Assembly: GCF_007474545.1 (NCBI RefSeq)
Contig: NZ_VKOG01000006.1
Location: 1 to 64,000, forward strand
DNA from: Chryseobacterium binzhouense
Lineage (GTDB): Bacteria > Bacteroidota > Bacteroidia > Flavobacteriales > Weeksellaceae
Reading direction: 5' to 3'
Length of the DNA: 64,000 bases
Below, in pieces: positions 1 through 64,000 of the stretch. Numbering within the stretch: position 1 is the first letter of the stretch; each line of letters starts with the position of its first letter. Made by a program: the position numbers and the translations under genes. The notes below the pieces were generated by a model. It was not told the DNA's origin and did not search any database. It worked only from the letters and a program-made list of their open reading frames with translations.

Positions 1-164
1 ATTGAAACAAAGTTCAATAAACTTTCTATATCATCACTAATTATCAGCATTTCAAAGAATTTTACCAACTATTTTTGACTATTAAACCTATTTATATAAT
101 ATTGCTGATAAATAACTTTATCTAGAATTACAGGTAGCAATCTTATATTTTAAATTACTTTAAA

Positions 165-872
165 TTATGCCAATCTTTTTTTATTGCTTGCTTTTACCCA
201 GTTTTTACGGCTGCAGTGTAGACATTTACCCGCTTCACCCGTATGTTTTTCTTCTGTAAAGCCGCAAAATGTACAGGAATAGTAACCTGATTCATGTATA
301 TGAGTGACAGGATTTTTTAAAGAATCCAGCATAATGGGAAGACCATATTTTACATTTTCATCCGCCTGAAAGAATATGCTTATTTCTCCCGAAACTTCTT
401 CTATGGCAAATTCAATCTGTCCCAGATGTGATACACTCCTCAACCTGAGCTCAGCAAAAAATTCATCACTGCCTAAATTTTCTTTTCTAAAATTTACTAT
501 GGTAAAAACTCCGTTTTCTATGAGGCAAATAGGTTTTCCTTCAAGAAGGTTTTCAAATTTTTTAGAATTTCCGATTAATTTTGTTATTGCAGAATATAAA
601 AAAATGATCACCACAAAAACCACTACTGAAGAAATAATCCCCACTTCTTTGTAAAACATAGGATCTCCCGCCGCAGAACCTAAACCGATAATTACCACCA
701 GCTCAAATATAGAAAGCTGTTTTACACCTCTTTTTCCCAATAATCTCAAACCTATAATAATGGTAAGAAACATGATTACTGTTCGTAAAACAATTTCAGG
801 TATAAAAGACCAATCTTCGCTTCCTAGAAGCAAAGATTTCCATTCGATATTTAGTAAGGTTAATAAGAACAC
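165..872 (-). CDS. DUF421 membrane protein with C-terminal zinc-ribbon-like tail
   Basis: This is a YetF/YdfR-type DUF421 protein of 235 residues and unknown function. The N-terminal half holds about three hydrophobic helices (roughly residues 25-45, 52-70 and 76-97). It contains the family signature LRLLGKRGVKQLS followed by FELVVIIGLGSAAGDPM. The soluble C-terminal half carries the usual DUF421 domain and ends in two Cys pairs (SCTFCG near residue 200 and KCLHC near 218) that look like a zinc ribbon. The reading frame opens with GTG. No in-frame ATG occurs before the core helices, so GTG is the probable start. It stands alone on the minus strand. The family call is secure; the zinc-binding reading of the tail is inference. 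Confidence 0.85.
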   Translation of the reverse strand: MFLLTLLNIEWKSLLLGSEDWSFIPEIVLRTVIMFLTIIIGLRLLGKRGVKQLSIFELVVIIGLGSAAGDPMFYKEVGIISSVVVFVVIIFLYSAITKLIGNSKKFENLLEGKPICLIENGVFTIVNFRKENLGSDEFFAELRLRSVSHLGQIEFAIEEVSGEISIFFQADENVKYGLPIMLDSLKNPVTHIHESGYYSCTFCGFTEEKHTGEAGKCLHCSRKNWVKASNKKRLA

Positions 873-944
873 AATTTAATTTTAGAATGATGTTCCAAAA
901 AATAAGCCATACCCTATCAATGTTTAGATTCTAACTGACAGGGA

Positions 945-998
945 ATTGAAATCACATTTGATTTCAAAAAAAAGCAGAAATGAAATCGTTTCTGCTTT
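945..998 (-). terminator. Tandem hairpins with U-tract, minus strand
   Basis: A perfect 10-bp stem (AAAGCAGAAA at 971-980 with TTTCTGCTTT at 989-998) is followed on the minus strand by eight T. A second 9-bp inverted repeat (TTGAAATCA at 946-954 with TGATTTCAA at 959-967) lies directly beyond. It fits termination of the 103-residue gene that ends at 1012. Confidence 0.8.
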
Positions 999-1011
999 AA
1001 TTGATGGGAAA

Positions 1012-1323
1012 TTAATGATGTCTGTTACCTTTGTGATGATAGGAGACATTATTGGGAGCATCCTGTAACTGATGAATACTTTGGTTATGGAGATTGGAAT
1101 CAACCCGCTGTTCTGACTGGTAAGGATTTCCAGGTGTCTTAGGATTTATTTTTTTTCCGTTTCTGTAGAGTTCACCGTTTGATGTGCGGTAAGTTTCGTT
1201 CATTTTGTAACGGTTTCCGTCAGGAGCAGTAAATTGCTCAGACCTGTTTCTCCATTTTTTTTGCAGAAATACTAAAATTCCTGTTGCTGCTACGCCTAAT
1301 GCGATTTTTACTGAATTTTTCAT
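1012..1323 (-). CDS. Small membrane-anchored hypothetical protein
   Basis: This 103-residue protein has a short N-terminal hydrophobic segment (about residues 5-21, ending FLQKKWRNR) that would act as an uncleaved anchor. A polar, Asn/Gln/His-rich remainder follows and ends in HHKGNRHH. The middle contains APDGNRYKMNETYRTSNGE, a short repeat-like YR/NG pattern that suggests a small beta fold. I do not recognise a named family. It has its own ATG and a strong terminator just downstream, so it is probably monocistronic. Function unknown. Confidence 0.65.
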   Translation of the reverse strand: MKNSVKIALGVAATGILVFLQKKWRNRSEQFTAPDGNRYKMNETYRTSNGELYRNGKKINPKTPGNPYQSEQRVDSNLHNQSIHQLQDAPNNVSYHHKGNRHH

Positions 1324-1452
1324 ATATAAATTTGTTGTTTGGTTTAATTTAACAGATCATTTCTTGGAACTCCTCCGTAAGATCTTATTTGTTATTCTAT
1401 CTATGTTTAAAACAAATCTACTGCCATAGAACAAAAATTTACATAATTATAA

Positions 1453-1485
1453 TAAAAAAACTGTCCGATAAATCAGACAGTTCTA
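1453..1485 (-). terminator. Terminator of the SDR-SemiSWEET pair
   Basis: AACTGTC (1459-1465) pairs with GACAGTT (1476-1482), and the minus strand continues into seven T. It lies about 110 bases beyond the SemiSWEET stop and has no other obvious client. Confidence 0.65.
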
Positions 1486-1593
1486 AAACTTGAGTTAAAA
1501 ACATAGATATGACAAATGTGGATCAGTGATAATCTATATATTCAAAGCTAAAACTTCTCCACATTATTATTTATGACTGAAATCATGATGTTA

Positions 1594-1866
1594 TTATTTC
1601 TCTTTTTTATTTTTATCTCTGAATAAAAGATAGCACGTTAAAAGACTCACGTTTACCAATACAGCAAATGCATTTGATAATATGATGGGAAACTCATTCT
1701 GTAATATTCCGTACCATACCCAAAGAGAAAGTCCTGTAATTAAAATTACAAGCATGAGCCATGAAAGGTCTTCCACATTTCTGGTCTTAATTACTTTTAT
1801 AAGTTGGGGCATAGATGCAATTGACGTAAGACCACCTGCAATTAAACCTAAAATGTCTACATTCAT
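1594..1866 (-). CDS. SemiSWEET family sugar transporter (PQ-loop half-transporter)
   Basis: This 90-residue protein has one three-helix bundle (about residues 5-22, 36-54 and 60-80), as in bacterial SemiSWEETs, which dimerise to move sugars across the inner membrane. The family sequence PQLIKVIKTRNVEDLS contains the PQ motif. A TTG at 1875 would add three residues, but the ATG at 1866 gives the usual SemiSWEET start. The start lies 10 bases after the stop of the upstream SDR gene, so the two are probably co-transcribed and perhaps translationally coupled. Substrate is not predictable from sequence. Confidence 0.88.
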   Translation of the reverse strand: MNVDILGLIAGGLTSIASMPQLIKVIKTRNVEDLSWLMLVILITGLSLWVWYGILQNEFPIILSNAFAVLVNVSLLTCYLLFRDKNKKEK

Positions 1867-1875
1867 ATGTTGCAA

Positions 1876-2628
1876 TTATCCGTTAACAATGATTCCGCCA
1901 TTAGGATGCAGAACCTGACCTGTAATCTGTACAGCAGCATTTGTTGCCAGAAATAAATAGGTTGGTGCTATTTCTTCGGTGGTTGCGTTTCTTTCAAAAG
2001 GCGGTTTGCTTTCATCGGCTTCCTCTTCACCAAAAGTTTTTTTGGTTAAAGGCGTTGCAACAGGTCCCGGAGCAACAGCATTGACTCTGATATTTTTTTC
2101 TTTAGATTGCAGTGCAAGTGACCGCGTAAAAGAAACGATAGCTCCTTTTGTTGCGGAATAATCTAATAATTCTTCATGTCCCTGATACGCAACTGCTGAA
2201 GTTGTATTAATTACGCAGCCTCCATTTTTCAGATAAGGAAAAACGGCTTTTGTGAGAAGAATCATTCCTATAATATTGGTATCGAAGGTTTTTCTTACAT
2301 TTTCCTCCTTTAGTTTAGATATATCATCACACGGAAACTGCGTTCCGGCATTATTAATAAGAATATCTACACCTCCAAACTTATCGGAAACGTCCTTTGA
2401 AACTTTTTCGCAAAAATCATTATCGTTAATATCTCCTTTTATTATAATGCATTGTCTGCCCAAAGAAAGTATTTCATTTTTAGTTTCTTCTGCATCTTCA
2501 TCACCGCTGTAGTAAATTATAGCAATATTAGCTCCTTCCTGAGCAAAAAGTAATGCAGTAGCTTTTCCTATTCCGCTGTTTGCACCAGTAATTAACGCTG
2601 TTTTTCCATAAAGCTGCAACTTATTCAT
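1876..2628 (-). CDS. SDR family oxidoreductase (general-stress/glucose-dehydrogenase-like)
   Basis: This 250-residue classical short-chain dehydrogenase has a Rossmann N-terminus with TGANSGIG (about residues 14-21), an NNAG motif near 91, a catalytic Ser in NTTSAV and YSATK as the YxxxK active site. The segment DEDAEETK and the order of motifs resemble the YhdF/GSP39 group of stress-associated SDRs, which act on NAD(P)H and sugar or aldehyde substrates. That assignment is by resemblance only. It is the first gene of a two-gene unit with the SemiSWEET transporter, which could suggest sugar or polyol metabolism. Confidence 0.88.
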   Translation of the reverse strand: MNKLQLYGKTALITGANSGIGKATALLFAQEGANIAIIYYSGDEDAEETKNEILSLGRQCIIIKGDINDNDFCEKVSKDVSDKFGGVDILINNAGTQFPCDDISKLKEENVRKTFDTNIIGMILLTKAVFPYLKNGGCVINTTSAVAYQGHEELLDYSATKGAIVSFTRSLALQSKEKNIRVNAVAPGPVATPLTKKTFGEEEADESKPPFERNATTEEIAPTYLFLATNAAVQITGQVLHPNGGIIVNG

Positions 2629-2713
2629 ATTTTAATTGGTTTGGTTTATTTTCAAAATATGAATAAGCAAATCTTGTGCTTAAATCCTTTGATGAAATAA
2701 AATGTGGTATCTT

Positions 2714-3316
2714 TTATTCATTATTTAAAAGCATTTCAGTAAAAGCTTTCCATTGAATTTTTTGACTCCCGAATCTTGCACCCAATGCTGTTAATCTATT
2801 TTTGATCCCAGATAATAAATCAGTATTCGTATTTGCTTTTTCATTACGTCCATAAACTGCCGCTTTTACATAATTGTTTCCTTTGGAAACTATAAAAGTT
2901 AAGGTAGAACCTGAAGAATAAAAATGCATAATATTTCCTCCAAATTGATTTCCTGGTAATGTTGATGGTCTCATCTGCATCATAAAAGAATTAGGATTGC
3001 TGTGATCTATCATATCAATCCGTACCCAGATGTAGTCTTTCTTTTGCGGATTGGGTTTAGCCTTTAAAAGAATTTTTACGTAATCTCCTATTTGCGGATC
3101 TCTTTCTACTACAATGCCTTCCTGATCACATAATACAAATTCCGCTATAACATCAGATGTATAATTTGACCAGTTATTAATATCAAAAAGCTTTTTTTTA
3201 GCTGTATTAAAGCTTTTCTCTAAATCTTCAGAGTTTGGGTATGTAACCTTATTTTCTGTATCATGATAACCTCCTTTAATCTGATTGGGAACGCCGGGAA
3301 CTTTTTTGTGTTTCAT
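2714..3316 (-). CDS. Hypothetical cytosolic protein
   Basis: This protein has about 200 residues and no signal peptide or membrane segment. I chose the ATG at 3316 (MKHKKVPGVP). A start at 3352 would add a hydrophobic stretch (MDFVIILKHKFL) that looks like translated leader DNA. The body is mixed alpha/beta, with KILLKAKPNPQKKDYIWVRID in the middle and RNEKANTNTDLLSGIKNRL near the end. No catalytic motif is evident and I do not recognise the family. Confidence 0.6.
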   Translation of the reverse strand: MKHKKVPGVPNQIKGGYHDTENKVTYPNSEDLEKSFNTAKKKLFDINNWSNYTSDVIAEFVLCDQEGIVVERDPQIGDYVKILLKAKPNPQKKDYIWVRIDMIDHSNPNSFMMQMRPSTLPGNQFGGNIMHFYSSGSTLTFIVSKGNNYVKAAVYGRNEKANTNTDLLSGIKNRLTALGARFGSQKIQWKAFTEMLLNNE

Positions 3317-3555
3317 TAAAAATTTGTGTTTTAAAATTATTACAAAATCCACTAAATATTATATCACTCATAAAAGATAAAAATTTGATCATTCATTTTT
3401 TATATAATACAAGAAATTATTCCTTTATAAGCCCGTAACACTTATCATAAATCTTGCCAAACTTATATGATAACTAAATTTTATCACTTTTATTTGATTT
3501 TAAATCTGTCAAATAATAATAAAGGTAAAAAAAATAATATTTATTGATAAAAATA

Positions 3556-3586
3556 TTGCTAGTCACAAAAAAAGATAGTATTTTTG
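3556..3586 (+). promoter_or_regulatory. Bacteroidetes-type promoter, no gene immediately downstream
   Basis: TTG (3556-3558), 20 bases, then TATTTTTG (3579-3586), a perfect match to the -7 consensus TAnnTTTG. The next plus-strand element is the hairpin at 3622-3651. Confidence 0.4.
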
Positions 3587-3621
3587 ACTCGAAAATTTTT
3601 TTTTCATCATTTGTGTTTTTA

Positions 3622-3657
3622 TTAAACCCTGCCAACACTGGCGGGGTTTAATTTTTA
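3622..3657 (+). terminator. GC-rich hairpin with plus-strand T-run
   Basis: AAACCCTGCCA (3624-3634) pairs with TGGCGGGGTTT (3639-3649) with one U-G wobble and an ACAC loop, followed by AATTTTTAT. The plus-strand T-run is stronger than the minus one, yet no plus-strand gene precedes it. Confidence 0.65.
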
Positions 3658-3759
3658 TATATATTCATATACGATAAAATGCAGCATGAAATCTTGTAAA
3701 AAAGTATTATAATTAAAAAAGGCACAAAATATGCTAACAAAATAATAAATCAACCTTAA

Positions 3760-3942
<183 letters not shown>

Positions 3943-3962
3943 TCATTTATTTTTAAAAGTAA

Positions 3963-4010
3963 GCCGGGTATCCGGCAAATGATCGGAAGAAAATCTTCCG
4001 ATCATTTTTG
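3963..4010 (+). terminator. Double hairpin terminator
   Basis: A GCCGG/CCGGC hairpin (3963-3976) is followed by a perfect 14-bp stem (3977-3990 with 3994-4007, AAA loop) and a T-run. It terminates the lmo0937-type gene. Confidence 0.9.
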
Positions 4011-4138
4011 TGATAAATGAATAAAAGTGTACTGCATTTGCCATTGGAGTTTTATTTTTTATAAAAACAATCATCTCAATTATACAATATTTAAACATGT
4101 TGTGATGAATTATTACAGACACTTAATCTATTTAAGTC

Positions 4139-4166
4139 AAAAAAAAGAGAGTCTAAAACTCTCTTT
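4139..4166 (-). terminator. Terminator of the 73-residue gene
   Basis: AAAGAGAGT (4144-4152) pairs with ACTCTCTTT (4158-4166), and the minus strand then runs into seven T. Confidence 0.85.
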
Positions 4167-4196
4167 AAATTATAAATATAACAGCTTACTGCACTT

Positions 4197-4418
4197 CTAG
4201 AAATTTGTGTAAACTGCCTGATTGGGATAAACATTCAATCCCTCCATTTTATCTTTTGCAGTATTGTATATGATTTCTACTGTAAAATGAGATAACTCAT
4301 ATAAAACATATTTAAGGGAATCCAAAACCCTTTCGTTCATCACCTTACCTTCAGTTATAGCAATATCCCACTGAGTCTGGTTGGGAAGGTTTTTAAAATC
4401 GTAAAAAGAAATATTCAT
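4197..4418 (-). CDS. Small hypothetical protein
   Basis: This 73-residue soluble protein (starts MNISFYDFKNLPNQTQWD) is predicted mainly helical, with no signal peptide or Cys motifs. I do not recognise a family. Support for it being real comes from the ATG start, a clean terminator directly downstream and no overlapping gene on either strand. It lies upstream of, and in the same direction as, ppk1's 3' end, but the terminator separates them. Confidence 0.6.
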   Translation of the reverse strand: MNISFYDFKNLPNQTQWDIAITEGKVMNERVLDSLKYVLYELSHFTVEIIYNTAKDKMEGLNVYPNQAVYTNF

Positions 4419-4544
4419 AGCTGTTAATTTTTGTTAATTAATATTATTAGCTATACAATTTCTTTACCAAATTGTTACGAAATATTGATCTATATAAAAT
4501 TTAACAATCACACAAATGAAGGATAATCTTATTAAGATAAAAAA

Positions 4545-6635
4545 TCACGAATTACGGATTTTGATATTTTCTGATGCTTTAGACTTCAAATAGTTATAAG
4601 TTTCTATTTGTGAACGGCATTCTTTATTATCATCTTGTATATACTCATTTCTCAGTTTTTTATCAAGAATTCTTGCTTTCACATTATCTTTAAGTTGAAT
4701 ATCCAGAATATCTTTTAATTCTTTTTTTAGATTCTTATCTGTGATTTTTGCTGCAGCCTCAATTCTGTAATCAAGATTTCTTGTCATCCAGTCCGCAGAC
4801 GAAATGTAGATATCTTCGGCTCCTTTATTGTAAAAATACATCACACGTGCATGTTCCAGATATTCATCTACGATGCTGATAGCTTTTATTTTTTCTTTAA
4901 AATCTTTTTGATTAACTGCGCAATAAATACCCCTTACAATCATCTTAATCACTACTCCTGCCTTTGCAGCCTCATAAAGTTTACTGATTAATGCACGATC
5001 ACTTACCGAATTGGCTTTCACGATCATTTCGGCTTTTCTGCCCGCTTTAGCTTCTTCAATTTCTTTATTAATGTGGTGTTCTATTTTTTCCCGCATAAAT
5101 TCCGGACATACCAACAGGCTTTTACAAGTCTTGAGAACAGGCAGATAATCTTCTTTTGGCTTCTTCAGAACATTGAAAACTTTATTAATATCAGCCATTA
5201 TTCCTCTGTCTGAAGTCATCAGCAAATGATCACCATAAATCCTTGCCGTTTTTTCGTTAAAATTTCCGGTGCTTATAAATCCGTACTGAAGCGTTTTATT
5301 GTTAGCTCTTTTCTTTATAACACAAAGTTTGGCGTGTACTTTTTTATTTGGAATTCCGATGAGAACATTAATTCCTTCCGGCTCAAACATTTCTTTCCAT
5401 TTTAGATTAGATTCTTCATCAAATCTTGCCTGAAGCTCAAGCATTACCGTTACTTCTTTCCCATTTCTGGCAGCATAAATTAAAGCGTTGCTTATTTTAG
5501 AATTATCTGCCAAACGATAGGCTGTAATCTGGATAGATTTCACATCGGGATCCATCGCGGCTTCACGTAGAAGATCAATTACTGGAGTATAGGTATGGTA
5601 TGGAAAAGTGAGAAGAACATCTTTTTTCAGAATAACATCAGTAATCCTTTCGCCTTGTTCAAAATCAGGATGTGTAAATGAAGTTCTCTCAACAGGCTTT
5701 GCATATTTTTCAAACACATCAGGAAAATCCATAAAATGTTTAAAATTATGAATCTTTCCACCAGGAATAATGCTGTCTTTTTTGCTCAAATTCAGCTTTC
5801 TGATCAGCAATTCCAGCAAAGCTTTATCCATATCTTTGTCAAATACAAATCGTGTAGGCTTTCCTTTTCTTCTGTTTTTGAGACCTTTTTCAATTTTTTC
5901 AGCAAAATTTGTTCTGATATCATTATCAAGATCCATTTCTGCATCCTTTGTTACCTTAAATGCATTTGCAGCGAACTCATCATATCCAAAATACGAGAAA
6001 ATATGCGGAAGATTGAAGGTAATGACATCTTCTAAAAGCATAACATTTTTCTCTTCGGAATTTTCTGTTGGCAATAAGACAAATCTTCCTACAAAACGGG
6101 ATGGAATTTCTATGATAGCATAATTACTTTGATAATTCCAGTCTTTTTTTCTCATGGCAACACCCAAGTAAAGACTTTTATCTCTCATATACGGCATAGG
6201 AGTGTTTTCATGCATTAGGATAGGAATCACATTAGATTCTACCATTTCATCAAAATACTTTCTTACAAACTCTTTTTGTTTTGCTGAAAGATTTTTTGAA
6301 GTTTTGATGTGTATATGCTGTTCAGCCATTTCTGCCTGAATTTTTTTCCAGGTTTTATCAAACTGCTGTTGTTGTGTGATGACAATGTCATTTATTTTTT
6401 GCAGAATTTTTGAAGGCGGCTGATAAAATGATTCTGAAATTATTTTTTCTTTAAAATCCATTGCACGTTTAAGCCCGGCAACTCTCACCCGGAAAAACTC
6501 ATCAAGATTATTAGAAAAAATACCCAAAAAACGGATCCTAAGATGAAGAGGCACATTTTCATCCATCGCTTCCTGTAAAACTCTTTCATTAAAAGCAAGC
6601 CATGTGATATCTCTCGGATTAAAGTGTAATGACAT
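4545..6635 (-). CDS. ppk1: Polyphosphate kinase 1
   Basis: PPK1 reversibly moves the terminal phosphate of ATP onto polyphosphate chains and is usually membrane-associated. The 696-residue length is normal. The N-terminal domain opens with the family sequence FNPRDITWLAFNERVL and continues LDEFFRVRVAGLK. The phospholipase-D-like core has the autophosphorylated His in KVHAKLCVI (H434) and the second essential His in YLEHARVMYF (H595), matching E. coli H435 and H592. No ppx or ppk2 gene is adjacent, so it looks monocistronic. A perfect -7 box (minus-strand TATTTTTG, 6652-6659) with TTTG 21 bases further upstream sits just before the ATG. Confidence 0.97.
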   Translation of the reverse strand: MSLHFNPRDITWLAFNERVLQEAMDENVPLHLRIRFLGIFSNNLDEFFRVRVAGLKRAMDFKEKIISESFYQPPSKILQKINDIVITQQQQFDKTWKKIQAEMAEQHIHIKTSKNLSAKQKEFVRKYFDEMVESNVIPILMHENTPMPYMRDKSLYLGVAMRKKDWNYQSNYAIIEIPSRFVGRFVLLPTENSEEKNVMLLEDVITFNLPHIFSYFGYDEFAANAFKVTKDAEMDLDNDIRTNFAEKIEKGLKNRRKGKPTRFVFDKDMDKALLELLIRKLNLSKKDSIIPGGKIHNFKHFMDFPDVFEKYAKPVERTSFTHPDFEQGERITDVILKKDVLLTFPYHTYTPVIDLLREAAMDPDVKSIQITAYRLADNSKISNALIYAARNGKEVTVMLELQARFDEESNLKWKEMFEPEGINVLIGIPNKKVHAKLCVIKKRANNKTLQYGFISTGNFNEKTARIYGDHLLMTSDRGIMADINKVFNVLKKPKEDYLPVLKTCKSLLVCPEFMREKIEHHINKEIEEAKAGRKAEMIVKANSVSDRALISKLYEAAKAGVVIKMIVRGIYCAVNQKDFKEKIKAISIVDEYLEHARVMYFYNKGAEDIYISSADWMTRNLDYRIEAAAKITDKNLKKELKDILDIQLKDNVKARILDKKLRNEYIQDDNKECRSQIETYNYLKSKASENIKIRNS

Positions 6636-6651
6636 AAGAAATAATATTTAC

Positions 6652-6684
6652 CAAAAATAAATAAAAAACATTTTGTTTAACAAA
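6652..6684 (-). promoter_or_regulatory. ppk1 promoter
   Basis: Minus-strand TTTG (6681-6684), 21 bases, TATTTTTG (6652-6659). It leaves a leader of roughly 10 bases before the ATG at 6635. Confidence 0.55.
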
Positions 6685-6779
6685 AAAATAATTTTAAAAA
6701 CTATAACTGATATATTAAAAAACTCCGATAAATATATTAAGTTTTTTGATTTTAAGTACGTTAAATTTCATTAACGATT

Positions 6780-6897
6780 AGGGATCTGTTTAAAAATTTA
6801 GCTACTGATAATTTTAGTCTATTTTTAATTTCTGTGAAAATTATTCTTGTAGGTGGCGGACACAGAAGAAAATAGTATAATGTTTAAAACAGTCTGG
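6780..6897. repeat. Possible MITE or insertion-sequence remnant
   Basis: The left end AGGGATCTGTTTAAAA (6780-6795) and right end TTTAAAACAGTCTGG (6883-6897) form an imperfect inverted repeat around about 90 bases without coding capacity. The left 14 bases also recur inverted and exact at 8257-8270, beyond the M43 gene. No transposase is present. Confidence 0.3.
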
Positions 6898-7020
6898 ACA
6901 TTCACTCAAAATTGAGAAAATAGATTTAGTACTGCAATTTCAAATCTTTAAAATCAGTATTTAATTTTAATTTGGTAAAAACATAAAAAACATAGTAATT
7001 TAGCAAAATAATTAATTTTA

Positions 7021-8253
7021 ATGAAAAAATATATTTTAACACTTGCAGTATGTATTGTTGCAAATCTAAGTGCACAAAGAGTTTGTGGAACAGACCAAAA
7101 AATGAATGATTTTTTTGCAAAAAATCCTGATGCACTTGCTAAAAAACAAGATCTTAGAAATTATTTGACCTCAAAAAACAATACAGCTAAACTTCCCCAG
7201 ACTGTGGTTACAATTCCTGTTGTTGTACACGTTTTGCATAAGGCAAATGATCCTAGCCAAAATATTTCTGACGCACAAATCGCTTCGCAAATTGCGGTTT
7301 TAAACGCCGATTTCAGGAAATTAAATGCTGATTTTAATACCGTTGTTCCTACAGCTTTTCAACCTTTTGCAGCAGATATGGAAATGGTTTTCTGTTTAGC
7401 AACTAAAAAAAGTGATGGTTCCCCTACAAATGGTATTGAGAGAAAACAAGTACCTTCGAATTTTAACTTTGCTAACAATTACTATCAGTCATCAGGTCTT
7501 CTAGCATGGGATCCTACAAAATATTTAAATATTTGGGTTGGAGATATGCCAAGCCCATATTTAGGTTGGGCTTATTTGCCAGACGCAGCGGGTTTTCCTA
7601 TGGATGGTTTAGCAATTGGACATAATTATTTTGGAACAACAGGTACAGCCACTTATCCTTACAACGGTGGAAGAACTGCAACACACGAAATAGGACATTA
7701 TTTTGGATTTCTTCATCCGTGGGGAGAAGACGGTAGTTTATGCGGCACATTAGATAATGATGATGGATGTGCAGATACACCTGCAATTGACGATGCTCAT
7801 GGCGGAGGAAATGTTTTTCCGGATAACACAAACACTTGCGTATGGTCCGCAAACGGAGCAATGTTTATGAACTTTATGGACTATGTTACCGATAGCGAAA
7901 TGGCATTATTTACTAATGACCAAAAAATAATTAAAACAAATACTTTAGCAGGTCCAAGAGCCAGCTTACTCAATTCAAACGCTTGTACATTTTTGTCTGT
8001 AAATGAAGTTGAAAAAGCAAACTCTATTAATATTTTTCCAAATCCTACAACACAATACATATCAATAGCCTCACCTTTAGTTAACATTAATGAAATTGAA
8101 ATATTTAATGCGGAAGGAAGAATGGTAAAAAAAGTTACCATAAAAAATGAAACTGACAAAATTGATGTAAGAGATTTCATCCCTGGAGTGTATTATGTCA
8201 GAACTTATAAAGATAAAGATTTTATCAAATCCATGAAATTTATTAAGAAATAA
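7021..8253 (+). CDS. Secreted M43-family zinc metalloprotease with T9SS sorting tail
   Basis: This 410-residue secreted protease of the pappalysin/ulilysin group (M43) has a signal peptide at residues 1-18 (ending NLSA-Q), a short prodomain, then the catalytic domain. The zinc motif HEIGHYFGFLH gives ligands H222, H226 and H232 with catalytic E223. The Met-turn is in FMNFMDYVTD, a typical M43 context. Paired Cys around SLCGT and DDGCADTP fit M43 disulfides. Residues about 338-410 form a type A T9SS sorting domain (INIFPNPTTQ to MKFIKK), so it should be exported and then moved across the outer membrane. A terminator follows at once; the gene is monocistronic. Confidence 0.93.
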   Translation: MKKYILTLAVCIVANLSAQRVCGTDQKMNDFFAKNPDALAKKQDLRNYLTSKNNTAKLPQTVVTIPVVVHVLHKANDPSQNISDAQIASQIAVLNADFRKLNADFNTVVPTAFQPFAADMEMVFCLATKKSDGSPTNGIERKQVPSNFNFANNYYQSSGLLAWDPTKYLNIWVGDMPSPYLGWAYLPDAAGFPMDGLAIGHNYFGTTGTATYPYNGGRTATHEIGHYFGFLHPWGEDGSLCGTLDNDDGCADTPAIDDAHGGGNVFPDNTNTCVWSANGAMFMNFMDYVTDSEMALFTNDQKIIKTNTLAGPRASLLNSNACTFLSVNEVEKANSINIFPNPTTQYISIASPLVNINEIEIFNAEGRMVKKVTIKNETDKIDVRDFIPGVYYVRTYKDKDFIKSMKFIKK

Positions 8254-8256
8254 AAC

Positions 8257-8293
8257 TTAAACAGATCCCTTGCTTTTATCAAGGGATTTTTTT
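8257..8293 (+). terminator. Terminator of the M43 gene
   Basis: ATCCCTTG (8265-8272) pairs with CAAGGGAT (8280-8287), followed by seven T. The upstream flank TTAAACAGATCCCT (8257-8270) is the exact inverse of 6780-6793. Confidence 0.9.
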
Positions 8294-8575
8294 ATAAATC
8301 AATCATTAAAAAAAAGAAATAGATATTGAAAAATTAAAGTAGAAACCAAGCTCTGATAGATAAAACTTTAACATTAATAAGAATTTATCAAATTAAACAC
8401 ATTTAACATTGTCTTATTTTACTAAAGATCCAAAAACAAATATCAGCAAATACAGCGTTTTGAATCCAAAAGATTATATATAGTTTCAGATATAAGACGA
8501 TGTTAGATGTAAGTTTGCATAAAGAGAAATTAGGTATTTCCATCTTAATTTTCCTTTGATACAAGCACAAAACAA

Positions 8576-8609
8576 AAAACGCTGTAAACATTGATGTTTA
8601 CAGCGTTTT
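8576..8609 (-). terminator. Perfect 16-bp bidirectional terminator
   Basis: The arms 8576-8591 and 8594-8609 are exactly complementary (core GCTGTAAACAT), with T-runs on both sides. It terminates the tRNA-Ser transcript. Confidence 0.9.
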
Positions 8610-8630
8610 AACTTATTTTGGTTTCTAACC

Positions 8631-8718
8631 TGGCGGAGAGTGAGGGATTCGAACCCCCGGACCTGTTACAGTCAACAGTTTTCAAGACTGCCGCAATCGA
8701 CCACTCTGCCAACTCTCC
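8631..8718 (-). tRNA. tRNA-Ser (anticodon TGA)
   Basis: This is an 88-base class II tRNA. The acceptor stem is GGAGAGT/ACTCTCC, the D arm reads TGGCAGAGTGG, the anticodon loop is CTTGAAA with anticodon TGA, and there is a long variable arm and a GGTTCGAATCC T arm. CCA is encoded at 8631-8633. Confidence 0.97.
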
Positions 8719-8752
8719 CTAAACTTCGATTATATCGTTGTTTTCAGTGGTG

Positions 8753-8783
8753 CAAATATAAAATGTTTTTAGATATATCCAAA
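8753..8783 (-). promoter_or_regulatory. tRNA-Ser promoter
   Basis: Minus-strand TTTG (8780-8783), 19 bases, TATATTTG (8753-8760). It is a full match to the Bacteroidetes housekeeping consensus, about 35 bases upstream of the mature tRNA. Confidence 0.75.
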
Positions 8784-8910
8784 ATATTTAGTATTGAAAT
8801 TTTACAATAATTAAATAATAAACTATAAACCAGTTTAATAATTTACCTAAAACAGGCTCAATCGTATATGAAAATTTTCAAATCATCAAAGAAATTTCAT
8901 AATCTGCTAT

Positions 8911-8940
8911 CAAAAAAAAGCTGCCCATTTCTGGACAGCC
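8911..8940 (-). terminator. Terminator of the FN3/GEVED gene
   Basis: GCTGCCC (8920-8926) pairs with GGACAGC (8933-8939) with one wobble, and the minus strand continues into eight T. Confidence 0.8.
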
Positions 8941-8968
8941 TTTCTTTAATATATTCAATTAATTTTGA

Positions 8969-11900
8969 TTATTCCTTAATGAATTTTTTCTGAGCAGTAC
9001 CTTTTACGTCATCAATGTCTATTACATAAAGTCCGTTGATTAGTCTGCTTACGTCGATCTTATTGTTTAAGATGATTCCGCTTGAGATTAACTGACCCGA
9101 AGCACTGTAAATCTTGTAATTCGCTTTCTTACTGATGTTTTTAACATTCAGTATGGTGCTTACTGGGTTCGGATAGATAAGAATATCTGTCTGGTTTACT
9201 GCATTATCTACAGGAAGCTTAGAAATTCTTACTGTATAATCTTCCACTTCACCATCTGCAAAACTTGTACAGTTTACAGGTATAGAACCTTTAGACATTG
9301 CTACTCTCATTACTACATATTTGTAGTCTGTCATGCTTACAAATGCATCAGCAGGAACGGTGAATGTAGCACTTGCCGTAGGATTGGAGTTTGGTCCGTC
9401 TGCAAGAATTCTCTCATTAAGATCAAACTCTCCGTTTCTGTTGAAATCAATCCAAACAGCTATACCAGAATCAGATGCCTGAGTTTTATTGATCACAATC
9501 TGGTTACCTGCAGAACCCTGAACCATTTCTATAAAAGCATCAGGATCATTAGTATAATTCGTATACGTGGATGCCAAAGAAACTTTAGTCATTTCAGGTT
9601 TGCCCGTTGGTCTGGCTGTAACTTGTGAAATATATTCAGTAGTTGAATTAGCAGACTGCATCGGACAGTAAGTAACCGTTGGTGTTGTGAAGTAGTATGG
9701 TGGAGTAAAGTTACCCGGTGTACCACTGCAAACATTGGCTACCTGCATCTCATATTTCGTCAATTCAAGAAGACCCGTAACAGTATACGTATTGGTATTT
9801 ACCGTAATCGTATTCCAGCCAGGAATTCCAACTTTTCTGTATCTGAAGATATAAGAGTTCGTAGCTCCAGGTCCTGTAAATGCATCCCAAATCACTACTG
9901 CACTGGTAGGATTAAGCTGAGTAATGGTAAGTCCCGGTGGCGGTACCTGACACAGTCTTACCGTAGTAAACACCTGAGGAAACACCTGAGGATTGGAGAA
10001 GTTATTCGGTGTGGTTTCTCCAACACAGATATTCGCTACCTGTACTTCATACGTTACAAATGAACTTAATCCGGTAATGGTGTAAGAGTTCAATGGCGGC
10101 TGTGGCAATGTAGGAGCTGAAATAGTGATCCATGTTCCTGTCCCTACTTCTCTGTATCTCAAAATATAATTCGCACTTGCTACAACAGGATTCCATGTTA
10201 CTACTGCCGAGTTAGCAGTAACATTGCTCACCACTACATTCGGAGGCGTAGGATCACATCGTGTGGTAAAGGTTCTGATTGGCGTGAAAGTTCCTACTGA
10301 AGTATTACAAACAGCTGCAATCTGTACCTCATACTGCGTGGCAGGCGTTAAACCTGTCAGCTGATAAGGAGGAATACCGCTGATGGATGATACATTCACT
10401 GAAGTCCATGCAGAAGCAGGAGTCGTTACAGGTCTGTACTGAATAACATAGCTCAGGTTATTTGCTGCCGGTGTCCATACGATATTAGCTGAAGTGTGCG
10501 TAATGGTATTGAAGGTAGGAGTTCCAGGCGTTGCATTGCTGCATGGTCTGAGTCTTACCGCATAATCTTCTACCTCTCCATTGATAGGTCCTGTACACAT
10601 TACCGGAGCACTTGTACGTCTAAGTGCTACTCTCATAGTAGTAGTGTACGGTCCGGTGTAAGTACTTGGCTGGTTTGGAACTGTAAATGTTGCAGTTACA
10701 GGAGTGGTCGTACTTGCTGCTGAAATTAAGATTCTTTCATTATCTGCAAAAACTCCGTTTCGGTCAAAATCTATCCATGCTGTTACTGCTTCACTGTAAG
10801 TAGTTCCGTCCCATCCTTTTCCAACTGAAATCTGATTTCCTGTAGAACCTATTTCAAGGTTAATCACCGGAGTTGTATAGCTCGTGTAGTTGGTCTGAAG
10901 AGTCGTATTGCTTACCACAGGGAAATTAACAGGCGTTACCGTTACATTGGCAATATAATCATTGGTGCCCGTTCCTACCATCGGACAGTAAGACAGTGGC
11001 GGTGTCGTAAAGTTGACAGAAGGACCAAATGCACCCGGTGTCCCGTTACAAATCGTCTGAACCTGAACCTGATAAGCGGTCTGCTCGGTAAGTCCTGTAA
11101 TCGTGTAAAAACTCTGACCAGTTGGGGTTCCTGTTGGTAAAACCTGTCCCGCTGCAGTTGGAAGCCATGGTCCGCTTGGACTCAGTCTCCACCTGATAAC
11201 ATAATTGGCTCCTAAAGTCGGAGTCCACGAAACTAATGCCGTGTTGTGGGTTGGGGTAGTTACAGTAATTGGAGTAGGTGCAGCAGTGGTACACGGTTGA
11301 AGGTCAGCTAGTACAACATTATAATCTTCAACTTCACCATAAGTAAAAGTTCCACAAGGATTCGGAAGACCGCTTTCTCTTAAGATAACTCTCATCTTTA
11401 CTGGAAGATTCCCCATGTATGCACCTTGCGCTGCTGTTCCGGGAACTGTAAATGTTCCATTTACTAGAGTGATTTGGTTTGAAGGTGTATCTAAAATTCT
11501 CTCGCTGTCTTCAAAAACACCATTTCTGTTAAAATCAATCCAAGCTCTTGCTGACGCATTCCATAAAGAATTAGGATACGTTTTTGTTACAGAAATACTG
11601 TTATTTGCAGTTCCTCTGAATAAAGTTATTAATCTTGTCGGATCGCTTCCGTAATCTGTGTAAAAAGGCGGCGGAGATGGAGAGTTACTAACCATCGGTG
11701 TTCCTCCAGTAGGTGTAACTGTTACATTAGATATATATTCATAAACTGTTGTACTTGTTGGATTTGCTGTACAATAAGTTAATGTAGCAGTTGTAAAACT
11801 GGTACTTGGTGACCAAGCGCCCTGAGTACCATTACAAACGGTAGCAACCTGAACTTCGTATGTAGTAGCTTCAAGTAAAGAAGATAAATAAGCAATATTC

Positions 11901-13426
11901 AATTGCGGACCAGGTACAGTTGCTGTAAGCCATGCTCCGGTACCTGTTCTGTATCTCACTAAATAAGTGGCACCTTGCGAAGCCGCCCAAGATACAGTTG
12001 CAGTTGAAACCGTAATATTACTGACTACTATAGGTGTAGGGGGTGCAACAGTACAAGGCTGCATATCTAACAATTGTACAGAGTAATCTTCAACTTCACC
12101 ATATGTGAAAGCTCCACAAGCATTCGGGTCACCTCCTTCTCTTAAAATAACTCTCATTCTAAGTGTGTTATTTCCAGTGTAAGCTGTAGGAGGTACAACA
12201 AAATTAGCCGTTGCTGTTGCGTTGGTATTAGAAGGATCATTTAAAATTCTTTCACTATCTTCAAAAACACCATTTCTATTAAAATCAATCCAAGCTCTAG
12301 TTCCTGCATTATAATTGAATCCAGGCCAAACTTTAGAAACTGTAATTGAATTTTGAACGGAGTTTCTGTACAATCTTACCAATCTTGCAGGATCAGTAGT
12401 ATAATCAGAATAAAATGGTGGTGGTACGGTGGATGTACTTACCATAGTAGGAAGACCATTTGGCGTAACCGTCACATTTGATATATATTCATAGACAAAA
12501 GTACTTGTAGGATTAGCCGTACAGTAGCCTAATGAAGGTGTTGTAAATGGCACAGCTGTTGAGAATGCTCCTTGAGTACCACCACAGACTGTTGCTATTT
12601 CAACTTCATACTGAGTACTTTCAGTAAGCCCCGGAATAGTATAATTATTCGCCAGAGGCGTAGTGATATTTACTGATGTCCAAGCGCCACCCGGCAAAGT
12701 TCTATATCTCAAAACATAAGTTGCTCCTGTTGAAGGCGTCCAAGACACGGTAGCTGATGTTGATGTCATATTTCCTACCGAAATATTCGAAGGAGGTGCA
12801 GTAGTACAAGGCTGAAGATTAAACGAAGTAAACTGTACTCTAGGAATAGAATTTTCTCTTCTATTTGCAGATGGAGGTGAAGCCGGATCTGGATTAGTTC
12901 CATCAGAATAATAAAGAATACCTCTATTTGTTCCAGCAGCATACGCTCCCCAGCTTTGTGTGCAAGAATAGTTTGCAGAGTTTTCATCAACAGCAATTAC
13001 TAAATTACTTGTACCATCCCAAATGAATGGAGTTGTTAAAGGTATTTCTACCCAAGCACCATTTGTCATATTCGGAAGAGTTCCCGAGTACACCTGCTGC
13101 AAATTTCCTAAAGGAATCCAACTAGTAGTTGTGGCAAAATCATTTTGGGCTGTATTTCCCATATATACCACCCAATCATTGTAATTCGCTTGGGTTGAAG
13201 CTGTTGAACCTACATAAAACCTTATGGCAGTAATGTAAGTATTTGCACCTAGGGCCGTGTTTACTTCAGCAGCAGTATAAATTTGCTGAGAATAATTATA
13301 GCCGTAACAGGAATAAATTGGAAGATAAGTGGACGTGGCCGTGCCTGCTCCAATTTGTCCTGTTTGGGATTTCATATTTGCAAAAAAAGCAAACATAAAA
13401 GCAAACGTTAATAAAAGTTTATTCAT
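8969..13426 (-). CDS. Large secreted FN3/GEVED repeat protein with T9SS sorting tail
   Basis: This 1485-residue cell-surface or secreted protein, probably an adhesin or matrix protein, has no catalytic motif. The signal peptide is at about 1-20. An unassigned N-terminal domain (about 21-203) is followed by FN3-1 (205-296), GEVED-1 (300-450), FN3-2 (455-547), GEVED-2 (550-707), FN3-3 (710-805), GEVED-3 (810-958), FN3-4, FN3-5 and FN3-6 (960-1258), GEVED-4 (1260-1402) and a type A T9SS tail (1412-1485, ILIYPNPVST onward). Each GEVED unit has a calcium-loop-like WIDFNRNG motif and ends GEVEDY. The first two GEVED units are similar even at DNA level, which suggests recent internal duplication. 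The gene is followed by its own terminator. Domain limits are estimates. Confidence 0.9.
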   Translation of the reverse strand: MNKLLLTFAFMFAFFANMKSQTGQIGAGTATSTYLPIYSCYGYNYSQQIYTAAEVNTALGANTYITAIRFYVGSTASTQANYNDWVVYMGNTAQNDFATTTSWIPLGNLQQVYSGTLPNMTNGAWVEIPLTTPFIWDGTSNLVIAVDENSANYSCTQSWGAYAAGTNRGILYYSDGTNPDPASPPSANRRENSIPRVQFTSFNLQPCTTAPPSNISVGNMTSTSATVSWTPSTGATYVLRYRTLPGGAWTSVNITTPLANNYTIPGLTESTQYEVEIATVCGGTQGAFSTAVPFTTPSLGYCTANPTSTFVYEYISNVTVTPNGLPTMVSTSTVPPPFYSDYTTDPARLVRLYRNSVQNSITVSKVWPGFNYNAGTRAWIDFNRNGVFEDSERILNDPSNTNATATANFVVPPTAYTGNNTLRMRVILREGGDPNACGAFTYGEVEDYSVQLLDMQPCTVAPPTPIVVSNITVSTATVSWAASQGATYLVRYRTGTGAWLTATVPGPQLNIAYLSSLLEATTYEVQVATVCNGTQGAWSPSTSFTTATLTYCTANPTSTTVYEYISNVTVTPTGGTPMVSNSPSPPPFYTDYGSDPTRLITLFRGTANNSISVTKTYPNSLWNASARAWIDFNRNGVFEDSERILDTPSNQITLVNGTFTVPGTAAQGAYMGNLPVKMRVILRESGLPNPCGTFTYGEVEDYNVVLADLQPCTTAAPTPITVTTPTHNTALVSWTPTLGANYVIRWRLSPSGPWLPTAAGQVLPTGTPTGQSFYTITGLTEQTAYQVQVQTICNGTPGAFGPSVNFTTPPLSYCPMVGTGTNDYIANVTVTPVNFPVVSNTTLQTNYTSYTTPVINLEIGSTGNQISVGKGWDGTTYSEAVTAWIDFDRNGVFADNERILISAASTTTPVTATFTVPNQPSTYTGPYTTTMRVALRRTSAPVMCTGPINGEVEDYAVRLRPCSNATPGTPTFNTITHTSANIVWTPAANNLSYVIQYRPVTTPASAWTSVNVSSISGIPPYQLTGLTPATQYEVQIAAVCNTSVGTFTPIRTFTTRCDPTPPNVVVSNVTANSAVVTWNPVVASANYILRYREVGTGTWITISAPTLPQPPLNSYTITGLSSFVTYEVQVANICVGETTPNNFSNPQVFPQVFTTVRLCQVPPPGLTITQLNPTSAVVIWDAFTGPGATNSYIFRYRKVGIPGWNTITVNTNTYTVTGLLELTKYEMQVANVCSGTPGNFTPPYYFTTPTVTYCPMQSANSTTEYISQVTARPTGKPEMTKVSLASTYTNYTNDPDAFIEMVQGSAGNQIVINKTQASDSGIAVWIDFNRNGEFDLNERILADGPNSNPTASATFTVPADAFVSMTDYKYVVMRVAMSKGSIPVNCTSFADGEVEDYTVRISKLPVDNAVNQTDILIYPNPVSTILNVKNISKKANYKIYSASGQLISSGIILNNKIDVSRLINGLYVIDIDDVKGTAQKKFIKE

Positions 13427-13726
13427 ATTTTAAGAATATTAAATCCAATTGGATAGTTATAATAAGTTGTAAATAATGAGTTATAAAAATTCTAATTAAT
13501 CAAGTAAATTTAGAGAAAATTAACTAATCATCAAAAAAGAGTAAATTATATACCATAGGCATTTTATTTTTTTATATTTTAAGTACAAATTTAATAATTT
13601 TTTGTAATTATTCAGATATATCTATTTATTTTTTTGTTATAATCTCATGAATTTCAATATTCTTACCTTGATAAAAAAAATCCTCAGAGCAATTCTGAGG
13701 ATTAGATAAACATTTAAAATAAAAAC
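13427..13726. other. 300-bp AT-rich intergenic region
   Basis: No ORF. It carries the upstream region of the FN3/GEVED gene (no clear consensus promoter found) and, at its end, the terminator of the reprolysin-like gene. Confidence 0.6.
13673..13703 (-). terminator. Terminator of the reprolysin-like gene
   Basis: AATCCTCAGA (13679-13688) pairs perfectly with TCTGAGGATT (13694-13703), followed on the minus strand by eight T. Confidence 0.9.
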
Positions 13727-16684
13727 TTATTTTTTAATAAATTTCAGGTTTTCTGAAATTTCTTTGTCTTTAATAGAAATAATATATGTGCCTTTTACTA
13801 GTTCACTTATCCTTACCTGATTTCCATTTATTTCACCGGCTTTAACCAACTGCCCTACAGCATTATATATTTCGTATTTTGTTTTATCTGAAACTTTCGT
13901 AATATTTAAAACATCTGTAGCGGGGTTAGGGAATATTTTGATTTCATTATTTTTTGTAATGTTCTCATTGGTTGATAGTGCCCCTGCTGATATTACCACA
14001 TTGTAATCCTCAAACTCTCCTAAAATATTAGCATAATTATCACAGCCATCAAGTATAGCTATTCCAGCTGTAGTAGAATACAGCATTCCTACTCTCATTC
14101 TTAAACCAAGCCCCTGAACAGCATTGGCAGGAACAGTGAATGAAACAGTAACAGGATTTGGAGTTCCGTTTGCAACCGGAGATGTTAAAATTCTCTCTGA
14201 AGTTTCAAATACGCCATTTCTGTTAAAGTCTATCCAAGCTGAAGTTGCAGCCGGATAAGGACCTCCTTGACTCGTTAGGTAAGCACGAGCAATAGAAAGC
14301 GTGTAATTAGCACCTGCATTAAGATTAATCTGTAATGATGGGTTGGCAACATAGCTTGTATACGTGCTTGCGCCAGAAGAATTGTTTACGTTAGCTAAAG
14401 TTACATTAGAAATATAATCATCCGATGCATTTCCTGAGCTTACAGGACAATATACAGCCATCTGTGACGTATTAAAATTAGAAGAAGAGGAGAAAGATCC
14501 GGTTACTCCAGAGCAAACTGCAGCTACTTGTACCTCATAAGCTGTATTATCTAATAAATTAGCCAGAACAACATTATTGTTGGTAGTATTTATAACCATC
14601 CAAGATGCATCTGCAACTTTTTTGTATCTTACTACATAAGATGAAGCTCCTGCAACAGGCACCCAAGAAACATCAGCCGAACTTGAAGTGATGTTAGTTG
14701 TTGTAATTCCTGTTGGAGCTGAACCACAGTTTCCAAAAGCAGTAATGGTTATTGCTTTAACAGCATAAAATACATTTCCAATTGAAGAAACCCTTACTTT
14801 TATAATCTGTCCGTTCATAGAAGCGGGAAAAGTAAAATTTTCTGAACCGTCATTTGCTGTTGAAGCAGTCAGCAATGTCCAAGTATTTCCATTATCTGTT
14901 GTATAATCAATTTTCACATTTGTTACATTGTAAGGAGCAGCATTAGTCCCTGCAATATCCCACTGTATAGGTGTAGGCACAGAGATATTGGCAAATTGTG
15001 TATTAATTTTGAATGGACCATTATTCCCTACATTAATTACCTGAAGAGCAGATTGAGTTTGCTGCTGATCAGAATTAGGATTATTATCTCTAACTGTTAC
15101 TGCAAAGCGAGATGTTCTTGCAACATTAGAAACAGATTCCCACTGTGAAGCAGAAGTCAAAACCCCGTTCAATACAGAAGAAAGTTTAGGGAAATAACGT
15201 GTAGGACTTGTAGATGGCAAAACAGATCTGAATGAAGCTCCGTAAGTAGTATTTCCTAAATTGGCAGACGTGATGGTACCGCCCGTAATCTGACCGTTTA
15301 CAATAGCTCCCGCATCATCAAACTGCTCCCATGTATACGTCAGAGGATCATTTTCCGGATCAGTTGCTGTTGCGGTAAGAACAAATGCAGTACCTTTTGG
15401 AATTGTATAGGTTGGCAAGGCAGCAATCACAGGAGGATTATTCGTTACTGAAACTTCTGTATCACAAGTTTTTGCAGTTAAATTTTGCTGAACCTGCACA
15501 ATACTTGCAACATGAAAATAAGCGTCAGAATTCATTTGTACGTTAGCATTAGTAATACCAGCATACCCCATAATTGTTGAACCTGATCCTGGTTCCATAT
15601 TTACACCAGATCCTTCAATAGAATATGAAAAAGTATGATTAGCCCCTAATTGATGCCCCATTTCATGAGCTACATAATCAATATCAAAAGCATCGCCGGA
15701 AGGAGCCGTACTTTGTGTAAAGCCAGATCCCTTACCTAGAGGAGCTGAAGATGTAGGAGCAATACATACACATCCTATACATCCTGCATTGCCATTATTA
15801 CCTGCTGCGTTGAAAACATGTCCTATATCATAGTTTGCATTTCCAACATTTGATGTAAGAACCTGCTGAACTTTAGAGTTTAATGATCCCGGCAAAGTAA
15901 GATAAGGATCGGTAGCAGCATTTACAAATATAATACCCGGTGCATTAACAACATTAAGATGTAAGGCAAAATCTTTTTCAAAGACTCCGTTTGCTCTGGT
16001 CATTGTTGCATTGATCTGAGCTAAAGCTGTTGCTAAGGTACCCCCTGTATAAGCTACATAAGAACTTGTTGCAGAAATAGCAAGTCTCATTGTTCTATAC
16101 TTTCTGTCAGAACTTTTAGCATAGTTATTAGACTGATTAGCGAAAAAATTACCTTTTTCTGCTAATTTTTCTATCTGTTCTGCCATATGAGAACCCTCTT
16201 TCGTACTGCACACAAAACTTTTACCATGGGTATCATTTGTTTTAGGATGTACAGCATAAATGGTTTTATCAGAAGCTAAAGGATCAATAAATTCATACAT
16301 CCCGTCTTTAATGACCATTGCCTGAAAATCATTTGGAGCTACCGAAAATCTAATCTGCTTAGACGGATCATCAATTCCAACCCCTACATAAGATCCTAAT
16401 TCATATTGCTCGGCAAGCTCTTTTGCCATTACCGGAAAACTATATACAGCAAATTCTTCAAGCTTACCTTTTAAAGTTGGCACCAAAATTTCAACAGCCT
16501 TTGCATTGGTTCCCGTTTCCTGTGCATTTTTAAGATCATTTCTTATCTTTTTCAAATCAAGTTTATAATAAGATTCAGATGTAAATGAGCCTGCAACATC
16601 TCTTTTTACAGTAGTTGGAGTCCATTGTGCAAAAACACTAACTCCCAGCATACTGAAAAACAAAGTTGTAATTACTTTTTTCAT
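13727..16684 (-). CDS. Secreted reprolysin-like zinc metalloprotease with FN3, GEVED and T9SS domains
   Basis: This is a 985-residue secreted protease. The signal peptide is at 1-19 and the prodomain runs to about 195. The metzincin domain has HEMGHQLGANH (zinc ligands H340, H344, H350; catalytic E341) and a Met-turn in TIMGYAG near 370, with a Cys-rich GCIGCVC loop before it. A PKD-like region follows (about 415-655; ATDPENDPLTYTWE), then FN3 (about 660-745), one GEVED unit (750-905; WIDFNRNG and the variant GEFEDY) and a type A T9SS tail (915-985; IKIFPNPATDVLN). It shares the FN3-GEVED-T9SS architecture with the large neighbour at 8969-13426, so the two may act together at the cell surface. 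A minus-strand -7 box (TATTTTTG) lies at 16710-16717. Confidence 0.92.
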   Translation of the reverse strand: MKKVITTLFFSMLGVSVFAQWTPTTVKRDVAGSFTSESYYKLDLKKIRNDLKNAQETGTNAKAVEILVPTLKGKLEEFAVYSFPVMAKELAEQYELGSYVGVGIDDPSKQIRFSVAPNDFQAMVIKDGMYEFIDPLASDKTIYAVHPKTNDTHGKSFVCSTKEGSHMAEQIEKLAEKGNFFANQSNNYAKSSDRKYRTMRLAISATSSYVAYTGGTLATALAQINATMTRANGVFEKDFALHLNVVNAPGIIFVNAATDPYLTLPGSLNSKVQQVLTSNVGNANYDIGHVFNAAGNNGNAGCIGCVCIAPTSSAPLGKGSGFTQSTAPSGDAFDIDYVAHEMGHQLGANHTFSYSIEGSGVNMEPGSGSTIMGYAGITNANVQMNSDAYFHVASIVQVQQNLTAKTCDTEVSVTNNPPVIAALPTYTIPKGTAFVLTATATDPENDPLTYTWEQFDDAGAIVNGQITGGTITSANLGNTTYGASFRSVLPSTSPTRYFPKLSSVLNGVLTSASQWESVSNVARTSRFAVTVRDNNPNSDQQQTQSALQVINVGNNGPFKINTQFANISVPTPIQWDIAGTNAAPYNVTNVKIDYTTDNGNTWTLLTASTANDGSENFTFPASMNGQIIKVRVSSIGNVFYAVKAITITAFGNCGSAPTGITTTNITSSSADVSWVPVAGASSYVVRYKKVADASWMVINTTNNNVVLANLLDNTAYEVQVAAVCSGVTGSFSSSSNFNTSQMAVYCPVSSGNASDDYISNVTLANVNNSSGASTYTSYVANPSLQINLNAGANYTLSIARAYLTSQGGPYPAATSAWIDFNRNGVFETSERILTSPVANGTPNPVTVSFTVPANAVQGLGLRMRVGMLYSTTAGIAILDGCDNYANILGEFEDYNVVISAGALSTNENITKNNEIKIFPNPATDVLNITKVSDKTKYEIYNAVGQLVKAGEINGNQVRISELVKGTYIISIKDKEISENLKFIKK

Positions 16685-16805
16685 ATTAGATATATTTCGT
16701 TAAAGATTTCAAAAATAAAGTTTTTTTAAAAGAACATCGTCTTAAAATTTCATAAAAAGTCTTTACTTTGCCTCTTATAATAAACAATTATTAATTTTTT
16801 TTGAA

Positions 16806-17243
16806 ATGAAATCAATATTAATTTTAGTCGCATTTGTCGCACTCTTTTGTATCAACTGCACAAACCAACTTAAAAAAAATCAGCAAATGATTGACAATAT
16901 TACCCTATCTGAAAGAACGAGAGGAACACAAAGAATGTATAACATCAGTAATGAAAATATGGAAATAGCGATCAACGGAGAAAAGTCCGCTTACAAAGTA
17001 TCTCATGCTGAATGGAGCAGAATAGCAGAAGCTGCAAGCTCAATTAATCTGGAAGAAATATCTGCTTACAAAGCTCCAACAACTAAAAGATTTAGTGATG
17101 CTGCTTTAGCGTCTACCATAAAAGTTAAGAATGAAAATAAAGAATTTGAGTCCGTTTCATTTGATGAAGGAAATCCTCCGGCAGAATTAAAAAATCTATA
17201 TTTTGAAATGAAAAAGCTGATAAAAACAAAAAAGAGCAATTAA
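16806..17243 (+). CDS. Putative lipoprotein, function unknown
   Basis: This 145-residue protein has an N-terminal hydrophobic segment (residues 3-16) followed by FCINC, a relaxed lipobox placing the lipid-bearing Cys at residue 18. The mature part is mixed alpha/beta, with a conserved-looking YKVSHAEWSRIAEAASSINLEEI stretch. I do not recognise the family. It is transcribed divergently from the reprolysin-like gene. A TACTTTG sequence at 16764-16770 is a near-match to the -7 box. The stop codon lies in the loop of the following terminator. Confidence 0.65.
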   Translation: MKSILILVAFVALFCINCTNQLKKNQQMIDNITLSERTRGTQRMYNISNENMEIAINGEKSAYKVSHAEWSRIAEAASSINLEEISAYKAPTTKRFSDAALASTIKVKNENKEFESVSFDEGNPPAELKNLYFEMKKLIKTKKSN

Positions 17244-17257
17244 AACTGCTCTTTTGT
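17230..17257. terminator. Bidirectional terminator overlapping a stop codon
   Basis: AAAAGAGCA (17230-17238) pairs with TGCTCTTTT (17247-17255). The loop contains the TAA of the preceding lipoprotein gene. It also serves the convergent DUF6048 gene that ends at 17266. Confidence 0.75.
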
Positions 17258-17265
17258 ATTTTGGA

Positions 17266-17928
17266 TTAAAACTTATAGGCAATATTCCATGCAAAGCCCA
17301 TATTAAATTTTGATGAGCTTCTTCCAAATCCCGGAACGATCATCGGAACAACTTCGTCCTGCTTGGTTGTGTAAACCAAATAACGTGGCTGCATATTCAC
17401 ATCAATATAAAAATTAGTTTCAAACAACTGTACCCTTCCTCCCAAATTGGCTTCAAGCCAGAAAGAAGATTGAGAAGATGAAGGCATAGAAACCGAAGAA
17501 CTGTTTCCCCCGAAACCACGAACCGGTATCGCCATATATTCCTGATTATAAAAAGACCCTCCGATTTTTCCGCCACCGTAGAACCCGTTGAAGTCATTTT
17601 CACGGTCACGAGCCAACATATAAAATGCTCCGATTTTCATAAAAGGCCCGTTCACTTTTGCATCATAACCATTATTCTGGTAAATATTCTTTTCAAAACC
17701 CGCCTCAATAACTCCGTGTAAATTGTCTTTGACTTTCGACGAAATAAATCCCTGAAAAAGCTGTCTATCTGAAAAAAAAGCAACTCCTGCATTCAGGACA
17801 TCTACCCCCACCATAAAGTTGGGTTCATATTTCCGCTTTACTTTTACAGATTCTTCTTTTTCCTGCCCAAAAGCATTGAAAATAATTAAAATGCTAAAAA
17901 TTAAGATATAAATTGGTTTTTTCTTCAT
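17266..17928 (-). CDS. DUF6048 family protein
   Basis: This protein has about 220 residues, a signal peptide (MKKKPIYILIFSILIIFNAFG-Q) and a beta-rich body consistent with a small outer-membrane barrel (alternating aromatic strands ending in NMGFAWNIAYKF). The family and its usual pairing with DUF6452 are known in Flavobacteriia; function is not. I chose the ATG at 17928 because the 10 residues before it are translated leader. The start overlaps the end of the DUF6452 gene by 35 bases, which suggests translational coupling. Confidence 0.8.
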   Translation of the reverse strand: MKKKPIYILIFSILIIFNAFGQEKEESVKVKRKYEPNFMVGVDVLNAGVAFFSDRQLFQGFISSKVKDNLHGVIEAGFEKNIYQNNGYDAKVNGPFMKIGAFYMLARDRENDFNGFYGGGKIGGSFYNQEYMAIPVRGFGGNSSSVSMPSSSQSSFWLEANLGGRVQLFETNFYIDVNMQPRYLVYTTKQDEVVPMIVPGFGRSSSKFNMGFAWNIAYKF

Positions 17929-18364
17929 CTTGTATAAAATTTTGTCCCTGCTCAACACCTTTCACTGAATTTGGCAATAATAATACTGAGTTCAGGTTTT
18001 CATAATTTCTTTTAACACCACATCCGGGGGAAACATAAATAGACTTGGTAGTGTAGTTTACGCGAACTTTTGATGAATCTTCTTTAGCGGATGTTTTTAT
18101 GTAGATATCTGTAAAAGGAGACTCATCTACACGAAGGGGAACAAATACCGAATCTACATTCCTGTTCCAGCCAAAATCGACAATGGAAGTTCCGAGATCT
18201 GCAAAGATTTTTATAGAATCTACAACAGTAATCTTTCCGCCTGTTTTAAACATAATCTTCATTCGAGGGGTGCCTTCTCCGCTCTCACAAATATCATCAT
18301 CTCCTCCGCAGGAAATTACAGATAAGATTATAAAAAATAATATGATAAACTTAGAATACTTCAT
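17894..18364 (-). CDS. DUF6452 family lipoprotein
   Basis: This 156-residue lipoprotein has a signal peptide and lipobox (LSVISC, lipid Cys near residue 19) followed by GGDDD. The body has paired Cys (DDICESGEGTP and SPGCGVKRNYEN) and beta-strand character. It matches DUF6452, normally found next to DUF6048 as here, and lies 34 bases after the zinc metalloprotease stop. Lipidation suggests envelope location. Function unknown; cooperation with DUF6048 is inferred from the overlap. Confidence 0.8.
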   Translation of the reverse strand: MKYSKFIILFFIILSVISCGGDDDICESGEGTPRMKIMFKTGGKITVVDSIKIFADLGTSIVDFGWNRNVDSVFVPLRVDESPFTDIYIKTSAKEDSSKVRVNYTTKSIYVSPGCGVKRNYENLNSVLLLPNSVKGVEQGQNFIQDEEKTNLYLNF

Positions 18365-18398
18365 AATTTATATAAAAAATTATAGTCAGCTTAACTGA

Positions 18399-20876
18399 TT
18401 ATTTGGGATCTAAAGCTTTCTCTATGCGGAAAACCAAATCTTCATAATGATATTTATTTACTAAATCACCTGAAGATGCTTTAGCCGAAAGATCTTTCTT
18501 AATGGTATTTAAATTTCCTCTCACAATAGAAGAAACATCAGATTTATCCATATTTTTCAAATCCGAATATTTCAGAAGGTGTTCCACATAATTTCTCTGA
18601 AGATTTCTTCCGTAAATATCCACATTATCTTTTTTGATGATTGAATTATTCAGATCGGAGAAAAGATCCATCAGTGAATATGCTTTTTCATCAATTGCCG
18701 ATGTCTGATAAAGACTTTGAAGTACCATCGGACTCAAAATCCTTCCGAAAACACCATTTTGAATTTCTTCAACCGTTTTTACAGGAGTTTTACCTGTTTT
18801 TTCGAAAATATCATTTTTAATGAGCCACTGAGGAGTGGTAAATATATTTTCAGATAAAAATCTCATGGCTTCCTGCTGGTCTTTTTTGGCGACTACTTCA
18901 TATACACTTCCGGACTGCTCTACAGTTTTAGGCGTTTCCATCTGTCCGCCGATATATTTTGAAACATGACCTAAATATCTTCTGAACTGCGTCGTTACCT
19001 GGTCGTACATCATGCCCAGATTCTCATAATCCTCATTAGGAGTTTTTGTCCAGTCATTCAGGTTATCAACAATTCTTTTCAGATTTTTAATTCCGTATGT
19101 ACTTGCAATCATGGCATTATCTCCTACCTGTTCGCTTTGTGATCTGGGGTCTAAAGGATTAGTTTCGGTTCCAAACCATAATCTTTCGTTTTTAAGATTT
19201 TTCATCACCCACTGGTTCAAAAACTCTTTTTCAGCATCAGGAGTTTTAAACTGATTGAATCTCTTATAACCCCACTCAATTGCCCAGTCGTCATAATCAC
19301 CAATTCTTGGAAAAATTCCGGAATCACCAATTTTGTCTTCCGGTTGCGCCACATAATTGAATCTTGCATAATCCATAATTGACGGCGTATGTCCGTTTTT
19401 TTCAAGCCACTTTCTATCTCGCAGTTTCTCTACCGGAACTGTAGAGCTGGAACCGTAATTATGCCTTAAACCTAAAGTATGTCCTACTTCATGTGAAGAT
19501 ACAAAACGAATAAGCTCACCCATCAGTTTTTCATCAAACTCCATTTTTCTGGCTCTCGGATCATTTGGTGACGCCTGCACAAAATACCAGTTCCTCAAAA
19601 GCATCATCACATTGTGATACCAATTGATATGACTTTCCAAAATCTCCCCCGTTCTAGGATCAGATATTGAAGGTCCTGAAGCATTCGGAACATCCGAAGG
19701 TTTATAAACAATAGCCGAAAACCGTGCATCTTCGAGACTCCATTCCGGATCTGTTTTCGGATCTGGAATTTTCGCATAAATGGCATTTTTGAAACCTGCT
19801 TTTTCAAAAGCCTTTTGCCAGTCGTTCACACCCTGAACCAAGTAAGGAACCCATTTTTTAGGAGTTGCAGGATCAATATAAAAAACAATAGGTTTAGCCG
19901 GTTCTACCAATTCGCCTTTATTGTATTTTTCAACATCCTGAGGTTTTGGTTCCAGTCTCCATCTTTTGATCAGGGAAATTTTCTTCACACCTTGAGGATC
20001 CAAATCAAAGTCTGTGTAGCCAACTGTGAAATAACCAACTCTGGGATCAAAATATCTTGCCTGCATTTTCTTTTCAGGTAAAAGCACAAAAGAAGAATTG
20101 ATTTCTACGGTGTAATTTCCGCTCACTTTAGGAGCAGGTCTTCCTGGAACAGCCGGAGTTGAGGGCGTGCCTAAAGTTCTCGCAAAAGTTTTGGTAGTAT
20201 TGATTTCTACGTTCGTAGGAAAAGACTTTACAAAATTAATGAATGACATATCTTTCTGAAAAGCACCAATTCTATAGTTGTCTTTTGTGTAAACAGAAAA
20301 AGAAGTCAGTTCGTTATCGGAGTTCAATACATCTGTCACATCAATTACCGAAGAATTTTTGTTGATTCCGTAAGCTTTTACATCAAATGATTTTATAATC
20401 GACTGCACATTGTTTCTTGTCACCGAGCTGTACATATCTGAAGTAGAATCTTTAGCATAATCGACAAAAGAAATTGAACGCAGTAAGATTTTATCTTTCG
20501 GACCTTTTTCAAAAGCAATTACCTGTTGACCAATCTGGTCTCCTGCATAGCCAGAAGTACCGGAACGCATTCCTGCAGCTGCTTTTGTAAGTCTTGTTAC
20601 CAACAGAAATTCTTTTTTCAGAATAGCATCGGGAATTTCAAAATAATATTTATCATCCACTTTGTGTACTGTAAAAACTCCCTGATCCGAAACTGCTTTA
20701 TCAGTAATAATCTCCTTGAACGCTTTTACAGGGCTTTTCTTTTTGTCTTTATCATCCTTTTTTGCTTTAATTGTATCGTTTTTTACCGCAGCAGAATCTT
20801 TAGTTTGTGAAAAAGCATTTTGCTGGCAAAATAACAAAAAAGCAAAAAGGAAAACAGTCTTACAGAATTGGGTCAT
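18399..20876 (-). CDS. Zinc-dependent metalloprotease (DUF5117/DUF5118 type)
   Basis: This 825-residue exported zincin has a signal peptide (residues 1-23, ending NAFS-Q) and a Lys/Asp-rich linker. A large DUF5117-like region carries RYFDPRVGYFTVGYTDF, followed by the catalytic motif HEVGHTLGLRH (H462, E463, H466, H472) and NYGSSSTVP. SIMDYARFNYVAQPED supplies the Met-turn. The C-terminal 300 residues are helical. The family is common in Bacteroidetes and its natural substrates are unknown. It lies between rlmD and the DUF6452/6048 pair on the same strand with short gaps (36 and 34 bases), so read-through from rlmD is likely. Confidence 0.9.
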   Translation of the reverse strand: MTQFCKTVFLFAFLLFCQQNAFSQTKDSAAVKNDTIKAKKDDKDKKKSPVKAFKEIITDKAVSDQGVFTVHKVDDKYYFEIPDAILKKEFLLVTRLTKAAAGMRSGTSGYAGDQIGQQVIAFEKGPKDKILLRSISFVDYAKDSTSDMYSSVTRNNVQSIIKSFDVKAYGINKNSSVIDVTDVLNSDNELTSFSVYTKDNYRIGAFQKDMSFINFVKSFPTNVEINTTKTFARTLGTPSTPAVPGRPAPKVSGNYTVEINSSFVLLPEKKMQARYFDPRVGYFTVGYTDFDLDPQGVKKISLIKRWRLEPKPQDVEKYNKGELVEPAKPIVFYIDPATPKKWVPYLVQGVNDWQKAFEKAGFKNAIYAKIPDPKTDPEWSLEDARFSAIVYKPSDVPNASGPSISDPRTGEILESHINWYHNVMMLLRNWYFVQASPNDPRARKMEFDEKLMGELIRFVSSHEVGHTLGLRHNYGSSSTVPVEKLRDRKWLEKNGHTPSIMDYARFNYVAQPEDKIGDSGIFPRIGDYDDWAIEWGYKRFNQFKTPDAEKEFLNQWVMKNLKNERLWFGTETNPLDPRSQSEQVGDNAMIASTYGIKNLKRIVDNLNDWTKTPNEDYENLGMMYDQVTTQFRRYLGHVSKYIGGQMETPKTVEQSGSVYEVVAKKDQQEAMRFLSENIFTTPQWLIKNDIFEKTGKTPVKTVEEIQNGVFGRILSPMVLQSLYQTSAIDEKAYSLMDLFSDLNNSIIKKDNVDIYGRNLQRNYVEHLLKYSDLKNMDKSDVSSIVRGNLNTIKKDLSAKASSGDLVNKYHYEDLVFRIEKALDPK

Positions 20877-20912
20877 ATATGTGATATTTGGAATTAAACA
20901 AATGTAATTAAA

Positions 20913-22322
20913 TTATTTCTTTATCAGCAACGCAATATTTTCTACGTGATGTGTCTGAGGAAACATATCAACAGGAAGGATTTTAACCAACGTATACTGC
21001 TCTTTCATCAGAGCTAAATCTCTTGCCTGAGTTGCTGAATTACAGCTTACGTACACAATTTTTTCCGGAGCCAGCTTTAAAATCTGCTCTACTACCTTCT
21101 GGTGCATTCCGTCTCTTGGCGGATCTGTAATCAAAACATCCGCTTTAGGATGATTTGCCAAAAACTCTTCGGTGAAAACATCTTTCATATCTCCACAATA
21201 GAATGTTGTATTGGTAAGTCCGTTTAACTGTGCGTGTTCTGTTGCTGCATTGATGGCTTCCTGCACAGATTCGATACCGATCACCTGCTTGGCGTTTCTT
21301 GCAACATATTGTGCGATTGTACCTGTTCCTGTGTATAGATCATATACTACTTCATCCCCTTTCAGGTCAGCAAACTCAAGTGTTTTCCTGTATAGTTCCA
21401 AAGCCTGTTTATAATTGGTCTGAAAAAAAGATTTAGGTCCGATTTTAAATTTCAAACCATCCATTTCTTCCATTAAAAAGCCTTCACCAAAATAAATATT
21501 GATGTTTAAATCATAGATTGAGTCATTCTGCTTCGGATTGATGGCATATACTAATGTTTTAATCTGCGGAAATTTTTCAAGCAGATAAGCGAAAAGCTTT
21601 TCCCTGTTTTCTTTTTCCTCTCTGTACAGCTGAAAAAGAACCATCCACTCTCCTTTTGAGTTTTGCCTCATCATTAAAGTTCTCAGAAAACCCTCCTGAT
21701 TTTTTACATCAAAGAAATCTAATCCTTCATTAACAGCATATTCTTTCACAGCCAAACGGATAGCGTTGGAAGGATCTTCCTGCAGAAAACATTCTTTTAG
21801 ATCTAAAATTTTGCTCCACATTCCGGGAATATGAAAACCAAGCGCATCACGGTTTCCAAAATTTTCTTCAGAACTGATTTCGTATTGGGTAAGCCAGCGT
21901 GAATTAGAAAATGAAAACTCCATTTTATTCCGATAGAAATACTGCTGTTCTGAACCTAAAATCGGCAAAGTATCAAAATTATCGATTCCGCCAATTCTTT
22001 TAATATTGTTATAAACTTCTTCCTGCTTAAAATCAAGCTGTTTTTCATAGCTCATGTTCTGCCATTTGCAGCCACCGCAAGTCCCAAAATGAATACATTT
22101 AGGCTCAGCTCTGTAAGGTGATCTTTGGATAACCTCCAAAGCTTCTCCTTCAAAATATTTTGATTTTGCCTTTTTTACTCTTACATTCACAATGTCTCCC
22201 GGAATTGCTCCGGAAACCATTACTGTTTTGCCTTCTTCAGTTCTTCCAATGGCAATTCCTTTTGCACCTGCAGAAACTAATTGTATATTTTCAAGAATGA
22301 TATTCTTTTTATTTCTTTTCAT
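20913..22322 (-). CDS. rlmD: 23S rRNA (uracil-1939-C5)-methyltransferase RlmD
   Basis: This 469-residue SAM-dependent RNA m5U methyltransferase has an N-terminal TRAM domain (about 1-65), then the 4Fe-4S cysteines CIHFGTCGGC with the fourth Cys in DLKECF. The SAM site is DLYTGTGTIAQ, and the motif TDPPRDG precedes the catalytic Cys in VYVSCNSATQARDL. All key residues are present. The RlmD versus RlmCD assignment cannot be settled by sequence alone, but the Fe-S form and length fit RlmD. A minus-strand TACTTTTG -7 box lies at 22395-22402. Confidence 0.93.
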   Translation of the reverse strand: MKRNKKNIILENIQLVSAGAKGIAIGRTEEGKTVMVSGAIPGDIVNVRVKKAKSKYFEGEALEVIQRSPYRAEPKCIHFGTCGGCKWQNMSYEKQLDFKQEEVYNNIKRIGGIDNFDTLPILGSEQQYFYRNKMEFSFSNSRWLTQYEISSEENFGNRDALGFHIPGMWSKILDLKECFLQEDPSNAIRLAVKEYAVNEGLDFFDVKNQEGFLRTLMMRQNSKGEWMVLFQLYREEKENREKLFAYLLEKFPQIKTLVYAINPKQNDSIYDLNINIYFGEGFLMEEMDGLKFKIGPKSFFQTNYKQALELYRKTLEFADLKGDEVVYDLYTGTGTIAQYVARNAKQVIGIESVQEAINAATEHAQLNGLTNTTFYCGDMKDVFTEEFLANHPKADVLITDPPRDGMHQKVVEQILKLAPEKIVYVSCNSATQARDLALMKEQYTLVKILPVDMFPQTHHVENIALLIKK

Positions 22323-22394
22323 TGATGATATCAGGTTATAACCTACTTTAAAAAATTAATTTTTAAAAACTAAAAGCCAGTTTTTTACTGACTG

Positions 22395-22402
22395 CAAAAG
22401 TA
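22395..22402 (-). promoter_or_regulatory. Probable rlmD -7 element
   Basis: Minus-strand TACTTTTG, a perfect TAnnTTTG, giving a leader of about 65 bases before rlmD. The -33 element is weak. Confidence 0.4.
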
Positions 22403-22407
22403 CAATA

Positions 22408-22435
22408 AAAAAAACCTTATCCGAAGACAAGGTTT
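22408..22435 (-). terminator. UUCG-capped terminator
   Basis: Arms 22412-22421 and 22426-22435 form a stem capped by UUCG on the minus strand, then eight T. It terminates the TlpA-like lipoprotein gene. Confidence 0.85.
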
Positions 22436-22456
22436 TTGTTTATACTATTTTAATAA

Positions 22457-23992
22457 TTATTTTGTCTGAGGTGCTTTTGGGGCTTCTTCTGTTTGCGGAG
22501 CCTGCTGAAAAGCCGATGGATCAAGCTGAAGTTGTGCCTGTGGTTCTACTTTCGGAGCAGAAAGACCTGTTTGTTTATCCAAAATAGTTACCAGTTCAGG
22601 ATCACCAAGATTTACAAATGGTCTGCTTGCAATTTTACCGTTTTTATCAACAATAATAAAGTTTGGTAGTTTAAATCCATAAATCCCGTACTTTTTAGCA
22701 ATATCAGAGTTCAAACCTCCTTCTCCATATACATTAGTTCCCGGAATTCCTTTCAGCATTGCATTGCTTGTTTTTACAAACTGCTCTTTTGTGTCATCAA
22801 GGTTCACATATACAAAGTTCATTTTTGATTTATAAAAATCTGCTACTTCTTTTAGCACAGGAACTGTACCTTCCGCAATGTAAGGATTCCATGATGCATA
22901 AAAAACCAACATATAAGGTTTCCCTTTATTTTCATTCAGCTTATAAGATTTGCCATCCTGTTTTACCAATGATGCTTCAGGAGCATCATCCCCAACTTTA
23001 AATCCGTTGATCGTAAACTGCATCTTTTTAAGGTCGGACTTTATGGTTGAATCTTTAATTTCCTCTTCGATAATTTTTTTGATCTTATCTGTTGTTTTAG
23101 CCGGAGTTTGTGGGTGAATATCAGACTGAGCAATTACATAAGCCAATAAATAATCTTTCTCTGTCTGAGAAACCTCTTTTTTATTTTTTAAAAACTGGCT
23201 GAATAATTCTGAAGTGGTAATATCTGTTTTACCCTGTGATTTAGACTGCGCAAATTTCTGGAAATCGCTGCTCATTTTTGTTAATAGATACTGTCTGTAA
23301 AAAGGACTTATTTTTACCATCGCATCTTTATTTTCCTGAAGCTTATTTTCATAATCTGTAAAAGCTTTTCCCATTTTGAAAGAAGGATTTCCTGAAGTCT
23401 GCTTTTTACTCATTTCATAATTGACCATCAAATTAAGAATTGCAACTTTAGCATCTGTTTTTTTCCACTCTATCACTTCTTTTCCTGGATTGAATTTTTT
23501 TACATTTTCATCAATATTTTTATTAATGTCTGCTTCAATTTTCTGCATTCCTTTTACAAACTTTGCTTCATCTCCGGAAATAAGCTCCTGAATATTTAAG
23601 GTTTGTCCATAACTCGTAAGGAATTTCTGACTCGCCTGGAAGAAGTCATTATCATTTTTGGCATCGCCGGTTACTACATATTCATTAGGGAAAGTCATTG
23701 CAGAACCGGAAATGTTTACCTTCTGACCACCTTTCAGGAAAATAAGATTTTGCTTTCCAGCGTAGTTTATAACATACATTCCGTTTTTAGGAGCTTCAAA
23801 TTCACCTGCAAAATTACCGTCTTTATCAAGACTCATATTTATAAGAGGCAAAGTAGCTACTCCTGAAGCTTCCACAAATTCTATTCTTTCCAGCGGAGAG
23901 CTTCCTGCAATTTTTCCTTTAACTTCAACTTTTTTTGAACAAGACATTACAAATAGTGCAATGGCAAACAACAAAAGATATTTTTTAATCAT
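22457..23992 (-). CDS. TlpA-like thioredoxin-fold lipoprotein lacking the CXXC active site
   Basis: The protein has about 511 residues. The ATG at 23992 starts a lipoprotein signal (MIKKYLLLFAIALFVMSC). A start at 24037 would put 15 polar residues before it. The DUF4369-like N-terminal region (GKIAGSSPLERIEF) is followed by a long helical middle and a C-terminal AhpC/TlpA thioredoxin fold (KVGDDAPEASLVKQDG, then VFYASWNPYIAEG). Where thiol-disulfide TlpA proteins have WCxxC, this one has WNPYI, and there is no Cys in the fold. It is therefore probably structural or a binding protein rather than a redox enzyme. The tail is Gln/Pro/Ala-rich. A -7 box (minus TATTTTTG) lies at 24057-24064. Confidence 0.85.
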   Translation of the reverse strand: MIKKYLLLFAIALFVMSCSKKVEVKGKIAGSSPLERIEFVEASGVATLPLINMSLDKDGNFAGEFEAPKNGMYVINYAGKQNLIFLKGGQKVNISGSAMTFPNEYVVTGDAKNDNDFFQASQKFLTSYGQTLNIQELISGDEAKFVKGMQKIEADINKNIDENVKKFNPGKEVIEWKKTDAKVAILNLMVNYEMSKKQTSGNPSFKMGKAFTDYENKLQENKDAMVKISPFYRQYLLTKMSSDFQKFAQSKSQGKTDITTSELFSQFLKNKKEVSQTEKDYLLAYVIAQSDIHPQTPAKTTDKIKKIIEEEIKDSTIKSDLKKMQFTINGFKVGDDAPEASLVKQDGKSYKLNENKGKPYMLVFYASWNPYIAEGTVPVLKEVADFYKSKMNFVYVNLDDTKEQFVKTSNAMLKGIPGTNVYGEGGLNSDIAKKYGIYGFKLPNFIIVDKNGKIASRPFVNLGDPELVTILDKQTGLSAPKVEPQAQLQLDPSAFQQAPQTEEAPKAPQTK

Positions 23993-24119
23993 TATTGTAT
24001 TAATATTTTTTTTGAATAACTGAATCTTCGATTTCATTTTAATTTAAATAATTTAGCAAAAATAGGTTTTTATACTGTATTAAAGATAAAACAAGGTCTG
24101 ATTTTATGAAAGATTAACT

Positions 24120-24153
24120 AAAAAATCGTCTCCAGCTTGTGAAGACGATTTTT
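24120..24153 (-). terminator. Terminator of the sdhCAB operon
   Basis: AAAAATCGTCT (24121-24131) pairs perfectly with AGACGATTTTT (24143-24153), giving a T-run on either strand. Confidence 0.9.
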
Positions 24154-24162
24154 TATAAAATT

Positions 24163-24187
24163 TTGTCAAAGATTTGAACTTTGACAA
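24163..24187. repeat. Short palindromic repeat
   Basis: TTGTCAAAG (24163-24171) and CTTTGACAA (24179-24187) are exact inverse copies around a 7-base loop, between sdhB and its terminator. A related half (TTGTCAAAGG) lies in the aspS leader near 35210. Confidence 0.5.
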
Positions 24188-24193
24188 GTGGTT

Positions 24194-24961
24194 TTATCCT
24201 CGGTCAACAAAAGCTGACATATATTCTCTATTCATTCTTGCAATGTTCTCCAAAGAAATTCCTTTAGGACATTCAACCTCGCAAGCTCCGGTGTTAGAGC
24301 AGTTTCCGAAACCTTCATCATCCATTGCTTTTACCATATTCAAAACTCTGCGTTTTGCTTCTACTCTACCTTGTGGCAACAATGCATACTGAGAAACTTT
24401 AGCTCCCACAAATAACATTGCTGAACCATTTTTACAAGAAGCCACACAAGCTCCGCAAGCGATACAAGCTGCAGCATCCATAGCTTTGTCTGCATCTTCT
24501 TTCGGAACCGGGATTGCATTGGCATCCAAAGTATTTCCTGATGTATTTACCGAGATAAATCCACCCGCTGCCATTACTCTGTCAAACGCACTTCTGTCAA
24601 CAATTAAATCTTTAATTACAGGAAATGCTGCACTTCTCCAAGGTTCAATAACAATCGTTTCACCGTCTTTGAACATTCTCATGTGCAACTGACAAGTGGT
24701 AATTCCCGTATCCGGACCGTGTGCTCTACCGTTGATGTAAAGAGAACACATTCCGCAGATTCCTTCACGACAGTCGTGATCGAAAGCGATGGGCTCTTTA
24801 CCTTCGTTGATTAAATTCTCATTAAGGATATCCAACATCTCCAAAAATGAAGAATCTGTAGAAACATCCGATATTTTATAAGTCTCAAACTGACCTTTAG
24901 ATTTATTATTTTTTTGTCTCCAAATTTTCAGTGTAAGATGTAATCCTTTTTTTGCACTCAT
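24194..24961 (-). CDS. sdhB: Succinate dehydrogenase/fumarate reductase iron-sulfur subunit
   Basis: SdhB carries electrons from the FAD subunit to the membrane quinone site. The 255 residues show the 2Fe-2S motif CREGICGMC plus a later Cys in TTCQLH, the [12 protein letters not shown] cluster motif and [14 protein letters not shown]. All cluster ligands appear present. It is the last gene of sdhC-sdhA-sdhB, 24 bases after sdhA, on the cytoplasmic face of the inner membrane. The gene order and B-type anchor imply menaquinone as partner. Confidence 0.96.
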
Positions 24962-24985
24962 AATGATATATTTATAGGTTGGAGA

Positions 24986-26998
24986 TTATTTGTAGCTTCT
25001 TGTTTTAACTTCGATGTTTTCATAAACCAGATCTTCTTTATGAAGCACTTCCTGATTGATGTCTCCACCCTTATATTCCCAAGCTCCTACGTATTTGAAA
25101 TTTAAATCATCTCTTTCTGCTTCTCCTTCCGGAGTTGAGTGATCTTCACGGAAGTGACCTCCGCAAGACTCATTTCTGTGCAGTGCATCAATTGCCATCA
25201 GTTGTCCTAACTCTAAGAAGTCGGCAACTCTGAAAGCTTTCTCAAGCTCTGTATTCATTCCGTTATTGTCTCCCGGAACTTTTACGTTTTTCCAGAAATC
25301 GTTTCTTACTTCTTCAATTTCTTTGATCGCCTCACGCAGACCTTCAGGAGTTCTTCCCATTCCTACTTTATTCCACATAATGTTTCCTAACTTTTTGTGG
25401 AAATAGTCTACTGAATGCGTTCCTTTATTATTTAAGAAGAAATCAATTTTTTCTTTAATTTCTTTTTCAGACTGTTCAAAATCCGAAGAATTGGTTGAAA
25501 TCTGTCCCGTTCTGATATCCGCAGAAAGATAATCTGCAATCGTGTAAGGAAGCACAAAATATCCATCAGCCAAACCTTGCATCAAGGCAGAAGCACCCAG
25601 TCTGTTGGCTCCGTGATCTGAGAAATTTGCTTCACCGATAACGAAACATCCCGGAATTGTAGACTGTAAATTGTAATCTACCCAAACACCACCCATAGTA
25701 TAGTGAACCGCAGGATAAATTTTCATTGGAGTTTTGTAAGGATCGTCTGCTGTAATTTTTTCGTACATGACGAATAAGTTTCCGTATTTCTCCTCTACCC
25801 AGCTTTTTCCTAAATCATAAATCTGCTGATCTGTAGGATTATTGATATGCTTCTCAATAGCAGCTTCTCTACCTTTTTTCATGATCTCCGTAGAGAAATC
25901 AAGGTAAACACCTTCCTGAGTATCGTTATTTTCAATTCCATATCCGGCATCACATCTTTCTTTAGCTGCTCTTGAAGCAACGTCACGAGGTACAAGGTTA
26001 CCAAATGCTGGATATCTTCTTTCCAGATAATAATCTCTGTCTTCTTCCTTAATATTTTCAGGTCTTAGTTTCCCTTCTCTGATAGCCTGTGCATCCTCAA
26101 TCTTTTTAGGAACCCAGATTCTTCCGGAATTTCTTAAAGATTCAGACATTAAAGTAAGTTTAGACTGCTGAGTCCCGTGAACCGGAATACATGTCGGGTG
26201 AATCTGAACATAACAAGGATTTGCAAAATACGCTCCTTTTTTGTGAATTTTCCATGCTGCAGAAACATTGGAACCCATTGCATTAGTAGAAAGGAAATAT
26301 ACGTTCCCATAACCTCCTGAAGCAATAACCACTGCATGTGCAGAATGTCTTTCGATTTCACCTGTTACCAGATTTCTTGCAATAATTCCTCTTGCTTTTC
26401 CGTCTACGATAACAAGATCCATCATTTCATGACGGTTGTACATTTTAATTCTGCCTTTACCGATTTGTCGGCTCATTGCAGAATAGGCTCCTAACAATAG
26501 CTGTTGACCCGTTTGTCCTTTTGCGTAGAATGTTCTTTTTACCTGAACCCCACCAAATGAACGGTTATCTAACTGACCTCCGTACTCACGCCCAAAAGGT
26601 ACACCCTGAGCAACGCACTGGTCGATAATATTTGCAGAAACTTCAGCTAATCTGTAAACGTTTGCCTCTCTTGCTCTGTAGTCACCGCCTTTGATGGTGT
26701 CATAGAACAATCTGTAAGTAGAGTCACCGTCTCCCTGATAATTTTTAGCTGCATTAATACCTCCCTGAGCTGCGATAGAATGCGCTCTTCTTGGAGAATC
26801 CTGATAACAGAAAGCCTTAACATTATATCCCTGCTCTGCCAAAGTTGCAGCAGCAGAACCACCTGCCAAACCTGTACCAACAACAATAATATCAATCTTA
26901 TCTCTGTTGTTTGGTGCAACGAGGTTCATATGGTCTTTATGATTTTTCCATTTATCCTTTAGAGGACCTGCTGGAATTTTTGAATCTAATTTACTCAT
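24986..26998 (-). CDS. sdhA: Succinate dehydrogenase/fumarate reductase flavoprotein subunit
   Basis: This 670-residue FAD subunit oxidises succinate to fumarate. The dinucleotide fold is [21 protein letters not shown]. The covalent-FAD His region is [13 protein letters not shown], and active-site segments [20 protein letters not shown] and [14 protein letters not shown] follow. The extended length matches the Bacteroidetes/Bacillus B-type enzymes. It lies 15 bases after sdhC and is co-transcribed with it. Confidence 0.97.
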
Positions 26999-27013
26999 AT
27001 TAGTATAGTGATA

Positions 27014-27676
27014 TTATTGAGTTACGTAATGAAAAATTGCAATAAAGATAAAACCTAGAGGAATCAGAATAGAATACCAGTTCCCAAAAGCTTTAATTAT
27101 CGGAGTATATTTCGGATGTCTTGCTCCTATCGATTGAAAAGAAGACTGGAAACCGTGAGCCAAATGCAATCCCAATAAAATAAACGAAATTACATATAGT
27201 ACTACTCTCCAAAGATCTGCAAATTTAGCGTGCAAATCTCCCCAAAAGCGTGTCTCCTCTACAGGCAATCCGTCTATGTATTTATAATTCATCTCATGTA
27301 CCCAGAAATCGTACATGTGTAGAAAAATAAAAGCTAAAATTACAGCTCCTGAAATCAGCATGTTTCTTGACATCCACGTAGAGTTTGCCGATCCGTTGTT
27401 TACGTTATAACCTACAGGACGTGCTTTATTATTTTTTATTTCCAGCACAAATCCCATTACAAAATGGAATATCACAGCAAACATTAAAACAGGCTGCATT
27501 AAGAACTGAATCAGAGGATTATACCCCATAAACTGAGAAGCATTATTGTAAGCATCTTGTCCGAAAACCGATAATAGATTTACAGAAAGGTGCATCACTA
27601 GAAATATTAGCAAAAACATTGCTGACAATGCCATTGCATATTTTCTACCAATTGTAGAACTTGTTAAACCTGCCAT
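27014..27676 (-). CDS. sdhC: Succinate dehydrogenase cytochrome b subunit
   Basis: This membrane anchor of about 220 residues has five predicted helices, as in single-subunit di-heme (B-type) succinate:menaquinone reductases. It opens MAGLTSSTIGRKYAMALSA, and conserved His residues suited to heme ligation occur in FLVMHLSVN, IFHFVMG, FLHMYDF and GLHLAHGFQ. I chose the ATG at 27676. An upstream ATG at 27703 would fall inside the -7 box. First gene of the operon. Confidence 0.93.
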   Translation of the reverse strand: MAGLTSSTIGRKYAMALSAMFLLIFLVMHLSVNLLSVFGQDAYNNASQFMGYNPLIQFLMQPVLMFAVIFHFVMGFVLEIKNNKARPVGYNVNNGSANSTWMSRNMLISGAVILAFIFLHMYDFWVHEMNYKYIDGLPVEETRFWGDLHAKFADLWRVVLYVISFILLGLHLAHGFQSSFQSIGARHPKYTPIIKAFGNWYSILIPLGFIFIAIFHYVTQ

Positions 27677-27700
27677 ATTAAGTTTAAATTTGATTTTCCA

Positions 27701-27708
27701 CAAAATTA
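27701..27708 (-). promoter_or_regulatory. sdhCAB -7 element
   Basis: Minus-strand TAATTTTG, a perfect TAnnTTTG, with TTG 16 bases further upstream (27725-27727). It predicts a leader of about 20 bases and decides the sdhC start at 27676. Confidence 0.55.
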
Positions 27709-27809
27709 GGAAATGTTAACAATACAAGAAACTGAGAAATCTCACTATTAGATAGTTTGTAATCTTTCTAAATAAGAACAAAAAAAGAACTCTTGAGAAA
27801 GCAGATCTA

Positions 27810-29579
27810 TTAATCTACATCATACTGATTATGTCCAATTTTAACTGTTTTTACAGAATCGGGAATATGTTTTATTTCAAAATTATTTATTCTTCTGGAC
27901 GAAATGTAAGGATTAATAATAAACTGCCTGATCTTGTTTTCTTCAGATGAGTTTTTCAACAGAAAAACAGCATTGTCACCGTTTTTTATTACCACTACAT
28001 TCAATTTTCTATAGGTAAAAGTATGAATTTCATTCTGAAAATTATAATAAATTTGAAATGAAATTCTCACAAAAAGAAAAGCAAAAACGACAAAAATTAC
28101 TCTATAGGCAGTTTTAAGACATGCTTTATTAAAATAAAATCTCACATAATAAACAAATATATAGAACACAAAAACCTCAGCTAAATTAAAAGAAATATTC
28201 TCAAAAAATAGTACATCGAATTCTGCAAACCAATGGATAACTTTCAATAAAATCTTGATCAGGCTGTCATAAACGGTATTTAATATATAAAATTCAAGAT
28301 CTACAGCAATTAAGCCCGTCATAACAAAAGAAAAGATGATAATCAACTGAGAAAAAGGAACAATAACAAAATTGGCAACAATAGAAACAAACGAAAACTG
28401 GTGAAAATAATACAAAACCAAAGGCAGAGTAGCCAATTGTGCAGATACGGAGATGGAAACGGTATTGTATAAAAGTTTTTTCATAAAAGAATCCTGCTTG
28501 GGAAAATATTTTAAAATAGGCTGATTCAGCCAAAAAATCCCTAAAACCGCTTGAAAACTCAGCTGAAAACCAACATCAAAGATCTGATGAGTATCAGCAA
28601 CCAAAATAATGAACGCCGAAACTGAAAGAGAGTGAAGCAGATCAGGCTTTCTTTGCAGAATTACATAGATGAAATAGATACTCAGCATAATGCATGACCG
28701 AACTACTGAATTTTCAAAACCAATAAAAAATGCAAAAATCCATATAAAGACAAGACTGCAAAGAACCGCATATCTCCTAAGGCTAAAAGGCGAAAATTTA
28801 GTCAACAAAAAATAAAAAATTCCGAAAATAACCGCAATATGAGTTCCCGAAATTGCCAGCAAATGCACCAATCCTGAGCGGTTAAAGTCCTTAACAGTTT
28901 CAGCATCAATTTCGGTGCGGTCTGCCAAAATAATTCCTTTTAAAAACTCACGGCTTTTTGATGACATTTTCGAATTATTGATTTCCTGTAGAACTTCTAA
29001 TCTTTTTTGTTTGGACTTTTCAGCAAAACTGAGGTCATTTCTGGCTACGGATGAAACCTCCCCATTCACATAGACCAGATAAAAAATGTTTTTTCTTGAA
29101 AGATATTTTTTGTAATCAAATTGGAAATCATATTCAGGATTCTGAGGCTGAGTAATATAAGCCTGCGATTTATAGTAATGATTAAAATCTAAATCTTCCG
29201 ATTCTCTTTTAATATTTACAATTGCTTTAAAAGTTTGATTGTCAGCTTCAGCTAAGACCTCATATTTTTTATATTTTTCGTTTGAATTGAGCTTTTTTGA
29301 TATTTTAAATACAATTACCTCATTTGCTTGTAAATTAAAAGACTGAGAATGATGGATATTAAAACCATGAAAGGCAATTCCAGATAAAAAGAACATGGCT
29401 GAGAAAAGCAAAATTCTGATTTTAAAAAGATCAGAACGATTGATGAAAAATAATCCACAGAAAGTGGCAATAATGGGAACGATAATAAAAACAATCTTTT
29501 CTGTTAAAAGAAAATAATCCTGAAAGAAAATCCCAAGAATAAAGCAAAAAACCGCAATGAGAAATGGCTGTTTGTTCAA
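27810..29579 (-). CDS. ComEC/Rec2-family DNA-uptake channel, without beta-lactamase domain
   Basis: This 589-residue polytopic protein has N-terminal helices and a DUF4131-like domain (about 20-190), then the Competence domain starting FLKGIILADRTEI and carrying HLLAISGTHIAVI, with many further helices to about 500. In other bacteria ComEC moves single-stranded DNA across the inner membrane. The C-terminal metallo-beta-lactamase (nuclease) domain of longer homologues is absent. Only about 70 residues (YRKLNVVVIKNGDN onward) follow the last helix. Truncation is possible, but a compact form is common in this phylum. It lies 60 bases after lpxB on the same strand. Confidence 0.87.
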   Translation of the reverse strand: MNKQPFLIAVFCFILGIFFQDYFLLTEKIVFIIVPIIATFCGLFFINRSDLFKIRILLFSAMFFLSGIAFHGFNIHHSQSFNLQANEVIVFKISKKLNSNEKYKKYEVLAEADNQTFKAIVNIKRESEDLDFNHYYKSQAYITQPQNPEYDFQFDYKKYLSRKNIFYLVYVNGEVSSVARNDLSFAEKSKQKRLEVLQEINNSKMSSKSREFLKGIILADRTEIDAETVKDFNRSGLVHLLAISGTHIAVIFGIFYFLLTKFSPFSLRRYAVLCSLVFIWIFAFFIGFENSVVRSCIMLSIYFIYVILQRKPDLLHSLSVSAFIILVADTHQIFDVGFQLSFQAVLGIFWLNQPILKYFPKQDSFMKKLLYNTVSISVSAQLATLPLVLYYFHQFSFVSIVANFVIVPFSQLIIIFSFVMTGLIAVDLEFYILNTVYDSLIKILLKVIHWFAEFDVLFFENISFNLAEVFVFYIFVYYVRFYFNKACLKTAYRVIFVVFAFLFVRISFQIYYNFQNEIHTFTYRKLNVVVIKNGDNAVFLLKNSSEENKIRQFIINPYISSRRINNFEIKHIPDSVKTVKIGHNQYDVD

Positions 29580-29639
29580 ATCATTTGTGTTTGAGCAAAC
29601 TAAATTAGAAATTTTTTATGAAACGAAAAACTGTTTTTA

Positions 29640-30746
29640 CTATTTCAGTTTCAAAATCACATTTGCTGCATTTTCACTTGCCCCTTTTCCTCCTAATTTT
29701 TCGCGCAAAAGATCAAAATCATTGAGCATCTGATTTCTTTTTTCGCCATTCAGAATAGAATTTAACTCTTTGATAAGATTTTGGGTATTAAGTTCATTTT
29801 GAATCAATTCTTTCACCACTTCCCTATCCATTATCAAATTGACCAAAGAAATATATTTGATATTTTTAACCAGTCTTTTGGCAATAGCATAAGAAATTTT
29901 ACTTCCGCGATAGCAAACCACTTCCGGAACATTCAGCAAAGCGGTTTCCAGAGTTGCCGTTCCCGAAGTGACCAAAGCGGCTTTTGAGCACCTTAATAGA
30001 TCGTACGTTTTATTGGAAACAAAATGCACATTTTCATCTACATATTTTTGATAAAATTCTTTATCCAAACTCGGGGCGCCTGCAATCACAAACTGATAAT
30101 TTTCAAAATTCGGACGAACAGAAAGCATGATTTCCAGCATTTTTTCGACTTCCTGTTTTCTGGAACCTGGTAAAAGCGCAATAATTTCTTTTTCGTTTAA
30201 GCCGTTTTCAGTTTTAAAATCATTTGTATTGATTTCCTTGAGCGAAGAAAGCGCATCCAATAACGGATGTCCTACAAAATGAGATTTTACGCCGTGCTTG
30301 TTATAAAAATCTTCTTCAAAAGGCAGAATAACCATCATTTCATCAACATATTTTTTGATGATTTCCACACGGCCTTCCTTCCACGCCCAAAGTTGTGGAG
30401 AAATATAGTAAACCACTTTTATGCCCAATTCTTTGACAAATTTTGCAATTCTCAGATTGAAGCCGGGATAATCTACCAAAATTAAAATATCTGGTTTACT
30501 GTTTCTGATATCTTCTTTGCAGAACTTAATGTTATTAAGAATTGTTCTCAGATTCATAGCCACTTCAAGAAATCCCATGAAAGCCAGATCGCGGTAATGT
30601 TTTACCAAAGTTCCGCCTTGCTTCTGCATCAGGTCACCGCCCCAGAATCTGAATTCTGCAGACGGATCTTTTTCTTTTAAAGCTTTCATCAGATTGCTCC
30701 CATGCAGATCTCCGGAAGCTTCACCGGCAATGATATAATATTTCAT
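29640..30746 (-). CDS. lpxB: Lipid-A-disaccharide synthase
   Basis: LpxB joins UDP-2,3-diacylglucosamine and lipid X to give the lipid A disaccharide at the inner membrane. The chosen start MKYYIIAGEASGDLHG is the exact family N-terminus. The ATG-like extension to 30782 adds 12 residues of leader and overlaps the divergent gene. Typical motifs include GGDLMQKQGG, DYPGFNLR, YYISPQLWAWKEGR, VGHPLLD and LLPGSRKQEV. At about 368 residues the length is normal. With waaA at 59755-60993, this is one of two lipid A/Kdo genes in the window. Confidence 0.95.
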   Translation of the reverse strand: MKYYIIAGEASGDLHGSNLMKALKEKDPSAEFRFWGGDLMQKQGGTLVKHYRDLAFMGFLEVAMNLRTILNNIKFCKEDIRNSKPDILILVDYPGFNLRIAKFVKELGIKVVYYISPQLWAWKEGRVEIIKKYVDEMMVILPFEEDFYNKHGVKSHFVGHPLLDALSSLKEINTNDFKTENGLNEKEIIALLPGSRKQEVEKMLEIMLSVRPNFENYQFVIAGAPSLDKEFYQKYVDENVHFVSNKTYDLLRCSKAALVTSGTATLETALLNVPEVVCYRGSKISYAIAKRLVKNIKYISLVNLIMDREVVKELIQNELNTQNLIKELNSILNGEKRNQMLNDFDLLREKLGGKGASENAANVILKLK

Positions 30747-30821
30747 AAAAAATGAGTGACGAATGATAAGTGATTTTATCAATTCTACCTATCAGACCTC
30801 AGATTTAAGATTATATTTAAT

Positions 30822-30829
30822 TAATTTTG
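30822..30829 (+). promoter_or_regulatory. -7 element of the DUF2480 gene
   Basis: TAATTTTG, a perfect TAnnTTTG, with the ATG candidates only 12 and 21 bases downstream. It supports a start at 30850 rather than 30763. Confidence 0.45.
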
Positions 30830-30849
30830 TTCCAAAGATAATGATAAAA

Positions 30850-31359
30850 ATGTCAGAAGAATTTGAAATCAGAAACAAAGTTGCAGAAAGCGGACTGATC
30901 AATTTTGATATTGCCGATCTGGTTTCGAAAGGTGAAAGAAGAGGTATTGACCTGAAAGACTTTCTATTCATGGAAATGGTTTTAAAAGAAAAAGATTTCC
31001 GGGAAAAAGTAGCAGCAATCAATGGAGAAGAATATAAAGACAGCTACGTATACATCTATAATTCCGCAGATGCTATTGTACCACTCTGGGCGTATTTTCT
31101 CATCACGGCAAAACTTGCAGATACTGCTAAAAAAATTGTATTTGGGGATGCAGAAAATCTTGAAATCATCCTCATGCACGATGCAATACAAAACTATGAT
31201 TTTTCTGAAATGAACGGAAAGCGTGTTTTAGTGAAAGGATGCACAGACAAGGCTATTCCTGAAAATGCATACGTTGAACTGGTAGAAAAATTAAAGCCTG
31301 TCGTAAAATCTCTGATGTTTGGCGAAGCTTGTTCAAACGTTCCTATTTTGAAAAATTAA
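30850..31359 (+). CDS. DUF2480 family protein
   Basis: This soluble protein of about 169 residues has no signal peptide. I chose MSEEFEIRNKVAESGLINFDIADL, the usual family start. ATG 30841 would add MIK, and the far-upstream start at 30763 lies before the promoter. The family is conserved in Bacteroidetes, usually as a short cytosolic protein of unknown function. Notable segments are WAYFLITAKLADTA in the centre and a late Cys (LVKGCTDKAIPENAY). It is divergent from lpxB, and the two probably share the intergenic region. Confidence 0.82.
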   Translation: MSEEFEIRNKVAESGLINFDIADLVSKGERRGIDLKDFLFMEMVLKEKDFREKVAAINGEEYKDSYVYIYNSADAIVPLWAYFLITAKLADTAKKIVFGDAENLEIILMHDAIQNYDFSEMNGKRVLVKGCTDKAIPENAYVELVEKLKPVVKSLMFGEACSNVPILKN

Positions 31360-31401
31360 CGGTAATTTTTCTCTATTTAAGTTTTAATGAACTAAATTTA
31401 A

Positions 31402-31409
31402 TACCTTTG
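31402..31409 (+). promoter_or_regulatory. -7 element of the DUF937 gene
   Basis: TACCTTTG, a perfect TAnnTTTG, about 30 bases before the ATG at 31440. The -33 box is poor. Confidence 0.45.
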
Positions 31410-31439
31410 GTTTTGTAACAATTAATTTAAACACAAAAA

Positions 31440-32090
31440 ATGAACTTAATCGACCTTTTAACAGGAAACACAGGAAATCAGGTAGCACAACAGGCTGAAA
31501 ATAAATTCGGAATCAGCAAAAATCAGATCATCGCGCTTTTAGCAGTAGCTACTCCTTTGATTATCTCTTATCTGAGAAACAAATCTCAGGATGCCAAAGA
31601 AGCAGAAGCACTGAATAATGCTTTGGATAAAGATCATGACGGAAGTATTCTGGATGATACCGCACAGCTTGAATCCAGACAAAATGAAGGAGGCTCTATT
31701 CTGTCGCACATTTTCGGAAACCAAAAATCAACCGTTGAAAATCAGCTTTCTCAAAACACAGGAATTTCTATCGACAAAATAGGACCAATTCTCGCAATGC
31801 TTGCTCCGGTCATTATGGGTTACATAGGTAAGGAAAAGCAGCAAAATAATGTAGGAGCCGGAGGACTTGGCGATCTTTTAGGCGGCATTTTAGGCGGCGC
31901 ACAAAACCATGCTCAACAACAGGAATCAAATCCTTTAAATGATATTTTAGGAAGTGTTTTAGGTGGCGGACAATCTCAATCGTCGGGAAATCCGCTGAAT
32001 GATATTTTAGGAAGCGTACTTGGAAGCGGACAACAGCAGAAGCAGCAAAGCGGCGGAATCGGCGACTTACTTGGTGGTTTGTTTAAATAA
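31440..32090 (+). CDS. DUF937 domain-containing protein
   Basis: This 216-residue protein has a helical DUF937 region (about 1-130; NKFGISKNQIIALLAVATP and TGISIDKIGPILAMLAPVIMGYIGK). The low-complexity tail repeats NPLNDILGSVLGGG and NPLNDILGSVLGSG, then ends GGIGDLLGGLFK. The tail repeat is visible in the DNA (about 31927-31970 and 31988-32030). There is no classical signal peptide. Some DUF937 proteins are linked to surface or exported functions, but none is established here. It ends at a bidirectional terminator shared with bTHX. Confidence 0.82.
   Translation: MNLIDLLTGNTGNQVAQQAENKFGISKNQIIALLAVATPLIISYLRNKSQDAKEAEALNNALDKDHDGSILDDTAQLESRQNEGGSILSHIFGNQKSTVENQLSQNTGISIDKIGPILAMLAPVIMGYIGKEKQQNNVGAGGLGDLLGGILGGAQNHAQQQESNPLNDILGSVLGGGQSQSSGNPLNDILGSVLGSGQQQKQQSGGIGDLLGGLFK
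31927..32030 (+). repeat. Tandem in-gene repeat (DUF937 tail)
   Basis: Two DNA copies encode NPLNDILGSVLG, separated by a Gln/Ser-rich spacer. They are similar but not identical, so the duplication is not very recent. Confidence 0.65.
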
Positions 32091-32110
32091 ACTCAATTGA
32101 TCTACAATAT

Positions 32111-32139
32111 AAAAAGACCGAAGAAAATTCGGTCTTTTT
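32111..32139. terminator. Bidirectional terminator between DUF937 and bTHX
   Basis: AAAAAGACCGAA (32111-32122) pairs perfectly with TTCGGTCTTTTT (32128-32139), with T-runs both ways. Confidence 0.92.
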
Positions 32140-32142
32140 GTT

Positions 32143-32259
32143 TTAAGCTTTTTCGCTTTCAGAGGATTTATGAGATTTGGCACTTTTTTTAGGTCTTCTT
32201 TTACCATAGCTACCATTATTAATCTTACCTCTTCTTGATTTTTTGTCTCCTTTTCCCAT
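32143..32259 (-). CDS. Small ribosomal subunit protein bTHX
   Basis: This 38-residue protein was found by translating the gap. It begins MGKGDKKSRRGKINNGSYGK and continues RRPKKSAKSHKSSESEKA. It is extremely basic, and the MGKGDKKSRRGKI N-terminus is the hallmark of the THX (Thx/S31e-like) proteins that sit in the head of the 30S subunit in Thermus and Bacteroidetes. It is convergent with DUF937, and the shared terminator begins four bases after its stop. It is easily missed because of its size. Confidence 0.9.
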   Translation of the reverse strand: MGKGDKKSRRGKINNGSYGKRRPKKSAKSHKSSESEKA

Positions 32260-32454
32260 AATAAAAAATTTCTTTTGATGATTATCACGAATTTAGAAAA
32301 CATTCTTCTAAAATCAACAATTCAGACTGTTAAAATTTTCAAAAAAGAAATTAACAAAAAGATTTCACGATACAATTCTGATTGATTTTTTATAAAAAAT
32401 GTTAAGAAATTATTACTTATAATATTAATCACTAGATTTGGAAAAAAAATATCA

Positions 32455-34635
32455 ATGTATAAGTTTTTACTTCCAATCTTATTATCTTTAAGCTTAAATT
32501 CTTTTGCTCAAAAAAAAATAGACAATTTAAATTTTGAGAAATTTGAAAATAATTTCCCTTCACAGTGGGAAACATTTGGAGATGGTTCAGCAACAATATC
32601 TTCAGATTATAAAGAAAAGCAGGAAGGAAAAACTTCAGTAGTTTTTCATGCAGAAGAAGGTTCTGAATTTAAAGCATTAATGTATACACTTCCTGAAAAT
32701 TATAAAGGAAAAAAAATTACCCTTTCCGGGTACATCAAAACTGAAAATATTACAGACGGATTTGCAGGTCTTTGGATTCGGATTGATCCGGACATCGCCT
32801 TTGACAATATGAAAAAGACAGATTTAAAAGGTACTAATGATTGGAAGAAGTATGAGATAACCGTTAATATGTCTCCTGAGAATACTCAAAAAATTGTTTT
32901 TGGAACTTTGATTACAGGAAAAGGAAAAGCATGGTTTGACAATTTAAAAATCTCTATTGACGGAAAAGACGTAAGTAAAGCTAAAGTTTTTGAGAAAAAA
33001 ATGACTAAAGTTGATTTAGATAAAGAGTTTGACTCTGGCTCTAAAATTTCAAATATCCCTACAGACAAAAATAATGTGGAAAAACTTACTCAACTAGGTC
33101 TTATTTGGGGATATCTGAAATATTATCATCCGGCAGTTGCAGAAGGAAATTACAACTGGGATTACGAACTTTTCAGAATATATGAAAAAACAAAAAATAT
33201 CCCAATAAACGAAAGAGACGCAGTAATTACTGAATGGATCAAAAATTTGGGCAAATATGAGGTTATTAAAGCTTCAGAGATCCAAAACGTGAAAGTAAAA
33301 CCAGACTTAGACTGGATTACCAATTCAGGATTTTCAAAAGAACTTTCTCAGGAACTTCTCAAATTAAAATATGCGAAAAGACCTCATGCTAACTATTACG
33401 TAGATTTTTTTAAAAATGTGGGCAATCCTGATTTCAGAAACGAAAAGTCTTATCAAAACATGATCTATCCCGATGCAGGTTTCCGTTTACTTTCTCTTTA
33501 CAGATACTGGAATATTATTCAATATTATTTTCCTTACAAATATCTTATTGAAGAAGACTGGAAAGATGTTTTGAAAGAATTTGTTCCCAAATTTATCAAT
33601 GCAGAAAACGAGACTGAATATGCTTTGGTATCTCTCGAAATTATCGGAAGAGTACGTGATTCGCATGCTTATGTAATTAATCATAATAAAAGTATTTACG
33701 AATTTTTTGGAACTCGTTATTCAGCTTTACAGATGAATTTTGTTGAGGACAAAGCTATTGTTAATGATTTTTATAACGAAAATTTAGCCAAAGAAACCGG
33801 AATTCAGAAGGGTGACATTATTACAGAAATTGATGGTGTAAAAACTGAAGACTTTATCAAAAACATTCTAAAATACGTTCCTGCTTCAAATTATGCTGCT
33901 CAATTAAGAGATATTTCAAGTTATCTGCTAAGAACTAATAATGAGTCAATTAAAATAAAATTCATACATGACGGAAAATCACAAGAAAAAGTAATTAAAA
34001 CATATACAATCAAAGAATTAAACTATCAGAAAAAGGTAAAAGAATTTTTCAAAACTCTTAACAATGATATTGCTTATTTTTACATGGGTAGTGTAAAAGC
34101 AGATGAAGTGCCTTCCATTTTCGATAAGATAAAAGACACGAGAGGATTAATTATTGATCTCAGAAGCTATCCTTCAGACTTTGTAGTATTTAAGATGGGA
34201 AAATTACTAAAGCCTAACGCTTCCAATTTTGTAAAATTCACAAAAACAAAAAATTATCAACCAGGACTTTTTACATTTACTTCAGATTTAGAAGTTCCCG
34301 GATCAGAGAAGAGCGCTTATCAGGGAAAAATTGCAATTCTGATTAATGAGACTACTCAAAGTAGTGCAGAATATCACACCATGGCTTTCAGAACAGCTCC
34401 AAATGCAAAAGTTTTTGGTTCCCATACAGCAGGAGCAGATGGCAATGTTTCCGAATTTGTACTTCCGGGCAACATCAAAACTATGATCACCGGAATAGGA
34501 GTTTATTATCCGGATGGAAAAGAAACCCAAAGAATAGGGATCATTCCTGACGAGGAAATAAAACCTACTATTGACGGAATAAAAAATGGTAAAGATGAAG
34601 TTTTAGAAAAAGCAATGAAATGGATTAACGATTGA
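32455..34635 (+). CDS. S41 family (tail-specific/tricorn-like) secreted peptidase
   Basis: This 726-residue protein has a signal peptide (residues 1-18, ending NSFA-Q). A jelly-roll carbohydrate-binding-like domain (about 20-175; PSQWETFGDGSATISS, GKAWFDNLKIS) is followed by a helical region with LIWGYLKYYHPAVAEG, a PDZ-like segment (GIQKGDIITEIDG, about 435-500) and the S41 catalytic domain. The nucleophile Ser is in NETTQSSAEYHTMAFR near 631, followed by GSHTAGADGNVS. It probably acts in the periplasm or outside the cell. Substrate unknown. Only 51 bases separate it from the ankyrin gene, which could be co-transcribed. Confidence 0.9.
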   Translation: MYKFLLPILLSLSLNSFAQKKIDNLNFEKFENNFPSQWETFGDGSATISSDYKEKQEGKTSVVFHAEEGSEFKALMYTLPENYKGKKITLSGYIKTENITDGFAGLWIRIDPDIAFDNMKKTDLKGTNDWKKYEITVNMSPENTQKIVFGTLITGKGKAWFDNLKISIDGKDVSKAKVFEKKMTKVDLDKEFDSGSKISNIPTDKNNVEKLTQLGLIWGYLKYYHPAVAEGNYNWDYELFRIYEKTKNIPINERDAVITEWIKNLGKYEVIKASEIQNVKVKPDLDWITNSGFSKELSQELLKLKYAKRPHANYYVDFFKNVGNPDFRNEKSYQNMIYPDAGFRLLSLYRYWNIIQYYFPYKYLIEEDWKDVLKEFVPKFINAENETEYALVSLEIIGRVRDSHAYVINHNKSIYEFFGTRYSALQMNFVEDKAIVNDFYNENLAKETGIQKGDIITEIDGVKTEDFIKNILKYVPASNYAAQLRDISSYLLRTNNESIKIKFIHDGKSQEKVIKTYTIKELNYQKKVKEFFKTLNNDIAYFYMGSVKADEVPSIFDKIKDTRGLIIDLRSYPSDFVVFKMGKLLKPNASNFVKFTKTKNYQPGLFTFTSDLEVPGSEKSAYQGKIAILINETTQSSAEYHTMAFRTAPNAKVFGSHTAGADGNVSEFVLPGNIKTMITGIGVYYPDGKETQRIGIIPDEEIKPTIDGIKNGKDEVLEKAMKWIND

Positions 34636-34686
34636 TAATGTATCAAAAAATTTATTTAGATTTGTATAAAATTAAAAATAAAATTC

Positions 34687-35121
34687 ATGAAAAAAATATT
34701 GACTTCAACGTTGCTATTCGGATTAATTGCTTTTACAAGTTTAGTTTCTGCACAACAGTTAAATAAAAACCAAAGAGCAGCAATTCAGACAGACAACGTA
34801 GAAACCTTCAAAAAAGCTTTCACAAATGCAGAATATGATAAATGCATGAGTGTAAAAGAACTTTCCACAACAATGCTTTCTTACAGTATAAAATACCAGA
34901 AAAACAATATTGCCAATTTTCTGATGAGCAATAATTCTGATGTAAATAAAGCTTGTGACGGCGTAACTCCTTTGATGACTGCTGCAAAATACGGCAATAT
35001 GAACGCTGCTAAAAATCTTCTTAAAAAAGGAGCTAACAAAAACGCAAAAGATAATGACGGTAAAACGGCAAAAGATTACGCATCAGAATCTAAACAGTCT
35101 GCCATAACAGCGATTCTTTAA
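34687..35121 (+). CDS. Exported ankyrin-repeat protein
   Basis: This 144-residue protein has a signal peptide (residues 1-22, ending SLVSA-QQ). It contains about two to three ankyrin repeats: a degenerate one around ELSTTMLSYSIKYQKNN, then VNKACDGVTPLMTAAKYGNMNAAKNLLKKGANKNAKDNDGKTAKDYA. Periplasmic ankyrin proteins usually bind partner proteins; the partner here is unknown. It follows the S41 peptidase closely and ends at a TTCG-loop terminator. Confidence 0.87.
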   Translation: MKKILTSTLLFGLIAFTSLVSAQQLNKNQRAAIQTDNVETFKKAFTNAEYDKCMSVKELSTTMLSYSIKYQKNNIANFLMSNNSDVNKACDGVTPLMTAAKYGNMNAAKNLLKKGANKNAKDNDGKTAKDYASESKQSAITAIL

Positions 35122-35142
35122 TCATTATATTTAAAAATATTT

Positions 35143-35167
35143 AAACTTCCTTCGGGAAGTTTTTTTG
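35143..35167 (+). terminator. TTCG-loop terminator
   Basis: AAACTTCC (35143-35150), TTCG loop, GGAAGTTT (35155-35162), then T-run. Confidence 0.9.
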
Positions 35168-35190
35168 TTTTTAAAAACCTGCAAAAACCT

Positions 35191-35198
35191 TATCTTTG
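35191..35198 (+). promoter_or_regulatory. aspS -7 element
   Basis: TATCTTTG, a perfect TAnnTTTG, about 60 bases before aspS. The leader contains an imperfect palindrome (AAGGTT-CAA-AACCTT, 35217-35231). Confidence 0.5.
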
Positions 35199-35259
35199 CC
35201 AACGAAAAATTGTCAAAGGTTCAAAACCTTGAACCATAAACTTTAAACCTTAAATTATA

Positions 35260-37014
35260 ATGTTTCGATCGCACACCAACGGAGAATTATCTCTTAAAAA
35301 TCTTAATGAAGAAGTTACACTTTCAGGATGGGTACAAACCATTCGTGATAAAGGATTTATGATTTGGATAGATCTTCGGGATCGTTACGGAATTACACAG
35401 CTCGTTTTCGATCAGGATCGTTCTTCAGCGGAACTGATGGAAAATGCTAAAAAACTGGGACGTGAATTTGTGATTCAGGTTACCGGAAAAGTTATCGAAA
35501 GAGTAAGCAAAAACCCTAATATTCCTACAGGAGAAATTGAGCTTTTAGTTGAAAAATTAGAAGTTCTTAACGAATCTCAACTTCCGCCTTTCACCATTGA
35601 AGATGAAACGGACGGCGGTGAAGAATTGAGAATGAAATACCGTTACCTAGATATCAGAAGAAATCCTGTAAAAGATAAATTGATTTTCCGTCACAAAATG
35701 GCGCAGAAAGTGAGAAATTATCTTTCAGACAACGGTTTTATCGAGGTTGAAACTCCGGTTTTAATTAAATCCACTCCGGAAGGAGCAAGAGATTTCGTGG
35801 TTCCAAGCAGAATGAATCCGGGACAGTTTTACGCTTTACCGCAGTCTCCACAAACATTCAAACAGTTATTGATGGTCGGTGGAATGGATAAATATTTCCA
35901 GATCGTGAAATGTTTCCGTGATGAGGATTTAAGAGCCGACAGACAGCCGGAATTTACACAAATTGACTGCGAAATGGCTTTTGTAGAGCAGGAAGACGTA
36001 ATGAATGTTTTTGAAGGAATGACGAAAACCTTGTTGAAAGACATTACAGGTCAGGAATTCGGAGATTTCCCGAGAATGACTTTTGCTGATGCGATGCAGA
36101 AATACGGAAACGATAAACCGGACATCCGTTTCGGAATGGAATTCGTGGAACTGAATGATTTAGTAAAAGGAAAAGATTTCAAAATATTTGATGAAGCAGA
36201 ACTGGTTGTCGGAATCAATGTAGAAGGGTGTGCAGATTATACAAGAAAACAAATTGATGAACTTGTTGACTGGGTGAAAAGACCACAGATCGGAGCTTCG
36301 GGAATGGTTTGGGTTAAATTCCAGAATGACGGAGTAAAAACTTCTTCGGTTAATAAATTCTATAACGAAGAAGATCTGGCAAAAATTATCGAAAAATTCG
36401 GAGCTAAAGAAGGAGACTTGATGTTGATTCTTTCCGGAAACGAAAATAAGGTAAGAACCCAACTTTCGGCTTTAAGAATGGAACTTGGAAACCGTTTGGG
36501 ATTAAGAAAAGGAAACGAATTCGCTCCACTTTGGGTCGTTGATTTCCCTCTTTTGGAATTTGATGAGGAAAGCGGACGTTACCACGCAATGCACCACCCT
36601 TTTACCTCTCCAAAGCCTGAAGATATTCATTTATTGGAAACAGATCCCGGAAAAGCAAGAGCTAACGCTTATGATATGGTCTTAAACGGAAACGAAATCG
36701 GTGGTGGTTCCATCAGAATTTTTGACAGAGATTTGCAGTCTAAAATGTTCGACCTTTTAGGATTCTCAAAAGAAGAAGCGGAAGCACAGTTTGGTTTCTT
36801 AATGAACGCCTTCAAATACGGAGCGCCGCCTCATGGAGGTTTAGCTTTCGGATTTGACCGTTTGGTAGCTATTTTGGACGGAAACGAAGTGATCAGAGAC
36901 TATATTGCGTTCCCTAAAAACAATTCGGGACGTGATGTGATGATTGATGCTCCTTCTTCGATTGCTGATGAACAGCTCGATGAACTGGAACTGAAATTGA
37001 ATTTAAAAGGATAA
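35260..37014 (+). CDS. aspS: Aspartyl-tRNA synthetase
   Basis: This 584-residue class II synthetase charges tRNA-Asp. It has an N-terminal OB-fold anticodon-binding domain (about 1-110; [23 protein letters not shown]), motif 1, and motif 2 with [15 protein letters not shown] followed by TQIDCEM. The bacterial GAD insertion (about 290-410) and motif 3 [13 protein letters not shown] near the end are present. Length is normal for the bacterial form. Whether it is discriminating or also serves Asn cannot be told here. It has its own promoter and a strong terminator. Confidence 0.97.
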
Positions 37015-37040
37015 ATTTTATATAAAATTAATTATATTAG

Positions 37041-37072
37041 AAGCAGGATTCTACAGTGAATCCTGCTTTTTT
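37041..37072 (+). terminator. aspS terminator abutting the next start codon
   Basis: AAGCAGGATTC (37041-37051) pairs perfectly with GAATCCTGCTT (37058-37068), followed by TTTT and directly by the ATG of the DUF6438 lipoprotein. Confidence 0.9.
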
Positions 37073-38173
37073 ATGCAAAAATATTTTGTTTACCTTTTAA
37101 GCTTTCTTTGTTTTGTAAGCTGTAAAAAAAATACAGTTAATCCGGAATTGCTTTTAGGTGATTGGGAATTTGCAAATACTGTAGGAGTTTCTGATTCGTC
37201 GATGGTCTATATTCAATCTGATTTCAGGTTCAGTAAAGATTCAATATTTGTATTAAATGACGGATTTTTCCAAAGAGAAGAAAGGGACAATGAGGATAAA
37301 TACATGGGACAAAAAAGCAAATTTTACGTTGAAAATGATAGTCTTTATATACTTAATACAATCACTCAGCATTATTTTTCGCAAAAAATTTCATATTTAT
37401 CAAAAAATACTCTAGCCCTTTACAATAAGGAGGAAAAAGTAACATTTTATTTTCGAAAAAGAAAAGCAGAAGCCTCTTCTAAAATTAAATTATCTCAAAT
37501 CACTTTATCTTTGGGTCCTTGTTTCGGAGACTGTCCTATAAGTTCAATATCTGTTGATAACAATGGAAACATTGTCTATTTAGGAGAAAGCAATACTCCA
37601 TATAATGGATTATTTAAAGGAAATATCAATAAAGAAATTTTTCAGGAATTAGTTTCAGAACTAAATAAAATTAGGTTCGCAGAACTAAAAAACGAATACA
37701 GCATCGATGCAACAGATTTGCCAGATATAAGCGTATCTTTTTTAAATGATAAAAAAATTATCAAAACTATCTACGCTTATGGACATAGTGAACCCCGTCA
37801 ACTAAAATCTATTTTAACTAAAATAAAATATCTATATCAGAATGCGAACCTGAAAAAGATTGACTACGACTTTCCCATTTTCAGTCCCATTTTTTCAAAT
37901 TATCATTTTCGAAAATCAGAGATATTCTATCTTCAAACTTTACTCCTGAATTCAAAGAAAACAGAAACTCAATTCAAATCAAAATATAAACAAAGAGGAA
38001 TTTTAATTCTTCCGGAAAAATTTGATTATGATGACTATGCACAAATGAAAAGAAATATAGAAAGTGATGGAAGATACTTTAAGTTAGAAAGCAAAAATCA
38101 TCAATTGTACACTTTTGATATAGGTTTTGACTTCTTTAAAACCAATGAGGCATTTTCTGCAAAAATCAAATAA
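37073..38173 (+). CDS. DUF6438 domain lipoprotein
   Basis: This 366-residue lipoprotein has a signal MQKYFVYLLSFLCFVSC with lipid Cys at residue 17. An N-terminal lipocalin-like stretch (LLLGDWEFANTVG, about 25-125) is followed by a DUF6438 domain (about 138-240) with the conserved GPCFGDCP. The C-terminal 120 residues are unassigned. The ATG lies four bases after the aspS terminator stem, inside its T-run, so expression requires read-through or a promoter inside aspS or its trailer. I see no -7 consensus between the aspS stop and this start. It converges on mscS-like with no visible terminator. Confidence 0.85.
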   Translation: MQKYFVYLLSFLCFVSCKKNTVNPELLLGDWEFANTVGVSDSSMVYIQSDFRFSKDSIFVLNDGFFQREERDNEDKYMGQKSKFYVENDSLYILNTITQHYFSQKISYLSKNTLALYNKEEKVTFYFRKRKAEASSKIKLSQITLSLGPCFGDCPISSISVDNNGNIVYLGESNTPYNGLFKGNINKEIFQELVSELNKIRFAELKNEYSIDATDLPDISVSFLNDKKIIKTIYAYGHSEPRQLKSILTKIKYLYQNANLKKIDYDFPIFSPIFSNYHFRKSEIFYLQTLLLNSKKTETQFKSKYKQRGILILPEKFDYDDYAQMKRNIESDGRYFKLESKNHQLYTFDIGFDFFKTNEAFSAKIK

Positions 38174-38222
38174 TATTACACCACAATTAATATTTCCTCC
38201 ATCCAAACATGATAATGTAAAT

Positions 38223-39071
38223 TTAAGAACGCTGATAAACATGCAAATCCCTTTGAGGAAAAGGAATTTCAATCCCGGCATTGTCAAGTGCTTTTTTGCA
38301 GCTGATGATTAACTCCTCATTCATTGTCCAAAAATTATCCAGAGAAGTTGTTGCTCTTACAGAAAGATTGACTGCGCTGTCTCCCAATTCTGTAACTACC
38401 ACCTGTGGTGCAGGATCATCAAAAGCATATTGGTTGTTTTTAATAACATCAAGAAGAATATCTTTAGCCTGTTTCAGATCTGTATCGTATGAAACTCCGA
38501 TATTAAACCAGGTACGACGAGTTCCTAAATGAGTATAATTGGTGATACTGTTGTTGGAAACATCACCATTCGGAATCACAACCATCTGATTTTGAGGCGT
38601 TATTAATCGGGTATGGAAAATATCAATTTCATGTACTGTTCCTGATTCACCAGATTTCACTTCAATATAATCGCCTACTTTAAAAGGTTTTAAAAGCAGT
38701 ATCAATATTCCGCCTGCAAAATTAGCAAGCGATCCCTGCAATGCTAAACCTACAGCCAACCCTGCAGCACCAATCATGGCTACAAAAGCTGAAGTCTGTA
38801 CTCCGAGCTGGGTAACAACAATGATAAACAACAAAATATTCAGTGCCCAAGTAATGACATTCAGCATAAACTTCTGCAAAGAAATTTCAACTCCTTTTTT
38901 AACGAAAGCTTTTCTGATGAGTTTTTTCAAAATTCCGATAATCCATCGTCCGGCAATAAATATAAGCACAGCAGATAAGAGCGCTGTAATAAGTCTTGGA
39001 GCCATTGTGACCGCAGATGAAACAAAGTTTTCCCAGTTGTTTTGTACATTCGTTAAATCTAAATCTTTCAT
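38223..39071 (-). CDS. Small-conductance mechanosensitive channel (MscS family)
   Basis: This inner-membrane channel of about 282 residues opens under membrane tension to release solutes during hypo-osmotic shock. It has three helices (about 20-125), the pore-lining helix GAAGLAVGLALQGSLANFAGG, and the MscS beta domain KPFKVGDYIEVKSGESGTV with VVIPNGDVSNNSITNY. The start at 39071 (MKDLDLTNVQNN) is preferred over 39113. It is a minimal MscS-like form without extra domains and stands alone. A minus-strand TACCTTTG at 39179-39186 may be its promoter. Confidence 0.93.
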   Translation of the reverse strand: MKDLDLTNVQNNWENFVSSAVTMAPRLITALLSAVLIFIAGRWIIGILKKLIRKAFVKKGVEISLQKFMLNVITWALNILLFIIVVTQLGVQTSAFVAMIGAAGLAVGLALQGSLANFAGGILILLLKPFKVGDYIEVKSGESGTVHEIDIFHTRLITPQNQMVVIPNGDVSNNSITNYTHLGTRRTWFNIGVSYDTDLKQAKDILLDVIKNNQYAFDDPAPQVVVTELGDSAVNLSVRATTSLDNFWTMNEELIISCKKALDNAGIEIPFPQRDLHVYQRS

Positions 39072-39282
39072 AAAATATTTTAGTTTTACATTGATTAGTA
39101 AGAATTCCGGCATATGAAAGGCAAAATATACACCGAAACCGTGTATGTTTACAGAAAGTGACTATTCTGAAGAAGTTACAAAGGTAATAAAATAAAAAAA
39201 TTACAGTCTCAGCGTAAAATATAACCTTTTCTAAAACAATACTCGGCACAATGATTGTAGATTTTAATTAAATCAAATTACA

Positions 39283-40068
39283 ATGAAAGCAATCTGGAAA
39301 GGCGCCATCGGCTTTGGCTTAGTTAATATCCCTGTGAAAATTTATTCTGCAACCGAAACCAGCAAGCTGGATTTGGATATGCTTGACAAATCAGATTATT
39401 CTAATATCAGATTCAAAAGAGTCAATGAAAAAACCGGAAAGGAAGTTAAGTGGGCGAATATTGTGAAAGGCTATTTAATGGATGATAAATACATCATTCT
39501 TGATGAAGAAGATTACGAAGCCGCCAGTCCTGAGAAAACAAAGATTCTTTCTATTGAGCATTTTGTAAAAGAAGCTGAAGTTGACTCGGTTTATTTTGAG
39601 AATCCCTACTTTCTAGAACCGCAAAAAAACGGCGAAAACGCTTATAGATTATTAATCAAAGCTTTAGAGCAAACCAAAATGGTAGGAATCGGGACATTTG
39701 TCCTTCGTGATACCGAAGCAATCGGTCTTATCCGTCCTTATAATGATGAAATTCTGGTTTTGAACAGACTCCGCTTTTCAGAAGAAATACGGGATTACAA
39801 AGATCTCAAAATTCCGGCTAAAAAAGCACCAAAACCCGCCGAACTCAAAATGGCAAAAAATTTAATCGAACAATTATCTGAAACATTTGATCCAACTGTT
39901 TATAAAAACACTTACTCTGCTGAACTCTTGAAAATTATCAAGAAAAAAGCAAAAGGAAAAACGGTAAAAGTCAAAAAATCTGAACCTGCAAAACAAGGTA
40001 AAGTAATTGATCTGATGGCTCAGCTGAAAGCCAGTCTGCAAGGTTCTAAATCTAAAAATGCTTCATAA
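39283..40068 (+). CDS. ku: Ku protein, non-homologous end joining
   Basis: Bacterial Ku forms a homodimeric ring on DNA double-strand ends and recruits LigD. The 261 residues start with the family N-terminus MKAIWKGAIGFGLVNIPVKIYSAT and run through a Ku beta-barrel (PYFLEPQKNGENAYRLLIKAL, MVGIGTFVLRDTE) to the Lys-rich C-terminal tail (IIKKKAKGKTVKVKKSEPAKQGKVIDLM). It lies two bases upstream of the phosphoesterase ORF, forming a ku-ligD operon. Confidence 0.96.
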   Translation: MKAIWKGAIGFGLVNIPVKIYSATETSKLDLDMLDKSDYSNIRFKRVNEKTGKEVKWANIVKGYLMDDKYIILDEEDYEAASPEKTKILSIEHFVKEAEVDSVYFENPYFLEPQKNGENAYRLLIKALEQTKMVGIGTFVLRDTEAIGLIRPYNDEILVLNRLRFSEEIRDYKDLKIPAKKAPKPAELKMAKNLIEQLSETFDPTVYKNTYSAELLKIIKKKAKGKTVKVKKSEPAKQGKVIDLMAQLKASLQGSKSKNAS

Positions 40069-40070
40069 TT

Positions 40071-40670
40071 ATGGCTTTAAAAGATTACAATAATAAAAGA
40101 AAGTTCGATGAAACCACCGAACCGAAGGGAACGACAAAAAAAAGCGACGACAAGTTAATTTTTGTTGTTCAACGACATGCAGCAAGCAGACTTCATTATG
40201 ATTTCAGGCTTGAAATGGAAGGTGTTTTGAAAAGCTGGGCAGTTCCGAAAGGTCCTTCCTTAAATCCTGATGACAAACGGTTGGCAATGATGGTGGAAGA
40301 TCATCCTTATGATTACAAAGATTTTGAAGGAAATATACCTGACGGAAATTACGGAGCAGGACAAGTGGAAGTCTGGGACAGCGGAACTTATGAAGCTTTA
40401 GACGAAACAAGTAAACTTTCAAACGAAAAAGAATTGTTAAAAGAATTAAAAGACGGCTCATTAAAATTCATTTTGCACGGAAAAAAACTGAAAGGAGAAT
40501 TTGCTTTGGTTAAAATGAAAAATGCTGAGAACAATGCATGGCTTTTAATTAAACATAAAGATAAATTCGCTGAAGAAGAATATGATGCAGAGGAGAATGT
40601 TTCAAAAAACTCTCAGGTGTCAAAATTTTTAGAGGAAAAAAAAAGCCCAAAAACAGGCAAAAAAAAGTAA
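40071..40670 (+). CDS. LigD 3'-phosphoesterase domain ORF (5' part of split ligD)
   Basis: These 199 residues match the PE domain of DNA ligase D (FVVQRHAASRLHYDFRLEMEG with the catalytic His/Asp/Arg set, AVPKGPSLNP, MVEDHPYDYKDFEG, PDGNYGAGQVEVWD), which trims 3' ends before ligation. In most LigD proteins it is fused to LIG and POL. Here the ORF ends with TAA at 40668, immediately after A AAA AAG (40661-40667). The ligase-polymerase frame is -1 relative to it and is open from 40586, so the two frames overlap by about 85 bases. Two A-runs (A9 at 40636, A8 at 40659) lie in the overlap. It may make a free PE protein, a frameshifted fused LigD, or both. Confidence 0.92.
   Translation: MALKDYNNKRKFDETTEPKGTTKKSDDKLIFVVQRHAASRLHYDFRLEMEGVLKSWAVPKGPSLNPDDKRLAMMVEDHPYDYKDFEGNIPDGNYGAGQVEVWDSGTYEALDETSKLSNEKELLKELKDGSLKFILHGKKLKGEFALVKMKNAENNAWLLIKHKDKFAEEEYDAEENVSKNSQVSKFLEEKKSPKTGKKK
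40661..40667 (+). promoter_or_regulatory. Candidate -1 ribosomal frameshift site
   Basis: A AAA AAG in the zero frame of the PE ORF, followed directly by TAA. This is the heptamer used in E. coli dnaX. A -1 slip continues GTA AGC TCT into the ligase frame. I find no strong downstream stem-loop. Confidence 0.5.
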
Positions 40671-40750
40671 GCTCTATCACAACCGAATCCCACTATAGAA
40701 AATTCAATACTTTAGGCGAAGAGAAAAAGCTGACAAGCTACATCAAACCT

Positions 40751-42610
40751 ATGCTTGCAAAACTTTCGGAGGAAGCCTTTGATCATCCCGACTGGATCTT
40801 CGAAATAAAATGGGACGGCTACAGAGCTGTTGCTGATCTCAGCAAGAAAGAACCTCTATTCTATTCCAGAAACGGAATTTCTTTTTTAAGTAAATTCAAA
40901 AAAATAAGCGAAGATTTTAAGGCACAGAAGCACCATATGATTCTTGATGGTGAAATTGTAGCTTACGATGAAAACGGAAAACCAAGCTTTCAATTGCTTC
41001 AGCAGATTGGCGATAATCCTGATTTAGCACTTACTTATCAGGTTTTTGATTTGCTTTGGCTGAATGGATATTCTACTCAAGAACTTCCCTTATTTCAACG
41101 AAAAGAACTTTTGAAAGATGCATTGGTAGAAACTAATTTGATTAAATATTGTGATCATGTTCCGGAAAACGGAATTGATTTCTTCGATCAGATGAAAAAA
41201 ATGAATCTGGAAGGAATGATTGCTAAAAAAGCCGACAGTATTTATACAGAAAACAGCAGAAGTACAGACTGGCTGAAAATAAAATTTACCAACACTGAAG
41301 AAGCAGTTATTTGCGGTTTTACCGAACCTAAAGGTTCCAGAATCGGCTTTGGAGCTTTAATTTTAGGAAAATATATTGATGGAGAATTAATTTACGCCGG
41401 ACATACCGGAACAGGATTCAATGCTGAATTGCTGAAAAAAATTCATTCTAAATTAACAAAAATAGAACAGAAAGAATCTCCTTTTGAAACCGCTCCAAAA
41501 ACAAATATGCCCGTTACATGGGTAAAACCAGAGCTTATCTGTGAAGTAAAATTTTCTGAAATCACCAAAGACGGAATGTTCCGCCATCCTGTATTTGTCG
41601 CTATAAGAGAAGATAAAACAATTGACGACCTTCAAAACACCACACCTCAAAAACCTGAAAAAATGACAAAAAAACCCGTAAAAAAGTCTGATTCTGAATC
41701 TGATAAAGAAATCACCCTCAACCGACACAAAGTAAAACTCACCAATAAGGATAAAGTATATTTCCCAAAAGACGGCATTACAAAGGGTGATGTGATTGAA
41801 TATTATCAATCTGTCGCACAATATATTTTACCCCATCTGAAAAACCGTCCGCTTTCTCTCAATCGTTTTCCCAACGGAATTGAAGAATCGGGATTTTATC
41901 AAAAAGATGCAGGAGATTCTCTTCCGGATTGGATTGAAACAACAAAAGTACATTCAGATTCTACCGATAAATACATTGATTATGTCATCTGTAATGATAA
42001 AGCAACTTTAGCGTATCTCAATAATTTGGGCTGTATCGATCTTAATCCTTGGAATGCTTCTGTTCCGGATTTAGAAAATCCTGATTTTCTGGTTTTGGAT
42101 CTTGATCCGTCAAAGAAAAACAGTTTTGATGATGTCATAGAAACAGCTTTACAGGTAAATGAAGTTTTAAAATCAATTAAAGTGAAAGGTTATTGCAAAA
42201 CTTCCGGAAGTACAGGAATTCATGTTTATATTCCGATGAAAAAGCAGTACGATTTTGATCAGGTAAAAGATTTTGCCCATATTCTAATGAAGAAGGTAAA
42301 CACCCATCTTCCTGAACTTACTACTTTAGAACGAAGTTTAAAGAAACGAGACGATACTAAAATTTATCTTGATTATCTTCAAAACAGATCTGGACAGACT
42401 TTAGCGAGCGTCTACAGCATCCGTCCGAAAGAAGGAGCATCCGTTTCTATGCCTCTGGAGTGGGACGAACTGAAACCCGGTCTGAAACCTACTGATTATA
42501 CGATTCATAATGCGCTAGAAAGAATTAAAGAAAAAGGAGATTTGTTTAAGCCAGTTTTGGGAAAAGGAATTGATATGATGAAGGCTTTGGAATTGTTGCA
42601 GAATATGTAA
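40751..42610 (+). CDS. ligD: LigD ligase-polymerase ORF (3' part of split ligD)
   Basis: This ORF of 619 residues from the first ATG carries an ATP-dependent ligase domain (about 1-290) with nucleotidyl-transfer Lys20 in EIKWDGYR and later motifs DGEIVAYDENGKP, EGMIAKK and WLKIKF. A Lys/Glu-rich linker (about 295-325) leads to a primase-like polymerase domain (about 326-619; SLNRFPNG, FLVLDLDP with catalytic Asp pair, TSGSTGIHVYIP). The first ATG lies within the conserved PMLA entry of the ligase domain. Upstream in-frame sequence (ESHYRKFNTLGEEKKLTSYI) reads as a natural linker but has no ATG. A -1 shift at 40661-40667 would join it to PE as a protein of about 846 residues, a normal LigD size. 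Confidence 0.93.
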   Translation: MLAKLSEEAFDHPDWIFEIKWDGYRAVADLSKKEPLFYSRNGISFLSKFKKISEDFKAQKHHMILDGEIVAYDENGKPSFQLLQQIGDNPDLALTYQVFDLLWLNGYSTQELPLFQRKELLKDALVETNLIKYCDHVPENGIDFFDQMKKMNLEGMIAKKADSIYTENSRSTDWLKIKFTNTEEAVICGFTEPKGSRIGFGALILGKYIDGELIYAGHTGTGFNAELLKKIHSKLTKIEQKESPFETAPKTNMPVTWVKPELICEVKFSEITKDGMFRHPVFVAIREDKTIDDLQNTTPQKPEKMTKKPVKKSDSESDKEITLNRHKVKLTNKDKVYFPKDGITKGDVIEYYQSVAQYILPHLKNRPLSLNRFPNGIEESGFYQKDAGDSLPDWIETTKVHSDSTDKYIDYVICNDKATLAYLNNLGCIDLNPWNASVPDLENPDFLVLDLDPSKKNSFDDVIETALQVNEVLKSIKVKGYCKTSGSTGIHVYIPMKKQYDFDQVKDFAHILMKKVNTHLPELTTLERSLKKRDDTKIYLDYLQNRSGQTLASVYSIRPKEGASVSMPLEWDELKPGLKPTDYTIHNALERIKEKGDLFKPVLGKGIDMMKALELLQNM

Positions 42611-42648
42611 TTTGATTTATGAGTTTTACAAAGCAATCAATTAACAGT

Positions 42649-42723
42649 CTGTTTGTCTTTCCGTAGGAATCTAAATTATACTTTATGAAACGTTGTTGAG
42701 ATTCCTACCGGAATGACAAACAG
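42649..42723. repeat. Long imperfect palindrome (REP/MITE-like)
   Basis: The 24-base arm at 42649-42672 and 25-base arm at 42699-42723 are inverse copies with one mismatch and one indel (core GTAGGAATCT/AGATTCCTAC), around a 26-base loop. It sits between the convergent ligD and SDR genes and could work as a bidirectional terminator. Confidence 0.7.
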
Positions 42724-42761
42724 ATCGCCGATTGTCTGAAAATTCAATATAGAAAAAGATA

Positions 42762-43493
42762 TTACGGAAGTTTCGCTACCAAACTTTCAGGTAATATTTT
42801 CAAAATCAGATAAATGATTATCCATTTAAAATTAGGAACAATTGTGAAAGAATTTCCTGCATTTACGATATGTTTTGCCACATAATCGGGTTCCATTAAA
42901 AGATTTTTATTCAAATCTAATCCTGCGTTTATTTTGGTATTAATATATCCGCTTATCAAAACGTTGACTTTGATATTTTGTTGAGCTAATTCCTGTCTTA
43001 AACCCGCTAAATAAGTGGTAAACGCAGCTTTTGTACTTCCGTAAACAAAATTACTTTTTCGTCCTCTCACTCCCGAAAGCGAAGACAAACCAATGATTCT
43101 TTCTAAATTCTGATTGCTTGTATCCGTTGCAATAATATTCAAAATAGAAACTGCTCCCATATAATTGACCAGCATCATCTGTTGAGCACCTTTGAAATCT
43201 CTTAAAGCCTTTTCGTTATCAACTAAAAATCCAGCAGCATACACTACTATATGAGGTTTTATTGGAAGTTCATTGTAAAATTTCTGATGAGAATCAAAAT
43301 CTGTTGAGTCGAAATGTAAAACCGTCACTATTCTATCAAGATTATTTCTCTGAACAAATTCTTTCAATGATGCTGTGTTTCTGGATGCTGCAATAACGGA
43401 AAATCCTTTTTCAATATATTGCAGAATACATTGCTTTGCTACATCAGAATTCGCCCCTAAAATAAGAACCGTTTTGTTTGTGTTTTGATTCAT
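42762..43493 (-). CDS. SDR family oxidoreductase with hydrophobic C-terminus
   Basis: This 243-residue short-chain dehydrogenase has an N-terminal cofactor fold with the variant GANSDVAKQC, AASRN typical of NADP preference, a catalytic Ser in LSSLSG and YGSTK as the YxxxK motif. The last 25 residues (WIIIYLILKILPESLVAKLP) are hydrophobic and may attach it to the membrane. This layout resembles DprE2-like reductases acting on polyprenyl-linked sugars, but no DprE1 or UbiA partner is adjacent, so the resemblance is weak evidence. Substrate unknown. Confidence 0.85.
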   Translation of the reverse strand: MNQNTNKTVLILGANSDVAKQCILQYIEKGFSVIAASRNTASLKEFVQRNNLDRIVTVLHFDSTDFDSHQKFYNELPIKPHIVVYAAGFLVDNEKALRDFKGAQQMMLVNYMGAVSILNIIATDTSNQNLERIIGLSSLSGVRGRKSNFVYGSTKAAFTTYLAGLRQELAQQNIKVNVLISGYINTKINAGLDLNKNLLMEPDYVAKHIVNAGNSFTIVPNFKWIIIYLILKILPESLVAKLP

Positions 43494-43559
43494 GTGACAA
43501 AGATATTTTTTTTGATCTTTAAATGAAGAATATTACAATACAATAATGAATAATCAGTA

Positions 43560-43600
43560 TAAAAATTTCGGCGGGGTGAACTTTGCTCACCCCGCCGAAA
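43560..43600 (-). terminator. Terminator of the nusB-DUF1573-yajC operon
   Basis: A perfect 14-bp, GC-rich stem (43566-43579 with 43587-43600; core GGCGGGGTGA) is followed on the minus strand by TTTTT. It lies 22 bases after the yajC stop. Confidence 0.93.
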
Positions 43601-43622
43601 CGAATATTTTAAAAACGGAAAA

Positions 43623-43997
43623 TTATTTTTTCTCGGTTTCAATTTCTTTTTTATCTGCTGTTTTTTCAGCTGCAGCTTTCGTTGCTTTTTCACCAAAACG
43701 GTTTTCGGTAAATTCTCTTGAGATCGCAGCTTTTTCAAATTTCAGTTTTCCGGAAAGAGTCTCAATCACAACTCCGTCTTCCTGAATTTGAGCAATTCTT
43801 CCGTGCAGTCCGGAAGTGAGCACTACTCTGCTTCCTACTTTTAAGTCATCCTGAAATTTTTTCTCTTGCTTTTGCTTTTTCATTTGAGGTCTGATCATCA
43901 GGAAATAAAACCCGACAAACATTACCCCCATCATGATTAGCATCGTTGAAGAGTTTCCTCCCTGTGCAGCCTGCAAAAATATTGTTTGTAAATTCAT
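43623..43997 (-). CDS. yajC: Preprotein translocase accessory subunit YajC
   Basis: YajC is a small single-pass membrane protein of the SecDF-YajC complex that assists protein export. The 124 residues have one helix (about 19-36; MLIMMGVMFVGFYFLMIRPQ, the family hallmark) followed by KKQKQEKKFQDDLKVGSRVVLTSGLHGRI. The C-terminal tail is Lys/Glu/Ala-rich and variable. The start is four bases after the DUF1573 stop. Confidence 0.95.
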   Translation of the reverse strand: MNLQTIFLQAAQGGNSSTMLIMMGVMFVGFYFLMIRPQMKKQKQEKKFQDDLKVGSRVVLTSGLHGRIAQIQEDGVVIETLSGKLKFEKAAISREFTENRFGEKATKAAAEKTADKKEIETEKK

Positions 43998-44001
43998 TAT
44001 A

Positions 44002-44544
44002 TTATGGTTGAATGTTCGCAGTAAATGTCAATTTAATAGGAGCTTTATCAACATTGGCAAAAACATCTGCGTATTTGTTAACAGCACCGTCAAAATTGGT
44101 AGAATCAAAACTTAAAGTAATCTTACCTTTTTTGCCCGGCATGATCGGATCTTTTGTAAAATCAGGAGCAGTACATCCGCATCCAGGCTTTACTTCAGAA
44201 ATAATCAAAGGATTAGTCCCTGTATTGGTAATTTCATAAACGTGATCTACTTTTTTACCTTTTTTAATAGTTCCGAAATCAAAATTACTTTCAGAAAGTG
44301 CTACTGTTGTAGTAGGCTGGTTTGATTTCGCAGGTGCAGCAGCATCTCCTGTAACGGCAGTATTGGCAGACATTTCAGCATTCGCCGGGTTCATCTGTTG
44401 CATAGAAGTTGTATCTGCAGGAGCATTTGTAGAATCTACATTCATAATTTCTGCATTTTCAACTTCTTTTTTCTCTTCTTTTTTACAAGAAACCAATGCG
44501 AATCCGATTACGGATAAAGCTAATATTGATACCGTTTTTTTCAT
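44002..44544 (-). CDS. DUF1573 lipoprotein
   Basis: This 180-residue lipoprotein has a signal with lipobox ALVSC (lipid Cys near residue 20), a low-complexity Ala/Asn/Thr linker (about 28-75) and an Ig-like DUF1573 domain (about 78-180) with FDFGTIKKGKKVDHVYEITNTG and the Cys pair in VKPGCGCTAPDF. The family is widespread in Bacteroidetes and its role is unknown. Its place between nusB and yajC is a recurring arrangement, with gaps of 11 and 4 bases that imply one transcript. Confidence 0.9.
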   Translation of the reverse strand: MKKTVSILALSVIGFALVSCKKEEKKEVENAEIMNVDSTNAPADTTSMQQMNPANAEMSANTAVTGDAAAPAKSNQPTTTVALSESNFDFGTIKKGKKVDHVYEITNTGTNPLIISEVKPGCGCTAPDFTKDPIMPGKKGKITLSFDSTNFDGAVNKYADVFANVDKAPIKLTFTANIQP

Positions 44545-44555
44545 TTTTATTTTGT

Positions 44556-45461
44556 TTAAATTCTGTTTAAATCTTTACAATATTTATCTAAAATACCATT
44601 GATGAATATATTGGATCTATCGGTTGCAAAAACTTTAGCAATTTCAATATATTCGTTGATAATTACTCTTGAAGGGGTAAGAGGAAAATGATCCAGCTCA
44701 GAAAAAGCGGTTGTTAAAATCACTTTATCCATCAGTGAAACTCTTTCCAGATCCCAGTTTTCAAGACGCTCAGAGAGTTTCTTCTCATTGGCTTCCCAAT
44801 TATTCAGAGTATCTCTCAAAAGTTTACTTGCAAAATTTTTATCATCCTCATCTTTCATCATTTTAATCAGCGTACGGCTTTCTTCATTTTCCTTCATAAA
44901 GCCAATCGTTTTCTGTATCATCGAATTGGCAATATGAATATCATCTGCCCAGGTAAGTTCCCTGTCGCTGATATAATCATGAAAATCATCATTTTCCGCA
45001 ACGTAACGCAGGAAAAGCTTTCCGATGAACTTCTGGTCTTCTTCAAAAGAATACCCTTCTTCTTTCATAAAATCCTGATAACGCTTTCCCGCAGTCATTC
45101 TCTGAAATGTTTTTACCAGCATATCATCATGCAGATCCCATTTAAGATCTTTGTGCTGACCTGTAAAAAATAATCTCTCAGGATTTTCTTCAAGCTTTTT
45201 CAGAACCTGATTGTTGATAAATTTCTGGTTGGGATTTACGTCAGAATCAGTTTTGAAATATTTATTCTTACCAATTTCCATTTGATTTTCGGCAAGTTGC
45301 TTTAAACCTACCAGAAAATTAAGCTGAAAAATATAGAGATTATAGATTTTCTCTATTCCTGTAAACATATTCTTTTCTAAAACATCTGTTTTTACAGGAT
45401 TTTGGTAGTACGAATAAACGGTTTCTACCACTTTTTCACGGATTTGTCTTCTTCCTAACAT
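44556..45461 (-). CDS. nusB: Transcription antitermination factor NusB (long Bacteroidetes form)
   Basis: NusB with NusE binds boxA RNA and prevents premature termination in rRNA operons. The 301 residues are about twice the E. coli length. The N-terminal LGRRQIREKVVETVYSYYQNP start and C-terminal MDKVILTTAFSELDHFPLTPSRVIINEYIEIAK match the NusB fold. The central ~150 helical residues are the extension seen in Bacteroidetes. First gene of the operon. A minus-strand TATCTTTG at 45483-45490 lies about 22 bases upstream. Confidence 0.93.
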   Translation of the reverse strand: MLGRRQIREKVVETVYSYYQNPVKTDVLEKNMFTGIEKIYNLYIFQLNFLVGLKQLAENQMEIGKNKYFKTDSDVNPNQKFINNQVLKKLEENPERLFFTGQHKDLKWDLHDDMLVKTFQRMTAGKRYQDFMKEEGYSFEEDQKFIGKLFLRYVAENDDFHDYISDRELTWADDIHIANSMIQKTIGFMKENEESRTLIKMMKDEDDKNFASKLLRDTLNNWEANEKKLSERLENWDLERVSLMDKVILTTAFSELDHFPLTPSRVIINEYIEIAKVFATDRSNIFINGILDKYCKDLNRI

Positions 45462-45482
45462 TCAAAGAGCTTTTTATGGGTG

Positions 45483-45490
45483 CAAAGATA
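45483..45490 (-). promoter_or_regulatory. nusB operon -7 element
   Basis: Minus-strand TATCTTTG, a perfect TAnnTTTG, placing transcription start about 15 bases before the ATG. Confidence 0.5.
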
Positions 45491-45534
45491 TGAAATTTAA
45501 AATTTACTAAATTCCGGAAGTGTTTCAATTTTTG

Positions 45535-45542
45535 TAATTTTG
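45535..45542 (+). promoter_or_regulatory. ABC exporter -7 element
   Basis: TAATTTTG, a perfect TAnnTTTG, only nine bases before the ATG at 45552. The message would have a leader of a few bases at most. Confidence 0.5.
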
Positions 45543-45551
45543 TGAAAGTTT

Positions 45552-47213
45552 ATGAAAGCACTGAAAACACTCAACCCTTATTTTTGGAAGCACAAAATAC
45601 TATTGTTTTGGGGGTTACTATTCATCATCGCCAGTAATTTTTTTAACATATACAAAGTACAGTTTGTCGGAAAGTCTGTAGATGAACTTGCGCAACAGGG
45701 AAATCTGGGTTTCAACAAACAGGTTTTAATCTATGTTGCCATCATTGTAGGATGCTCGCTTCTTACCGGATTTTTTACTTTTATGATGCGGCAGACTATT
45801 ATTGTAGCCTCCAGAAGGATTGAATATGAACTGAAAAATAAAATTTACAGACATTATCAGGATCTATCTCTTACTGATTATAAGAAAACAACCATAGGAG
45901 ATTTAATGAACCGTCTCAGCGAAGATGTTGTTGCGGTAAGAATGTACCTTGGTCCGGGTGTGATGTATGTTGTAAATTTACTGGTTCTACTGCTGATAAC
46001 CAGCGTCTATATGATTAAAACTGATGTTTCTATGACCTTATGGACATTGCTTCCGCTGCCGGTTTTATCGTACATTATATTCAAAGTAAGTTCTATCATC
46101 AATAAAAAGTCTAAAGTAATGCAGAAAAGCCAGTCTGCTATTTCAACTTTTGTGCAGGACAGTTTTTCAGGAATACGAGTGGTAAAATATTTTGCAAAAG
46201 AAAAATACATTGAAAAAAATTACGGAATAAAAGTAAGTGATTATCAAAACAAGGCATTAGATTTAGCAAAAACAGAAGCTTATTTTTTTACCATCATACT
46301 TTTTGTGATTGGTCTGCTGAATGTTGTGGTAATTTTCATTGGCGGTCAGAAATACATTCAGGGCGAATTGTCTGTTGGTAAAATCGCAGATTTCTTTATG
46401 TATATCAATATTCTGATCTGGCCTTTTTCTATGGTAGGCTGGGTAACATCTATCAATCAAAGAGCAGAAGCTTCTATGCAGAGAATTAATGAATTTTTAG
46501 ATAAACAATCTGAAATTTACAATAAGAACTTTGAAGAATACGAAATAAAAGGAAATATTGAGTTCCGGAATGTTTCTTACGTTTATCCCAATACAGGAAT
46601 TAAAGCGCTTGATAATTTAAGTTTTAAAATTGAAGCCGGAAAATCTTTAGCGATTATGGGGAAAACCGGAAGCGGAAAATCTACCATTGCACTGCTTCTT
46701 TGCCGCCTGATTGATCCTACAGAAGGTGAAATTTTAATAGACGGTAAGAATTTAAAAGATCATAATTTAACCAACTACCGGAAGTTTATCGGATATATTC
46801 CACAGGAAAGTTATCTTTTTTCTGACACGATTGAGCATAATATTGGTTTTTCTATTGACAATCCTTCCCATGAAAAGGTAGTTGAATATGCAAAAATTGC
46901 AGATGTAGACAAAAACATTGTTGAATTTAAAGATCAGTATAAAACTTTAGTGGGAGAACGTGGCGTAATGCTTTCTGGCGGACAAAAGCAAAGAATCTGC
47001 ATTGCAAGAGCATTAATCAAAAAACCGAATATTATTATTTTTGATGACTCACTCTCCGCTTTAGATACTGAAACTGAGCAGAATATCCTTGAAAATATAG
47101 ATTCAAAAATAAGTAACGCTACTTCTATTATTATAACCCATAGAGAATCCAGCGCACAAAGAGCAGATAAAATACTTAACTTAAGTGATATTGACGATTC
47201 TGCAACGGCTTAA
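45552..47213 (+). CDS. ABC exporter, fused permease and ATPase
   Basis: This 553-residue half-transporter has an N-terminal type IV exporter membrane domain (about 15-300, six helices, with the coupling region FVQDSFSGIRVVKYFAKE) followed by an ATPase. Walker A is GKTGSGKST near 369, the Q-loop is GYIPQESYLFSDT, the signature is LSGGQKQR near 473, Walker B is IIIFDDSLSALD near 494 and the H-loop is ITHR. It should work as a homodimer in the inner membrane. The substrate (lipid, drug or peptide) cannot be assigned. It is divergent from nusB. Confidence 0.93.
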   Translation: MKALKTLNPYFWKHKILLFWGLLFIIASNFFNIYKVQFVGKSVDELAQQGNLGFNKQVLIYVAIIVGCSLLTGFFTFMMRQTIIVASRRIEYELKNKIYRHYQDLSLTDYKKTTIGDLMNRLSEDVVAVRMYLGPGVMYVVNLLVLLLITSVYMIKTDVSMTLWTLLPLPVLSYIIFKVSSIINKKSKVMQKSQSAISTFVQDSFSGIRVVKYFAKEKYIEKNYGIKVSDYQNKALDLAKTEAYFFTIILFVIGLLNVVVIFIGGQKYIQGELSVGKIADFFMYINILIWPFSMVGWVTSINQRAEASMQRINEFLDKQSEIYNKNFEEYEIKGNIEFRNVSYVYPNTGIKALDNLSFKIEAGKSLAIMGKTGSGKSTIALLLCRLIDPTEGEILIDGKNLKDHNLTNYRKFIGYIPQESYLFSDTIEHNIGFSIDNPSHEKVVEYAKIADVDKNIVEFKDQYKTLVGERGVMLSGGQKQRICIARALIKKPNIIIFDDSLSALDTETEQNILENIDSKISNATSIIITHRESSAQRADKILNLSDIDDSATA

Positions 47214-47253
47214 CAAAAAACTTCGGAATTGTTAAATAAATCATAAAAAAAAT

Positions 47254-47283
47254 TTTGTGATTAAAAGAAAAATTTTATATTTG
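47254..47283 (+). promoter_or_regulatory. DUF3276 promoter
   Basis: TTTG (47254-47257), 18 bases, TATATTTG (47276-47283). Both elements are perfect. The ATG is at 47313. Confidence 0.75.
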
Positions 47284-47312
47284 TTCTTAACAAGATTAAA
47301 AATTATCTAATA

Positions 47313-47648
47313 ATGAGTGAATACAAGGAACGCCATGAAAATGAAATTTTCACGAAGGTGCTAAAAGCAGGAAGAAGAACTTATTTCTTTGATGTGCGCG
47401 AGACGAAAGCGGGAGATTATTATCTTACAATTACCGAGAGCAAAAAGAATTTCGGGGAAAACGGAGAGGCTACATTTGAAAAGCACAAAATTTATCTTTA
47501 CAAAGAAGATTTTAAAAGCTTTCAGGAGATGTTTAATGAGTCAACAGATTTCATTATCAATGAAAAAGGTGAAGATGTAATATCAGAAAGACATGACAAA
47601 GACTTCAAAAGCAGATCTTATACAATAGATTCTGACGACGAAGTTTAA
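47313..47648 (+). CDS. DUF3276/PUR-alpha-like nucleic-acid-binding protein
   Basis: This 111-residue cytosolic protein matches the DUF3276 (PUR repeat) family: IFTKVLKAGRRTYFFDVRETKAGDYYLTITESKK, then FEKHKIYLYKEDFKSF. Characterised relatives such as Borrelia BpuR bind single-stranded DNA or RNA, so a post-transcriptional or DNA-binding role is likely but inferred. The tail is acidic and Ser/Asp-rich. It has its own strong promoter and terminator. Confidence 0.9.
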   Translation: MSEYKERHENEIFTKVLKAGRRTYFFDVRETKAGDYYLTITESKKNFGENGEATFEKHKIYLYKEDFKSFQEMFNESTDFIINEKGEDVISERHDKDFKSRSYTIDSDDEV

Positions 47649-47661
47649 AGAATAAATCACC

Positions 47662-47688
47662 AAAAGCATCTTTACGGATGCTTTTTTT
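47662..47688 (+). terminator. DUF3276 terminator
   Basis: AAAAGCATC (47662-47670) pairs with GATGCTTTT (47677-47685), then T-run. Confidence 0.88.
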
Positions 47689-47711
47689 ATATAATCGAAA
47701 CAATAATCCAT

Positions 47712-47743
47712 AAAAAAAGTACACTTTAAAAGTGTACTTTTTT
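47712..47743 (-). terminator. tRNA-His terminator
   Basis: A near-perfect palindrome centred at 47728 (arms AGTACACTTT and AAAGTGTACT, flanked by A- and T-runs). It begins two bases after the mature tRNA end. Confidence 0.85.
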
Positions 47744-47744
47744 G

Positions 47745-47819
<75 letters not shown>

Positions 47820-47831
47820 GTTTTGTGAGTG

Positions 47832-47861
47832 CAAATATAGGAATATTTTTTTATTTACAAA
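47832..47861 (-). promoter_or_regulatory. tRNA-His promoter, overlapping the bshB1 stop
   Basis: Minus-strand TTTG (47858-47861), 18 bases, TATATTTG (47832-47839). The -33 element overlaps the last codons of bshB1. Confidence 0.75.
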
Positions 47862-48574
47862 ACAATTCCATCAAAATTTTTCAATGCAATTAATTTTTCT
47901 GAAGTAAACCCTTCTGCATACGCTACTCCAGACAATCTTCCTAAATCCTGCGCTCTATAAGTTAAACTTTCAAAAAAATCTTTTGTAGCAATAGGAGTTA
48001 TCGGTTCTTCTGAATCAGCGTTGTAAAACTGCGTTTTATAGGCTGCACAGGCTTCAAGTTTCTTATCCAGATGATTAGAAATATCTATAACAAATTCTGG
48101 TTCTATATTTTTCCATTGAATATAATTAAAAATATGTTTAGGTCTCCATGCTTTCTGCTCAGATCCACTCAATTGAGTTTCTATTTTGATTAAGCCAGAA
48201 AGAAAACAAGCATCAGAAACCAGTTTAGAAGCTTTAGCATGATCAGGATGCCTGTCATCTATTGCATTTGACAATACAATATCAGGACAGTATTTACGGA
48301 TAACTTTTACAATTTCTAATTGATATTCTTCGGAATTAACTAAAAAACCATCTTTTAATCCTAAGTTCTCTCTAAATGTAACGCCCAAGATTGCTGCTGC
48401 ATTTTCAGCTTCTGTCTTTCTTATATGCTCTGTACCCCGTGTTCCAAGTTCACCTTTTGTCAAATCTACAATGGCACAAGTTTTTCCTTCAGAAATCAAT
48501 CTGGCGATCGTTCCTCCACAACCCAATTCCACATCATCAGGATGAGCTCCAATAGCGAGTATATCTATTTTCAT
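47855..48574 (-). CDS. bshB1: Bacillithiol biosynthesis deacetylase BshB1
   Basis: BshB1 removes acetyl from GlcNAc-malate to give GlcN-malate, the second step of bacillithiol synthesis. The 239-residue LmbE-type enzyme has the zinc motif AIGAHPDD (H11, D13, D14), LTKGELGTRG and the second metal motif DDRHPDHAKAS. The AYAEGF segment near the end is typical of BshB1. bshA and bshC are not in this window. It follows the TPR gene but is separated from it by a strong terminator. Confidence 0.95.
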   Translation of the reverse strand: MKIDILAIGAHPDDVELGCGGTIARLISEGKTCAIVDLTKGELGTRGTEHIRKTEAENAAAILGVTFRENLGLKDGFLVNSEEYQLEIVKVIRKYCPDIVLSNAIDDRHPDHAKASKLVSDACFLSGLIKIETQLSGSEQKAWRPKHIFNYIQWKNIEPEFVIDISNHLDKKLEACAAYKTQFYNADSEEPITPIATKDFFESLTYRAQDLGRLSGVAYAEGFTSEKLIALKNFDGIVL

Positions 48575-48593
48575 ACTATAAAATTAAGTGTTT

Positions 48594-48628
48594 AAAAAAA
48601 ACTTCCCAAACATTCATGAATGGGAAGT
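48594..48628 (-). terminator. Terminator of the TPR gene
   Basis: ACTTCCC (48601-48607) pairs with GGGAAGT (48622-48628), with an inner CATTCATGAATG extension and eight T on the minus strand. Confidence 0.88.
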
Positions 48629-48649
48629 GTATTATTAGGAAAAAATCTA

Positions 48650-50278
48650 TTACTTGTTAAGCTCTGCATTAAGATTAATAGCATCCTGATATGTTGGATC
48701 TAGCGCTAATGATCTTAATAGATATGTTTTTGCTTTCTCTACATCATTATCTTTTTCCAGAAATGCCACTGCAAACAAAGCGTACGCCAATGTTTTTTTG
48801 TTGGCTTCAACATCAGCTGGCTTTAAGGTCGAGATATACTTCTCGTATGCCAACTTTGCTGCATCATTATTTCCTGACTGCTGATAAGCATACCCCTGAC
48901 TGTAATATGCAGGTGCCCAATCAGGTAGAAGATTGCTCATTTTCTGCCAAGTAAGGATTGCCCCGTTCCAGTTTTTTACATCCTGATATGCATTCGCCAG
49001 TTTGTACAAAGCGTCTGAATCCTGAGGATTTGAAGCGACTAACTTCTTCAATGATTCAACTTCCGGACTTGTAGGACCTGCATCAACAGATGCTTGAGAA
49101 GCTCCTCCTCCATTAATTTTTACCAACTCCATATCCCATTTCAATGTCTCGTCTTTAGCAGCTTTCGCTAAACCTACTTTTTGTTGAGCTTCAGCTTTTA
49201 ATGCAGCCTTTTTCGCTTCATCAGTTTCTGTTTTTGCCAGACCTGCTGCGATAAGTCCCATTAAACCCTGATCTGCAGGCTGAACTCTTGATTTTTCTAC
49301 CTGAGATACAAAGGTATCTATGTTTTGCTTAGCCATAGCATATTCACCATCAGCATAGTTTACATAAGCTCTCAACTTAAATTTAATAGGATCATCTATT
49401 TTATCAAAGATTTTATCTAGAATTGCTTTTGAATTGGCATAGTCCTCATTCGTGAAATATAATTTTGCAATCTCAAGTTGAGTATACGGATCTTCATCAG
49501 CATATTTTGTATAATTAATCAAATCCTGAGTTGCTTTAGCATTTTCCTGATACTTTATATTATAAGCTGCGAGAGCCTTGTACGCCGGAGCATATGTAGG
49601 ATCGGTAGCAATTGCTTTATCTATATTTGTTTTAGCTTGTTGCCATTGTTGAGCTGCCATCCATAAAGTACCCATTCTTGTATATACAGATGATTTATTT
49701 TTAGCTAAAGGAAGTGCTTTATCATAAGCAGTCATTGCATCACCCGGAATTCTTTTCAATCTGTAAGCATCACCTAATGTGTAGTAGTAATAAGCCGGAA
49801 TGTCTTTTTTAGCTCTTTCTATTGCTTTATTAAGATATTGTATTGCAAGATCCGGAGAATTATTTTTTTCAAACAACGTTAAAGCTTCAGCTGCTCTGAA
49901 TAAAACTTCAGCGTCTTTTTCTCTTGAATCACTTACAATTTTTTGAATTTCAGCAATAGCCGATTTATCTCCTTTACCAAGTTTAACTGTTGCCAAACCA
50001 ATTTGGTTTAAGTAGCTTTTTCTGTCAGCTGCCAAACCCTTATTAAAATTTTCTGTAGCTTTAGCATAATCAGGCTCACCTTGTTTCAAAAAAGTATTTC
50101 CTAAGTAAAAATAATTTTCCGCAGTTGCCTCTTTTGCAATCATTTGAGAAAAATTATTTTTTGCTGCTGCATATTTATCACTATCTAAACTATTGATACC
50201 ATCCTGCAAAGTCTGAGCAAATGCAAAGTTGGTGAAAAAAACTACCGAAGCTCCTATAGCAAGCTTTCTAACATTCAT
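48650..50278 (-). CDS. Periplasmic tetratricopeptide-repeat protein
   Basis: This protein of about 542 residues has a signal peptide (MNVRKLAIGASVVFFTNFAFA-Q), which decides the ATG at 50278 over 50296. It is built largely of TPR-like helix pairs (ATAENYFYLGNTFLKQGE, IPAYYYYTLGDAYRLKRIPGD, APAYYSQGYAYQQSGN), broken near residue 385 by a low-complexity GGGASQASVDAGPTS linker. It probably scaffolds periplasmic partners. Placement after the TonB locus and PstS-like lipoprotein recurs in Flavobacteriia and suggests a role with the energising complex; that link is inference. A palindrome and a hairpin precede it. Confidence 0.88.
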   Translation of the reverse strand: MNVRKLAIGASVVFFTNFAFAQTLQDGINSLDSDKYAAAKNNFSQMIAKEATAENYFYLGNTFLKQGEPDYAKATENFNKGLAADRKSYLNQIGLATVKLGKGDKSAIAEIQKIVSDSREKDAEVLFRAAEALTLFEKNNSPDLAIQYLNKAIERAKKDIPAYYYYTLGDAYRLKRIPGDAMTAYDKALPLAKNKSSVYTRMGTLWMAAQQWQQAKTNIDKAIATDPTYAPAYKALAAYNIKYQENAKATQDLINYTKYADEDPYTQLEIAKLYFTNEDYANSKAILDKIFDKIDDPIKFKLRAYVNYADGEYAMAKQNIDTFVSQVEKSRVQPADQGLMGLIAAGLAKTETDEAKKAALKAEAQQKVGLAKAAKDETLKWDMELVKINGGGASQASVDAGPTSPEVESLKKLVASNPQDSDALYKLANAYQDVKNWNGAILTWQKMSNLLPDWAPAYYSQGYAYQQSGNNDAAKLAYEKYISTLKPADVEANKKTLAYALFAVAFLEKDNDVEKAKTYLLRSLALDPTYQDAINLNAELNK

Positions 50279-50310
50279 AATCATTATATCTTTCATTTAT
50301 ATTTATACCT

Positions 50311-50329
50311 TATTTCGTTGAACGAAATA
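50311..50329. promoter_or_regulatory. Operator-like perfect palindrome
   Basis: TATTTCGTT (50311-50319), G, AACGAAATA (50321-50329). It lies about 33 bases upstream of the TPR gene's ATG and has no T-run, so protein binding is more likely than termination. Confidence 0.4.
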
Positions 50330-50348
50330 TATTTACACAATTTTCAGA

Positions 50349-50371
50349 CCAAAATAAGAGTTTTATTTTGG
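50349..50371 (-). promoter_or_regulatory. 9-bp hairpin in the PstS-TPR gap
   Basis: CCAAAATAA (50349-50357) pairs perfectly with TTATTTTGG (50363-50371). It could attenuate transcription leaving the PstS-like gene; no clear T-run follows. Confidence 0.4.
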
Positions 50372-50394
50372 TTAAAAGGCATTATTAAGAATTT

Positions 50395-51258
50395 TTAACG
50401 CATCTGTACTTCGCGTCTGTAGATGTTGTATGGCTGAAGCCCCTCTTTTTCGACTATCATTTGACCAAGTTGTGTACACGAATATCTGATAAATCCATTA
50501 GCAATATTGAAACTCCCCTCATTTGTTAAGAAATATAAAACTCTAGTAAATGGATATTTCATCTCGCGCAAACCGTCAGCGTCGGGCAAAAAAGATTTTC
50601 CATCTTTTTTCACGGGCAAAATTTTGATCATAGACCTTAACTTTTCGGCATCTTTATCATAAGGACGACTAATCGTATTAAGACCAATTACTCCAATTTT
50701 ATTAGGATACTTATTAAGCTCTTCGATAACATTAGTACTTCCCGGTATGATTGAAAATTTAAGTTCACCCGGTTTTTTATTTAGTTTCTGAGCCACAAAA
50801 TTAAGATTGCTGGAATTGGTACCATCGAAAACAAAAGTTTTTTCGTCAGACTGTAATCCTTGTTGTATTTCCTCAAACGTAATTTGGGATTTTTCAGAGT
50901 CTTTAGGTACAAAAAATACTACCGCATCCGCAGCAAATTTTGCCGGTAAAACTTTCAAATCTACTTTGTCTTCGTATGCTTTTATCTCTTCAGGTGTTAA
51001 ATCTTTAGACATAACCGCAATTTTTGCTTTATCATTTAGAAAATCAATAAATCCTAAATCTTCTTTTTTGGTAATGACATTAATTTTTGCCTCCGGGTAG
51101 CTAATCATATACCCCTCTGCTAAAGCCTCGACTACACTCTTAAAAGCTTCATCTGTGATAATATTCATTTGACCTTTATGATAAGAGGCAGATTCTTCTT
51201 TTTTTGAACAGCTTATTATGCTTAGAAACAGAATAGTTGCTATAAAAAATTTATTCAT
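50395..51258 (-). CDS. PstS-like substrate-binding lipoprotein
   Basis: This 287-residue lipoprotein has lipobox SIISC (Cys near residue 17). The body is a periplasmic-binding fold of the phosphate-binding (PBP/PstS) type: GQMNIITDEAFKSVVEALAEGY, AVMSKDLTPEEIKAY, the domain-crossing FVFDGTNSSNLNFV and PFTRVLYFLTNEG. No Pst permease or ATPase genes are near, so a transport role is doubtful. Its place behind tonB suggests a dedicated partner of that complex. The start overlaps the preceding small membrane gene by eight bases. Confidence 0.87.
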   Translation of the reverse strand: MNKFFIATILFLSIISCSKKEESASYHKGQMNIITDEAFKSVVEALAEGYMISYPEAKINVITKKEDLGFIDFLNDKAKIAVMSKDLTPEEIKAYEDKVDLKVLPAKFAADAVVFFVPKDSEKSQITFEEIQQGLQSDEKTFVFDGTNSSNLNFVAQKLNKKPGELKFSIIPGSTNVIEELNKYPNKIGVIGLNTISRPYDKDAEKLRSMIKILPVKKDGKSFLPDADGLREMKYPFTRVLYFLTNEGSFNIANGFIRYSCTQLGQMIVEKEGLQPYNIYRREVQMR

Positions 51259-51445
51259 CTTTAGACTTTTTTAATCTTAATATACCTCTTACTATTCTGA
51301 AAACACCGTAAAGTACTAAAATAGCTCCAAGAGCGTAGGCAACCGAAGGTTCTAGTACAATAAAGAAAAATTTGTAGGTAACGACAACAATTCCTAAAAC
51401 GATATAGAACAATCCTGTGACTATTGATAACCAATTAAACATCAT
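51251..51445 (-). CDS. Small membrane protein
   Basis: This protein of about 64 residues (MMFNWLSIVTGLFYIVLGI onward) has two hydrophobic helices (about 6-24 and 30-52) and a basic tail LRLKKSKDE. I chose the ATG at 51445. A TTG start at 51481 would read through the tonB terminator stem. A -7 box TATTTTTG (minus, 51450-51457) ends only five bases before this ATG, so the mRNA would be leaderless. It overlaps the PstS-like gene by eight bases, implying coupling. Function unknown. Confidence 0.75.
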   Translation of the reverse strand: MMFNWLSIVTGLFYIVLGIVVVTYKFFFIVLEPSVAYALGAILVLYGVFRIVRGILRLKKSKDE

Positions 51446-51467
51446 ACAACAAAAATATAAAAAAAAT

Positions 51468-51495
51468 AAAAAGAGAAGCAATTACTTCTCTTTTT
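51468..51495 (-). terminator. Terminator after tonB
   Basis: AAAAAGAGAAG (51468-51478) pairs perfectly with CTTCTCTTTTT (51485-51495), followed on the minus strand by TTTTTATTTTTTTT. It separates exbB-exbD-exbD-tonB from the downstream genes. Confidence 0.9.
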
Positions 51496-51521
51496 ATTTA
51501 TAATTTGTAATATATACAAAG

Positions 51522-52358
51522 TTATTCAAAATTCATGGAAACAGGGAATCTGAATCTTGAACGCACAGGTTCTCCATTCACCTTACCGGGATTCCATTTG
51601 ATCTTAATGCTTTTAACTGCTCGTTCAGCTTCTCTGTTAAAATCAGCATTAGAACCAGTTGCTTTTACTTGAGATAAAGTACCATCTCTTTCTACAACAA
51701 AAGTGATCTGAGTTTTTAGAGATCCTTCACCTTCCACAGAACTTGGATCAAAACTATTTTCAAATTTCTTTCTGAAACCAGCTAGTCCTCCACCAGTAAA
51801 ATCAGCTGCCTGGTCAACCGATTCATATACATCGTTTGTTACCTGAGGTTTTACTTCAGCAGTTGAAGCTTTTGTTCCTGTAGACGGCGGTGGCGGCGGT
51901 GGTGTGTAAGCCGGAGCTTTAATACCTTCCTGAGCTACCAAACCAGTTGTTGTCTCTATCTGTTTAGAAATCGGAGGCGGTGGAGTCTCAATTTTAGGAG
52001 CTTTTACCGGTTCCGGTACAACATTCTGAATAATCTCAATCTGCTCTTCTTCTTTTGGTGGAGGTGGTGGAGGTGGTTCTTCAGGTTTTACTTCTTCAAT
52101 GATTGGATCATCTTCTAATATCTCTACCAAATCAGCCTTTACCTCTTGCGGTGGCGGTTCATTCATTTTCTGAATGGTGATATAAATAAAAGGAGTTAAA
52201 GCAGCAACCAAGAAAACTGAAGTTCCGATGATAAAAGATTTAGTCAGCAATCTGGAATAATTGAATCTTAAATCATACGCACCGTATTCTTTATTTCTAT
52301 TTTCAAATACAATCTCGTCTAAGCTAAGATTTTGATTGTAAACATTTTCATCTGCCAT
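51522..52358 (-). CDS. tonB: Energy transducer TonB
   Basis: TonB passes proton-motive-force energy from ExbB/ExbD to outer-membrane transporters. The protein has about 278 residues, starting MADENVYNQNLSLDEIVFENRNKEYGAYDLR, the Bacteroidetes cytoplasmic prefix. One helix (about 40-62) and a Pro/Glu-rich periplasmic linker (EEPPPPPPPKEEE, YTPPPPPPSTGTK) lead to the C-terminal TonB fold (QITFVVERDGTLSQVKATG, AERAVKSIKIKWNPGKVNGEPVRSRF). Last gene before a strong terminator. Confidence 0.95.
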   Translation of the reverse strand: MADENVYNQNLSLDEIVFENRNKEYGAYDLRFNYSRLLTKSFIIGTSVFLVAALTPFIYITIQKMNEPPPQEVKADLVEILEDDPIIEEVKPEEPPPPPPPKEEEQIEIIQNVVPEPVKAPKIETPPPPISKQIETTTGLVAQEGIKAPAYTPPPPPPSTGTKASTAEVKPQVTNDVYESVDQAADFTGGGLAGFRKKFENSFDPSSVEGEGSLKTQITFVVERDGTLSQVKATGSNADFNREAERAVKSIKIKWNPGKVNGEPVRSRFRFPVSMNFE

Positions 52359-52402
52359 TTTCTGCAAATTTTATAATTAAAACTACTTTGTTGTTGGACT
52401 CA

Positions 52403-52945
52403 TTAGTTACCAACTTTCTTGTCGTAGATTGCTTTTTCCCAAGGCTTAAGATCAGTTACCCCATATCTTTCACTTTTGGTAATAGCCATTTCGTCAAGAA
52501 CATCCACAAAGTTTTTATATACCGCATCATCAGTAGGCTTAATAATTACAGTAAATAAATCCTGTTTTTTTGCTCTACTTTTTGCTTGCTTTATTACATT
52601 TCTCAACCCTTCTCTGTCAAACGTTGTTTCCTGTAGATTTTCATCATTAAGGGAAGTTTGATCCTGTTGGTGCCAAAAAATTTTATTGTCTTTTCCTAAT
52701 AAAATTGTTACTGAATTTGATAAATCAATTTCTGTAGGAGGTGGTTTAGGCGCATTTGGATCCGGTTTTGCCGGAAGCCCTAAATCCATAACATTCGGTT
52801 TAGAGAATGTGGTTGTGAACATAAAGAAGGTAATCAATAGAAAACCCAAGTCCACCATCGGAGTCATATCAACTCTGGTACTCTGTTTCTTGGAGCGTAC
52901 CTTGCCACCTTTGGCGCCTTTTTCCTGTACTTGTACTTCTGCCAT
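52403..52945 (-). CDS. exbD: ExbD/TolR-family proton channel subunit (second copy)
   Basis: This 180-residue single-pass inner-membrane protein carries the critical Asp at the start of its helix (TRVDMTPMVDLGFLLITFFMFTTTF). A Pro-rich periplasmic linker and a TolR-like C-terminal domain (LFTVIIKPTDDAVYKNFVDVLDEM) follow. The Lys-rich N-terminus faces the cytosol. It differs clearly from the first ExbD, so a heteromeric ExbD pair is plausible, as is usual in Bacteroidetes. It lies 12 bases after that gene. Confidence 0.94.
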   Translation of the reverse strand: MAEVQVQEKGAKGGKVRSKKQSTRVDMTPMVDLGFLLITFFMFTTTFSKPNVMDLGLPAKPDPNAPKPPPTEIDLSNSVTILLGKDNKIFWHQQDQTSLNDENLQETTFDREGLRNVIKQAKSRAKKQDLFTVIIKPTDDAVYKNFVDVLDEMAITKSERYGVTDLKPWEKAIYDKKVGN

Positions 52946-52957
52946 TTCTAAATGATA

Positions 52958-53566
52958 TTATTCATTAGGTTTACCTTCTTGTGACGTTATCAACCAAAAG
53001 TTTAAGAATTTTATATCTCTTAAACCCTCAAATAGACTTTTAACCTTAGGGTATTCTGTAGTAACGTCTCCTTTTACAGCTAATTTGTAATCCGGATTTA
53101 CGCTTAAACTTTGTTGTACCCAATCTACTAATTGTCTATTTACACTATCCATAGGAATCCCAGTAGGACTCTTAAAATCTTTCTGCTCATCTTCAGGCAA
53201 TGCTAAGTAGCTTTTAAGCTGATTCATAGGAACACCTATTGCCTGAACTCTCTGAAATGCTGCCTTTTGAGTATTATCAAAAGTCATGTTATATTTTTCA
53301 CCCATTTTTTCCAACAGCTGTACTCTTTCAGCAGCGTTGTCTACAGGCTGAAAATAAAACTTTCCGTCTGGTGTTGCGTTGATAGTCATCAAACTACCAT
53401 CAGGAAGAATTTTCTCAGAGATTGAAGATGGCGGTTTTATCTGCTCCACATCAGGTTTTTTAAACTGAGTGGTCAATATAAAGAACGTAAGTAGAAGAAA
53501 CGCAACATCGCACATCGCTGTCATGTCGGTTACTACTCCGTGTCTTTTTGGTTTGACTCTCGCCAT
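52958..53566 (-). CDS. exbD: ExbD/TolR-family proton channel subunit (first copy)
   Basis: This 202-residue protein has a short basic N-terminus (MARVKPKRHGVVTDMTAMCD), a helix with the conserved Asp (TAMCDVAFLLLTFFILTTQF) and a periplasmic domain interrupted by a longer insertion (about 75-140) than the second copy has, ending KGDVTTEYPKVKSLFEGLRDI. It couples proton flow through ExbB to TonB movement. Second gene of the operon. Confidence 0.93.
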   Translation of the reverse strand: MARVKPKRHGVVTDMTAMCDVAFLLLTFFILTTQFKKPDVEQIKPPSSISEKILPDGSLMTINATPDGKFYFQPVDNAAERVQLLEKMGEKYNMTFDNTQKAAFQRVQAIGVPMNQLKSYLALPEDEQKDFKSPTGIPMDSVNRQLVDWVQQSLSVNPDYKLAVKGDVTTEYPKVKSLFEGLRDIKFLNFWLITSQEGKPNE

Positions 53567-53621
53567 TATTTTACTTATTTTAAATTGAACTTTATTACTA
53601 TACTTTTACAATTCCTGAATC

Positions 53622-54485
53622 TTAGTTGAATTCAGCAAAAGACTGCTGGATGCTCATCGCGATTTCGTCAATCTTATAAGTTAATCCATCGATCTTAGAA
53701 GTAAAGAAGTTATAAAGTATAATTGCAATTGCAGAAGTACCAATACCTAAAGCAGTATTAATCAAAGCTTCAGAAATACCAATTGACAACGCTGCTGCAT
53801 CCGGAGTACCTCCACCAGAACCTAAAGCGAAGAATGCCTTAATCATCCCGATTACAGTTCCCAATAACGCAACTAATGTTGCTACAGTACCTAATGTAGA
53901 AAGAATCATCATGTTTTTCTCCAACATTGGCATTTCAAGAGTTGTAGCTTCTTCAATAGCTTTGTTTAAAGCCACCATTTTCTGCTCTTTGTTAAGCGTA
54001 GTATCTGTTGATAGAGCTTTATAAGTCGTAAGACCTTCTTTCACAACATTACCTACAGAACCTTCTTGTCTGTCGCACTCTTCTAAAGCTTCATTGATTT
54101 TGTTCTGGTTAAGAAGGCTTCTTACTTTTACAACAAAATTGTCTAAGTTACCTTTACCAGCTGCTTTACCCAGGATAAAGAATCTTTCTAAAGAGAAAAC
54201 CACTACAGTAATCATAAACAAAACCAAAATGTGAACTACAGGACCTCCCATATAAATAATTCCCATGAAAGACTCAGGATGTAATTGTTTTGATTCTACA
54301 TCTGCAAATGCCACAGAAGCTCCACTGATATTAGGATCTGCTTTAAAATTACTTGGGTTACCAAATAAGAATAAGTAAATTGCTAATGCAATTACATAAA
54401 GAATTGGTAAAATAATTGCAGGGTTAAGACCTCCTGCTTTTTTAGCAACTACTTGCTCATCACTTTTTGAAACATTCATTTCCAT
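53622..54485 (-). CDS. exbB: ExbB/TolQ/MotA-family proton channel
   Basis: This 287-residue inner-membrane channel subunit has an N-terminal helix (about 18-40), a periplasmic loop, a second helix (VHILVLFMITVVVFSLERFFILG), a cytoplasmic region (NKINEALEECDRQEGS) and two closing helices (LSTLGTVATLVALLGTVIGMIKAF and SEALINTALGIGTSAIAIILYNFF) that form the family core. It starts at MEMNVSK (54485); MNVSK at 54479 is possible. First gene of the exbB-exbD-exbD-tonB operon with a textbook promoter. Confidence 0.95.
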   Translation of the reverse strand: MEMNVSKSDEQVVAKKAGGLNPAIILPILYVIALAIYLFLFGNPSNFKADPNISGASVAFADVESKQLHPESFMGIIYMGGPVVHILVLFMITVVVFSLERFFILGKAAGKGNLDNFVVKVRSLLNQNKINEALEECDRQEGSVGNVVKEGLTTYKALSTDTTLNKEQKMVALNKAIEEATTLEMPMLEKNMMILSTLGTVATLVALLGTVIGMIKAFFALGSGGGTPDAAALSIGISEALINTALGIGTSAIAIILYNFFTSKIDGLTYKIDEIAMSIQQSFAEFN

Positions 54486-54534
54486 ATTTAACTAAATTAT
54501 ATTGTTTTAAATTTTTAAAGTTGTAAAATAAAGG

Positions 54535-54564
54535 CAAAATTAATTAAAATGCAATAGCATCAAA
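54535..54564 (-). promoter_or_regulatory. exbB operon promoter
   Basis: Minus-strand TTTG (54561-54564), 18 bases, TAATTTTG (54535-54542). The predicted leader is about 45 bases. I see no obvious Fur-box-like palindrome. Confidence 0.7.
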
Positions 54565-54723
54565 TAAGATTTTACCTTTTTTTGATAAGGATAATTTAAT
54601 CCGGTTTCGATATTGTAATTAAATTAAAAATAATTATTAATTATTGTCTCAATTGGAAAATACATTAAAAAATTTAAAAAAATAACTATCTAATTTTTTT
54701 AAATTATCAATGTTAATTTTTTT

Positions 54724-57579
54724 TTACATTACAATGTTAACAATTTTTTTGGGGACAATGATCACTTTTTTAGGTAAATTTCCTGCTAAAATATCTTTTG
54801 TTTTTTCTTCTGCCATTACAAGATCTTCTATTTCTTTAGGAGATAATGTTGCCGGAAGAGCTAATTTAAACTTCATTTTACCATTAAAACTCACCGGATA
54901 CTCTATTTCGTCTTCAACCAGATACTCCTCATTCAAAGCAGGGAACTTTTCAAACTCTATTGATGACTGATGTCCCAGCAAATTCCATACCTCTTCACAA
55001 ATATGTGGAGCATACGGAGAGATTATAACGGCTAATGGTTCTAAAATATTGCGTTTGTTGCATTTTATTTTTTGCAATTCGTTTACAGCGATCATAAAAG
55101 AAGATACCGAAGTATTGAAAGAGAAGTTTTCAATATCGTAAACTACCTTCTTTATTAAGGTATGTAAAACTTTATATTCCGCTTTGGTCGGCTCTTCATC
55201 AGAAACCGAGAAAGTATCTCCGTCAAAATATAAATTCCAGAATTTTTTCAGGAAACCGTAAACTCCACTCAAACCTTGCGTGTTCCAAGGCTTCGATTGT
55301 TCCAGCGGTCCTAAGAACATTTCATACAATCTTAAACCGTCTGCTCCGTACTCTTCACAAATATCGTCAGGATTTACCACATTGTATGTCCTCTTAGACA
55401 TTTTATCAACTTCCCTTTCTGTAATTAATCTTCCATCCTCAAGAATAAATTCTGCATTATTAAATTCAGGTCGCCAAACTTTAAGTTTTTCAACATCAAT
55501 TTCGTCTGTAGCTCCAATTAGCATTGAAATATCTACAGGAATTCGTTGAGTTTGATATTCACCAGCAAGATTCTTCGACACAATTTTATTAATTCCATCT
55601 ATTCTATGAATCAACGCACTCATCCCCAAAATCATCCCTTGATTGATCAATTTTTGAAAAGGCTCGCCATGATTAATATATCCTCTATCCTTTAAGAACA
55701 TGTTCCAAAAACGGGAGTACAATAAATGACCAGTTGCGTGTTCGCTTCCTCCGATATATAAATCTACCTGTCCCCAATAATCTGATAATTCTTTGTTCGC
55801 AAAAACCTCATCATTGTTTGGATCCATGTATCTAAGGAAATACCAAGAGCTTCCCGCCCATCCCGGCATGGTAGATAATTCTAAAGGGAAAACCGTTTTT
55901 TCATCAATTAAATTTGTATCAACAACTTTTTGGTTGGCTTCGTCCCACGCAAAAGTTTTTGCATTTCCTAATGGTGGATCTCCGTCTTCAGTCGGCAGAT
56001 ATTTTTCAACTTCAGGAAGTTCCAAAGGTAAAGCAGAAATCGGCAATGTATAAGGCATGCCATCCTTATAATATATAGGAACCGGCTCTCCCCAATATCG
56101 TTGTCTTGAGAAAATCGCATCACGCTGTCTGTAGTTCGTTGTTCCGTGACCAATTCCTTTGTTTTCGATTTCAGAAATTATTTTTGCTTTCGCATCATTA
56201 TAATTTAATCCATTCAAGAAATCAGAATTCACACAAACCGAATCTTTAGAATCAAAAGAAGCTTCCTGAACGTCTTCGTCCGTTTCCACCACTTTTTTTA
56301 TTTCGAGATTAAATTTCTTTGCAAATCTGTGGTCACGTTCGTCATGTGCAGGAACTGCCATTACAGCACCCGTTCCGTAACCCATCAAAACATAATCTGA
56401 AATATAAATCGGCATTTTTTCTCCGCTGAAAGGATTGATCGCATGACTTCCTGTAAACGCTCCTGAAACATTTTTCACGTCTGCCATTCTATCACGTTCA
56501 GTTTTCTTTGAAGTTTCTTCAATATAAGTATCTACTTCAGCCTTTTGAGCATCTGTAGTAATTGTTTCCACTAAAGGATTTTCAGGAGCTAAAACCATAA
56601 AAGTTGCTCCGAAAATTGTATCAGGTCTTGTTGTGAAAACTTCTATATAGTTATTGGTTGTCGGTTGTTGGTTGGCGGAGTTTTCATCTGATGATTGTAA
56701 ACCATCAATTAAAAATTTCACTTGTGCGCCTTGAGACTTCCCTATCCAATATTCTTGTGAATCTTTCAGCGGCTGTGGCCAGTCAAGAGTTTTCAGGCCT
56801 TGCAATAATCTTTCAGAGTACGCAGAAATTCTCATGCTCCACTGCATCATTTTCTTTTGGAAAACAGGAAAACCTCCTCTTTCAGATTTTCCGTCTTTCA
56901 CTTCGTCATTTGCCAGAACAGTTCCTAATGCAGGACACCAGTTCACAGTTGTTTCTGCCCGGTAAGCCAAGCGGTAATTTAAAAGAATATCTTCTTTATC
57001 AATTTCAGAAGCTGCATTCCACTCTTCAGCCGTAAAATTTAATTCATCATTCTGATTGGCATTTAACCCTTCCGTTCCTTTTTCTTCGAAATGTTTGATT
57101 AAAGATGAAATCGGTTCAGCTTTATCGGTAGCTTTATTATACCATGAATGAAACAATTCAATAAAAATCCACTGTGTCCATTTATAATAAGAAGGATCAG
57201 AAGTTCTTACTTCTCTGCTCCAGTCGAAAGAAAAACCAATTTTTCTAAGCTGCTCTTCGTATCTCGTAATATTTTGTTCAGTCGTAATCGCAGGATGCTG
57301 CCCTGTCTGAATTGCATATTGCTCAGCAGGAAGCCCAAAGCTGTCATATCCAACCGGATGAAGCACATTGAAACCCTGATGTCTTTTGTATCGCGCATAG
57401 ATATCAGAAGCAATATAACCAAGTGGATGCCCCACATGAAGTCCCGCTCCGGATGGATACGGAAACATATCGAGAACGTAAAATTTAGGTTTGTCTGTGT
57501 TGTCGGAAGTTTTGTAGGTTTGATTTTCCTTCCAGTATTTCTGCCACTTTTTTTCTATCTGCTGATGATCGTAAAACAC
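54724..57579 (-). CDS. leuS: Leucyl-tRNA synthetase
   Basis: This 951-residue class I synthetase charges tRNA-Leu. The HIGH-type motif lies in FPYPSGAGLHVGHPLGY. The CP1 editing domain (about 290-500) has TTRPDTIFGATFMVLAPE and YGTGAVMAVPAHDERD. KMSKR is in EVDKMSKRTYNVVNPDDI (about residue 735), followed by the anticodon-binding bundle and C-terminal domain ending KKVIIVPKKIVNIVM. All expected domains are present. A minus-strand -7 box (TATTTTTG) lies at 57658-57665. Confidence 0.96.
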   Translation of the reverse strand: MFYDHQQIEKKWQKYWKENQTYKTSDNTDKPKFYVLDMFPYPSGAGLHVGHPLGYIASDIYARYKRHQGFNVLHPVGYDSFGLPAEQYAIQTGQHPAITTEQNITRYEEQLRKIGFSFDWSREVRTSDPSYYKWTQWIFIELFHSWYNKATDKAEPISSLIKHFEEKGTEGLNANQNDELNFTAEEWNAASEIDKEDILLNYRLAYRAETTVNWCPALGTVLANDEVKDGKSERGGFPVFQKKMMQWSMRISAYSERLLQGLKTLDWPQPLKDSQEYWIGKSQGAQVKFLIDGLQSSDENSANQQPTTNNYIEVFTTRPDTIFGATFMVLAPENPLVETITTDAQKAEVDTYIEETSKKTERDRMADVKNVSGAFTGSHAINPFSGEKMPIYISDYVLMGYGTGAVMAVPAHDERDHRFAKKFNLEIKKVVETDEDVQEASFDSKDSVCVNSDFLNGLNYNDAKAKIISEIENKGIGHGTTNYRQRDAIFSRQRYWGEPVPIYYKDGMPYTLPISALPLELPEVEKYLPTEDGDPPLGNAKTFAWDEANQKVVDTNLIDEKTVFPLELSTMPGWAGSSWYFLRYMDPNNDEVFANKELSDYWGQVDLYIGGSEHATGHLLYSRFWNMFLKDRGYINHGEPFQKLINQGMILGMSALIHRIDGINKIVSKNLAGEYQTQRIPVDISMLIGATDEIDVEKLKVWRPEFNNAEFILEDGRLITEREVDKMSKRTYNVVNPDDICEEYGADGLRLYEMFLGPLEQSKPWNTQGLSGVYGFLKKFWNLYFDGDTFSVSDEEPTKAEYKVLHTLIKKVVYDIENFSFNTSVSSFMIAVNELQKIKCNKRNILEPLAVIISPYAPHICEEVWNLLGHQSSIEFEKFPALNEEYLVEDEIEYPVSFNGKMKFKLALPATLSPKEIEDLVMAEEKTKDILAGNLPKKVIIVPKKIVNIVM

Positions 57580-57715
57580 TTTTTTATAATAGATGTTAGA
57601 TGTTAGACTTTAGAAATTAGATTTAATTTTTCTCATTAATTCCCATTCTAATTTTCACAAAAATAATGATTTTAAAAGAAATGGAAATAGAATTAAAATT
57701 AAATACTAAGATTAG

Positions 57716-57746
57716 CATAAAAAAATCCCGCTGGAAAAACGGGATG
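57716..57746 (-). terminator. Terminator of the lipocalin-like gene
   Basis: ATCCCG (57725-57730) pairs with CGGGAT (57740-57745), then seven T on the minus strand. Confidence 0.8.
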
Positions 57747-57769
57747 ATATAGCTGAGTATCTTAATATA

Positions 57770-58240
57770 TTAAGGTACAATTCTTTTAAAAGTATATGTT
57801 GTCGATTTATAAACTGTAGGATCTGTTGTATCTTCAAACTTAAGATTCATGGTTTGGGCGTCCAGTAAAATAATTTTAGCTCTTTCTACAACTATTGTTC
57901 CCTGATATTTTACTTCCAGATCTTTGGTTGATGGATTATATACGTATGAAAAATTGCGTTGGGAAATTGTGCTGCATGTAGGAGTGGAACCCGCCAAATC
58001 TTTATTGGTTCTTTGTCCCGAAGAATTTTCATTAAAAACCCATCTTGATTCTTTCTGGCAGTCTGTATATGCAATTTCATCTGAAAATCCTGCGTTGTCA
58101 GCAGGAACCTGCGTTCTCACTTCCTTGGTAGGAGACCACGTTCCTACAAGGGGAAATACCTGCTCTGGAGTTTCGTCATCATTACATCCCGTAAAAGCTA
58201 ATAATGATAATCCGGCAAATATTAAGGCTAATTTCTTCAT
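57770..58240 (-). CDS. Lipocalin-like lipoprotein
   Basis: This 156-residue lipoprotein has a signal with lipobox AFTGC (Cys near residue 19), an acidic linker (NDDETPEQ) and an eight-strand-like beta domain starting FPLVGTWSPTKEVR, the lipocalin-like opening common in Bacteroidetes. It contains two Cys (TDCQKES, TPTCSTISQ) that could pair. Ligand unknown. Monocistronic with its own terminator; its 5' region faces the divergent GT2 gene. Confidence 0.8.
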   Translation of the reverse strand: MKKLALIFAGLSLLAFTGCNDDETPEQVFPLVGTWSPTKEVRTQVPADNAGFSDEIAYTDCQKESRWVFNENSSGQRTNKDLAGSTPTCSTISQRNFSYVYNPSTKDLEVKYQGTIVVERAKIILLDAQTMNLKFEDTTDPTVYKSTTYTFKRIVP

Positions 58241-58365
58241 AGATCTAATTTTTCAAGGCTTAAAATTATGACTTTTTTTAAAAATCACCTCATTTTTTTT
58301 ACATTTTGAAAGTATAATTTGTAAATTATTGAAAATATCTACCCAACAGTGCCAATTCAAAGCCT

Positions 58366-58373
58366 TATATTTG
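58366..58373 (+). promoter_or_regulatory. GT2 -7 element
   Basis: TATATTTG, a perfect TAnnTTTG, ending 11 bases before the ATG at 58385. It rules out the upstream start at 58349. Confidence 0.5.
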
Positions 58374-58384
58374 CAAAAAAACAC

Positions 58385-59137
58385 ATGGCGGAAGTTTCTA
58401 TCATTACACCTTGTTACAACTCTTCCCAATTTTTGGAAGAAACGATCAAATCTGTTCTGAATCAAACTTTTACCGACTGGGAATGGATCATTACCGACGA
58501 TCAGTCTACCGATAATTCTGTGGAAATCATTCAAAAAATTTCTGATCCCAGAATACAGCTTATCATTGCCGAAAAAAACGGAGGTGCAGGACACGCAAGA
58601 AATATTTCTCTGAAAAAAGCAAAAGGAAGGTTTATTACTTTTCTGGATGCCGACGATTTCTGGGAAAAAAACTTTCTGGAAGAAATGGTGGCTTTTATGA
58701 AAAAGCATAATGCCGAAATTGCCTATTCCAATTACGCCAGATGTGACGAAAATCTGATTCCGAAAATTGAAGACTTTAAGGCAGATAAAGAAGTTACTTT
58801 TAATAATTTATTAAAAACATGCAGACTTTCCTTACTTTCATCTATGTATGATTCTCAAAGAGTAGGAAAAGAGTTTTTCCCGGAAGGCAGCAAACGCGAA
58901 GATCATGTGATGTGGCTCAACCTGCTGAAAAAAATTCCGGTCGGAAAGCCTCTTCCAAAAACCATGGCAAAGTACAGAATGCACCCAACAAGTATTTCCA
59001 GAAAAAAACAAAATATCGTAAAAGATCAATATCTTGTTTATAAGGATTTTATGAAATTCTCTACTATAAAATCTTTGTATTATACAGGAAACTGGGCTTT
59101 GAACGGATTTCTGAAATATTCAAAAATATTTAACTGA
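58385..59137 (+). CDS. Glycosyltransferase family 2
   Basis: The protein has about 250 residues. The GT-A fold starts at once (MAEVSIITPCYNSSQFLEETIKSVLNQTF). It has DDQSTDNS for nucleotide-sugar binding, the DxD motif in FLDADDFW and a late KYRMHPTSISRKK acceptor-side segment. Members add sugars to LPS or O-antigen lipids; the substrate here is unknown. The stop overlaps the next ATG by one base (TGATG), so translation is probably coupled. waaA faces it downstream, a context that fits envelope glycan work. Confidence 0.92.
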   Translation: MAEVSIITPCYNSSQFLEETIKSVLNQTFTDWEWIITDDQSTDNSVEIIQKISDPRIQLIIAEKNGGAGHARNISLKKAKGRFITFLDADDFWEKNFLEEMVAFMKKHNAEIAYSNYARCDENLIPKIEDFKADKEVTFNNLLKTCRLSLLSSMYDSQRVGKEFFPEGSKREDHVMWLNLLKKIPVGKPLPKTMAKYRMHPTSISRKKQNIVKDQYLVYKDFMKFSTIKSLYYTGNWALNGFLKYSKIFN

Positions 59138-59763
59138 TGGAATATTCTAAAGAGTTTAAAACTGCGCTAAGCCAGCTTTCCGGCATTGAAAAAGACCGGC
59201 TTATTTTCAGATTGCTTAAAAAAGACAAAATTCTCTCAAAAAAATTATTCTTTGAATTAATAGATGAAGAAACCGCTGACCAAAAGCGGGATCAAATGGA
59301 AAAAACGGTAAAAGACAAAGTTGAATATGCATCTAAATATCTCAGCAACCAAAAATATTTTCTTATTCTGATCAGAAAAATCAGTGCAGAAATTACAGAA
59401 CACGTAAAGGTAACATCTGACAAGTTCGGTGACGTTTCTCTTAATCTTGTCTTAGTAACCGAAATCTTAAAATTTAATGATAAACTCAGCCGGTTGAGAT
59501 TTAATGATGTTTACAAACTATATCTTTACCTAATTAATAAAGTGGTAAAAGCTTTAATTTTAACGAAAAAACTAGACGAAGACTACTGGATGGAAATTGA
59601 CGACTATCTTTCCGCAGTTTATAATAAAATTACCGGCAATATTTATCTTGAAAAGCTTTTTATCAACAACGGTATAGATCTCAACTGGCTGAATGTTGAA
59701 AGAATTCCGGAACATTTTGACCTCATCATAAAAGATATTAAGAGCCAGGGATTTTTAAAATGA
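59137..59763 (+). CDS. Hypothetical protein coupled to GT2
   Basis: This 208-residue cytosolic protein is almost entirely helical and highly charged (starts MEYSKEFKTALSQLSGIEKDRLIFRLLKKDK; centre VTEILKFNDKLSRLRFNDVYKLYLYLINKVVKAL). No signal peptide, membrane segment or known motif. The ATG overlaps the GT2 stop, so the two are translated together and it may assist that enzyme. Its 3' end overlaps waaA tail to tail by nine bases. I do not recognise the family. Confidence 0.75.
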   Translation: MEYSKEFKTALSQLSGIEKDRLIFRLLKKDKILSKKLFFELIDEETADQKRDQMEKTVKDKVEYASKYLSNQKYFLILIRKISAEITEHVKVTSDKFGDVSLNLVLVTEILKFNDKLSRLRFNDVYKLYLYLINKVVKALILTKKLDEDYWMEIDDYLSAVYNKITGNIYLEKLFINNGIDLNWLNVERIPEHFDLIIKDIKSQGFLK

Positions 59764-60993
59764 TAATATTTTCTTCAAAATAAGTTTTGAAGAATCTGGC
59801 TGTTCAGCAACGAAATTTCCCGCATTTTCAGACATTTTTTTGAGTTCTTCTTCATTATTTAAAAGAAAAAGGACAAATTCAGCAGCTTCATTCTCATGCT
59901 CAAAAGATTTTCCGCCTTCGGACTGAATTAAATTATCTGCTTCGGGATTTTTCCTGTATTGATTGCCAAAAACAACAGGAACATCAAAAGTAGCGGCTTC
60001 TAGAATATTGTGTAATCCCGAACTGTGAAAACCACCTCCGACAACGGCAATATCTGTATACGAATATATTTTTGAAAGCAAACCGATACTGTCGATGATG
60101 AGAGTTTTTGAGTTTGATAGTTTTTGAGTTTGATAGTTTTTTAGGTTACTGTAGAGAATTGCATCTGGAAAAATTTCTTTTAAGTTTTCTACTCTTTTTA
60201 AATCGTGTGGAGCAATGATGAGCTTAACATTATTGTTTTCAAGGTAAATCATTTGGGCAATTCTCTCTTCCGCCTGCCACGAACTTCCAAAGACAACTGT
60301 TTTTTTGCCTGAAATAAAGTCTTCAACAAAATCTACATGATTATCCCTAATTTTCAATTGTTTTACCCTATCAAAACGCGTATCCCCACTCACCGAAGAA
60401 TCTAGTAGACCAATACTTTTAGCCAAAACATAAGATTGCTGTGTCTGGTGAAAAAACCAGGTAATATTTCTTTTGAGCTGTTGCGTAAACCATTTTCCAT
60501 ACGTAGCAAAAAAAGACTGATTTTCATAAAACAATGCAGAAATCACAAATGTCTTTACCTTTCTGTTTTTAAGTTCGGCTAAAAGATGATACCAGTAATC
60601 ATACTTTACGGTAAAGAAGATTTCACAATCAAACTGAGATAAAAACTTACTAACAGTTTTTTTTCGGTCAAAAGGAAGATAACAAACAACATCTGCAATA
60701 TGCTTTTTTTTTACTACATTTTCATAACCTGAAGGAGAGAAAAAAGTAATCAGAATTTTATGATGTGGAAAGCTTTCTTTCAATTTTTCCAAAACAGGCA
60801 ACCCTTGCTCATACTCTCCTAAACTGGCAGCGTGCATCCAAATGATTTTATCTGATGATAAAAATTTTTCCTGAACTTTTTTCAAAGAATGTTTTCTGCC
60901 TTCAACGCCTTTTTTAGTTTTATCATTAAACAATGACAAAAACCTCATTCCGAAAATGAGAAGATGAATAAATATATTGTAAAGAAAACTCAA
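59755..60993 (-). CDS. waaA: 3-deoxy-D-manno-octulosonic acid (Kdo) transferase
   Basis: WaaA (KdtA) attaches Kdo from CMP-Kdo to lipid A precursors at the inner membrane. The 412 residues have an N-terminal membrane anchor (about 3-21), the catalytic Glu in WMHAASLGEYEQG (E60), VVFGSSWQAEE and the C-terminal nucleotide-binding GGGFHSSGLHNILEAATFDVPVVFG. A 16-bp tandem duplication at 60104-60135 codes for YQTQKLSNSKT in two successive frames. The rest of the sequence is intact. It overlaps the upstream plus-strand gene's end by nine bases. Confidence 0.94.
   Translation of the reverse strand: MSFLYNIFIHLLIFGMRFLSLFNDKTKKGVEGRKHSLKKVQEKFLSSDKIIWMHAASLGEYEQGLPVLEKLKESFPHHKILITFFSPSGYENVVKKKHIADVVCYLPFDRKKTVSKFLSQFDCEIFFTVKYDYWYHLLAELKNRKVKTFVISALFYENQSFFATYGKWFTQQLKRNITWFFHQTQQSYVLAKSIGLLDSSVSGDTRFDRVKQLKIRDNHVDFVEDFISGKKTVVFGSSWQAEERIAQMIYLENNNVKLIIAPHDLKRVENLKEIFPDAILYSNLKNYQTQKLSNSKTLIIDSIGLLSKIYSYTDIAVVGGGFHSSGLHNILEAATFDVPVVFGNQYRKNPEADNLIQSEGGKSFEHENEAAEFVLFLLNNEEELKKMSENAGNFVAEQPDSSKLILKKILSF
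60104..60135. repeat. 16-bp perfect tandem repeat inside waaA
   Basis: GTTTTTGAGTTTGATA occurs at 60104-60119 and again at 60120-60135, with a partial third start (GTTTTTT) after it. As 16 is not a multiple of three, each copy is read in a different frame. Confidence 0.85.
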
Positions 60994-60995
60994 TA

Positions 60996-61466
60996 TTAGG
61001 CTTTTGATGTTTCGGATTTACTTTCTTTGATCATTTTATAAATATGGATGCTTATTACAATAAAGACAAGCGCTAATAAAATAAAAACAACGCTGCTCAT
61101 TTCCTGCAGTTTAGCCTGTGCAATAAGAGTACTTTCCACAACAGTATCTGCCAACAAAAGCAAAATCGGCAGCAATGTACTGTTTGCAAAAAATTTCAGA
61201 CTTTCTTTATTTCTATAGCTATTGGGAACATTGAGCATTGGGGAATCAGGATTTCTCGAAATGCCGGCCAAAAGTAAAAACAAAAATGTAGCAATTACTG
61301 GCAAAATCCAGATTGCTTTTTTTTCGCTCACACCATCTACACTACCATTTATTGCAAAATGGGAAGGAACTATTTCAGGTAAATCTGAATAATTTATTCC
61401 TACAAAAATCCAGATAAAAATAAGCAGAATGATATTAATCGTTAATAACAGAGACGAAACTTTCAT
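60996..61466 (-). CDS. DUF1648 membrane protein
   Basis: This 156-residue inner-membrane protein has four predicted helices (about 5-24, 50-67, 92-110 and 124-145). The DUF1648 segment between the first two reads YSDLPEIVPSHFAINGSVDGVSEKKAIWILPV, where the PxHF(N)xxGxxDG pattern is the family mark. Relatives appear in SdpI-type immunity or signalling proteins, but no toxin gene is nearby. It sits between the C40 peptidase and waaA with gaps of two to three bases, so the three form one transcription unit. Confidence 0.87.
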   Translation of the reverse strand: MKVSSLLLTINIILLIFIWIFVGINYSDLPEIVPSHFAINGSVDGVSEKKAIWILPVIATFLFLLLAGISRNPDSPMLNVPNSYRNKESLKFFANSTLLPILLLLADTVVESTLIAQAKLQEMSSVVFILLALVFIVISIHIYKMIKESKSETSKA

Positions 61467-61469
61467 TGT

Positions 61470-62186
61470 TTAAATGACACTTTTGATAACTCTCAGTTTA
61501 TGGGTATGTTTATTAAGTTCTTTATTGAAAATTCCGCTGGAATCAAGTGTATCAATTCGCACTTTTCCTGATGCATGAATGATTTTCTGATTGTCAAGCA
61601 TAATTCCTACATGAATAATTTTTCCTTCAGAATTTTCAAAAAACGCCAGATCTCCCGGCTGACTTTCTTCTACAAAACTGAGCAGTTCTCCTACTTCAGC
61701 CTGTTGATAAGCATCACGTGGAAGTTTTATATTATGAATTTTGTATACCAACTGTGTAAAGCCGGAGCAGTCTACTGCAAAAAAACTTTTGCCGCCCCAC
61801 AAATAAGGAATATTGAGAAACTCTTTTGCCGTTAATGCAATACTTTCTCTCACATCATGGCTTCTGCGGGAAGCTACAGCAGGATATTCAACTTCTGAAC
61901 CCATGGATAAAAGTGTTTTTCCATCATTGGTCATTATTGACGCAAAGTCTTCTGTAATAATGGTTGTCTTTCTATTCGCAAGATATTCATCAGAAACAGG
62001 CTTAATCTGTTTAGTATCCATCCAGCCTTCGTAGCCGTCATAGTGCATTTTTATTTTGGTCCAGTTTTTATTGACCTCCAAAATATCAGCACTTTCACCG
62101 AACAAAATTTCTGTAACAATTTCAGATTTATCCGAATTTTCCGCCCGTACGGGTGCTACTGTTACAATACAAATTCCTTTATTCAT
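61470..62186 (-). CDS. C40 (NlpC/P60) family peptidase with SH3 domain
   Basis: This 238-residue predicted cell-wall peptidase has a bacterial SH3-like domain (about 8-60; APVRAENSDKSEIVTEILFGE, WTKIKMHYDGYEGWMD), a second SH3-like stretch (about 70-105) and an NlpC/P60 domain (about 115-238). The catalytic Cys140 is in FAVDCSGF, His192 in IIHVGIM and the third polar residue H204 in IIHASGKVR. It likely cleaves gamma-D-Glu-diamino acid bonds in peptidoglycan peptides. No signal peptide is visible at the chosen ATG, so it may act on recycled muropeptides in the cytosol. First gene of a unit with DUF1648 and waaA. Confidence 0.9.
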   Translation of the reverse strand: MNKGICIVTVAPVRAENSDKSEIVTEILFGESADILEVNKNWTKIKMHYDGYEGWMDTKQIKPVSDEYLANRKTTIITEDFASIMTNDGKTLLSMGSEVEYPAVASRRSHDVRESIALTAKEFLNIPYLWGGKSFFAVDCSGFTQLVYKIHNIKLPRDAYQQAEVGELLSFVEESQPGDLAFFENSEGKIIHVGIMLDNQKIIHASGKVRIDTLDSSGIFNKELNKHTHKLRVIKSVI

Positions 62187-62244
62187 TTATATTTTAATTA
62201 AAAGATTAAGGCTCAGGTTAAAAAAACTCAATTTCAGCCTCAAA

Positions 62245-62892
62245 TTATTTTCTTCTAAGAAAATTTACTCCGTCTCGCAAAGGTAGAATAAGATTTTCAA
62301 AATCTTCATCTTTTGCAATCAAATCATTGAGCTCTTTTATCGCCTGGGTAGATTTTTGCTTAGGATTTTCTTCTAAAACTTTCCCGTACCATAATACATT
62401 ATCAAACATAACTACAGAACCTGATTTTGTTCTTGGCTTTATTAATCTGAAATATTCAGCATAATTCTCTTTATCAGCATCTACAAAAATAAGATCAAAA
62501 AAATCCTCGGAGTTTTTTAAAAACTCTTTAGCATCACTAATTTTAAAATCAATCTGCTGAGAAAATTTACTTTCGGCAAAATATTTTTTGGGAAGATAAG
62601 CCAAATCCTCGTTTACATCCAGTGTAGTAATTTTTCCATGATCCGGTAAACCTTCCGCCAGACAAAGAGTGGCATATCCTGTAAAAGTTCCTATTTCCAA
62701 AATCTTTTCAGGATTCAGCATTTTGGAAATCATGGTAAGAAATCTACCCTGCTGGTAACCTGAAATCATATGTGGCTGTGTCGTTTTCTGAAAAGTTTCT
62801 CTTCTCAGTTTTTTCAGAATATCAGGTTCCGAAGAAGCATGATTTTCCAGATACCGATCCATTTCAGGATTTTTTTCTTCAAAAAAGCTCAT
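62245..62892 (-). CDS. Class I SAM-dependent O-methyltransferase
   Basis: This 215-residue enzyme of the caffeoyl-CoA/catechol O-methyltransferase group has the SAM site EIGTFTGYATLCLAEGLP, the acidic ribose contact ITTLDVNED, the metal-binding region FDLIFVDADKENYAEY and VVMFDNVLWYG. The family methylates catechol-like hydroxyls with a divalent metal; the natural substrate here is unknown. It lies 58 bases upstream of the C40 gene on the same strand and may lead that unit. Confidence 0.92.
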   Translation of the reverse strand: MSFFEEKNPEMDRYLENHASSEPDILKKLRRETFQKTTQPHMISGYQQGRFLTMISKMLNPEKILEIGTFTGYATLCLAEGLPDHGKITTLDVNEDLAYLPKKYFAESKFSQQIDFKISDAKEFLKNSEDFFDLIFVDADKENYAEYFRLIKPRTKSGSVVMFDNVLWYGKVLEENPKQKSTQAIKELNDLIAKDEDFENLILPLRDGVNFLRRK

Positions 62893-62974
62893 GATAGTAT
62901 TTATTTTTCAAATTTACATTAATTAAAAATATGCTGGTCGTTTAAAAAACAAATAATATCCGTAAAAAAACGGA

Positions 62975-63005
62975 TTGTCTTGCTAAAAAAAACGTTCTAC
63001 ATTTG
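62975..63005 (+). promoter_or_regulatory. Orphan plus-strand promoter
   Basis: TTG (62975-62977), 20 bases, TACATTTG (62998-63005, perfect TAnnTTTG). It predicts a transcript of about 175 bases from near 63012 to the terminator at 63188. Confidence 0.5.
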
Positions 63006-63045
63006 CCATACTGCAACGTCAAAATGAGGTAAAAATGCTATAAAG

Positions 63046-63096
63046 ATGATGAGAAAAAATTTATTGCAAAGATTCTTACTTGCATTACCTTTCTGA
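63046..63096 (+). CDS. Candidate 16-residue peptide ORF
   Basis: MMRKNLLQRFLLALPF, a short basic-then-hydrophobic peptide, lies about 35 bases after the predicted start of an isolated transcript. It could be a real microprotein, a leader peptide or chance within a small RNA. No homologue is known to me. Confidence 0.3.
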   Translation: MMRKNLLQRFLLALPF

Positions 63097-63161
63097 CGGA
63101 TTAATTTTTAAAAAGAAACAAGCAGGATTTCTTTTAACTTATTTTTAATTTTAGAAAAGAG

Positions 63162-63190
63162 AAAATCCCGGAAGTATCCGGGATTTTTTA
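63162..63190 (+). terminator. Hairpin terminator, stronger on the plus strand
   Basis: AAAATCCCGGA (63162-63172) pairs with TCCGGGATTTT (63177-63187), followed on the plus strand by TTTTT in total. On the minus strand it can also serve the OmpA-family gene ending at 63210, though its T-run there is only TTTTC. Confidence 0.85.
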
Positions 63191-63209
63191 TGACTATTTG
63201 AAAAATAAT

Positions 63210-64000
63210 TTATTTCTTAGGAGCAATATCCATCAATTTCATAAACTCATCAAGTTTAGGCATAATGATAATTTCCGTTCTTCTGTTTTCAGCTCTTCCG
63301 GAAACACTCATGTTGGTTGCTTTAGGATTGTATTCTGAACGTCCACCCGCTGTAATTCTTGCAGGATCTACTCCAAACTGAGTCTGAAGAACTTTAGCTA
63401 CTGCTGTACCTCTTAATGCAGAAAGATCCCAGTTGTCTCTCGGTAAATTCGAAGAATTTAAAGGAGAGTTGTCTGTGTTACCCTCAATTAAAACAGAATA
63501 CTTATCATAATCATTGATTACTTTTGCCACTTTACCTAAAACTTCCTGAGCTGCAGGCAATACATTGTAATCTCCTACTTTGTACAACATTTTATCTGAA
63601 AGCGAAATCATTACCACACCTTTAAGAACTTTTACCTGAACATCCTGATCAGCTACATTATCCAAAGATCTCTTCAGCTTGTTTGACAACGCCAGATTAA
63701 GACTGTCATTTTTTGCATTAGCAGAAATAAGCTGCTTGATATAAGAATTGGAAGCATTAATCTCACCCACTAACTTATCAATATTTGCAGAACTTTTCCC
63801 TGTGTTTGAAAGACAAGCATCCAATGATGATTTTAAAGCATCATGCTGACTTTTTAATAAGTTATTTTCTGCCATCAAACTAGAATTCTGACCTTTCAGA
63901 TCTTGAATTTCTCTTTGTCTTTCACCGATATTTTCAATACACTGTTTGTAATTTCCGCTTAATGCGTCATACTGTTTTTTACTTACACAAGATGTCATTC
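63210..64000 (-). CDS. OmpA-family lipoprotein, 5' end cut by the window
   Basis: The 3' end is complete and the start lies beyond the window. The visible MTSC at the window edge is most likely the lipobox of a lipoprotein signal, not the true start. A coiled-coil stretch follows (about 20-100; KQYDALSGNYKQCIENIGERQREIQDLKGQNSSL), then an OmpA/MotB peptidoglycan-binding domain (about 130-245) with VLIEGNTDNSPLNSSNLPRDNWDLSALRG and RAENRRTEIIIMP. It probably links the outer membrane to the cell wall. Confidence 0.9.
   Translation of the reverse strand, partial: MTSCVSKKQYDALSGNYKQCIENIGERQREIQDLKGQNSSLMAENNLLKSQHDALKSSLDACLSNTGKSSANIDKLVGEINASNSYIKQLISANAKNDSLNLALSNKLKRSLDNVADQDVQVKVLKGVVMISLSDKMLYKVGDYNVLPAAQEVLGKVAKVINDYDKYSVLIEGNTDNSPLNSSNLPRDNWDLSALRGTAVAKVLQTQFGVDPARITAGGRSEYNPKATNMSVSGRAENRRTEIIIMPKLDEFMKLMDIAPKK

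Follow-up and report, generated by a model that had tools for sequence, protein, structure and literature searches.

In Escherichia coli, dnaX undergoes ribosomal frameshifting on A_AAA_AAG. Transcriptional slippage on an A9 tract of Thermus thermophilus dnaX gives rise to a short and a long protein (PMC1088944, PMC3711429), slippage by RNA polymerase having been shown at this tract (PMC1088944), and in two-ORF dnaX genes tau is made by recoding at A7-A10 (PMC3711429), according to the accessible portions of these papers. In Citrobacter rodentium, as the accessible portion of PMC4256274 describes, transcriptional frameshifting at an A11 tract of tssM generates extra-A mRNAs and two length variants, both of which are needed, with slippage products carrying 10 to 15 A's. 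All Bacteroidetes with NHEJ are of the conventional kind according to the accessible portion of PMC7719229. A literature search for LigD with frameshifting or slippage found no report, while supplementary tables may hold a ligD entry, and no ATP-dependent DNA ligase with recoding appeared among the matches listed; within the accessible text, 'ligase' occurs in PMC3711429 only as Mur ligase, 'DNA ligase' and 'LigD' were not found in PMC5009743, and 'ligase' and 'ligD' were not found in PMC4066793. The slippage device is already known, and ligD as a user of it is without a report in the literature searched.

The window, a 64,000-nucleotide stretch of Chryseobacterium binzhouense DNA (contig NZ_VKOG01000006.1, positions 1 to 64,000), carries on its forward strand a LigD set of phosphoesterase (PE), ligase (LIG) and primase-polymerase (POL) domains, as recognised by NCBIfam and Pfam models, with ku nearby. 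The ku gene, encoding the NHEJ end-binding protein (39283-40068; TIGR02772, E=5.6e-88; PF02735), ends 2 nt 5' of the PE start, and a same-strand Ku likewise stands 5' of ligD in 52/52 split loci with enough upstream DNA (106 considered). The zero-frame PE ORF (40071-40670; 199 aa; TIGR02777 over residues 3-165, E=4.2e-67; PF13298), the single LigD_N match in the whole genome, ends with TAA at 40668-40670. LIG-POL lies in the -1 frame relative to PE, which follows an upstream TGA at 40583 and is open from 40586 to 42610, so both frames are open across an overlap at 40586-40670. TIGR02776 (DNA ligase D) matches this open frame at 40586-42607 (E=2.2e-165), with LIG at 40748-41632 (TIGR02779, open-frame residues 55-349; PF01068, PF04679) and POL at 41732-42475 (TIGR02778, open-frame residues 383-630; PF21686). 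TIGR02777, TIGR02779, TIGR02778 and TIGR02772 all score above their cut-offs, in agreement with Pfam. The first ATG of the LIG-POL frame, encoding the Met of a PMLA motif, is at 40751, from where the frame runs to 42610 (619 aa; TIGR02776), and the LIG-frame sequence 5' of it reads ESHYRKFNTLGEEKKLTSYIKPMLA. The positions that the original prediction gave for PE, its stop, a heptamer at that stop, the -1 frame and this ATG are all correct in the sequence. Elsewhere in the genome LIG-POL has one other match, 27% identical over residues 11-297. If the two frames were never joined, the cell would be without a three-domain LigD.

To compare this arrangement across relatives, we parsed 208 loci from genus, family, order and named-contig searches, having dropped five without a LIG match (L056, L057, L119, L120, L121) and four as incomplete (L181, L191, L197, L207). 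Removal of 24 loci of identical sequence left 184 distinct ones, 110 split and 74 fused; L122, L123 and L155 were removed before a tree of 181 rows was built, and 106 split loci are of the frameshift type once L155 and L122-L124 are left out. We call a locus close if its PE is at least 80% identical to that of the window, which places L050 and L051 among the others, though both are filed under this genus. The codon alignment and a 55-locus frame test used close split loci, with L060 left out of the frame test. Within the genus, 51/60 genomes have a PE match, and in these ligD is split in 48, fused in two (G013, G055) and a remnant in one (G038). PE fragments with no LIG match nearby, one with an internal stop, mark L056 (G038) and L057 (G009) as ligD remnants, and three genus genomes carry further, longer fused LigDs (L052, L053, L054, L055; 909-929 aa) whose linker run never exceeds A6. 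Three loci filed or named as Chryseobacterium (L050, L051, L173) hold an Epilithonimonas-type ligD (PE 67-68% identical, A10 or A11), perhaps through transfer or because of a taxonomic boundary. L174 (a 6.1-kb contig in a record named Paenimyroides) and L201 (Candidatus Methylobacter favarea) fall in the tree among Epilithonimonas-type and other Bacteroidota loci, where contamination or transfer is possible.

The original prediction placed the slip at the zero-frame A_AAA_AAG heptamer at 40661-40667, which sits within an A8 run (40659-40666) directly ahead of the PE stop. We reject this site, since the heptamer lies directly at the stop in just 4/66 distinct close split loci (it falls among the final six codons of PE in 29/66). 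Very probably the slip site is instead an A9 run further upstream, at 40636-40644, read in the PE frame as GAA AAA AAA AGC (40635-40646): in the same loci (L155 left out) this run is A9 in 65/66 and A8 in the remaining one. Alignment with relatives thus upheld the -1 frame of the original prediction but not its heptamer at the stop. Over all searches, A9 or longer lies within the overlap in 103/110 distinct split loci, the seven exceptions being L060 and L168 (A8, +1 frame), L155, L122, L123, L124 and L200; a run of A8-A12 is found in 105/106 frameshift-type split loci (exception L200). In the 3.61-Mb genome the A9 pattern has 213 matches when overlapping ones are counted.

The tract is kept beyond what the protein needs, as judged from invariant synonymous codons at the run and from fused linkers that exceed expectation, albeit among related rows. 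In the codon alignment, the run codons GAA, AAA and AAA do not vary in 56/56 PE genes, and the next Ser is AGC or AGT in 55/55. Of 37 conserved Lys/Glu columns, just five keep a single codon throughout (GAG188, GAA189, AAA190, AAA191 and AAA194), while background use in these 56 genes has Lys as AAG in 189/1207 cells and Glu as GAG in 153/831; the conserved Asp column GAT5 is likewise invariant. The GAG codon directly 5' of the run (40632-40634; GAG in 55/55 close loci with Glu there) does not bound the run, has no evident coding reason and is absent from Epilithonimonas-type loci. In 28/105 split loci with a run, the run begins directly after or within a LIG-frame stop, so that in these loci the shift cannot lie upstream of that stop. 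In the Epilithonimonas-type loci, where the two frames overlap by 28 nt, an A10 run begins within a LIG-frame TAA and is followed, 17 nt further on, by the PE stop, which makes the run the evident place for a slip.

We consider it quite probable, from comparison of these sequences, that poly-A slippage joins the PE and LIG-POL frames and yields both free PE and an 846-residue PE-LIG-POL protein, the slipping agent probably being RNA polymerase. Under this mechanism ligD would be one PE-LIG-POL gene carried in two frames with the A9 tract at 40636-40644 as the junction. Without slippage, translation would stay in the PE frame until the TAA at 40668, giving the free 199-aa PE; where RNA polymerase slips on the tract, the transcript would gain one A (or lose two), the frame would change after codon 191, and translation would continue into LIG-POL for a total of 846 residues (191 + 655), both proteins thereby arising from a single transcript unit. 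The original prediction had anticipated free PE together with a fused product of some 846 residues, and comparative evidence for a selected -1 transition supports these as the expected products; its option of poly-A transcriptional slippage is now the mechanism we favour. Comparison across relatives establishes that the frame relation and the run are conserved, that the linker is coding yet has no start codon, that fused relatives carry one more A in the run, and that dnaX shares this layout; from sequence we infer that slippage occurs, that its agent is the polymerase and not the ribosome, and that free PE has a use of its own.

We favour transcription because the run is uninterrupted in 105/105 loci, because there is no conserved downstream structure, and because three loci need the opposite change. 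Besides the 74 fused orthologs, the shift direction is -1 in 102/105 loci with a run and +1 in 3/105, namely L060 (A8), L168 (A8) and L174 (A12), whose frames would not be joined by a -1 slip of the ribosome. The ligD runs of A9-A11 also fall within the range in which RNA polymerase slippage has been shown.

The ribosome is the strongest alternative, though an unlikely one: RNA polymerase would copy the run faithfully, and programmed -1 frameshifting would take place on A_AAA_AAA within the A9 run. In its favour, all 105 loci with a run (105/105) have an A_AAA_AAA/G heptamer in frame there. The 30 of 60 tRNA matches examined include three Lys tRNA genes, all UUU and none CUU, which would suit slippage by the ribosome. 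A_AAA_AAG also serves a ribosome as a slippery sequence, and yet the run is uninterrupted, at A8-A12, in all 105 loci. Shine-Dalgarno-like stimulators are spaced about 10-14 nt upstream of the slip site; as a candidate of this kind the GAGG here finds no support in its position, abutting the run, or in Epilithonimonas-type loci, from which it is absent. In agreement with the original prediction, the 70 nt 3' of the A9 run hold no strong stem-loop in the window (z = -0.97). Nor did a conserved downstream structure emerge over 55 relatives (mean z -0.96; 9/55 below -2; pseudoknot-free folding), and the RNAalifold consensus on 28 of the 55 loci was empty. The shared direction of 102/105 leans towards the ribosome by the criterion given in the accessible portion of PMC3711429, by which a uniform shift direction among orthologs points to ribosomal slippage. 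The three loci in the +1 frame, like the single-A differences that separate sister loci, suit a process that both adds and removes A's.

The family's dnaX offers an internal comparison for slippage on the ligD run. In the same genome (L249; contig C15, about 11579-12646, outside the window), the first dnaX frame encodes 361 residues, an A11 run lies just before its stop, and the C-terminal part follows in the -1 frame, which has no stop for 205 codons. A dnaX match was obtained in 44/45 family genomes, with open frames of 361-411 residues in 43 and 593 in one. In each of the best-scoring 30 of these 44, a run of A10-A12 falls within the 150 nt upstream of the stop, and the -1 frame continues without a stop for 194-229 codons. 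Other bacteria need the long DnaX, and if these organisms do too, they slip productively on poly-A. By its sequence layout, the family dnaX is of the two-ORF kind described in the accessible portion of PMC3711429.

Among the relatives, several fused and split sister ligD loci differ by one A in the length of the tract. L036 is fused with A10 among A9 splits, L051, L077 and L085 are fused with A11 beside A10 splits (the neighbours of L085 being nearly identical), and L072 is fused with A10 beside the A9 split L078; L059 is fused with A9 kept, so its frames must have been joined elsewhere. On the tree of 181 rows we count at least 18 changes between the split and fused states (FastTree only, with long-branch warnings). 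The tract is also found in fused genes, where A9 or longer occurs in the 50-codon linker in 39/74 against 27.0 expected from synonymous resampling, an expectation showing that Lys-rich linkers often give A9 by codon use alone. The excess is seen in nearer genes (19/33 against 14.5 expected) and in farther ones (20/41 against 12.4), while elsewhere in these genes A9 or longer occurs in 6 of 1099 50-codon windows against 20.3 expected; because the rows are related and so not independent cases, the excess serves as an indication and falls short of a test. After the run, slippage in either direction would run into a stop within 23 codons in 37/39 fused genes with a run, one direction being open for 40 or 46 codons in the remaining two, so free PE could come from fused genes as well. 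We give even chances to a broader, Bacteroidota-wide reading of these sequences, in which the PE-LIG linker would be a selected slippage tract in either frame state, a slip yielding the full enzyme from split genes and free PE from fused ones, with dnaX behaving alike across the family. If this were so, the make-up of the NHEJ enzyme would be set by slippage.

The one-A differences between sister loci would also be expected if the length of the tract changed at replication, switching full-length LigD on and off among cells or strains, and poly-A is a known phase-variation tract (PMC3711429, in its accessible portion). Free switching should not, however, hold one length genus-wide, and the out-of-frame A9 is common to 65/66 close split loci. 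LIG-POL measured from PMLA also stays long, at 615-629 codons in 36/36 close loci with enough DNA; among the other loci (n=39) it spans 619-634 codons in 34, 692 in one and 206-309 in four. We regard phase variation as very improbable.

A further alternative is a pair of independent genes in which LIG-POL has its own, or a coupled, initiation at the ATG at 40751. This ATG is conserved, and LIG-POL from there contains the LIG and POL domains; it encodes, however, the Met of the PMLA motif, which is found in fused LigDs too. Between the PE stop and the PMLA ATG (40671-40750 in the window), the LIG frame contains a stop in 0/55 loci, against 52/55 and 53/55 for the other two frames, and, broken down by codon position, LIG-frame differences amount to 0.313, 0.241 and 0.527 (55 loci). 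The stretch thus evolves as a LIG-frame protein, as the original prediction's plausible linker would, and it contains no ATG in 55/55 loci, with GTG or TTG present in 10/55 and neither in the other 45. The distance from the end of the run to PMLA is 106 nt in 29 loci, 103 in 22 and 100 in 4 (n=55), so indels preserve the LIG frame, against what an independent LIG-POL gene would suggest. As a conserved protein segment without a start, the linker would have to be translated from PE, and we disfavour an independent LIG-POL start, to which we assign only a slight probability. A few loci (L122, L123, L124, L200) have an ATG in frame close to the junction and resemble two-gene arrangements; over all 110 split loci, such an ATG is present in six (L122, L123, L124, L200, L203, L213) and any ATG, GTG or TTG in 23. 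L122, L123 and L124 come from Flavobacteriales outside the window's family and have a LIG ORF of 308 codons after PE, whose ATG overlaps or touches the PE stop. In L069 the PE stop is located beyond the PMLA ATG.

The split in ligD is not an error, as far as comparison of genomes can tell: the pseudogene or sequencing and assembly error that the original prediction listed as its alternative is excluded by conservation of the split across relatives and has a negligible probability, given the identical -1 split at a run in 102 distinct loci and the strong purifying selection on PE and LIG in close split loci, even if L155 is perhaps such a case. Besides its A8 run, the ligD region of L155 (CP078104) differs from its relatives in further homopolymers, perhaps through sequencing errors.

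Most likely, then, judging from the comparative evidence, slippage on a run of A's lets this bacterium and many of its relatives make the complete enzyme alongside a short end-cleaning protein. If true, programmed slippage would govern an enzyme of bacterial break repair and fix the proportion of the end-cleaning protein to the complete ligase-polymerase. Annotation would be corrected as well: a split ligD, which would be taken for two genes or for unconventional NHEJ, would be a single gene. The series found in nature, from A8 to A12, split and fused and with dnaX as an internal comparison, bears on the question of polymerase versus ribosome in Bacteroidota.

Like the bacterial NHEJ LigD of the PE-LIG-POL kind, the locus considered here has three domains and ku next door; unlike the usual LigD, that of the window is carried in two frames, and a single polypeptide is predicted to arise through a slip. 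It shares with E. coli dnaX the occurrence of the heptamer, at 40661-40667, but in ligD this heptamer is not conserved and no conserved stem-loop accompanies it. In T. thermophilus dnaX, as proposed for ligD, an A9 tract in a DNA-metabolism gene is associated with two protein lengths, the difference being that it is a different gene and that its long form is the one in frame in the DNA, whereas in ligD the short form is. With C. rodentium tssM the locus shares a poly-A tract before a stop and, by prediction, two length variants, in another gene, with slippage established in tssM by experiment and argued in ligD from comparison. The layout is the same in the two-ORF dnaX genes (PMC3711429, accessible portion), in which the short product is likewise read in the zero frame and the long one after a -1 shift, with poly-A at the junction; ligD is a different gene in a different pathway, and the likeness is one of layout.
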